DNA of 39,967 nucleotides, taken from Candidatus Amesbacteria bacterium (GTDB taxonomy: Bacteria; Patescibacteriota; Microgenomatia; CAZETR01; Amesbacteraceae). Shown one piece after another: positions 1 to 39,967 of the stretch. A program made the translations under genes and the position numbers. Position 1 is the first letter of the stretch; every line of letters starts with the position of its first letter. The notes beneath the pieces are model-generated. The model was not told the origin of the DNA, ran no database searches, and saw nothing but the letters and a program-made list of their open reading frames with translations. Where the stretch lies: assembly GCA_016219445.1 (NCBI GenBank), contig JACRNA010000021.1, forward strand, positions 1-39,967, written 5' to 3'.

Positions 1-102
1 ATTGTATTTTCTGGCAAGGACAGCTATACTTTGGAAAGAGATTCTAATCTCTTTCCGTATTGCGTAAGTTGTCTTGGCGTTCTTGTGTAATTTGATTTGC
101 AT
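1..102 (-). CDS. IS481-like transposase, N-terminal fragment (runs off the window)
   Basis: Minus-strand reading from ATG at 102 to 1: MQIKLHKNAKTTYAIRKEIRISFQSIAVLARKYN. Resembles the HTH N-terminus of IS481/integrase-core transposases (LHKNA..T...R.EI..S..S...LA.KYN). Not in the ORF track because it is truncated. Confidence 0.6.
   Translation of the reverse strand, partial: MQIKLHKNAKTTYAIRKEIRISFQSIAVLARKYN
33..56. repeat. Perfect inverted repeat, 11-bp arms, 2-nt centre, inside the transposase N-terminal coding region
   Basis: GGAAAGAGATT-CT-AATCTCTTTCC. Confidence 0.7.
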
Positions 103-105
103 GAT

Positions 106-126
106 CGTTAGTATATCATACTAACG
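106..126. promoter_or_regulatory. Perfect inverted repeat (9-bp arms, 3-nt loop) upstream of the transposase, overlapping a TATACT -10-like box
   Basis: CGTTAGTAT-ATC-ATACTAACG; minus-strand TATACT lies 7 nt before the ATG. Confidence 0.55.
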
Positions 127-300
127 TATCGTTATCTAACAACTAACTATATCATTCCAACTAACTATTTGTGCCCAATTTTTAAATCCTTATTCTCAAA
201 ATATTGGATAAGCGTATTTTTTATAAAGTCCACGCAAAGTCTAGGCATATATGCTTTTCCGAGGAGAATCGAACTCCCATTTTCAGCTCCACAAGGGAGA

Positions 301-337
301 ATAAATAAAAGCCTCTCATTCCAAAGAAACGAGAGGC
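301..337 (-). terminator. Rho-independent-like terminator downstream of the 439..1032 gene
   Basis: Minus strand GCCTCTC...GAGAGGC hairpin followed by TTTTATTTAT. Confidence 0.7.
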
Positions 338-438
338 ATCAAATTGACTTCTGTTCCCGATTTTGCGGGACTCCTTTGGGATCGTGACTCCCATGCATAC
401 GGATTTATAAATTGTAGGGGTAGTATAGACCGATAGTT

Positions 439-1032
439 TTATTTTGTCAACTTGTGGATTTTGAGAGCATTGAAAGTTGAGGCAGTGGAGGCAGTAGAGC
501 CAACTACTGCAATCTTGTCGCCAGTGACTATATCTGTTACTTTGGTTTTACCAGTAAACGAAGTATCAGAAGTAATTTTGACAGTCCAAGCTTCTTTCTT
601 GAGGTTTTCGGCCGTGATCAAGGTGGCAGTAGTCTTGGTGACTGTAAACATCATGGTCTTGCGTTTGTCTTCGGCAGACTTGGTGACGAGCAAAATTCTC
701 TTGGCTAACAAATTGTTTTTTGCATCGGCATCTCCCATGGCAATGACAAAATCACCGGTTTTCAAATCTTTGAGTGTCAGATCCTTGGTCGCATTTTTGA
801 TCGTCGCTTCGGCAGTAGTCGTAATATTTCGGGATTCATTTCTGTGATTGTCCATCACAAAACCAGCTTCGGTTTTGGAAGTAATTGTGCCAACATATGC
901 GCGTCTAACCTTGGTCTGAGCGATAGCCGCAACCTCCGCTGCCACTTGATCCTTGACAGCCTCTCGAAGAGCTGACGGTGTCGATGTAGCTTGGGCTAAT
1001 AAAACTGTCGATAAAATAATATTTAATATCAT
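439..1032 (-). CDS. Secreted/periplasmic hypothetical protein (DUF5666-like repeats)
   Basis: 197-aa ORF with N-terminal hydrophobic signal; two similar beta-rich stretches (VGTITSKTEAGFVMDN..., FTVTKTTATLITAENL...). Confidence 0.55.
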   Translation of the reverse strand: MILNIILSTVLLAQATSTPSALREAVKDQVAAEVAAIAQTKVRRAYVGTITSKTEAGFVMDNHRNESRNITTTAEATIKNATKDLTLKDLKTGDFVIAMGDADAKNNLLAKRILLVTKSAEDKRKTMMFTVTKTTATLITAENLKKEAWTVKITSDTSFTGKTKVTDIVTGDKIAVVGSTASTASTFNALKIHKLTK

Positions 1033-1481
1033 ATTTTTGCAGTAGAATAGGTAACAATTAAAGTCTTTGTAGATTCTACACCAGTAACTGGATCAATCGC
1101 AGTTACAAATAGAGTATTATAACCACCAATCAAATCCACTCCAATAGTAAAATTGCCATTAGCGTCCGCTTCGGCCAGCATTTCACCTTCTTCAAAAGCT
1201 ACACTAATAATTGATTTTGGTTGAGCTTTGCCAGTAATGTTAATAGTATTTGTAGCCACCAATGATTCATCCTCTGGAGCTGTAATCATAAGTGTAGTAC
1301 TAGGAATAGGAGAGGGCACTGGTGTGGCTGAGACCACAAGAGGTGAGGGAGTGGGTACTGAAGTCATAGTCTTGGTGGTATTTGCTCTCTTAAGGCTTTT
1401 GTTGGCTGTCCAAATTCCAAAGGTAATCACAAGACCCAACCCAAAACCAACTCCGATTGCCAAGAGTACTTCTTTCTTCAT
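1029..1481 (-). CDS. Membrane-anchored protein with bacterial Ig-like domain
   Basis: MKKEVLLAIGVGFGLGLVITFGIW TM anchor, Pro/Thr/Ser-rich linker, then ITAPEDESLVATNTINITGKAQPKSIISV...ANGNFTIGVDL. 4-bp overlap with the next gene. Confidence 0.6.
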   Translation of the reverse strand: MKKEVLLAIGVGFGLGLVITFGIWTANKSLKRANTTKTMTSVPTPSPLVVSATPVPSPIPSTTLMITAPEDESLVATNTINITGKAQPKSIISVAFEEGEMLAEADANGNFTIGVDLIGGYNTLFVTAIDPVTGVESTKTLIVTYSTAKI

Positions 1482-1527
1482 AGTAGCCAGAGGATACCCA
1501 ATTGTGATACGATTGTCAAGTTGACAT

Positions 1528-1953
1528 ATGGATATTTTATATTTCAAAGGTAAATTAAAAATCAAAGGCAAGACCGCGTCGGCTGAAGTGGACGACTTCG
1601 TTGTCATCACAAGATCCGACGGATCCACCTTTCAAATAGAAGCCCCGGGTGAGTATGAAGCCGGAGGAGTGTCAGTCGTCTGCAATCTTTATGAGGAAAA
1701 AAATTTATTTGTCGTAGAAATAGAAGGGCTTCGAATTTGTGTATTGCCAAATCTCGCAAGTGAAAAATTGACATCAGAAATAATCGATACTTTGGGATCT
1801 ATCGATATATCTGCCGGACCAAATCCAGATCTGGCTAAGCAGACTGATCCTTGGGTCGTCGTGACAAATGGTGATGAGGGATTACCCAAGTATTCGATAA
1901 CCAAAGATAAGCTCCCTGCCGATTTGCAGGTTGTGGTTTTGACATCAAAGTAG
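1528..1953 (+). CDS. MBL-fold-like hypothetical protein
   Basis: 141-aa ORF; pattern resembles truncated metallo-beta-lactamase-fold proteins. Confidence 0.35.
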   Translation: MDILYFKGKLKIKGKTASAEVDDFVVITRSDGSTFQIEAPGEYEAGGVSVVCNLYEEKNLFVVEIEGLRICVLPNLASEKLTSEIIDTLGSIDISAGPNPDLAKQTDPWVVVTNGDEGLPKYSITKDKLPADLQVVVLTSK

Positions 1954-1959
1954 TAGATT

Positions 1960-4900
1960 GTGGACATGGACAGCAAACTTCGCGTACCTCCGCATTCCAA
2001 AGAAGCAGAAAGATCAGTCTTGGGTTCGGTACTTCTGGATCGTGATGCCGTGGTGGCCGTGGTCGAATTTTTACGCCCCGAGCACTTTTATGAAGACCGC
2101 CATCAAAAAATATTTAGGGCAGTGATTGATCTTTATCAAAATCGCGAACCCGTCGATGTCATTACCGTATCCGAAAAATTAAATGGAGAGCTGGATTATC
2201 TCAAAGAACTAGTCAATTCAGTGCCTACTGCCTCCCATGCTTCGACTTATGGTCATTTGGTCAAAGACAATTACACCAAGAGAACATTGATCCAAGCTGC
2301 CGGCAACCTCATGGATATGGGATTTGACGAATCACAAGATATAAAGCAAATATTGGATTCGGCTGAGTCACAAGTATTTTCGCTATCCCAACAGCACCTG
2401 TCCCAAGTCTTTATCCCGGTCAAGGACATTTTGGCTCAGTCTTTTGACAGGCTAGATGAACTTCATAAGTCGGCAGGCAGTCTGCGCGGAGTAGCCACGG
2501 GTTTTATCGATCTTGACGATACTCTGGCCGGCATGCAGGATTCCAACTTACTGATCTTAGCGGCCAGACCGGGAATTGGAAAGTGTGTGACCGGTAACAC
2601 TTTAATTATAGATCCAAGAACAGGAGAAAGAAAAAAAATAATTGATTTAGTCTCAAGTAAAAAGGGTGAGATATTGGCATTAAATGCAGATCTTAAACTA
2701 GAGCCAGTATCCCCTGCAAATTTTGTTGATGATGGCGTAAAGCCGGTTTATGAAATGAAAACGAACCTAGGTAACAAGCTTGAGGCTACCGCTATTCACC
2801 CGCTATTAACTATTTCGGGTTGGAAAAGTCTGGAAAAATTAGAAATAGGTGAAAAAATAGCAGTACCCCGAAAGCTTGAATGTTTTGGTAATAATTCTTG
2901 GCCTGATTGGCAAATTAAGAGTTTGGCTTATTTTATGGGTGATGGTAGCTTGACCAATACTACACCGAGATTTAGCAATACTAATCCACGATTATTGTTT
3001 GAATTTACCAAATCGGTCAGAAAATTTGGTAATGTAGTGGTAAAGCTTGAAAAGCAAAGTGAAATCAGGAAACGAACCCCGACATTGGTCATTAAAAATA
3101 AAGATCAATACCGCGCGACGCAACAAAAAACCTTTGCTTTGCATATCAAGAAGTGGATAAAATTAAACAAATGGTCACAAAAACATCTGGCTACTCATGT
3201 TGGGGTTAGCCCGGCGTTGGTTTCTCTCTGGGTAGCAGGCAAATCACTTCCCGGATTACAAACATCTAAGAAAATTGAAGGTTTATTTGGCACAAGGCCA
3301 ATAGTCGTTGATCGCATCAATCCGGTGACCAAATGGTTAGAACAGATTGGAATTATGGGAAAATTGTCAGTTGATAAAGAGATTCCTTCTGAGGTGCTAA
3401 CTCTAAATAAGACAAGTTTGAGTATTTTTTTAAATAGACTATATGCATGCGAAGGCTGTGTAATGCTAAATCGGGTTAAAGGAGCGGGTCGTATTAGCTT
3501 TGCCTCGTCTTCCTCAATTCTTGCTGAACAAGTAAAACATTTACTACTCAGGTTTGGAATAGTCGCCAGGTTAAGAGAAAAGAATATTAGATATCGAGGA
3601 AATTTCAAACGTGCGTTTGAGGTAGAAATATTAAATAGTCAAGACATAACAACGTTCGCCACGGAAATCGGGATATTTGGTAAAGAAGCAAAATTAATAA
3701 AATTGGTAAAAAAGGCTAAGTCAACAATAACGCAAAAGAATTGGATCAAGGATACTCTTCCCAGAGAAATATGGAAACTCGTATTAAAAGAAAAAGGAGA
3801 CTTGGCGTGGAGAGAAATTTATGCGCGGATGGGTAGACCGTTGTCTCACAATATACATGTCTATAGGAGAAATTTACGCAGGGAAACCCTAAAAGAGATT
3901 GCCCTTGCCTTGGATTCAACAATTTTATTAAAATTTGCCGAGAGTGATATTTATTGGGATCAGGTGGTGAGTATAAAATCAATTGGAAATAAGCCGGTCT
4001 ATGATTTAGTAGTTGATAATTTTCACAATTTTGTGGCAAATGACATTATTGTCCACAATACCGCCCTGGCCTTGAATATCTGTCGGAATGCTGCCTTCGG
4101 TCAGAAATTACCGGTGGGATTTTTCTCACTTGAAATGAGTAAGGAAGAATTGATGGATCGATTGCTTGTGGCTCAGGCTGATATTGATGCCTGGAAACTA
4201 AAGACGGGGCATCTGGAGGAAGATGAATTTACCAAGCTATCTGATGCCATGGGTGAGCTATACGATACACCACTCTATATTGACGATACTCCGGGAATGT
4301 CTATTCTTGAAATGCGGACCAAAGCCAGGAGACTCCAAGCAGAACATGGTCTGAAATTAATAGTGGTGGATTATCTTCAGCTGGCCAGGCCCTCACGAAA
4401 CATGGACAACAGAGTCCAGGAAGTCTCAGAAATTTCCCAAGGCTTAAAAAATCTCGCCCGTGAATTAAAAATTCCCGTTCTTGCTCTTTCCCAGCTTTCG
4501 CGTCAGGTAGAGCAACGGGGAATAAAAAAGCCCCAACTGGCGGATCTGCGTGAGTGCTTAGCTGGAGATACGCTTATTACCAAAGCAGACACAGGCGAAT
4601 CATATTCAATTAAAGATTTGGTTGGTAAAAGTGGGTTTAAAGTATTTTCCCTTGGAGACGATTTAAAATTAAAAATATCCAGTGTAAGAACGGCTATAGT
4701 AAGTGGTAAGAAAAAAATCTACACGTTGGCCACTCAATCAGGCCGAAATATTCGTTGCTCAAATAATCACCCTTTTTACACTCTAAGTGGTTGGCGAGAA
4801 TTAATAAATATTAAGCCAAACGATTATATTGCTATACCTCGACATGTACCACAAACTACGATTGCTAGACCTAAATTATTGAACACTGCAGCTAAAATAA

Positions 4901-6015
4901 GACTTTTAGGTCACATGTTGGGCGATGGTGGTTTTATCCCTAGACGGATATTGCAATATACGTCAATCAACCAGGAAAATTTAAAGCAAGTAAGTAAGGA
5001 TGCCAAAGATTCCTTTAAGGTAAAAATTCGAATTACAAAGGAACGGACTTGGTACCAAGTATATTTTACTAGCGAAAGGCGGGTCAGTAAGAATTATAGA
5101 AATCCCATGGTTCAGTGGTTGGATGACTTGGGAATTTGGGGATTGCGGTCTCCTCAAAGATTTGTACCCAAGGAGGTCTTTATGTTACCCCTTGAAGATA
5201 TAAGAGTATTTTTACGACATATTTGGGCAACCGATGGTTGCGTGTGGATTAATCAAAATCAAACACGGATAAGTATTTATTATGCCTCAGCAAGTAGAAT
5301 ATTAGCCGGGAATATCCAATCTCTGTTATTGCGGTGTGGTATTTTGTCAAACATTCATGTAAATAAGAAAAAGGGATATAAAGATGGATATCATGTATGT
5401 GTGGAAAGCCGAGAAATGCAATTGAAATTTGCAGATGATATAGGTGGGTTTGCGGACCGTTTCGCAAAAATACAGAAAGTTAAATCAATTTTGGCTAATA
5501 TAAAATCTAATCCAAATCTAGATATTATTCCAAAGCAGGCATGGACAATTATTGATCGTGTCAGAAAGTTCAAAAAAATAACCTGGCGGAGGTTCGCAAA
5601 GTTGTTACATATGTCTTATTGTGGCTCGTCTTTGTTTAAAAGCGGAATTAGCAGAGAACGAATGATTAGGATAGCGAGTTTTCTGGACGACCAGGATATA
5701 TGGAATTTAGCAGATTCAGGAATATATTGGGATAAAATCTTATCTATTACTTCGGGAAAAACGGAGGAAGTTTATGATCTCCAGGTAGAAGGTACCCACA
5801 ATTTTGTGGCAAATGATATATATGTTCATAACTCCGGAGCCATCGAGCAGGATGCGGATGTGGTCATGTTTATGTGGCGCGAGGATGAAGAATCTGTTGA
5901 AAACATGACACTAGATATTGCCAAGCACCGAAACGGACCACTTCGCTCGATCAAGCTTCGCTTCCGTGGCGACCGGATCAGATTTTATTCTGTAGAAGGA
6001 AAAAGAAGAGAATAG
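1960..6015 (+). CDS. dnaB: Replicative DNA helicase DnaB containing two inteins
   Basis: DnaB N-terminus (PPHSKEAERSVLGSVLLD), Walker A ARPGIGK|T, and LIVVDYLQLA, LSQLSRQVE, AIEQDADVVMF motifs. Removing both inteins leaves 433 aa. Confidence 0.95.
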   Translation: MDMDSKLRVPPHSKEAERSVLGSVLLDRDAVVAVVEFLRPEHFYEDRHQKIFRAVIDLYQNREPVDVITVSEKLNGELDYLKELVNSVPTASHASTYGHLVKDNYTKRTLIQAAGNLMDMGFDESQDIKQILDSAESQVFSLSQQHLSQVFIPVKDILAQSFDRLDELHKSAGSLRGVATGFIDLDDTLAGMQDSNLLILAARPGIGKCVTGNTLIIDPRTGERKKIIDLVSSKKGEILALNADLKLEPVSPANFVDDGVKPVYEMKTNLGNKLEATAIHPLLTISGWKSLEKLEIGEKIAVPRKLECFGNNSWPDWQIKSLAYFMGDGSLTNTTPRFSNTNPRLLFEFTKSVRKFGNVVVKLEKQSEIRKRTPTLVIKNKDQYRATQQKTFALHIKKWIKLNKWSQKHLATHVGVSPALVSLWVAGKSLPGLQTSKKIEGLFGTRPIVVDRINPVTKWLEQIGIMGKLSVDKEIPSEVLTLNKTSLSIFLNRLYACEGCVMLNRVKGAGRISFASSSSILAEQVKHLLLRFGIVARLREKNIRYRGNFKRAFEVEILNSQDITTFATEIGIFGKEAKLIKLVKKAKSTITQKNWIKDTLPREIWKLVLKEKGDLAWREIYARMGRPLSHNIHVYRRNLRRETLKEIALALDSTILLKFAESDIYWDQVVSIKSIGNKPVYDLVVDNFHNFVANDIIVHNTALALNICRNAAFGQKLPVGFFSLEMSKEELMDRLLVAQADIDAWKLKTGHLEEDEFTKLSDAMGELYDTPLYIDDTPGMSILEMRTKARRLQAEHGLKLIVVDYLQLARPSRNMDNRVQEVSEISQGLKNLARELKIPVLALSQLSRQVEQRGIKKPQLADLRECLAGDTLITKADTGESYSIKDLVGKSGFKVFSLGDDLKLKISSVRTAIVSGKKKIYTLATQSGRNIRCSNNHPFYTLSGWRELINIKPNDYIAIPRHVPQTTIARPKLLNTAAKIRLLGHMLGDGGFIPRRILQYTSINQENLKQVSKDAKDSFKVKIRITKERTWYQVYFTSERRVSKNYRNPMVQWLDDLGIWGLRSPQRFVPKEVFMLPLEDIRVFLRHIWATDGCVWINQNQTRISIYYASASRILAGNIQSLLLRCGILSNIHVNKKKGYKDGYHVCVESREMQLKFADDIGGFADRFAKIQKVKSILANIKSNPNLDIIPKQAWTIIDRVRKFKKITWRRFAKLLHMSYCGSSLFKSGISRERMIRIASFLDDQDIWNLADSGIYWDKILSITSGKTEEVYDLQVEGTHNFVANDIYVHNSGAIEQDADVVMFMWREDEESVENMTLDIAKHRNGPLRSIKLRFRGDRIRFYSVEGKRRE
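2584..4059 (+). other. Intein 1 of DnaB (492 aa), inserted in Walker A between K and T
   Basis: Starts CVTGNTLI, ends HNFVANDIIVHN followed by T. LAGLIDADG-like motifs LAYFMGDGSL and LNRLYACEGCV. Confidence 0.92.
3154..3292 (+). other. XRE/Cro-type helix-turn-helix segment inside DnaB intein 1
   Basis: WIKLNKWSQKHLATHVGVSPALVSLWVAGKSLPGLQTSKKIEGLFG lies between the two LAGLIDADG motifs. Confidence 0.65.
4555..5832 (+). other. Intein 2 of DnaB (426 aa), inserted between DLRE and SGAIEQDAD
   Basis: Starts CLAGDTLITK, ends THNFVANDIYVHN followed by S. LAGLIDADG-like motifs LLGHMLGDGGF and FLRHIWATDGCV. Confidence 0.92.
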
Positions 6016-6421
6016 ATAGAGCTACAAATAATCTGGCTAATACCGTTGGCCAAAGTTTAAAACGTATCCAACCAATTTTGGGTAGACAGATACTGGGCAA
6101 ATCACCAAACCAATCATTGAATACTAATTTTCCAAAGATCATATCCCATTCCACTACAGACAAAATAAAAATATATCCCAAAATATAATTTAATCCTCCG
6201 GTTTGATAAGCAATGGCAATAGGTAAAAGTACTGGTAACACTATAAGAAACAAAGTGCAGTAAACAACCCATTCCGACCTTTTATAAATTCTTTGTTTTA
6301 TTATTGAAAAATAAGATAGTTTATGGTTTTCTCGAAAAATTAGTCTATTAACGAGCGAGTCTATAATAGATAATGAAAATACATAAACTACACCGATTAA
6401 GATAAAAAAGAAGTCTGTCAT
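5978..6421 (-). CDS. Hypothetical multi-pass membrane protein
   Basis: 147-aa hydrophobic ORF; ATGA overlap with the upstream gene; 38-bp convergent overlap with the dnaB 3' end. Confidence 0.6.
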   Translation of the reverse strand: MTDFFFILIGVVYVFSLSIIDSLVNRLIFRENHKLSYFSIIKQRIYKRSEWVVYCTLFLIVLPVLLPIAIAYQTGGLNYILGYIFILSVVEWDMIFGKLVFNDWFGDLPSICLPKIGWIRFKLWPTVLARLFVALSILFFFLLQNKI

Positions 6422-6813
6422 TTGATTTGAATGAGGTTGTATTTAGTAAGTAAGGGGAAAATCTTGGCAAGAAGCAATGTCCAATAGTCGACATTTTTGA
6501 AAGTGACTGGATCAATAATATTTAGAGCCTTTGCCAGATTGGCAGGATTGTCGATGTCTGCAGCCAGTGGTGCCAGCTTGATATTTTGCTCGGGAGTAAG
6601 CTTCGTTTTTCCAGATGATAAATCTGAAAAAGTCTCATAAGCTTTTTGGATCTCACTGACGCTTGGCTGATAACCGTCTGGTGTATGGGGAAGAACAAAT
6701 TTCCAGACCAAGACAATTATCAATATCGTAATAATGATATTCATTACCACAAAGCCGATTATCGATTTCACAATCCACCAAACAAATTTTCCAATCCAAC
6801 CAAATATTTTCAT
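6418..6813 (-). CDS. Hypothetical protein with N-terminal TM segment
   Basis: MKIFGWIGKFVWWIVKSIIGFVVMNIIITILIIVL...; ATG starts 2 nt after the tRNA-Leu discriminator base. Confidence 0.6.
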   Translation of the reverse strand: MKIFGWIGKFVWWIVKSIIGFVVMNIIITILIIVLVWKFVLPHTPDGYQPSVSEIQKAYETFSDLSSGKTKLTPEQNIKLAPLAADIDNPANLAKALNIIDPVTFKNVDYWTLLLAKIFPLLTKYNLIQIK

Positions 6814-6815
6814 TG

Positions 6816-6900
6816 TGTCGGGAGCGGGACTCGAACCCGCACGAGCGTTTCGGCTCATCAGTTTTTGAGACTGAACTGTATACCATTTCAGCACCCCGAC
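6816..6900 (-). tRNA. tRNA-Leu(CAA), no encoded CCA
   Basis: Minus strand GTCGGGG...TCAGT CTCAAAA ACTGA...GAGC CGAAAC GCTC...GCGGGTTCGAGTCCCGC TCCCGAC A. Anticodon CAA, long variable arm. Confidence 0.93.
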
Positions 6901-6909
6901 AATTCATAT

Positions 6910-6937
6910 ATTTTAACCTGTTTTAAATTGATTGCAA
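6910..6937 (-). promoter_or_regulatory. Promoter for tRNA-Leu
   Basis: Minus strand TTGCAA - 16 nt - TAAAAT, 9 nt upstream of the tRNA 5' end. Confidence 0.6.
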
Positions 6938-6945
6938 AGTGGGTG

Positions 6946-6958
6946 TATAATAAAAATA
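6946..6958 (+). promoter_or_regulatory. -10 element of a likely leaderless transcript
   Basis: TATAAT-AAAAAT-ATG: consensus -10 with a 6-nt gap to the start codon. Confidence 0.55.
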
Positions 6959-7161
6959 TGAAGCCAAGAAATCTCGCACCATTAATAAAGAAATACGGCG
7001 CTGGGTATACTCTGGAAGATAAAAAGGGTAAAATTTTGGCCCATTCCAAAAGAATAGATATATTGTTTAAAAAAATTGGGGAGCGGGCCGATCTAACGAT
7101 AGGTTGGCTTCCGGAACCCAATGTCAGATACACTAAAATTTCTAGTCGATACTGGTGCTGA
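6958..7161 (+). CDS. Small hypothetical protein (DUF5678-like), upstream partner of the aspartic protease
   Basis: MKPRNLAPLIKKYGAGYTLEDKKGKILAHSKRIDILFKKIGE...; overlaps the next ORF by 41 nt. Confidence 0.45.
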   Translation: MKPRNLAPLIKKYGAGYTLEDKKGKILAHSKRIDILFKKIGERADLTIGWLPEPNVRYTKISSRYWC

Positions 7162-7399
7162 TATAACAACCGTACCAGAACATTTACTACCAATTCTTGG
7201 ATTAAATAAAAGCAAACTTACTGGCTCTTGGGCGAAAGGAGTGGGAGGAATTACTGTAAAAACATGGGATACAAAATTGTCGCTAAAACTTGGATCTGAA
7301 GAATTACATATTTCAATCAGTATCGTGGATACTAAAGACAAATTTAGTTTACTTCTGGACAGTAAGCACAAAAAAACAGTAATTTTTGTGCTAAAATAA
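7121..7399 (+). CDS. Retropepsin-like aspartic protease
   Basis: FLVDTGADITTVP active-site motif in a 92-aa ORF. Confidence 0.7.
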   Translation: MSDTLKFLVDTGADITTVPEHLLPILGLNKSKLTGSWAKGVGGITVKTWDTKLSLKLGSEELHISISIVDTKDKFSLLLDSKHKKTVIFVLK

Positions 7400-7407
7400 C
7401 GTACGAT

Positions 7408-7974
7408 ATGGCAATGCTAAATGTACAAGATCTTAGAAACGGCATGACCTTTTTGATGGATGGGCAGCTGTATATTACCCTTAAATACGAGCATATCAAG
7501 ATGGGGCGGGGGTCGGCGACGATTAAAATCAAAGCCAAAAATTTATTAACCGGGGCAACCACAGACAAAAGTTTTGTCAATTCGGCTAAAGTCGAAGAAG
7601 CCAATACTTCCAGACGGCCTATGCAATTTCTCTACAAAGATGGTCAAAACTTTGTCTTTATGGATCCTAAAGATTTCGGACAAATTGAAGTTGGAAGTTC
7701 GATATTGGAAGATAACGCAAAATATTTGAAAGAAACAGTCCTGGTCAATATTTTGTTTTGGGAAGACCGGCCACTTTGGATAGAGCTTCCTCCAAAAATG
7801 GAATTTACAGTTGCCGAGACTGATCCTGGGATCAAGGGAAACTCTGCTGCCAATATGTACAAGTCGGCAGTCTTGGACAACGGTATGACAGTCCGCGTGC
7901 CGTTATTTATTAATGAAGGGGAGAAAATAATTATTGATACTAGGGATGGCAATTATGCGGAAAGAGTTAAATAA
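7408..7974 (+). CDS. efp: Elongation factor P
   Basis: LRNGMTFLMDGQLYITLKYEHIKMGRGSATIKIKAKNLLTG...; C-terminal GEKIIIDTRDGNYAERVK. Confidence 0.93.
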   Translation: MAMLNVQDLRNGMTFLMDGQLYITLKYEHIKMGRGSATIKIKAKNLLTGATTDKSFVNSAKVEEANTSRRPMQFLYKDGQNFVFMDPKDFGQIEVGSSILEDNAKYLKETVLVNILFWEDRPLWIELPPKMEFTVAETDPGIKGNSAANMYKSAVLDNGMTVRVPLFINEGEKIIIDTRDGNYAERVK

Positions 7975-8428
7975 AAATGATGAAGAGAGCGCCTAGAGAG
8001 ACGATAATTTGAGCTAGTACTCCCCACAAAGCCGGAACATTCCACTGATGAGACCGCTGGAAATCGATAAGCTTTTCCATCCAGACAATTTTTTGTTTAA
8101 AGAAATAGTAAGGAATTTCCAGAACATCGGGAAGAACGGATAATAAGCAACAAGCCATGACAACAACAAACTGAGATAGAGATTGAGATTTGAGAAAAGC
8201 TATTGACGATCCCAAAACTAAAGCGCCGCCTGAATCGGCGGCTAGAATGAGAAGTGATTTCTTGGTAATTGATCCATATTTTTTAATTTCAGTATTGATA
8301 TGTGGGTTCCAGTGTGGGAGATAATCAGTAGCAAAGTGAGAAAAAAGCGCCAATGGCAAAGACAAAACCGGATTGGAAACGGTTACTCCAATGGCCGCAC
8401 CAACTAGGACATGAGGTAACTCTAACAT
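7967..8428 (-). CDS. Membrane-bound metal-dependent hydrolase-like (YdjM-type) protein
   Basis: MLELPHVLVGAAIGVTV...LFSHFATDYLPHWNPH: His/Asp-rich membrane pattern. Confidence 0.5.
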   Translation of the reverse strand: MLELPHVLVGAAIGVTVSNPVLSLPLALFSHFATDYLPHWNPHINTEIKKYGSITKKSLLILAADSGGALVLGSSIAFLKSQSLSQFVVVMACCLLSVLPDVLEIPYYFFKQKIVWMEKLIDFQRSHQWNVPALWGVLAQIIVSLGALFIIFI

Positions 8429-8445
8429 TGTGTTATTATTTTAGC

Positions 8446-9027
8446 ATGATAGGATTGAAAACTGCAATTCTGGCTTTAGGATTTCTCTGGACTACCTATG
8501 TAGCTTGGAAAAATTTGAAAAATGATTATGATGAAGAAGAAATATTGACCTTTATGAGTTTGCTTGGACTGGTAGGGTTGATTGCTGGATACGCTCTCTT
8601 GGTACGTGAATGGGGAATAATGTTTCCAACACTCATCCTTTTGATTTGGTGGTCCAAAAAGCACCGCTGGAATATCGGTGAATGGCTAGATGTCCTGGTC
8701 CCTTGCGGTCTGTTGGTGGGAGCTTTTGCTATACCTTTGTGGCCACTCGTAATAATCTATATTGGAGTGATGTTGCTCAAACGATTTTATAGACAATTTA
8801 CCTGGTACAAGAGCGGAAAGCCGGGATTGGTGGGGCTGGTGGGATTGGCCGGCTGGAGTGTAGTACGGATAATTATTGCTTTTCTCAGTCCCACAGGCGT
8901 ATACTTGGGAAGCTTAACTCTTGACCAATGGATAGGAGTCTGGATGCTTTCCATTTGTCTAGTTGCAATTTATTTACTTTCGGGTTATAAATTCGTATGG
9001 CCACAAAGAAAAGCACCAAACCAGTAA
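8446..9027 (+). CDS. Hypothetical multi-pass membrane protein
   Basis: MIGLKTAILALGFLWTTYVAWKNL..., TM-rich; start chosen after a TATTAT box. Confidence 0.6.
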   Translation: MIGLKTAILALGFLWTTYVAWKNLKNDYDEEEILTFMSLLGLVGLIAGYALLVREWGIMFPTLILLIWWSKKHRWNIGEWLDVLVPCGLLVGAFAIPLWPLVIIYIGVMLLKRFYRQFTWYKSGKPGLVGLVGLAGWSVVRIIIAFLSPTGVYLGSLTLDQWIGVWMLSICLVAIYLLSGYKFVWPQRKAPNQ

Positions 9028-9383
9028 CATATCCCAAAGAGATACTAGAACCTGTAAAACATCACTTGGATGAAGAGTTAACAAAGCTTGAGAAGCGCAA
9101 AGCTGAGCTCGATGTAGAAGACCCTTTTTCCGATCGGTCAAGAGTCGATGACAACGCTGCTGTGGATACAGATGCAGCAGAGCAAATAGGCCATATGCGT
9201 GTGTCTGCTCTCAAACAGGCAATGGATAGAAGTATTATACAGATTCGTAAGGCCATGGCTAGAATAAAAATAGGTAAATATGGACTCTGCGAGCGCTGTG
9301 GCAAGTTTATTGATACTGACCGCCTAATGATCATGCCGGAGAGTACACTTTGTGTATCTTGCGAAAAACTCAAGGAGAAGTAA
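8997..9383 (+). CDS. TraR/DksA family C4-type zinc finger protein
   Basis: Acidic coiled coil then YGLCERCGKFIDTDRLMIMPESTLCVSCEK (CxxC...CxxC). Confidence 0.85.
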   Translation: MATKKSTKPVTYPKEILEPVKHHLDEELTKLEKRKAELDVEDPFSDRSRVDDNAAVDTDAAEQIGHMRVSALKQAMDRSIIQIRKAMARIKIGKYGLCERCGKFIDTDRLMIMPESTLCVSCEKLKEK

Positions 9384-9387
9384 ATTC

Positions 9388-9442
9388 GTCATACGATAGT
9401 CATGCAGTAGTCATACAATTGGCATACAATGGGCATACGATG
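9388..9442 (+). repeat. Tandem 11-bp repeat array, 5 units
   Basis: GTCATACGATA GTCATGCAGTA GTCATACAATT GGCATACAATG GGCATACGATG. Confidence 0.9.
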
Positions 9443-9799
9443 GTAAATAGATATGAAGACTTAGAGATATACAAAATTTCGGTTGAAGTTGCAATTGATG
9501 TGTATCAACTGACCAAAAAATTTCCCAAGGAAGAAACTTATGGAATTGTTGATCAGTTAAAGCGAGCAGTGACTTCAATTGGGGCAAATATAGCTGAAGG
9601 GTTTGGAAGATACTTCTTTAAAGACAAATTAGTTTTCTTTTATCATTCCAGGGGTTCACTTTTTGAAGTCAAACATTTTTTGGAAATAGCATATAGAATG
9701 GAGTATATTTCAGAGTCAGAGAAAAACGATCTTTTTATCAAATTAAATAATTTATCTGTGAAGTTGAATAATTTTATTAGCTCAATAGGCAAACAATAA
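9440..9799 (+). CDS. Four-helix bundle protein (23S rRNA IVS / S23 family)
   Basis: MVNRYEDLEIYKISVEVAIDVYQLTKKFPKEETYGIVDQLKRAVTSIGANIAEGFGRY. Confidence 0.88.
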   Translation: MVNRYEDLEIYKISVEVAIDVYQLTKKFPKEETYGIVDQLKRAVTSIGANIAEGFGRYFFKDKLVFFYHSRGSLFEVKHFLEIAYRMEYISESEKNDLFIKLNNLSVKLNNFISSIGKQ

Positions 9800-9801
9800 A
9801 A

Positions 9802-10506
9802 ATGGCAGGCAAGTCATACAATGGTCATACGATGGGCATGCAGTTGGCATACGATGGTCTCAATAATATTATTGAACAGGTGAGTAAATTAGGTCATAAA
9901 ATCGAAATATTTTCGAATATAAAGTCGGGGAAAGAGGAAACTGTTTATAGAGTAATATTGGATGATCAACTGGTCGCGATGAAAGTTTATAAAAATCCCG
10001 AAGAAATAAATTTTAAAAACACAAGCGAGTATTTGACGGGCAAATTTTATAAAAGACTTTCGGAAAGAAAGGCAGTCGCAAAAAATAATAAATTCGCAAA
10101 GAAGTTGAAACACAAAAATTGGGTTAAAAGAGAATTTTTTATGTTGGAAAAATTATTCAATAATGGAGCTATGATTCCCAAACCGATTTTGCAAGTAGAA
10201 GATGCGATTTTTATGGAATTGTTAGGCGATGAATTTACGGTAGCACCACGACTGTGTGATATCCGTTTAAGCACTGACGAGGCAATGAGAACCAAGGATT
10301 TAATACTAAAAAACATGGAACTTTTTTGGAACTCTGGTATAGTACATGCAGACCTTTCTGAATATAATATACTTTGGTGGAAGGACAATCCATATATTAT
10401 TGATTTTCCTCAGTCAATTGATGTCAGAACACATCCTAATTCAAAAGAACTTTTTAATAGAGATATACTAGCTGTCCAAAAATATTTTTCAAAATATGGA
10501 CAATGA
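9802..10506 (+). CDS. RIO1-like serine/threonine protein kinase
   Basis: VAMKVYK lysine, GIVHADLSEYNILW catalytic loop, IIDFPQSIDVRTHPNS metal-binding motif. Confidence 0.82.
   Translation: MAGKSYNGHTMGMQLAYDGLNNIIEQVSKLGHKIEIFSNIKSGKEETVYRVILDDQLVAMKVYKNPEEINFKNTSEYLTGKFYKRLSERKAVAKNNKFAKKLKHKNWVKREFFMLEKLFNNGAMIPKPILQVEDAIFMELLGDEFTVAPRLCDIRLSTDEAMRTKDLILKNMELFWNSGIVHADLSEYNILWWKDNPYIIDFPQSIDVRTHPNSKELFNRDILAVQKYFSKYGQ
9813..9856 (+). repeat. Tandem 11-bp repeat array, 4 units
   Basis: GTCATACAATG GTCATACGATG GGCATGCAGTT GGCATACGATG. Confidence 0.9.
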
Positions 10507-10543
10507 ATGACTATTGTATGACCATCGTATGCCTATGAATGAC
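10501..10543 (-). repeat. 11-bp repeat array in inverted orientation, 4 units (one 10 bp)
   Basis: Minus strand GTCATTCATA GGCATACGATG GTCATACAATA GTCATTCATTG. Confidence 0.85.
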
Positions 10544-11239
10544 AATATTATTATCTTCGAAGATGAGGCAATCTGCGTGATTGATAAGCCCTATGTAGTG
10601 ATAGTAAACAATGCCAATACTGTAAGATCTGAAACAGTCCAATCCTGGTTTCAAAAGAAATTAGAAAATAGAAATTGGAAATTAGAAAGTGAGTTTGCAC
10701 AAAAAGGGGGGATAGTGCATAGACTGGATAAAGATACTAGTGGAGTGATGGTTTTGGCCAAGACAGAAGAAGCATATGAAAAACTAAAATTGCAATTTCT
10801 CGAGCGCACTACAAAGAAAACTTATTGGGCTCTTGTTCATGGAAAGATGTCCGAGTCATCTGGAATAATTTCTGCTCCCATTGACCGCCATCCCAAAGAT
10901 TCTCGCAAATTTGCAGTATCCACAAATCTGTCACGTACTGCGATTACCGAATGGAAGGTCATCCGCGAATTTACAATTTTCAATTTACAATTTTCATTGT
11001 TGGAATTATCACCACACACTGGGCGAACTCATCAACTTCGTGTTCACATGCAGCACCTCCATCATCCCATTGTCTCAGACCCAATATACGGCTGGCAAAA
11101 ATCACTATCTGAAGATTTAAAATTCTGCCCCCGCCTATTTCTCCACGCCAAATCCCTAACTTTCATACACCCAATTTCAAATCAGGAAGTAATTTATACT
11201 TCAGATTTTCCAGAGAATCTTCAATCTATGCTACACTAG
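10514..11239 (+). CDS. RluA-family pseudouridine synthase (start may be 10535)
   Basis: HRLDKDTSGVMVLAKT catalytic motif; HTGRTHQLRVHM. Confidence 0.9.
   Translation: MYDHRMPMNDNIIIFEDEAICVIDKPYVVIVNNANTVRSETVQSWFQKKLENRNWKLESEFAQKGGIVHRLDKDTSGVMVLAKTEEAYEKLKLQFLERTTKKTYWALVHGKMSESSGIISAPIDRHPKDSRKFAVSTNLSRTAITEWKVIREFTIFNLQFSLLELSPHTGRTHQLRVHMQHLHHPIVSDPIYGWQKSLSEDLKFCPRLFLHAKSLTFIHPISNQEVIYTSDFPENLQSMLH
10658..10690. repeat. Heptanucleotide tandem repeat inside the rluA-like CDS
   Basis: AAATTAG AAAATAG AAATTGG AAATTAG AAAGTG. Confidence 0.8.
10972..10999. repeat. Heptanucleotide tandem repeat inside the rluA-like CDS, opposite orientation
   Basis: TACAATT TTCAATT TACAATT TTCATTG. Confidence 0.8.
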
Positions 11240-11243
11240 ATTA

Positions 11244-12869
11244 ATGTCCATTTTTGAAGGATTGGCTGTACTGGCTACTGCTGCTGCGATTGGCGGGGTA
11301 ATTGCCAGGCTGTTTAAACAGCCGTTACTTTTGGGTTATGCCATATCTGGCATTATCCTTTCGGCTCTTGGCTTTACAAGACTGGCCAATGTCCATGAAT
11401 TGTTGGGTTTCTCAGGCCAGTTAGGTGTGACTCTCCTTTTATTTTTAGTCGGTCTTGAGCTGCCAATATCTGAACTAAAGCAAGTGGGGAAAACAGCCAT
11501 GTTTTCGGGAATCGCCCAAGTTTTGTTTACATTTGGCCTTGGCACTTGGATTTCGGGATCGGCATATATAGGGCTTGGCCTTGCCTTTAGCAGTACTATT
11601 GTTGTCGTAAAACTCTTGACCGAAAGAAAAGATTTGGCAAGCCTATATGGCAAGCTGACAGTAGGAATTCTCTTGGTCCAGGATTTTGTGGCCATAGGAG
11701 CCATGATATTTTTGGCAGGATCTGGAAATTTTGTCTTGACAGGAATCAAAGGTATAGTTTTGGTTTCGATTTTTTCGTTTGTAGTGGTTCGCATCATGCC
11801 CAAAGTTACAGCCTGGCTTGGACAATCGACAGAATTATTGTTTGTGGGTACCCTTGCCTGGTGCCTGGCGGTAGCTGCTTTGGTTTCATCGCCTCTAATC
11901 GGTTTTACTGCCGAGATAGGTGGTTTTTTAGCAGGTCTTGCTCTGGCTGGGTCGTCAGAGCACTTGCAGATTTCGGCCCGTATCCGCCCGTTGCGTGATT
12001 TTTTCCTGACCTTGTTTTTTATTTCACTCGGTGCTGGAGTGTCCATCGCCCAGATCAGCTCAAATTGGTTGATTGCTGTTTTACTTTCCGTTTTTGTCCT
12101 AACACTTAAACCCATTGTGGTCATAAGTATTTTACTATTTCAAGGTTATGGTGCAAGGGTGGCTTATATGACGGGGTTGGCTCTTTCTCAAGTTTCGGAA
12201 TTCTCCCTATTATTGGCCGCGCTGGCAATTCGTACCAATCAGGCCGATAGCAGTATTCTGACCGTCGTCTCGATGGTTGGAATTATTACCATGATTTCTA
12301 GTAATTATCTATCCCAAGGAGCAAATAAAATTTATTCTTTAGTCGCCCCGTTTTTGACATGGATGGAACACAAAAAGAACCATAGTCTGAGTAAAACCCC
12401 TGTTCCGAGCGGTCATATTGTCATGTTTGGACACAATAGAATTGGAAATATTATAAGACCGGTTCTGGAAACACTCAAAAAGCCATTACTGATTGTCGAT
12501 TTTGATCCTGAGGTAACTGAGAAATTAAAATTAATTTCTGGTGTCCAATCGGTCTTTGGTGATATGTCAGACGAAGGTCTTTATGAAAGCTTGGGACTGA
12601 CCCACGCTGAGCTGGTAGTCTCGACTGTGTCAGATTGTGATGACAACTTATTACTATTGAGTTTTATTGGTAAATCCAAAAATCCTCCGATTTCTATCAT
12701 AGTTGCGGGAGATACTAATGATGCCCAAAAGCTATATTCAGCCGGAGCAGACTTGGTCATAATTCCACACAGCATGGGAGGGGAATATTTGGCAACATTG
12801 TTTGAGAACCGCGGATTAAACAAAGATTATATTGTCAGGCGAGGAAAACTTCATGCTAAAAATTTGTAG
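11244..12869 (+). CDS. Kef-type cation:proton antiporter (CPA2) with TrkA-N domain
   Basis: Na/H exchanger TM core plus C-terminal GHIVMFGHNRIGNIIRPVLETLKKPLLIVDFDPE Rossmann. Confidence 0.9.
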   Translation: MSIFEGLAVLATAAAIGGVIARLFKQPLLLGYAISGIILSALGFTRLANVHELLGFSGQLGVTLLLFLVGLELPISELKQVGKTAMFSGIAQVLFTFGLGTWISGSAYIGLGLAFSSTIVVVKLLTERKDLASLYGKLTVGILLVQDFVAIGAMIFLAGSGNFVLTGIKGIVLVSIFSFVVVRIMPKVTAWLGQSTELLFVGTLAWCLAVAALVSSPLIGFTAEIGGFLAGLALAGSSEHLQISARIRPLRDFFLTLFFISLGAGVSIAQISSNWLIAVLLSVFVLTLKPIVVISILLFQGYGARVAYMTGLALSQVSEFSLLLAALAIRTNQADSSILTVVSMVGIITMISSNYLSQGANKIYSLVAPFLTWMEHKKNHSLSKTPVPSGHIVMFGHNRIGNIIRPVLETLKKPLLIVDFDPEVTEKLKLISGVQSVFGDMSDEGLYESLGLTHAELVVSTVSDCDDNLLLLSFIGKSKNPPISIIVAGDTNDAQKLYSAGADLVIIPHSMGGEYLATLFENRGLNKDYIVRRGKLHAKNL

Positions 12870-13632
12870 CCTAATTATCACAATTGTGTTACTGACAATT
12901 GGAATAATAAGCTTCCAAAAGCGTCTCTGGCGGGATAATAGCCGATTGATATATTATAGTCTTAACCCTCTTGTTTTGACCAGTCTTGATCCTGTGACTG
13001 ACGAATTGATAAATGTTTTTTTACCTGATAACCTGGAGATAGAGTCGGTTGCGGGACGAGGTACTTGGCTTGCCTCTAAAATCAGTAAAGCCGGGACACG
13101 TACGTGGATTACAAAATCTCTAGAATGGCATTTGGCTATTGTCAACTTATACCACTTTGACGATTTGAGTATTTGGGACAAGACTAGATATTATAATCAC
13201 AAACGTACCAGTGTATTAAAATCAATTAATTTAGTAGATACCGGTTTGATTACTCTCCAAAAAACTACTGACGGGGTAGAGCAATACCACCTGACACCGC
13301 ATTGGTATCTCAAGGGTCAAGATTGGTTTGCATCGACAGAAATAATAAAACAAGGGCTGGCTGTAAGCCTGGTCAACTCTACATCGATTAGCGGATTGGG
13401 AGCAAGGAGTGCGCGAATGTTGGAATCGATGGGAATAAGAGTCAGACAACTTACTTCCACAAACGACAATTTGACCAAATGCCGGATATTTGTCTCACCC
13501 ACGACCGCCAAATTGTCAGGATATCGCCATATTAATAAGACATTTGGTTGTGAAGAGGTATTTGATGAAAAACTGGACTTGGATATAAAAATAGAATTAG
13601 GTCAGGATATTGCCAAATTATTGTTCGGTTGA
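12853..13632 (+). CDS. LytR_C-domain-containing membrane-anchored protein
   Basis: N-terminal TM; VSLVNSTSISGLGARSARMLESMGIRVRQLTST resembles the LytR/CpsA C-terminal domain. Confidence 0.6.
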   Translation: MLKICSLIITIVLLTIGIISFQKRLWRDNSRLIYYSLNPLVLTSLDPVTDELINVFLPDNLEIESVAGRGTWLASKISKAGTRTWITKSLEWHLAIVNLYHFDDLSIWDKTRYYNHKRTSVLKSINLVDTGLITLQKTTDGVEQYHLTPHWYLKGQDWFASTEIIKQGLAVSLVNSTSISGLGARSARMLESMGIRVRQLTSTNDNLTKCRIFVSPTTAKLSGYRHINKTFGCEEVFDEKLDLDIKIELGQDIAKLLFG

Positions 13633-14358
13633 TTCTTCCGGCTCTATATCTTCACCACTCTTCATAATCGCTTGGTCTTGTTCCTCTGTGGAGGATACAT
13701 CCGGTTTTTCTGTGTGAACCAACTCAGGAGGAGTGAATGCAGCATAAGTGAGCTTTTCCGTCATGGGAAATGGAGGAGTATCCTTGAATTTGAAGGCTCT
13801 GCTACTTTCCCTTATAAAAATCTTTAAATTAGCAGATTCGGCCGATCTTACCCAAGCTGTAAAAGTTGAACCAGCTTTGATAAATTGTTGCATTCTGGCA
13901 GCTAGATCTTCGGGAAGCCGTCCTAGGTTGTGACCTGAAATTGTAGTTACCGCTACACAATGCTGTCGGGGAGCTATTTTGACTGGATCTCCCGGGTGCA
14001 TCCGGGATAATATTTTTGGCTCGCTGGGACGCACTAAAGTCAACGTTCTTGTGACTCCGGGTTCTTCGAGAAACATAGGGGCTGATGATATGATAGGGGC
14101 CTGACGCACGCCACGCTCTATTTTTGAGGTGGTGACTAGCTGGAGGTTTTTGATTGCTATTGTATTAAATTTGTCTATTCTGAGGACTTTTTTGTAAGTC
14201 TCGGCTGATTTTGTCTTAAATCCAGTCTGGAAGTAAGCGCGAGCCAACCGATTTAAAGCCTCAATATCACGAGGAGTAGACTTTAGAATCTGTAAGTTTA
14301 GTTTGACAGCAATCTTCCAATTTCCGGTTAAAGCTGCCTTGATAGCCAAATTTTCCAT
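13618..14358 (-). CDS. TPR-repeat protein with C-terminal HIRAN-like/uncharacterised domain
   Basis: ALNRLARAYFQTGFKTKSAETYKKVLRIDKFNTIAIKNL TPR; then GDPVKIAPRQHCVAVTTISGHNLGRLPEDLA. Confidence 0.55.
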   Translation of the reverse strand: MENLAIKAALTGNWKIAVKLNLQILKSTPRDIEALNRLARAYFQTGFKTKSAETYKKVLRIDKFNTIAIKNLQLVTTSKIERGVRQAPIISSAPMFLEEPGVTRTLTLVRPSEPKILSRMHPGDPVKIAPRQHCVAVTTISGHNLGRLPEDLAARMQQFIKAGSTFTAWVRSAESANLKIFIRESSRAFKFKDTPPFPMTEKLTYAAFTPPELVHTEKPDVSSTEEQDQAIMKSGEDIEPEESTEQ

Positions 14359-14375
14359 AAGCTATAATATAGCAT

Positions 14376-14882
14376 ATGAGCGGGCATTCCAAGTGGGCAA
14401 CAATTCACAGAGATAAAGCGGTCAACGATAATAAGAGGGGAGTGGCATTTACTAAATACGCCCATGCAATTACTATCGCTGCCAAAAGTCATGAAGAATA
14501 TAAGCTAAGACTGGCTATCGAAAAAGCCAAAAGTATCAATATGCCCAAGGAAAACATCAAACGGGCGATTGACCGGGCTACCGGTGCTAATGCAGCTACT
14601 CTGGAAGAAGTTAGATTTGAAGGTTTTTTACCGGGCGGGGTTGCGGTTATGATTGACGGACTCACAGATAGTAGATTGCGATTTGCCCAAGAGATCCGGA
14701 CGATTTTGGAAAAAGGTGGGGGAACCTTGGGCAGTATGGGTTGTGTAAGTTATATTTTTACCCCAGAACCAAATTACACCGTTGAAATATCAGATCTCGA
14801 AATGCGAGTCAGAATAGAAAATATCTTAGACAAAATAGACGATCTGGAAGACGTTACTGAAGTCTTGACGAATTATGCGTAA
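14376..14882 (+). CDS. yebC: YebC/PmpR family protein, shortened (168 aa)
   Basis: MSGHSKWATIHRDKAVNDNKRGVAFTKYAHAI; ends right after a single YIFTPEPNYTV...DDLEDVTEVLTNYA segment. Confidence 0.9.
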   Translation: MSGHSKWATIHRDKAVNDNKRGVAFTKYAHAITIAAKSHEEYKLRLAIEKAKSINMPKENIKRAIDRATGANAATLEEVRFEGFLPGGVAVMIDGLTDSRLRFAQEIRTILEKGGGTLGSMGCVSYIFTPEPNYTVEISDLEMRVRIENILDKIDDLEDVTEVLTNYA

Positions 14883-15639
14883 ACGTCAGAAATTTGTCAT
14901 CTCTTCAGTTGTGATTTCACTTGGAATTCTCTTGTCTCAGGCGGCATCTCTTGAATGGCGTTACGTTTTAATCTTTTTATTATGTGGTCTATCATTTCTA
15001 ATGTCTGCTTGGAGCTTGTCTGAGGGCTTGGGTGGGGTAGAGTGGCTTACAGTGCTTCTTCCTCAAGCAGTATTTACGGGAGCAGTCGGTTGGTTTTTTA
15101 TTTTACTTCCCGAAGTCTGGTGGGCAAGAATATTTTTGGCTGCTTTATTTGCCATCGGCCATTATGCACTTCTCCTGTCTGGCAATATATTTTCTGTAGC
15201 AGCGATCCGGACTATCGCTCTACTTCGGGCTGCACAGACGGTCTCACTAGTCATGACTCTAATGTCTGGATTTTTACTTTTTGATACTATAGTTTCGTTT
15301 AGGTTTCCAATTTTTGGCTCGTCAATATTGGTATTATTTGCAAGTCTTCTCCTTTCAATTCCCGCATTGTGGACTGTCGAAGTGGGGGAGAGTCTCAATA
15401 TTAAAATCATCTTATATTCCCTTGTTATAGCCTTTCTTATGTCTATTCTCTCCATTTCAATTTCTTTTTGGCCAGCGACAATCTCTACTACTTCACTCTT
15501 CTTGACAAGTATGTTATATTGCTATTTAGGTCTCTCATCGCATCACTTTTCCCAAAGACTTTTTAAAAATACTGTTTGGGAATATGTGATAGTGGGGAGT
15601 ATAGTTTTGATAACTGTTTTATTAACAAGTCTAATCTAA
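14875..15639 (+). CDS. Hypothetical multi-pass membrane protein
   Basis: 254-aa TM-rich ORF overlapping the yebC end by 8 nt. Confidence 0.65.
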   Translation: MRKRQKFVISSVVISLGILLSQAASLEWRYVLIFLLCGLSFLMSAWSLSEGLGGVEWLTVLLPQAVFTGAVGWFFILLPEVWWARIFLAALFAIGHYALLLSGNIFSVAAIRTIALLRAAQTVSLVMTLMSGFLLFDTIVSFRFPIFGSSILVLFASLLLSIPALWTVEVGESLNIKIILYSLVIAFLMSILSISISFWPATISTTSLFLTSMLYCYLGLSSHHFSQRLFKNTVWEYVIVGSIVLITVLLTSLI

Positions 15640-15882
15640 ATGTGGGAGAAAAATAGAAAGTTTTATGAGTTCGAACGTCGGGATGGATCTCCTCCAAATA
15701 ATTTTCCTCGAAGACATAGCAGAAATGAATATTTTTGGGAGTACGATCATGGAATAAATCCAAGAATTTTTGTTTTATTAAAAATCAACGGAAACTTTAA
15801 ACGAATTACTAAAAGTGAAAAACCAGTATATAAAACAGAGGGGATAATCTCATTTGTTCAAGGATCAGCACCAAAAGATTGA
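15640..15882 (+). CDS. Hypothetical protein
   Basis: 80-aa ORF directly abutting the upstream stop codon. Confidence 0.4.
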   Translation: MWEKNRKFYEFERRDGSPPNNFPRRHSRNEYFWEYDHGINPRIFVLLKINGNFKRITKSEKPVYKTEGIISFVQGSAPKD

Positions 15883-15913
15883 GAATTTCACAAGGGGAGA
15901 GGGGAGTTTTCAC

Positions 15914-15955
15914 AAGACTATAGGATACTATAGGCCGAGTAGGTGATATAGTCTT
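15914..15955. repeat. Inverted repeat, 9-bp arms
   Basis: AAGACTATA ... TATAGTCTT enclosing the direct repeat ACTATAGGAT/ACTATAGGCC. Confidence 0.65.
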
Positions 15956-15990
15956 ATACAGTGCTGTGGATAACTATTTGATAGAGATTT

Positions 15991-16038
15991 GAGATAGAGA
16001 TAGTGATAGTGATAATCTAGAGATTAGAGACTAGAGAT
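15991..16038. repeat. Adjacent microsatellites: hexamer x4 then heptamer x3
   Basis: GAGATA GAGATA GTGATA GTGATA ... TAGAGAT TAGAGAC TAGAGAT. Confidence 0.8.
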
Positions 16039-16082
16039 TGGGAGGAGAGTATACACTCCACTCTGGCGGAGATATACACTTA

Positions 16083-16111
16083 TTGACAAGACCTCTAAAA
16101 CTGAGTATAAT
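16083..16111 (+). promoter_or_regulatory. Perfect-consensus sigma70-type promoter upstream of the recombinase
   Basis: TTGACA - 17 nt - TATAAT; -10 bracketed by AACTGAG/CTCAGTT (16099-16105, 16122-16128). Confidence 0.85.
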
Positions 16112-16165
16112 ATCCCTAATGCTCAGTTACTATACACGGAGAAGTCGCGCAATATGCGATTTAAT

Positions 16166-16197
16166 CATTTATACATTTACCCATTTAAACATTTAAA
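16166..16197. repeat. Octanucleotide tandem repeat x4 in the recombinase leader
   Basis: CATTTATA CATTTACC CATTTAAA CATTTAAA. Confidence 0.8.
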
Positions 16198-16278
16198 CAG
16201 TACAATTAAATATATGATCACTCACCCATTTATTTATCAATCTCTAAAAATTCATTTCCAAATGATACCCGAATATAT

Positions 16279-17223
16279 ATGAACCGCAACATTGATCTTA
16301 CTGATGCCGATGACTTTCTGCTTTATATCAAAACTCAAAATTATTCTGCCGAGACAATATATAATTATGAGCAGGATTTGAAACAACTCCAAAATTTTTT
16401 GGAAGAAGAAAAAATTTCATTTTCAGACTTGTCAAAGCAGAATATCAATAGGTTTAAGGTCTATCTAACAAGCCGGGAGCGAAAACAGCCGTTTGGGGGC
16501 ACTACAGCGCCTCGTAAACTCGAGCCACGCTCAATCAATAGGATATTATCATCACTGCGAAGTTACTTGAAGTACTTAATCGAAATGGATAAGACTGTCC
16601 CAATTCCACCGGATGCAATTCATATGGTTAAGACCGATAAAAAACATGGCCAAGTGGCAGAACTTCATGATTTGGTAAGACTGGTCGAATATCCTGAAAC
16701 CTTCGAAAAGAATTCTTTTGTCGGAATGCGAAACCGCTGCATGTTGGAAGTTTTGCTGGCAACCGGAATGCGTATTTCAGAACTGGTATCTTTAAACCGT
16801 GATCAGCTGGATGGTACCGGAAAATTATTTGTCCGCGGTAAAGGACGCAAAGAAAGATTTGTCTATCTGACTGACAGGGCTATAAAAGTACTTGAGAAGT
16901 ATCTGAGCGCCCGCCAGGATACCTGTCCGGCTATGTTTGTGTCGCTAAGAGGCGCCAATGCGGGCAAAGCTACAAACAGGGTATCGCCAAATTATTTGCA
17001 GATGAAAATAAAAGAATATAAAGAGAAACTTAGAATTATAGTGCCTACATCGGCGCATAGTCTAAGACATGGTTTTGCCACATATTTGGCTGAATCTGGG
17101 GCTAATCCAGCTGCGATTCAAATTCTTCTTGGCCATGAATCGCTGGATACTACAACTCGCTATGTTCATACTTCAGATAAATTTGCTGAGGAAGCTCATC
17201 GCAAATTCCACCCCGTAAAATAA
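16279..17223 (+). CDS. xerC: XerC/XerD-type tyrosine recombinase
   Basis: LLATGMRISELVSL, HSLRHGFATYLAESGANPAAIQILLGHESLDTTTRYVHTS (R-HxxR-H-Y). Confidence 0.92.
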   Translation: MNRNIDLTDADDFLLYIKTQNYSAETIYNYEQDLKQLQNFLEEEKISFSDLSKQNINRFKVYLTSRERKQPFGGTTAPRKLEPRSINRILSSLRSYLKYLIEMDKTVPIPPDAIHMVKTDKKHGQVAELHDLVRLVEYPETFEKNSFVGMRNRCMLEVLLATGMRISELVSLNRDQLDGTGKLFVRGKGRKERFVYLTDRAIKVLEKYLSARQDTCPAMFVSLRGANAGKATNRVSPNYLQMKIKEYKEKLRIIVPTSAHSLRHGFATYLAESGANPAAIQILLGHESLDTTTRYVHTSDKFAEEAHRKFHPVK

Positions 17224-17243
17224 TTTTTGTCTCCCCTACCCCA

Positions 17244-17834
17244 TTATCTCCTGTTATTACTCCATCCACCATGCGACCACCAATCACTTGGATTCTGTTG
17301 ATATATTTTTGACACTAACTTTTTTGATGAAGCTGTTGATAATAGTGAAATTATAGCTTTTCCTTTAAGCCATCTTTGAGCTTCTTGGTTCCCTTGCCAT
17401 TCATATTCTTTTAATAATAATATTTGATCGATTAAGTCTGCATCTTTGGCAATTTTAGATTCTAAAGATTTTCTCTCCTGGTACTCTTTAATTATTTTTT
17501 TGACACCGGCTTTATCTGGTAAATCTTCCATCTGGGAATTAATTATTTCATCTTCAAAAACTTTCACGAATTTTTTATGTACCCAATTTTGGTCACCACT
17601 TCTAACTTCAGAAATATCATGGGTTAAACACATAATTAACACTTTTTTAACATCAACATTTTCTAATTGAGCAAGCATTAACCCAATCATTGTTACTCTA
17701 AATGAATGAGAAGATATATTGTCTGATAAATCGTTTGTTAATAAAGTTTGTCTATGGGATCGGGCTATTTTTCTCATTGTGCCGATTTCAAAAAGAAAAT
17801 TTGTTAATTTTTCTAAATTTATTTTGTTTTTCAT
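17244..17834 (-). CDS. HD-domain hydrolase (YfbR-like)
   Basis: SSHSFRVTMIGLMLAQ...CLTHDISEVRSGD...KDADLIDQILLL. Confidence 0.75.
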   Translation of the reverse strand: MKNKINLEKLTNFLFEIGTMRKIARSHRQTLLTNDLSDNISSHSFRVTMIGLMLAQLENVDVKKVLIMCLTHDISEVRSGDQNWVHKKFVKVFEDEIINSQMEDLPDKAGVKKIIKEYQERKSLESKIAKDADLIDQILLLKEYEWQGNQEAQRWLKGKAIISLLSTASSKKLVSKIYQQNPSDWWSHGGWSNNRR

Positions 17835-17860
17835 GATGTGATTATACCACGCACAAATAT

Positions 17861-17894
17861 GATTTTTTATTCCGTAACATAGGAATAAAAAATC
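17861..17894. promoter_or_regulatory. Perfect inverted repeat (13-bp arms, 8-nt loop) in a divergent intergenic region
   Basis: GATTTTTTATTCC-GTAACATA-GGAATAAAAAATC. Confidence 0.75.
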
Positions 17895-17946
17895 ATTGAC
17901 ATTTTGTGATGCATTGTTGATACTATAAACATCAATTAATATCACA

Positions 17947-18894
17947 ATGAACATTACGGTCATATACAACACATCTGATAGTGATGAACCTTCAGAGCAG
18001 GACACAAAAAATAGTGCACAAGAAGTAGCAGGGGCTTTAGGTGCAACTATCGTAGCAATCAGAAAACAGGACGCCGGAGACAGAAGTTTCTTTGAAAAAT
18101 TACATACAGATATTGTATTTAATCTTATTGAATGGTCTGGATTTGATACTAAGTATGCACTCCAAGCGATAGATATTATGGATGATTTGAAAATTCCATT
18201 TACAGGATCAAAACATTATGGTTATGAAGTCCATAGCGACAAGATTCAAATGAAGAAGAAATTTGACGTATTGGGGATCCCGACTCCAAGATATCAAATT
18301 TATGACAAAGAATTTATAGTAAACAGTCTCCGGTTTCCTGTCATAGCCAAGTTAGCCCAAGAACATTGCAGCATAGGGCTCGACGAGACAAACATTGTTT
18401 TTAACGCTAACGATCTAGGATCTAAGATCTTGGATCTAAGATCTAAATACGATATGCCGATACTGGTCGAGGAATTTGTAGACGGTGAAGAGGTCCATGT
18501 CTCGGTACTTGATAAAGATGGATCTCCCTGGGTATTGCCTCCTGATAGAATTATCTTTGAAGAATCGGGGAAAAAATCAATATTGGGTCATGATGCCAAA
18601 TGGGAAGGTGGAAAAACTAATTCATCTTGGGGAAACTTCGATGATTATTCAGACACATTGAAACAAAATATTATTAAATCCTCAAGAGATTGTTATATTG
18701 GACTAGATGGTCGAAGTTATAGCAGAATTGATATTAGAGTGAGAGGTGAAAAATATTTTATTTTGGAAATAAATAATAATCCAGGCATAGACTGGGATGA
18801 TGATAATGCCCTCTGTCACAGTGCCAAAAAGGCTGGATTTGCTGATTTTAAATCGTTACTTTTGCATATTGTCAATGACGCCCTTAAGCATTGA
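17947..18894 (+). CDS. ATP-grasp protein, D-Ala-D-Ala ligase-like (1)
   Basis: GSKHYGYEVHSDKIQMKKKFDVLGIPTPRYQIY...LVEEFVDGEEVHVSVL...RIDIRV...FILEINNNPGI. Confidence 0.78.
   Translation: MNITVIYNTSDSDEPSEQDTKNSAQEVAGALGATIVAIRKQDAGDRSFFEKLHTDIVFNLIEWSGFDTKYALQAIDIMDDLKIPFTGSKHYGYEVHSDKIQMKKKFDVLGIPTPRYQIYDKEFIVNSLRFPVIAKLAQEHCSIGLDETNIVFNANDLGSKILDLRSKYDMPILVEEFVDGEEVHVSVLDKDGSPWVLPPDRIIFEESGKKSILGHDAKWEGGKTNSSWGNFDDYSDTLKQNIIKSSRDCYIGLDGRSYSRIDIRVRGEKYFILEINNNPGIDWDDDNALCHSAKKAGFADFKSLLLHIVNDALKH
18412..18446. repeat. Heptad GATC repeat inside the ATP-grasp CDS, 5 units
   Basis: GATCTAG GATCTAA GATCTTG GATCTAA GATCTAA. Confidence 0.85.
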
Positions 18895-19924
18895 TTATCC
18901 AATAAGTGTCGCCATTTTATACACAACCTATGATCCGGATACGGTGGAAGTGGCCATGCAAATGAATGAAGCCCTGACTTCTTGTGGCCACAAAGTCCGG
19001 ATGTTTGAGACGACTACCCAGAATTGGAAAAAAGCCTTACGGATTCCGGGTGACGTAGTCATAAATTGGATAGAGGATGAAAATACCGACTGGAAACTCT
19101 GGGTCAAAGTGGGGCATAATCTCGAATTACTTCATCGTGCCCAGTTGGGATTTAACTCAAGGCTCATCCCCTACTCTCTATCAAAAATAAAAATGAAAAG
19201 ACGGCTGTTAAATTATGGCCTTGCCACTCCTGCATTCCGGGTAATTAGGAAACATGGAAACATAGCAAATTTTAGAGGGCTCAATTTTCCACTTATTGTC
19301 AAGCCGGCTGGTGAACATGCTAGCGCCGGGATTAGTCAGGATTCAGTGGTCATTGATCACAGAGAAATGGCCGATCAGGCAAGTTATTTATTCAAAAAAT
19401 ATGGTGGAGAAGTATTAGTGGAAGAATTTATTGATGGTTATGAAATTCATGTCACAGTGATCGGTAACAAAAGACATATCATTCCATTGCCTTATGTCCA
19501 GGTTAATTACAAAGGTGAGTACAACGACAATTGGACCGTATTGACTCATAACGCCAAGTGGGATAATAAGACCTGGGAATATTGGGATTCGAATCAAATT
19601 TGCCCTGTGGTTTTTCCCAAAAAGATTATGGTAAATATTGATAATTTGGTAAAAGCTTCATTTAATGCCTTGGGTTGTGTGGATGTCGTTCGATTTGATA
19701 TTCGTCTCGATCAAAAATATAATCCGTATATCATTGACACAAATGTCAACCCGCATTTAGGATTTTATGATCAGAGCGAATGCTGGCAATCAGCCAAAGC
19801 ACTGGGTTGGAAATATTCTCAATTGATAGAGACTTTAGTAGCTATTTGTTATAAGCGTCATTTCAAAAGACTCCCAGACCGTCTACGTGAGAGGCAATTT
19901 CTTCTCGCTCAACGGGTTTCGTAA
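18875..19924 (+). CDS. ATP-grasp protein, D-Ala-D-Ala ligase-like (2)
   Basis: LLNYGLATPAFRVI...FPLIVKPAGEHASAGIS...VLVEEFIDGYEIHVTVIG...VRFDIRLD..YIIDTNVNPHLG; 20-nt overlap with ligase 1. Confidence 0.78.
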   Translation: MTPLSIDYPISVAILYTTYDPDTVEVAMQMNEALTSCGHKVRMFETTTQNWKKALRIPGDVVINWIEDENTDWKLWVKVGHNLELLHRAQLGFNSRLIPYSLSKIKMKRRLLNYGLATPAFRVIRKHGNIANFRGLNFPLIVKPAGEHASAGISQDSVVIDHREMADQASYLFKKYGGEVLVEEFIDGYEIHVTVIGNKRHIIPLPYVQVNYKGEYNDNWTVLTHNAKWDNKTWEYWDSNQICPVVFPKKIMVNIDNLVKASFNALGCVDVVRFDIRLDQKYNPYIIDTNVNPHLGFYDQSECWQSAKALGWKYSQLIETLVAICYKRHFKRLPDRLRERQFLLAQRVS

Positions 19925-20607
19925 AATAGAGTGACCGTTGAAGTTATATCTGTGGTTCCGGGTTGAATTTCAGTTTTGGCTAGCATCATTGGTCTGGGAT
20001 AATTATTATTTGAGCCTTCCTGAATATTGACTATTTTTCCAAGTGTCATGCCTGCAGCAGATGAAAGATTTGCAGCTTTGGTTTTGGCATCTTCAACAGC
20101 TTTTTTGCGAGCTTCTTGAGTCAGTTCTTTAAGCTTGTTTTCGTCGACAGTAAATTGAATCCCACCAATAGAGTTTGCTCCAAGTGTGGTTGCTTTGTCC
20201 AAAATTTCGTTAACCTTGTCGATATTACGTATTGTTATGGTCAGATTTATATTAACGTTATATCCAACAATCCTACTATTGTCATAATCTGGATAAACTG
20301 AAAAGTTAGTAGTCTTGATATCTTTGTCATCGACCCCAAACTCTTTGATGGCTTTGGTCAAATTATTTACAACCGTGTTGGCTTCGGTTTGTGCAGACTT
20401 AACAGTATTCTTTTTGGCGGACATTCCCAGACTCAGGATGGCTACATCTGGAGTAACTGTGACTTTTCCTTCACCACTAACTGTAAATAAATCAGTCTTT
20501 TGGGTAACTACAGATGATATAGGGAGGCCAGATCCAAACTTAGCATAGGCAAATACCCCCAGCCAAACTGCCAAAATTATTAATAAATATTTACCAAAAC
20601 CAGACAT
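19909..20607 (-). CDS. SIMPL domain (DUF541) protein
   Basis: FTVSGEGKVTVTPDVAILSLGMSAKKNTVKSAQTEANTVVNNLTKAIKEFGV. Confidence 0.88.
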   Translation of the reverse strand: MSGFGKYLLIILAVWLGVFAYAKFGSGLPISSVVTQKTDLFTVSGEGKVTVTPDVAILSLGMSAKKNTVKSAQTEANTVVNNLTKAIKEFGVDDKDIKTTNFSVYPDYDNSRIVGYNVNINLTITIRNIDKVNEILDKATTLGANSIGGIQFTVDENKLKELTQEARKKAVEDAKTKAANLSSAAGMTLGKIVNIQEGSNNNYPRPMMLAKTEIQPGTTDITSTVTLFYETR

Positions 20608-20715
20608 AAAAATAGTATATCACGTTAATATCACCTCCTCAATATATTGATTGTTCCCAAGAGTTGAATCTAAAAAATTATCGCCTGATTACTAACGGAG
20701 GAAAATATCAAAAGT

Positions 20716-21264
20716 TCAAATATCTTCACTTTCATTTGGTAAGCTAATCTTCCACATCGGGAGCGGAAGATCTCCCACCTCGGAGGTGGGATGTTTAATA
20801 TAAACCATATTCTCATGTCTGTCATTGCCATGATATTTGGTTTTGAAAAGATAAGTAAAACCACTTTTTTCCAGGACCCTTATTGATTTAAGATTGTCTG
20901 GATGTGTGAAGGCTACTATCTGGAATTTTGGGAAAAGTGTGCAGACTTCGCGGACAGCGGATGAAACAAGCCCCGCGGTATAGCGATATTTCTCGGGTAA
21001 AGCGAAACTAATTTCATATAAATTCTTGGTATTTTTAATTGGAAGACGTTTGATTAAACTGTTTCCCATCTCATACAACTGCACGAAACCAATAATATTA
21101 TTTTGGAGATCACAAATTCCATAAACAATATTATCTGAAAGCCATTCTTCCAAATCTTGTTTGCTCTTAATTTTCCCGGGCATTTTCTTTGATACCAAGG
21201 GATCGCGCTCTATTTCCCAAAGTCTGGCAATGTCTGCTTCCGAAAATGGTTTAGTCCTGATCAT
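20716..21264 (-). CDS. GNAT-family acetyltransferase
   Basis: [22 protein letters not shown]...[27 protein letters not shown]...[15 protein letters not shown]. Confidence 0.75.
20773..20791. repeat. GC-rich palindrome (9-bp arms) within the GNAT 3' coding end
   Basis: TCCCACCTC-G-GAGGTGGGA. Confidence 0.75.
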
Positions 21265-23710
21265 TTTTTTCAAGTATTGCTACTGCAGCCACAGAGTCTC
21301 CTTTGGTCGAAAATCTCATCAAAATCACACCCTGTGTTGGTCGTCCAAGTAGAGGAACATTTTTAAGTTCTGTTCTTATCACCTGGGCTGACTTGGAGGT
21401 AATAATAATTTGTCCGATAGATTTATCGACTGCTGTGCAGGAAATTATTTTTCCGGTTTTGGCTGTAATTTCAGCGGCCTTGACACCTTGACCTCCCCGT
21501 TTTTGCAATGGCCACTCCGCGACGACAGTTCTTTTACCCAAACCAAATTGAGTAACTATCAAAATTTCTTTATCGGTTTTAGCCGGAGTCACTTCCATAC
21601 CCACGACAAAATCATTAGGCTTTAATTCAATGCCCCGAACTCCTTGGGTATCGCGGGCTGTAGCTCTGACGTCGTCTTCGCGGAACTTGATTGATTTACC
21701 ATCGTTGGAAACTAATAGAACATTGTCTTCACCACTGGTTGGTCTGACCCACTTTAGACTATCACCTTTCTCAAGCTTGATAGAAATTTTTCCAGAGGTT
21801 CTAATGTTTTCAAATTCGGAAATCTTGGTCTTTTTGACCGTACCTTGATCGGTTACCATGAGAAGAAACTTAGAAACATCAGTCTTCCCAAGTGGCAGGA
21901 CTGCCTGCATCTTTTCATCCTGCTCGATATTTATGATATTGACCATAGCCTGGCCTTTGGCTTGGCGGGATCCTTCTGGTAACTCATATGCCTTGGTCTT
22001 AAAGACCCGACCCTTGTTGGTAAAAATATAAATATCATCGTGGGTATTGGCAGTCACTATATGGGATATTTCATCTTCGTCTTTGGTAGTCATTCCGGTC
22101 ACTCCCTTGCCTCCGCGTTGCTGGGCTCTGAAAGCTACGGGCGATTGACGCTTGATATAGCCGGTACTGGTGACAGTAATGACAGTATCTTCCGAAGCGA
22201 TCAAATCTTCTTCAGAAAATTCACCGACTGGCATTTTGTATACTTTGGTTCTCCGGCCATCGTCATATTTTTCCTTGAGCTTGGTAATCTCATCCTTGAT
22301 AATTTTGAGCATTTTTATTGGGTGAGCTAAGAGATCTTCCAAAAAGTCTATTAATTCCATAATTGCTTTATATTCGTCTTCGATTTTCTTTCTTTCTAGA
22401 GCTGCTAATCTGCGAAGTTGCATATCGAGAATTGCCACAGCCTGTAATTCGGATAGGCCAAATCGCTCCATCAAATTTTTCTTGGCTTCGTCTGAATCCT
22501 TGGACGCGCGGATAGTCTTGATGACCGCATCCAAGTGATCGAGGGCTATTTTTAGTCCTTCCAAAATATGTGCCCTAGCCTTGGCAATTTTTAGGTCATA
22601 CTGAGTGCGCCTGGTGATTACCAATTGGCGGTGCTTAATGTATTCTTGTAAAATTTGCTTTAAATTTAAGGTCTGAGGAGTATTATCAACTAAAGCCACA
22701 AAATTGCATGGAAAAGATGTCTGGAGAGCGGTGTGCTTAAAGAGATTATTTAATACTGATTTTGGTTTGGCATCCCGCTTCAATTCTACGACTACTCTAA
22801 TACCTTCTCGATCGGATTCATCGCGAAGATCAGATATTCCCTCTAGTTTCTTCTCGTGGTATAGGTCAGCTATACGCACTACCAACTCGGCTTTGTTTAC
22901 CTGATAAGGCAATTCGGTAATAATAATTTGCTGACGGCCATTTTTGGCTTCCTCAATTTCGGCTTTACCACGCATGATAATTCTTCCCCGGCCGGTATTG
23001 TAAGCTTCTACAATTGCCTTGACATCATAAATATTACCATGGGTGGGAAAATCTGGACCTTTGATAAATTGCATTAATTCTTCAATGGTTGATTCCGGTT
23101 TGTCTATCAAAAGACAAATAGCGTCAACCACCTCACCCAAATTGTGAGGAGGAATTTTGGTAGCCATTCCAACTGCAATTCCATCTGAGCCCATAAGCAA
23201 TAAATTTGGAAGTCTGGCTGGTAAAAAATTTGGTTCTTGGATGGTGCCGTCAAAATTGGGTGAGGTGTCGACAGTCTCTTTTTCGATATCAACCAGCATC
23301 TCCTCAGCTATATGCGACATTTTGGCTTCCGTGTACCGCATGGCAGCGGGAGAGTCGCCATCGACGGAACCAAAATTTCCTTGACCATCAATTAATGGAT
23401 ATCTCATTGAAAAATCTTGAGCCAAACGGACCATAGCATCGTAAACCGGAACATCTCCGTGGGGGTGATATTTACCCAAGACTTCTCCAACGACCGTGGC
23501 TGACTTTTTGTGTTTGCCAGAAGCTTTGAGACCCATGTCATGCATGGCATATAAAATACGTCTATGAACTGGCTTTAATCCATCGCGAACATCTGGAAGT
23601 GCCCGAGCCACAATGACAGACATGGCATAATCCAAGAAGTTTCGTTGCATCTCGCCCACTATTTCCACCGGCTGTATCCTGCCAATATTTGGGTCTACTT
23701 GGTCTGCCAT
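21251..23710 (-). CDS. gyrA: DNA gyrase subunit A
   Basis: [69 protein letters not shown]; no intein; QRGGKGV GyrA box. Confidence 0.96.
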
Positions 23711-24207
23711 CTTGCTATACACTCATCAATTATTTTTTCAGCTTCAGTTACATCACCCCAACCTTGAACTATTGTTGTCCCGGGTTTTTTGAGATCTTTG
23801 TAGTGGCTAAAATAAAATTCCAATTTTTTCTTCCAGTGTTCTGTAATTCCGATATTCGGGTTGTCGCGATTGTCGACAGGTGTGGCAATAACTTTATGAT
23901 CCACTTCCCCACCATCTTCAAAATTCAAAACTCCCAAGATCTTAGCTTGCAAATGAATGCCAGTTGTTAGTGGCGTGTCACATAAAATCAAAACATCTAA
24001 CTCGTCTCCGTCGCCATCCAAAGTTCCCGGAATAAAGCCATAATTGACTGGTTTGGCAAAAATATCTGGTTCAACTCTGTCTAATTCAAAGGTTCCAGTT
24101 GCCCTACGGTATTCTATCTTTAGATTTGACCCTTGGGGAATTTCCACCACCACATTAACATTTCCGTCTTTGGTTCTTGGTGTCAATAATTTATTAAAAT
24201 CAGTCAT
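23695..24207 (-). CDS. ppa: Inorganic pyrophosphatase
   Basis: [16 protein letters not shown]...[25 protein letters not shown]. Confidence 0.95.
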
Positions 24208-24217
24208 AGCTTTCTAA

Positions 24218-27486
<3,269 letters not shown>

Positions 27487-27495
27487 AATGTGTAT

Positions 27496-27508
27496 TATAA
27501 TGGTTTTA
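27496..27508 (+). promoter_or_regulatory. -10 element of a likely leaderless pilB transcript
   Basis: TATAAT-GGTTTT-ATG. Confidence 0.6.
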
Positions 27509-29235
27509 TGAGATCTGCCCAAGACCGAGATATCTTTGGTGTATTAGACATTCTTCTGTCGACAAACAAAATAGATAAGACTGCCTTTGACGCGGCCAAG
27601 CAAGCCTTTGTTTCTTCTGGAACCAATGTCCTGACGCATCTTCTGGATAAAAAATTAATTAAGGATGAAGACATAGTTCGTGCCAAGGCCCAGTATCACA
27701 ATATAGAATTTGTCTCTCTTCGCGAAAAAGCCGCCTCCCCTGTCGCACTTGGTTATCTTGAAAAATCTGTTGCCCAAAGATTGTCTGTAATCCCTTTTGA
27801 TTACACTGCCTCCGGGAAAACTCTCCATCTGGCAATGAGTAATCCCATAGATTTGGCCACGATTGAATTTTTGGAAAAGAAACTCGCCGTTCACATCAAG
27901 CCCTATGCTACAACTCTGGAAGATATTCAAAATGGATTGGATACTCTCTATGAACAGAGTCTGTCAGGAGAAGTTACAGCTGCTCTCAAAGAAGCAGGTG
28001 GTGTCAACCAACCAGAAATAAAGACGATTGATATAAGACGCATGGGAGACTTTATAAAAGAGGCTCCAATTGCCAAAATAGTCACTACCATTCTCGAGTT
28101 TGCTGCCAAATCCCGGGCATCTGATGTCCACATAGAACCTCTAGAGGAACGGACAAGAGTCCGTTATCGCATTGATGGCATATTGCACGAAAAGTTAATA
28201 TTGCCCAAAAAGATTCATGATTCTTTGGTTTCGCGTATTAAAATATTATCCGATCTTAAAATAGACGAAAAAAGAGTCCCCCAAGACGGACGGTTTAATT
28301 TTTCTCTGGACGACGAGCAGGTGGATTTGCGGGTTTCGACATTGCCTACAGTCCACGGTGAAAAAGTGGTCATGCGGCTTTTAAAAAAAACCAGTGAAGT
28401 GCCAACCCTTCAACAATTGGGATTGCGTGGAAGAGCTCTCAAAAATCTCGAGGAGGCAATACTCCGGCCTCACGGAATTATTTTGGTTACGGGACCGACG
28501 GGTTCTGGTAAGACTACTACCCTATATTCAGTAATTTCGAGAATAAATAGTCCGAAAGTGAATATTGTGACTTTGGAAGACCCTATCGAATATCAGATGA
28601 TTGGCGTTAACCAAGTCCAGGTCAATCCCCAGGCTGGTCTGACTTTTGCCTCAGGATTACGGTCATTTTTGCGTCAAGACCCAAATATTATTATGGTTGG
28701 CGAAATCCGCGACGAAGAAACTGCTGAGCTGGCTATCCAAGCATCTCTAACTGGTCATTTGGTATTTTCGACACTTCACACCAGTAGTGCTGCCGGAGCT
28801 TTGCCACGAATGCTTGATATGAAAGCTGAGCCCTATCTTCTGGCCTCGACTATTACTGCCATTGTCGGTCAGCGGGTAGGAAGACAAATATGTAAATATT
28901 GCAAAGAAAAATATGTCCCAACTCGGGAAGTAGTAGACGATATTAAATCAGTCTTGGGAAAATTGTGGGTTCCTGTGACTGAAGACTTTGCACTCCAGAA
29001 GGGATCGGGGTGTCCTCAGTGCGGAAATACGGGTTATTTAGGACGGATTGGTGTATTCGAAGTATTGCCAGTTTCTGAAAAAATCGGGCGGTTGATCCTT
29101 GAACACGCACCAGATTCGGAGATAGAAAAGCAAGCAGTCTCGGAAGGCATGATCACCATGAAACAGGACGGTTATTTGAAAGCTATTGAGGGCATCACGA
29201 CACTCGAGGAAGTAATCCGTGTTGCCCAAGAATAA
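27508..29235 (+). CDS. pilB: Type IV pilus assembly ATPase PilB/GspE
   Basis: GPTGSGKTTTLYSVI, Asp box, MVGEIRDEETAELAIQASLTGHLVFSTLHT, CKYCKEKY...CPQCGNTGY zinc site. Confidence 0.95.
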   Translation: MRSAQDRDIFGVLDILLSTNKIDKTAFDAAKQAFVSSGTNVLTHLLDKKLIKDEDIVRAKAQYHNIEFVSLREKAASPVALGYLEKSVAQRLSVIPFDYTASGKTLHLAMSNPIDLATIEFLEKKLAVHIKPYATTLEDIQNGLDTLYEQSLSGEVTAALKEAGGVNQPEIKTIDIRRMGDFIKEAPIAKIVTTILEFAAKSRASDVHIEPLEERTRVRYRIDGILHEKLILPKKIHDSLVSRIKILSDLKIDEKRVPQDGRFNFSLDDEQVDLRVSTLPTVHGEKVVMRLLKKTSEVPTLQQLGLRGRALKNLEEAILRPHGIILVTGPTGSGKTTTLYSVISRINSPKVNIVTLEDPIEYQMIGVNQVQVNPQAGLTFASGLRSFLRQDPNIIMVGEIRDEETAELAIQASLTGHLVFSTLHTSSAAGALPRMLDMKAEPYLLASTITAIVGQRVGRQICKYCKEKYVPTREVVDDIKSVLGKLWVPVTEDFALQKGSGCPQCGNTGYLGRIGVFEVLPVSEKIGRLILEHAPDSEIEKQAVSEGMITMKQDGYLKAIEGITTLEEVIRVAQE

Positions 29236-29236
29236 T

Positions 29237-30295
29237 ATGACTATCCAACAGCTATTGCACTATACAATTGAAAACAAAGCTTCGGATTTGCATCTTGTAG
29301 TAGATTCCCCACCTATGATTAGGCTTGATGGAAGTTTGGTAGCAGTGTCGGGGGAAGCAAAACTAAGTGAGACCGCTTGTGAGCTACTCATAAACGGAGT
29401 GATGAATACTGACATCAAACAAATGTTTATGGTCAACAAAGAAGCCGATTTCTCTTTTAATCTTGAGAGTGGAGGTCGCTTTCGGGTCAATACTTATTAT
29501 CAGAAAAATACAATGGCGGCCAGCTTTCGTCTAATACCGGAAGTAATTCCCAGTATGGAATTATTGAGCCTACCAGCCGTTTGCAAGCAAATCGTCAATA
29601 TGAAACAAGGATTTGTCTTGGTAACTGGTCCGACCGGGCATGGTAAGTCGACAACTCTGGCTTCAATAATAGAAGAAATTAATCGCAGCAGACCAGTCCA
29701 CATAATTACTGTAGAAGATCCGGTCGAATATGTTTATTCTTCAGCAAAAGCCATAGTCTCTCAGCGCGAGATGAAAAGTGATACTCATTCTTGGGATATG
29801 GCATTACGCTCGATACTGCGTGAAGATCCTGATGTGGTATTGGTTGGTGAAATGCGTGATTTTGAGACTATTTCTCAAGCTTTGACTATCGCGGAGACCG
29901 GTCATCTGGTTCTGGCTACGTTGCATACCAACTCAGCTTCTCAGACAGTGGATCGTATCATTGACGTTTTTCCGGAAAATCAACAAGCCCAAGCTAGAAT
30001 CCAATTATCCGCGACACTCGAAGTCGTCGTCTCACAGCGTTTGATTTCAAAAATTGATGGCGGTAGAGTAGCTGCTTTTGAAGTCATGATCGCGACTAAT
30101 GCTGTGAGAACTGCTATTCGTGAAAGCAGAAGCCATATGATAGACAATATTATTATGACCTCGGCTGAATATGGTATGTCCACACTTGAAGCGAGTCTGG
30201 CAGAACTAGTTCGTAAAAATTTAATAACGGAGAAGACTGCTTTCGGGTATGCATTGAGACCTGCCGATTTAGCCCGTTTTTTGAAGAAATATTGA
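29237..30295 (+). CDS. pilT: Twitching motility ATPase PilT
   Basis: MTIQQLLHYTIENKASDLHLVVDSPPMIRLDG; GPTGHGKSTTLASII; LVGEMRDFETISQALTIAETGHLVLATLHT. Confidence 0.94.
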   Translation: MTIQQLLHYTIENKASDLHLVVDSPPMIRLDGSLVAVSGEAKLSETACELLINGVMNTDIKQMFMVNKEADFSFNLESGGRFRVNTYYQKNTMAASFRLIPEVIPSMELLSLPAVCKQIVNMKQGFVLVTGPTGHGKSTTLASIIEEINRSRPVHIITVEDPVEYVYSSAKAIVSQREMKSDTHSWDMALRSILREDPDVVLVGEMRDFETISQALTIAETGHLVLATLHTNSASQTVDRIIDVFPENQQAQARIQLSATLEVVVSQRLISKIDGGRVAAFEVMIATNAVRTAIRESRSHMIDNIIMTSAEYGMSTLEASLAELVRKNLITEKTAFGYALRPADLARFLKKY

Positions 30296-30296
30296 T

Positions 30297-31499
30297 ATGA
30301 AATACGCATACAAAGCCAAAGACTCTATGGGGACTTTGATAAAGGGAATTGTCGAAGCGACTGATGATAACCACGCTGCCTCATTGGTATCTGCCCAAAA
30401 ATTAATTCCCATTAGTGTCAGTCCAATTCACCCGGGATTAGATCTGGAAAAATATATTGCCAAGATTAAGGGCATATCTCTTTCGGAATTGGCTTCTTTC
30501 ACCAGACAATTGGCGACAATGCTCAATGCCGGTCTTCCGCTGACAGACGCCTTAAATATTCTAAAACTCCAGACCACTCCCCAATTTTCAGAAATTATTG
30601 GCAAAATAATGGATGATGTCCAAAATGGCTTGGAATTATCTATAGCTTTGGCAAAGCATCCCAAAGTATTTTCCAAAGTTTATATAGCCCTCATCAAAGC
30701 TGGTGAAACAGCAGGCGTCATGGAAACAATACTCAACCGTTTGGCGGATACTTTGGAAAAGGGTCGTGAATTTGAAAGTAAGGTCAAAGGAGCTCTGGTT
30801 TATCCGATAATAGTATTTATAGGTATGATCGGAGTTATGGGACTAATGATGGTAGTTGTTGTTCCCAAACTAACTGTTATGTACAAAGAATTTGGCACAA
30901 ATCTCCCAATTGCAACCAGAATTTTAGTAGGTTTGTCTGATTTTAGTGTCCAGTATTGGTGGATTGTGGCATTATTGGTGATTGGTGTAATTCTAGGTAT
31001 AAAGAGATTTTTAAAGACGCCTTTCGGACGGAGATGGTGGGATTCAAAACAATATGACGTGCCTGTGTTTGGTCCAATGCAAAATATGATAATGTTGACC
31101 GAATTGACCAGAACCTTGGCTTTGCTGGTAGGAGCTGGAGTTTCGATAGTCGAAGCGTTACAGGTAGTGTCGGGAGCTGTAGGCAATGTAGTAATAGAAT
31201 CGGAATTGAAAAAAATTGTAGCTAAGGTAGAAAAAGGATATTCATTGTCTATATCTTTTGCCGAATCTCAAAGTTTTCTGCCTATAATTGGGCAAATGGT
31301 AGCAGTAGGTGAAGAGACGGGAAAGCTGGATGATGTGTTAACTAAACTTTCGCATTATTTTGAAAATAACTCTGAAAATGCAGTCAAGGGATTGACAACT
31401 GCCATCGAGCCAATAATAATCATTCTCATGGGAGTAGGAGTGGGTTTCTTAGTATTTACAATAGTCATGCCAATTTACAATTTAACTAGTCAATTTTAG
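30297..31499 (+). CDS. pilC: Type II secretion/type IV pilus inner membrane protein PilC/GspF
   Basis: LASFTRQLATMLNAGLPLTDALNIL; LTRTLALLVGAGVSIVEAL; LVFTIVMPIYNL. Confidence 0.95.
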   Translation: MKYAYKAKDSMGTLIKGIVEATDDNHAASLVSAQKLIPISVSPIHPGLDLEKYIAKIKGISLSELASFTRQLATMLNAGLPLTDALNILKLQTTPQFSEIIGKIMDDVQNGLELSIALAKHPKVFSKVYIALIKAGETAGVMETILNRLADTLEKGREFESKVKGALVYPIIVFIGMIGVMGLMMVVVVPKLTVMYKEFGTNLPIATRILVGLSDFSVQYWWIVALLVIGVILGIKRFLKTPFGRRWWDSKQYDVPVFGPMQNMIMLTELTRTLALLVGAGVSIVEALQVVSGAVGNVVIESELKKIVAKVEKGYSLSISFAESQSFLPIIGQMVAVGEETGKLDDVLTKLSHYFENNSENAVKGLTTAIEPIIIILMGVGVGFLVFTIVMPIYNLTSQF

Positions 31500-31520
31500 A
31501 ATCGAGGTGAAAATATAATA

Positions 31521-32039
31521 ATGTTTAAATTTAAAAAAGGATTTACACTGATTGAACTTTTGGTGGTCATTTCAGTCATTGCAGTCCTTGCGGTGGCCGT
31601 ATTGTCATCAATTAATCCAGTCGAGCAAATCAATAAAGCCAAAGATACAGCATCAAAATCTGACGCTTCTGAAATGTTGAATGCGGTAGAAAGATACTAT
31701 GCTACATTTGGTTGTTATCCCTGGGAAGCAACTAATGGAGCGAGTCCAAATAAAAAGTGTACTACTCCATACGTATATACCACTCAAGCATCAACAGTAA
31801 TTGGCAGCCTTAATGCAAGCGTGCTACAAGAACTGGCTGATAAGAATGAGATAAAAACTCAGTTACAGACTAGACTGATTGCGCAAACTGATGCCACGAA
31901 AAAGAACCAGTTAATATTAACTGGCGATGCTGGCCAATTGGTTCATGTCTGTTTTTTACCATCATCGAAAACCTTTATTGCTCAAGCTAATGGTGTAGCT
32001 GACGGAACAGCCGGAACAACACATGTTTGTGTACCATGA
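31521..32039 (+). CDS. Type IV pilin/major pseudopilin
   Basis: MFKFKKGFTLIELLVVISVIAVLAVAVLSSINPVEQINKAKD prepilin N-terminus. Confidence 0.9.
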   Translation: MFKFKKGFTLIELLVVISVIAVLAVAVLSSINPVEQINKAKDTASKSDASEMLNAVERYYATFGCYPWEATNGASPNKKCTTPYVYTTQASTVIGSLNASVLQELADKNEIKTQLQTRLIAQTDATKKNQLILTGDAGQLVHVCFLPSSKTFIAQANGVADGTAGTTHVCVP

Positions 32040-32800
32040 TGAATATTATGATATTTATCATAGGACTTATCGCGGGGAGTGTGGCGAATGCAATTATTTA
32101 TCGCCTGCCCCGCGATGTTTCGTGGTATAAAGGCAGATCATTTTGTCCTGAGTGTAAACACAGCCTAAATATTTATCGCCTGCCCCGCGATGTTTCGTGG
32201 TATAAAGGCAGATCATTTTGTCCTGAGTGTAAACACAGCCTAAATCTCTATGACCTAGTGCCTATTGCCTCTTATTTGTTATTGGGTGGCAAATGCCGTT
32301 ATTGCCAATCCCCTATCCCAATACGATATTTGTTGGTGGAGTTGTTTTTGGGGGCGGCCTTTGCTGTAAGTTACTTAAGTAATTTAGGTTTCTTAAGTTA
32401 TTTTATGATTTGGATTACAACAGTGATTGCGGTGATGGACTGGGAGACGATGCTGGTTTCCGATTGGCTTGTAGCGATTTGGACAGTGATAGTGATAGTG
32501 AGCGGTGAAGTTGGTATTCTTGGTGGTTTACTTGGATTTGCGCTTATTGGCGGAATATGGCTAGTTACAAAAAAGAGAGCGATGGGAGCGGGAGATATTG
32601 GAATTGCGGTAGTCTTGGGACTGTGGCTTGGGTACCCAAAAATAATAAATGCCCTGTGGCTGGCTTTTGTCATTGGTGGAATATACGGGGCTTATTTGCT
32701 ATTGAGTAAAAAAGCTAAATTAAAAACCGCTGTCCCATTTGGCCCATTTTTGATTCTTGGCGGGTGGATAGCGTATACTCTTAATTATGGGTTTTTCTAA
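32030..32800 (+). CDS. pilD: Prepilin peptidase with internal tandem duplication
   Basis: FCPECKHSLN zinc motif twice, LYDLVPIASYLLLGGKCRYC, AMGAGDIGIAVVLGLWLGY. Confidence 0.92.
   Translation, partial: CTMMNIMIFIIGLIAGSVANAIIYRLPRDVSWYKGRSFCPECKHSLNIYRLPRDVSWYKGRSFCPECKHSLNLYDLVPIASYLLLGGKCRYCQSPIPIRYLLVELFLGAAFAVSYLSNLGFLSYFMIWITTVIAVMDWETMLVSDWLVAIWTVIVIVSGEVGILGGLLGFALIGGIWLVTKKRAMGAGDIGIAVVLGLWLGYPKIINALWLAFVIGGIYGAYLLLSKKAKLKTAVPFGPFLILGGWIAYTLNYGFF
32095..32245 (+). repeat. Perfect tandem duplication, 75-bp period, within pilD
   Basis: Copies of TATTTATCGCCTGCCCCGCGATGTTTCGTGG...CACAGCCTAAAT, with no mismatches. Confidence 0.97.
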
Positions 32801-33230
32801 ACAAGAAATAATATTTGTGAGTTGTGTTCTTCTCTCTATTTTCGGAGTTTCTTTTTTTCAACTTAAAATAAGCCAGATGAAAACCCGGGATGCTCAAAGA
32901 AAAGCAGACGTCGAGCTGGTTGGTCGAGCTTTAGACGCTTTTTTTGCAGATTATAAAATATACCCCTTCGGCTCCACTGCCGGTGAAATAAAAAGCTGTG
33001 GCTATATGGCAGTCCAAGCATGTCCGTGGGGAGAAGGACCGATGATAGATATTCACAATGTCACCTATCTAAAAAAGTTTCCTGTCGATCCGCAAGCATA
33101 TAAAAATATTAAATATATTTACACTACAAATTCCGAACGAACAAAGTACAAAATTTGTATTACTCTCGAATACACAGGTGACAAAGACTATAAAAAGGAT
33201 ATACAATGTAATTGGTATGTTAATAAATAA
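32787..33230 (+). CDS. Pseudopilin-like protein with divergent signal (MG|FSKQE)
   Basis: Two-residue leader, E at +5, TM helix, RDAQRKADVELVGRALDAFFADYKIYP. Confidence 0.65.
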   Translation: MGFSKQEIIFVSCVLLSIFGVSFFQLKISQMKTRDAQRKADVELVGRALDAFFADYKIYPFGSTAGEIKSCGYMAVQACPWGEGPMIDIHNVTYLKKFPVDPQAYKNIKYIYTTNSERTKYKICITLEYTGDKDYKKDIQCNWYVNK

Positions 33231-33627
33231 AAAGGGATTTACTCTAATTGAGTTTATGGTGGCCATGTCGCTAGTAAGTATTCTGTCAACCATGGCTATT
33301 GGCAATTTCATGGGTAGTCAAAAACGCGGGCGTGATGTCCGAAGACAATCTGATCTAAACCAATACCGGGTGGCTTTGGAAAATTATGCCTCAAATAACC
33401 AAGGGACTTATCCCGCGTTAAAGACGACTTTGGTTCCCGATTATCTGGCAAGTGAACCCATTGATCCCCAAGGAGGTACATATCGATATGCGTCAGATTT
33501 GGCGAAATATGTTCTCGATTCTTGCATGGAAGTGCAAAAGAAACTCTATCAAATTTGTTCAAATGGTAAATCTGGTATAACGACGATTGATTGTTCGGTT
33601 GCTATAGACAGTAATTGTGATCTATGA
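33217..33627 (+). CDS. Pseudopilin
   Basis: MLINKKGFTLIEFMVAMSLVSILS; RGRDVRRQSDLNQYRVALENYAS. Confidence 0.88.
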   Translation: MLINKKGFTLIEFMVAMSLVSILSTMAIGNFMGSQKRGRDVRRQSDLNQYRVALENYASNNQGTYPALKTTLVPDYLASEPIDPQGGTYRYASDLAKYVLDSCMEVQKKLYQICSNGKSGITTIDCSVAIDSNCDL

Positions 33628-33989
33628 GAAAAGGTTTTTCACTTGTAGAATTATTAGTAGCTTTGTCAATTATGGCGCTCATCATGGGAGCCTCTCTGAC
33701 TGCATTTGATGCCAGCAAAAAATCGGCCCGTGATGGCAAACGTAAGGCTGATCTGGAAAGTATCCGCTCAGCTTTGGAAATATATAGAAGTGACAATGGT
33801 GGATATCCTGCCAACAAAGATTCTCTATCTCCTGACTATATTACTATTTGGCCAGTTGATCCCATCTCTACTCAATCTTATATTTATACGCCAGCTACAT
33901 GTTCCACAACCTGCAAAACTTATACGCTGTGTGCCACTGTCGAGATTGGTAGTACCGGAGCCTGCAGTTATGTCACCAAAAATCCATGA
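33624..33989 (+). CDS. Pseudopilin
   Basis: MRKGFSLVELLVALSIMALI; SARDGKRKADLESIRSALEIYRSDNGGYP. ATGA overlap. Confidence 0.9.
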   Translation: MRKGFSLVELLVALSIMALIMGASLTAFDASKKSARDGKRKADLESIRSALEIYRSDNGGYPANKDSLSPDYITIWPVDPISTQSYIYTPATCSTTCKTYTLCATVEIGSTGACSYVTKNP

Positions 33990-34405
33990 ATAGAGGTTTT
34001 ACACTAGTCGAAATGTTGGTATCTATTGGTATTGTAATGATTATTTTTTCAGCAGGTATTGCTTCTTATCGTAATGCTACTCGCAATCAAGCCCTGGATT
34101 CAGATGTTTCTCTGATTATTCAAACTTTAAATATTGCTAAAACCAATGTAAATAGTGGTAAGAAAATTAATTGTGCCAGTAGCTTGGAGGCTTGGCAGAT
34201 TAGCTTTTCCCAAAGCTCGTTTGACTTACAAGAATTATGTGGAAGTGCATTTACTACTAACACATATAGACTCTCGTCTAATAATATAATTACTGCCAAT
34301 CCAGCAATTATAAAGTTTTATGCCTTAGGTCAAGGTGCGACTACTGGTACGATTAATATCGGTTCAAAAACAATAACTATTAGTAGTACAGGTGTCATTC
34401 AATGA
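33986..34405 (+). CDS. Pseudopilin (GspH-like)
   Basis: MNRGFTLVEMLVSIGIVMIIFSAGIASYRN. ATGA overlap. Confidence 0.88.
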   Translation: MNRGFTLVEMLVSIGIVMIIFSAGIASYRNATRNQALDSDVSLIIQTLNIAKTNVNSGKKINCASSLEAWQISFSQSSFDLQELCGSAFTTNTYRLSSNNIITANPAIIKFYALGQGATTGTINIGSKTITISSTGVIQ

Positions 34406-34788
34406 AATTTAGACCTGCCCAAATTATTATCGAATTGGTGATTGCTCTGGCTGTGGCCATGGTAGCCGTTGTGGCTTTGATACAAAGTACAACTAAATCT
34501 ATTTCCAATTCTACGTATAGCAAATCCCAGACTACCGCCAATCAGTTGGCCACAGAAGCAGTAGAGTGGCTCAGGTCTGAAAAAAACAAAAGCTGGCCGG
34601 ATTTTTCAGTCAAGGACGGGACATTTTGTCTCAATACTTTGGACTGGAATACTACTGGAGTTTGTACTACTGGTGAATTCAAAAGAGACTTGGTAAAATC
34701 TGGAGACAATCTGACTGTAACTGTCTCCTGGGATGAAAAAGGCAAGATATTTTCAGTCAAGCAAGATATTACCTTCTCCAGATATTAG
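34402..34788 (+). CDS. Pseudopilin-like protein with non-canonical cleavage region (RPAQIIIELVIAL)
   Basis: E at +5 after A|QIIIE; hydrophobic helix. ATGA overlap. Confidence 0.65.
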   Translation: MKFRPAQIIIELVIALAVAMVAVVALIQSTTKSISNSTYSKSQTTANQLATEAVEWLRSEKNKSWPDFSVKDGTFCLNTLDWNTTGVCTTGEFKRDLVKSGDNLTVTVSWDEKGKIFSVKQDITFSRY

Positions 34789-34810
34789 CCCGATGTTGCT
34801 CCCACTTGAC

Positions 34811-35899
34811 CTATGGTGTAAGCATGCTTTTGTAGGCGTCTATTACATCGTAAATAGTGAAATTCCAATCTCTGTTTTTAAGTACAAATTTTCTGCCACT
34901 CTCTATCGTGGATCTGTATTTGTTTGGATTACTAATTATTCTATTAATTAATCTGGGATATTTAATTATGTTGTCCTCGACTGTTAAAAGTTCCTTTATT
35001 TCATTTTCCAAACCTTCAATTCCAATACTGGTTGATATTGTAGGTATTCCAGCTGCTAGATACTCTAGGATCTTAATTCTGGTTCCAGACCCCTCAAGAA
35101 CAGGACATAAAGCAACAGTTGCCGAATCATATAACTGACCAAGTTCTGCAATCTCACCTAAAAATACTACATTGGAGGGAACTGCAAGCCCTTTTTGTAG
35201 TGGGGAGTTTAAAGGACCTGCAATTAAAAATCGCACATCTGGGTAACGACTTATCACTAATGGGGCAATAGTTTTACATATAAGTCTGACTGCGTTCTCG
35301 TTGGGTTTATATTTTAAGTTTCCAACAAAAATTATGTTTTTGCCGTCTCTTAATAATTTGAAATTGATTTCTTTGGCGCTGATCGAACCGCGGTACACTG
35401 TCATTTTTTGATTTGAGATCCCTATGTCTGCTAATTCTTGTTTATCAGCCTCTGATCTAACTAGTAGCAAATCAGCAATTTCAGAAGCGTTTCTTTCTAT
35501 CCTTACTGTATTATTAATTGATTCTCTATCAACCCCAAGCCTAGATTGTAAAATGTGATTGACGTTGTGTACTTCCCAACAAACCTTGGCAATATCCTTA
35601 AGGTATTTCCCTTGAATTAAGGTTGCCTCAGCACTATCAAATTGGCAAACCTGAATTTTGTTATTAATTACCAATTTTCGCATGAGATTAGAATTTTGAT
35701 AGAAGTCTCTTGATTTTATGAAAATCGTGGTAAACTTTTCTTTCTTATACCATTCTGGGTTGTCCCATCCCCTGAAACATCTAAATAAAAAAACGTCCTC
35801 GCCCTTATCGATTAAAGCATTCATCATGTTGTAAATCGAATTTGATCCACCTTGGTGTGGAGGAAGAAACTGACCATCACGAAAAAATCCAATTCTCAT
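34811..35899 (-). CDS. Glycosyltransferase, GT4-like
   Basis: NIIFVGNLKYKPNENAVRLI...VVFLGEIAELGQLYDSATVALCPVLEGSGTRIKILEYLAAGIPTISTSIGIEGL. Confidence 0.88.
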   Translation of the reverse strand: MRIGFFRDGQFLPPHQGGSNSIYNMMNALIDKGEDVFLFRCFRGWDNPEWYKKEKFTTIFIKSRDFYQNSNLMRKLVINNKIQVCQFDSAEATLIQGKYLKDIAKVCWEVHNVNHILQSRLGVDRESINNTVRIERNASEIADLLLVRSEADKQELADIGISNQKMTVYRGSISAKEINFKLLRDGKNIIFVGNLKYKPNENAVRLICKTIAPLVISRYPDVRFLIAGPLNSPLQKGLAVPSNVVFLGEIAELGQLYDSATVALCPVLEGSGTRIKILEYLAAGIPTISTSIGIEGLENEIKELLTVEDNIIKYPRLINRIISNPNKYRSTIESGRKFVLKNRDWNFTIYDVIDAYKSMLTP

Positions 35900-36483
35900 A
35901 CTCGTTTATTAATTTCATTTAAAATCAGTCTGTAAACAGCTTCTCTATTTTTTGCTACTTTAATCACCACCACAGCTGCACCAGGTTCAATCTTAGAAAA
36001 GAACCATGAGTAGTATTTTTTCACTTCAAGAAGTGTCTTGGGATTTGACCAGAAATCATTCGAGACCTTTCGGCCTTTCAACTTTAAAGACTCTTGAGGT
36101 GTTGCATTCAAATAGAAGTACAAATCTGCCTTGATTAGTCGTGAATTAAGAGAGTCGCTGTACCACTTCAGGGCCTTTGTATAAGAATCATCGTTTGATA
36201 ATTTCGATGTTACATAGTTGTAAGCAAGAGTAGAAGGGTAATACCTATCTATTACTATGGGTGTTTGAGGAAATTTATGACTGTACTTAGCTGCCAATGC
36301 GCTTTTTGTTTCGTCATTTAAAAAATACAACTCCTCCTTGTTTACTGAGGTTAATTTATTCTTTTCGGCTGTAAAAAAGCTTGCTGTTCTTTGAGGAACA
36401 TATTTATATCCCATGTCATCTCTTAGTCTTTGGCAAATGGTTGTTTTTCCAGTACCTGGTAACCCTTCAATGGCTATAATCAT
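35896..36483 (-). CDS. P-loop (deoxy)nucleoside/thymidylate kinase-like protein
   Basis: MIIAIEGLPGTGKTTICQRL Walker A; IVIDRYYPSTLAYN DRY motif. Confidence 0.78.
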   Translation of the reverse strand: MIIAIEGLPGTGKTTICQRLRDDMGYKYVPQRTASFFTAEKNKLTSVNKEELYFLNDETKSALAAKYSHKFPQTPIVIDRYYPSTLAYNYVTSKLSNDDSYTKALKWYSDSLNSRLIKADLYFYLNATPQESLKLKGRKVSNDFWSNPKTLLEVKKYYSWFFSKIEPGAAVVVIKVAKNREAVYRLILNEINKRV

Positions 36484-36484
36484 A

Positions 36485-37486
36485 TTAATTGTGAGTTAGA
36501 GTTCCCTTATAGCAAGTAACATACTGGTCTGTTTTTTTAAAAAGTTGATATTTATTCCCAGGAACAGTTACTTTCAGTAACTGGTCTAGCCAGTATGGAA
36601 TTACTGGAACATAACTTTCTGATAACAGATCTTTTCCCAAAAGATAGAATATGTTTTCACCAAGGATCAATGAAAGTCTGGCGATTTCAAATGAATCAAC
36701 GTTAACTTTATTGTAGATGAATGCACCTCCGACTTCATACTGGTTCTTGCTGTCAAATCTTTTAGACAAGTATTCACCTGTCTTTGTAGAATAGGTTGAA
36801 ACTTCTATGGTTGAACTAGGTTTAACTAGTTTTGAAATTATTTCAAGAAAATCCTTTGGAGTATCAAAAAAGTCAACAACATTATTAGTTATTATTAGGT
36901 CAAATTTTCCAATGTTTTTAATACTAGAGATGTCAGAGATAACAATTTTATTTGGCAATTTAAATTTCTGTTTTTCAAACGATTCTATATCGAATCCTTT
37001 AGGAGAGATTATCATTGAAAAGTGATCGTTCACCAGATTTGAATTGAATACTTTCTGAAAAATTCTAGATGCATTCTTGATTGATTGGCCACTAAAATTC
37101 AAAAATTCATTTATTGCTTGCTTATACTCACTCTCTGAGCAAGAAGTTTGAGTTTTATATTGGCCTTTTTCACTTAAAAACTTATCAGTTAGCAAGTTCT
37201 TAAAAATTTGTTTAGAGCCTAAACTACGACTTAGAAGATCACAAATATATAACTGTAATATTGCAGCTAGAGGATTTTTCTCTATAACTGTCACGTCTAA
37301 CCCTTTTCCAGACAAATATGATCCATATAGTACTCCACCAACCACTAATATTTTAGGCTTAATGATTTTTTTCAAGATTGAATCTAGCCACCTTTTGTCG
37401 TGATTTGGGAGAAAGTACACTCTACCTGGAGAATATCGTAAAGACTTTTTTGTAAGGTAGTCTAATAGTTTTTGTTGTCTATTCAT
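36485..37486 (-). CDS. Rossmann-fold, SAM-methyltransferase-like protein
   Basis: PKILVVGGVLYGSYLSGKGLDVTVIEKNPLA; FDLIITNNVVDFFDTPKDFLEIISKLVKPSSTIEVSTYS. Confidence 0.5.
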   Translation of the reverse strand: MNRQQKLLDYLTKKSLRYSPGRVYFLPNHDKRWLDSILKKIIKPKILVVGGVLYGSYLSGKGLDVTVIEKNPLAAILQLYICDLLSRSLGSKQIFKNLLTDKFLSEKGQYKTQTSCSESEYKQAINEFLNFSGQSIKNASRIFQKVFNSNLVNDHFSMIISPKGFDIESFEKQKFKLPNKIVISDISSIKNIGKFDLIITNNVVDFFDTPKDFLEIISKLVKPSSTIEVSTYSTKTGEYLSKRFDSKNQYEVGGAFIYNKVNVDSFEIARLSLILGENIFYLLGKDLLSESYVPVIPYWLDQLLKVTVPGNKYQLFKKTDQYVTCYKGTLTHN

Positions 37487-37970
37487 TATTCAATATCCTA
37501 CCTATAAAATAACTCCAGTCTCTTTCAGCTTCTTCGGTTGAAGAAGAGGCATGAATTCCGTTATATCTGTACTCTTTTCCATGCGGATCATCACCAGTAG
37601 AAGCTTTAATGGCTTCCCAGAATGACTCATCAAAATAATAATTAGCTTTAATCCAGCCTCGGAGACCTATATTCAAGTGTGTTTTACCAATAATATGATC
37701 GCTACGAACGACAGAAACGGCGTCATTCCCCTCAATTAAAAAAATGTCTACAGGTCCGCAAGTAACTTGTCTAAGAAGCTTCCCGGTCTCAAACGACTCA
37801 TCACCAATTTTGTCAGCATATATAACTTGTACGTCAGCTTCAGTTAAAACTAGTGTATTAAAGGCAACAACCGTTAATCCCTCTGAACGGCAACTTTCAA
37901 CAAATTTCTCTGTCATGCCTACTCTTTTACCCTCAGGCTTAATTATCACTACCGTTTTTTCTTTTAGCAT
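37479..37970 (-). CDS. Nucleoside diphosphate kinase-like protein
   Basis: KTVVIIKPEGKRVGM; YNGIHASSSTEEAERD matches the NxxH(G/A)S-S catalytic motif. Confidence 0.78.
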   Translation of the reverse strand: MLKEKTVVIIKPEGKRVGMTEKFVESCRSEGLTVVAFNTLVLTEADVQVIYADKIGDESFETGKLLRQVTCGPVDIFLIEGNDAVSVVRSDHIIGKTHLNIGLRGWIKANYYFDESFWEAIKASTGDDPHGKEYRYNGIHASSSTEEAERDWSYFIGRILNNE

Positions 37971-37991
37971 ATGTTTACGGCAGGATTAGTA

Positions 37992-38648
37992 TTAATTGAA
38001 TATTCCTGAATTCTCCTTATACAGCTTCACAAAAAAGTCGTTTGTTCTCATAAATCCATTATTAGCAATCCTCTTTGTGGTCTCAAACCACAGTGATTTA
38101 AGAGTCTTTAACCTACTTGCCTTTCCTTCGATTTTCCACCACTCAAGAGCATCAGAGAAGCTCATATTGGCAAGTGCGTCATAGGTAAATGTTCTCCATA
38201 TCTGTAAATACCCAAAATTGTCTAACTCGTCTGCATCTTGGATTGCCTTAACTTCGAGAAGTGTCGGAAGGTCTATATGTGTTTCCTGAATTATAGAAAT
38301 GACCTTATTGATAAACTCTTTCCCCAATAAATCGAACGCATCTTTACCTAACACCTCAAGAAACATTTGTTCCGAAACTAGATGATGGTTTTTATTACCT
38401 TCTGACTTATAGTCAATTTCCCCTGATTCCACTACTGCCTTGATCTTTCCAATATCATGAAACAGTGCCGCTACAAATAATGCGTCATGATCGACCTTGA
38501 GCTTTTCCTTCCTTGCTATTATCTCAGAAAATCTTGCAACCCTCATGCCATGAAAAAACCTATGCTCCTTACCCCCACCTTTCTCAAAAGAACCCTCAAA
38601 AGACTCTTTCAATATACTTTTTAGCTTTGTTTTAAACGCTTTTTGCAT
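37992..38648 (-). CDS. HD-domain phosphohydrolase
   Basis: HRFFHGMRVARFSEIIA...ALFVAALFHDIGKIKAVVE...IQDADELDNFG. Confidence 0.8.
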   Translation of the reverse strand: MQKAFKTKLKSILKESFEGSFEKGGGKEHRFFHGMRVARFSEIIARKEKLKVDHDALFVAALFHDIGKIKAVVESGEIDYKSEGNKNHHLVSEQMFLEVLGKDAFDLLGKEFINKVISIIQETHIDLPTLLEVKAIQDADELDNFGYLQIWRTFTYDALANMSFSDALEWWKIEGKASRLKTLKSLWFETTKRIANNGFMRTNDFFVKLYKENSGIFN

Positions 38649-38656
38649 TTGGAATT

Positions 38657-38714
38657 ACTACTACAAGTAGTTGCTAATATTATACCATTTGGTATACTGT
38701 GCATATAGATGCAC
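38657..38714. promoter_or_regulatory. Divergent promoter/operator with three inverted repeats
   Basis: ACTACT-ACA-AGTAGT (38657-38671); TATACCA-TT-TGGTATA (38681-38696), overlapping TATACT (+, 38693-38698) and TATAAT (-, 38679-38684); GTGCAT-ATAG-ATGCAC (38699-38714). Confidence 0.7.
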
Positions 38715-38716
38715 AT

Positions 38717-39289
38717 ATGAAATTTCATTTTGGTGGTTCATCACTAGGATCAAAGAAGTATAAAGACGATTACTTTTTGATATGTAAGTTAATTAAAAAG
38801 CAAGGCCACAGTATTCTTCATGACTGGCTTGGCAAGACGGGAGAAAATAAAGAAAACATGTATAAAAAAACAGCTGAAGCAATTAGAGCGGCTGATGGGG
38901 TTATCTTAGAAGGTACAATTTCGGCTGTTGCTATAGGACAACAACTAACTTTGGCACTCGATAGTAATAAACCTACCCTCATTTTAATTCATCTTGAAGC
39001 TGGCGAAGGACCAGTTGTAAGCGGATCTTTTAGTGATCCAGCAAAACGAAATCTTTTGTACATTGAAAGATACACTCAATCGAACCTGGAACAAAAATTA
39101 GATGGATTTTTTAAGTCTTTGGCTCAGAAACATGGATTAACCCGAATAAATTTAGTTTTAGATAGAACGATAGACAACTATTTAGAATGGTCTGCGTTCC
39201 AAAAAAAGAAGAGTAAATCTCAAATAATCAGAGATGCCATGCAAAAAGAGATCGATCAGGATTTAGATTGGAAAAAAAGATCAACATGA
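38717..39289 (+). CDS. Nucleoside 2-deoxyribosyltransferase-like domain fused to C-terminal ribbon-helix-helix domain
   Basis: MKFHFGGSSLG...ENMYKKTAEAIRAADGVILEGTISAVAIGQQLTLALDSNKPTLIL; then RINLVLDRTIDNYLEWSAFQKKKSKSQIIRDAMQKEI. Confidence 0.68.
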   Translation: MKFHFGGSSLGSKKYKDDYFLICKLIKKQGHSILHDWLGKTGENKENMYKKTAEAIRAADGVILEGTISAVAIGQQLTLALDSNKPTLILIHLEAGEGPVVSGSFSDPAKRNLLYIERYTQSNLEQKLDGFFKSLAQKHGLTRINLVLDRTIDNYLEWSAFQKKKSKSQIIRDAMQKEIDQDLDWKKRST

Positions 39290-39837
39290 TTAGCAACTTA
39301 ACCATGATCGCCGTAAGACCAGAAGAGGTTTGGTTGTCATGGTTAAAATCCGAATGGGATTCATCAAGATTTGACCATGTTAGGGACACGATTATTGATC
39401 CCTTTAAAAATGACGAGATTGTTTTAAAAACATTAAGATTAGAAGGGAAAAGACATTTTTTAATAGACAAAATACCCGATGATACTACTTGGTACAAATG
39501 TAATATTAATTCTCATGACTTAAAGTGGTCATCAATTATTCCATCAAAAGAGTGGACTGAACGTTTTCCAGATTCAATAATGCTTGGAAATGCCGTCACA
39601 AAATTAAAATTAGACAAAAATCTTCACAATAAGATTAATCTAATAATAGGCAACGAGCATAAGACAAATTTCGAGTTGGTACTACTATCAAAAACGGGCA
39701 GCGATTTTTACACGATTTTGGAGGGTAATCACCGGGCCTTGGCTCTAATGAAAATCGCAAACAAAGTTATTGATGTGTACGTTGGATTTAGTCCAAATAT
39801 GGACAAATCTGAATGGTATTCTAAAAAATATGTATAA
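39286..39837 (+). CDS. ParB/sulfiredoxin-like hypothetical protein
   Basis: FYTILEGNHRALALMKIANKVIDVYVG resembles ParB-N-like DGNHR motifs; ATGA overlap with upstream gene. Confidence 0.45.
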   Translation: MISNLTMIAVRPEEVWLSWLKSEWDSSRFDHVRDTIIDPFKNDEIVLKTLRLEGKRHFLIDKIPDDTTWYKCNINSHDLKWSSIIPSKEWTERFPDSIMLGNAVTKLKLDKNLHNKINLIIGNEHKTNFELVLLSKTGSDFYTILEGNHRALALMKIANKVIDVYVGFSPNMDKSEWYSKKYV

Positions 39838-39967
39838 ATATTACGAGCCATTTGGTCACCACATTTGGGGAAAAGATATAGGTTCGACATGGCTAAGCTT
39901 TGTTAGGGCCGTGCTTGAACATGGTGATATCACCTATGATGAACGCAGGCAAAGGAAGTCTATTCAA
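39830..39967 (+). CDS. Thymidylate synthase-family-like protein, N-terminal fragment (truncated by window end)
   Basis: MYKYYEPFGHHIWGKDIGSTWLSFVRAVLEHGDITYDERRQRKSIQ; pattern xIgxaWLxxxxxVLexG...; 8-nt overlap with upstream ORF; not in the ORF track. Confidence 0.5.
   Translation, partial: MYKYYEPFGHHIWGKDIGSTWLSFVRAVLEHGDITYDERRQRKSIQ

Follow-up and report, generated by a model that had tools for sequence, protein, structure and literature searches.

The divergent island at the right-hand end of the window is read here, with a probability of about one half, as one copy of a sporadic, co-inherited gene cassette that makes a modified pyrimidine deoxynucleotide. The window is the entire contig C16 (39,967 nt) of a draft genome of 810 kb. 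What was computed is the joint conservation of the genes, their concordant divergence, catalytic motifs that are intact in most of the parts, and the cytosine- and deoxy-type residues carried by the thymidylate synthase (TS) of related cassettes.

Genes of the island and their surroundings

Eight open reading frames were confirmed in the island, which covers positions 34811–39967 (Table 1). On the minus strand, the computed junctions amount to −4 nt between the glycosyltransferase (GT4) and kinase genes, +1 nt between kinase and methyltransferase-like gene, −8 nt between the latter and the nucleoside-diphosphate kinase (NDK) gene, and +21 nt between NDK and HD. The HD and deoxyribosyltransferase-like (DRT) genes diverge from a 50-nt spacer, and the plus-strand junctions are −4 nt (DRT/ParB-like) and −8 nt (ParB-like/TS). 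The divergent arrangement with 4- and 8-nt overlaps on both strands, which the first-pass annotation had described, is thus borne out by the positions of the reading frames and the computed junctions. To the left of the island, pilin and type IV pilus genes follow one another. A prepilin-peptidase-like reading frame in the window (32027–32800, plus strand) repeats about 24 residues of its Cys-rich part in tandem and in frame (NIYRLPRDVSWYKGRSFCPECKHSL).

Table 1. Features of the divergent island, with the basis of each assignment
Position	Strand	Feature	Basis
34811..35899	-	GT-B/GT4 glycosyltransferase (cassette core)	Pfam 2.4e-21
35896..36483	-	thymidylate-kinase/deoxynucleoside-kinase (dNK)-like nucleoside-monophosphate kinase (cassette core)	Pfam thymidylate kinase 1e-8, dNK 1.9e-8; PHROG 761 1.3e-15
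36485..37486	-	predicted class I SAM-dependent methyltransferase with insertion (MT333, 333 aa; cassette core, most specific marker)	fold search
37479..37970	-	NDK paralogue	Pfam 1.7e-17; catalytic His motif NGIH present
37992..38648	-	HD-domain phosphohydrolase (cassette core)	Pfam 2.1e-11; metal ligands H..HD..D intact
38699..39289 (ATG at 38717)	+	nucleoside-deoxyribosyltransferase-like protein with C-terminal ribbon-helix-helix (DRT-RHH), accessory or neighbour	weak RHH match (NCBIfam 0.0029) and Glu-containing motif
39286..39837	+	ParB/Srx-like protein	EGNHRA motif
39830..39967	+	TS-like gene, N-terminal 46 codons	ended by contig end

The kinase retains its P-loop and a DR(Y/N)Y motif. 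Since the same genome encodes a separate canonical thymidylate kinase (TMK, contig C47) and a second NDK (contig C17), the cassette kinase and NDK are paralogues. The nearest relatives of the GT4 are polysaccharide glycosyltransferases, and it resembles WbnH and stp1. A distant GT4 elsewhere (L080, 1540–4317) stands beside a nucleoside deoxyribosyltransferase gene and one that we read as VUT/queuosine-transporter-like.

For the 333-aa protein, previously described as Rossmann- or methyltransferase-like, Pfam gave weak methyltransferase matches under the curated cut-off. The fold search of 36485–37486 returned a class I SAM methyltransferase fold, with OvsM as the top PDB match (1e-5 with Foldseek, the query being a model at pLDDT 61) followed by related small-molecule methyltransferases. 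MT333 is thus predicted, from a model of modest confidence, to be a class I SAM methyltransferase with an insertion.

The plus-strand neighbours behave differently, as neither the DRT-RHH nor the ParB-like protein is part of the conserved set. The DRT-RHH protein, which has no Pfam match and whose DRT-like fold we take to belong to the general fold class of MilB, was ruled out as a core part of the cassette because its relatives mostly stand alone, including a second copy in the same genome. This second copy (L007 1483–2046, contig C24) stands by itself beside a LysM/M23 peptidase gene. One homologue adjoins a TS gene in another genome, G103. The basis of the ParB call is a single motif of the type I-(D/E)-G-(N/T)-H-R-A, common to two distant homologues that both lie outside cassettes. 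The protein has no Pfam match, a query of the genome's contigs gave nothing, and its predicted structure was a poor model with no significant fold match. When the 14-genome family was searched with the DRT-like, ParB-like and 333-aa proteins, other relatives were found for the DRT-like protein only.

A cassette shared by four loci

The same order of HD, MT333, kinase and GT4 genes forms an operon in two other genomes of the Microgenomates class, G211 and G155 (families f43 and f15). The G155 operon (WFSR01, Candidatus Microgenomates) begins farther upstream, with genes for a 355-aa protein of sulfotransferase-like appearance in our own reading (no Pfam match), a relative of NDK, Ham1 (2.5e-29) and TS (5.6e-15). 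Scanning with the GT4 alignment found both loci again and brought up a fourth, L079, on a contig binned as Thaumarchaeota, which carries HAD, TS, Ham1, MT333, kinase and GT4 genes on mixed strands; the stretch from TS through Ham1, methyltransferase and TMK to GT4 spans about 4 kb. The bin label may be wrong, and the other genes of the contig, when examined, neither upheld nor overturned it. Because the genes of L079 lie on mixed strands, their linkage is not merely that of one inherited operon.

Methyltransferase, kinase and GT4 occur together in all four loci. HD is found in three, TS in three (counting the window fragment), and Ham1 and NDK in two each. The expectation that the neighbours are conserved together therefore holds for this set and fails for the DRT-RHH and ParB-like genes. 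The window GT4 is 43–44 % identical to its counterparts in G211 and G155 and 37 % to that of L079, with a kinase gene adjoining each, while MT333 is 28–34 % identical to the homologues of the three loci. The window HD protein shares 49–51 % of its residues with cassette HDs, a search having returned close relatives (50–52 %) in two other families of the class, and the window NDK shares only 22 % with that of G155. Pairwise identities rank the loci identically for GT4, kinase, MT333 and HD, a concordance which suggests that the set was probably inherited as a unit.

The cassette is rare and sporadically distributed. In scans of 380 genomes of the phylum and 374 of the class, full-length MT333 was found only in the window genome, G155 and G211 (3 of the 374 class genomes), and it is absent from a genome of the same genus, G007. 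A defence system was also considered and set aside, PADLOC giving weak matches to the kinase and HD proteins only. The glycosyltransferase and Rossmann genes might, on the first-pass annotation's own caveat, have belonged to a surface-polysaccharide cluster; this is not so, as they lie beside the kinase in all four loci and pilins flank the window copy. Their constant place next to the kinase, together with the conservation of the cassette, favours a nucleotide-modifying pathway.

Thymidylate synthase of the cassette

The reading of the last gene of the window as a TS was in part sustained: homologous cassettes, in G155 and L079, do carry a TS, but the 46 codons of the window are too short to type. 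Direct support for calling the fragment TS-like is thin (a match to the G103 TS over 28 aa at 36 % identity, E=0.002), and the cassette relatives make the better case. The only other TS match in the window genome lies on contig C13 (L127, nt ~200–718) and is Asp-type. C13 opens (L127 1–718) with about 200 nt of an unrelated ABC-transporter gene joined to this truncated TS, and its start is a probable assembly breakpoint. In register, the C16 fragment stops where the C13 TS starts, and pilus-like genes follow on C13. That the C13 TS continues the window gene is plausible, not proven, and the argument below is based mainly on the TSs of the relatives rather than on C13.

In this superfamily, Asp at T4 position 179 is linked to cytosine and Asn to uracil, Ser at MilA position 176 to deoxyribose and Ala to ribose, and an Asp or Glu three residues before the catalytic Cys to hydroxymethylation through water activation (PMC5175136, PMC6400193). 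The TSs of G155, L079, G162 and C13 all have the catalytic Cys, Asp in the T4 Asp179 column, where thymidylate synthases of the ThyA type have Asn (177/179), and Ser in the MilA Ala176 column. The cassette TSs of the relatives are thus predicted to be cytosine- and deoxy-specific. Three residues before the Cys, G155, L079 and G162 have His and C13 has Tyr in place of the Asp or Glu of dCMP hydroxymethylases; with His there instead of Asp, hydroxymethylation is not predicted for the cassette TS. The best match of the L079 TS among solved structures is the CMP 5-hydroxymethylase MilA (1.5e-12). However, the Ala176 and Lys133 pair that marks ribose preference in MilA/BcmA is broken by the Ser at 176, and the Lys at 133 is also found in ordinary CPR TSs.

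In comparison, the usual combination in ordinary CPR TSs at these three places (179, 176 and three before the Cys) is Asn, Ser and Asp, one divergent copy having Ser at the last, and fused CPR TSs have Asn at 179. Most of the phage TS-type enzymes compared, including T4 gp42, have Asp, Ser and Asp, with one of six carrying Asn at 179 instead. Tree reconstruction placed the cassette TSs among cellular CPR TSs, apart from the phage enzymes (100/99), the five not being resolved as one clade. A phage-derived cassette is rejected for the TS by this tree. Given the Asp, Ser and His residues and the cellular branching, neither a phage-type dCMP hydroxymethylase nor an ordinary TS fits.

Proposed pathway and competing readings

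The best reading is a cellular route to a C5-modified deoxycytidine nucleotide that would later be methylated and glycosylated. The TS-superfamily enzyme would put a one-carbon group on C5 of dCMP, and the TMK-like kinase and the NDK paralogue would phosphorylate the product further, to the di- or triphosphate. HD hydrolases, joined by Ham1 in other copies, may remove competing or unwanted nucleotides, and the SAM methyltransferase and GT4 would attach a methyl group and a sugar, either to the product itself or to a polymer carrying it. The substrate in this genome, the order of the steps and the final destination of the product are what we infer. The modified deoxycytidine nucleotide itself is common to a DNA and to a small-molecule destination, and we put it at roughly even odds.

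A small-molecule destination is a tentative possibility. The C5-modified (deoxy)cytidine monophosphate from the TS-like enzyme would then lose its phosphate or be trimmed down to the base, and methylation and glycosylation would turn it into a nucleoside antibiotic or antivitamin for secretion, on the model of mildiomycin and bacimethrin. Among solved structures MilA matches the cassette TS best, the MilA/BcmA clusters share with the cassette the cytosine-type Asp and the combination of TS and methyltransferase, and bacimethrin synthesis combines a TS and a methyltransferase with a step of the glycosyl-transferase type (PMC12345177). The modelled MT333 fold appears nearest to small-molecule N-methyltransferases, and a DRT-like gene is the immediate neighbour of TS in G103 and is separated from it by a single gene in the window. 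However, release of a base needs neither of the kinases present in the cassette, Ser replaces the Ala176 of MilA/BcmA, and the cassettes have no dedicated exporter. The DRT-RHH gene lies outside the conserved core, and a TS paired with a MilB-type nucleosidase is not a conserved feature of the cassettes.

An ordinary cluster for dNTP salvage or housecleaning is unlikely, even though the class does contain a genuine one (L130, 1277–6351), where a TS-domain protein of about 500 aa is clustered with HAD, HD, dNK, a DRT-TMK fusion and Tdk. This canonical CPR cluster has the nearest TS branch and has HD and TMK nearby, but its TS keeps Asn in the 179 column and it lacks GT4 and MT333. Salvage would call for an Asn-type TS, or for ThyX with a single TMK; the window's own genome has the Asp-type TS of C13 and a canonical TMK elsewhere, and the TMK and NDK of the cassette are paralogues beside canonical copies. 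The genomes of G155 and G211 encode ThyX, which in G155 coexists with the Asp-type TS, and G211, like the window genome, has a separate canonical TMK, so housekeeping does not fall to these cassette enzymes alone. In G211, which has the core operon and ThyX, no TS match was found (the search is taken as covering G000–G261, and the genome is 89 % complete).

The hypermodification reading, which the first-pass annotation had put forward as an inference, survives as a nucleotide-modifying pathway but not for DNA specifically: the TS of the relatives is without the hydroxymethylase Asp, one cassette has no detectable TS, and small-molecule pathways use similar parts. The resemblance is to T4-type cytosine hypermodification (gp42 dCMP hydroxymethylase, dNMP kinase, dCTPase and DNA glucosyltransferases), with which the cassette shares a cytosine-type Asp TS-superfamily enzyme, an NMP kinase, nucleotide hydrolases and a GT-B glycosyltransferase. 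However, the cassette is on cellular contigs, its TS branches with cellular TSs and has His for the hydroxymethylase Asp, a GT4 stands in place of the T4 DNA glycosyltransferases, and the SAM methyltransferase is additional. Alignments of MT333 and GT4 found no match in viral contigs, nor did MT333 in phages, where GT4 gave two weak partial matches only. Viral contigs matched the TS at 24–25 % only, and a viral TMK-like match (L173) is without any other cassette gene. That the cell builds a cytosine derivative bearing a sugar and a methyl group into its own DNA through a complete pre-replicative pathway, its TS having gained cytosine specificity independently of phages, is decidedly unlikely.

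Very unlikely are nucleotide-sugar or surface-glycan genes, with TMK and NDK supplying dTDP-sugars to the GT4 and the nucleotide genes incidental, since the likeness of the GT4 to polysaccharide enzymes, the Asp-type TS of G162 within a surface-polysaccharide cluster and the NTase-NDK, GT2, HD and GT4 genes of G055 are set against dTDP-sugar enzymes recognised in none of the four methyltransferase-bearing cassettes, the flanks of the window copy, which hold no glycan genes, and an Asp-type TS that would have no role there. At L128 (3833–12679), an Asp-type TS adjoins a CCA-like nucleotidyltransferase and a HAD gene within a sulfatase/ABC-exporter polysaccharide cluster. At L070 (7433–12339), an NDK fused to a PolyA-polymerase-head nucleotidyltransferase is followed by GT2, HD and GT4 genes.

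Viruses and antibiotic producers are the best-known users of pathways that make modified cytosine nucleotides. Patescibacteria are commonly portrayed as pared-down scavengers. No paper on such a pathway in Patescibacteria was found in the part of the literature covered. If the cellular deoxycytidine pathway proposed here is correct, modified deoxynucleotides would be made outside phages and antibiotic producers, by way of a TS lineage that pairs the cytosine-type Asp with an unusual His. The question is testable, since the small size and solubility of the TS, kinase and GT4 proteins make them open to direct assay.
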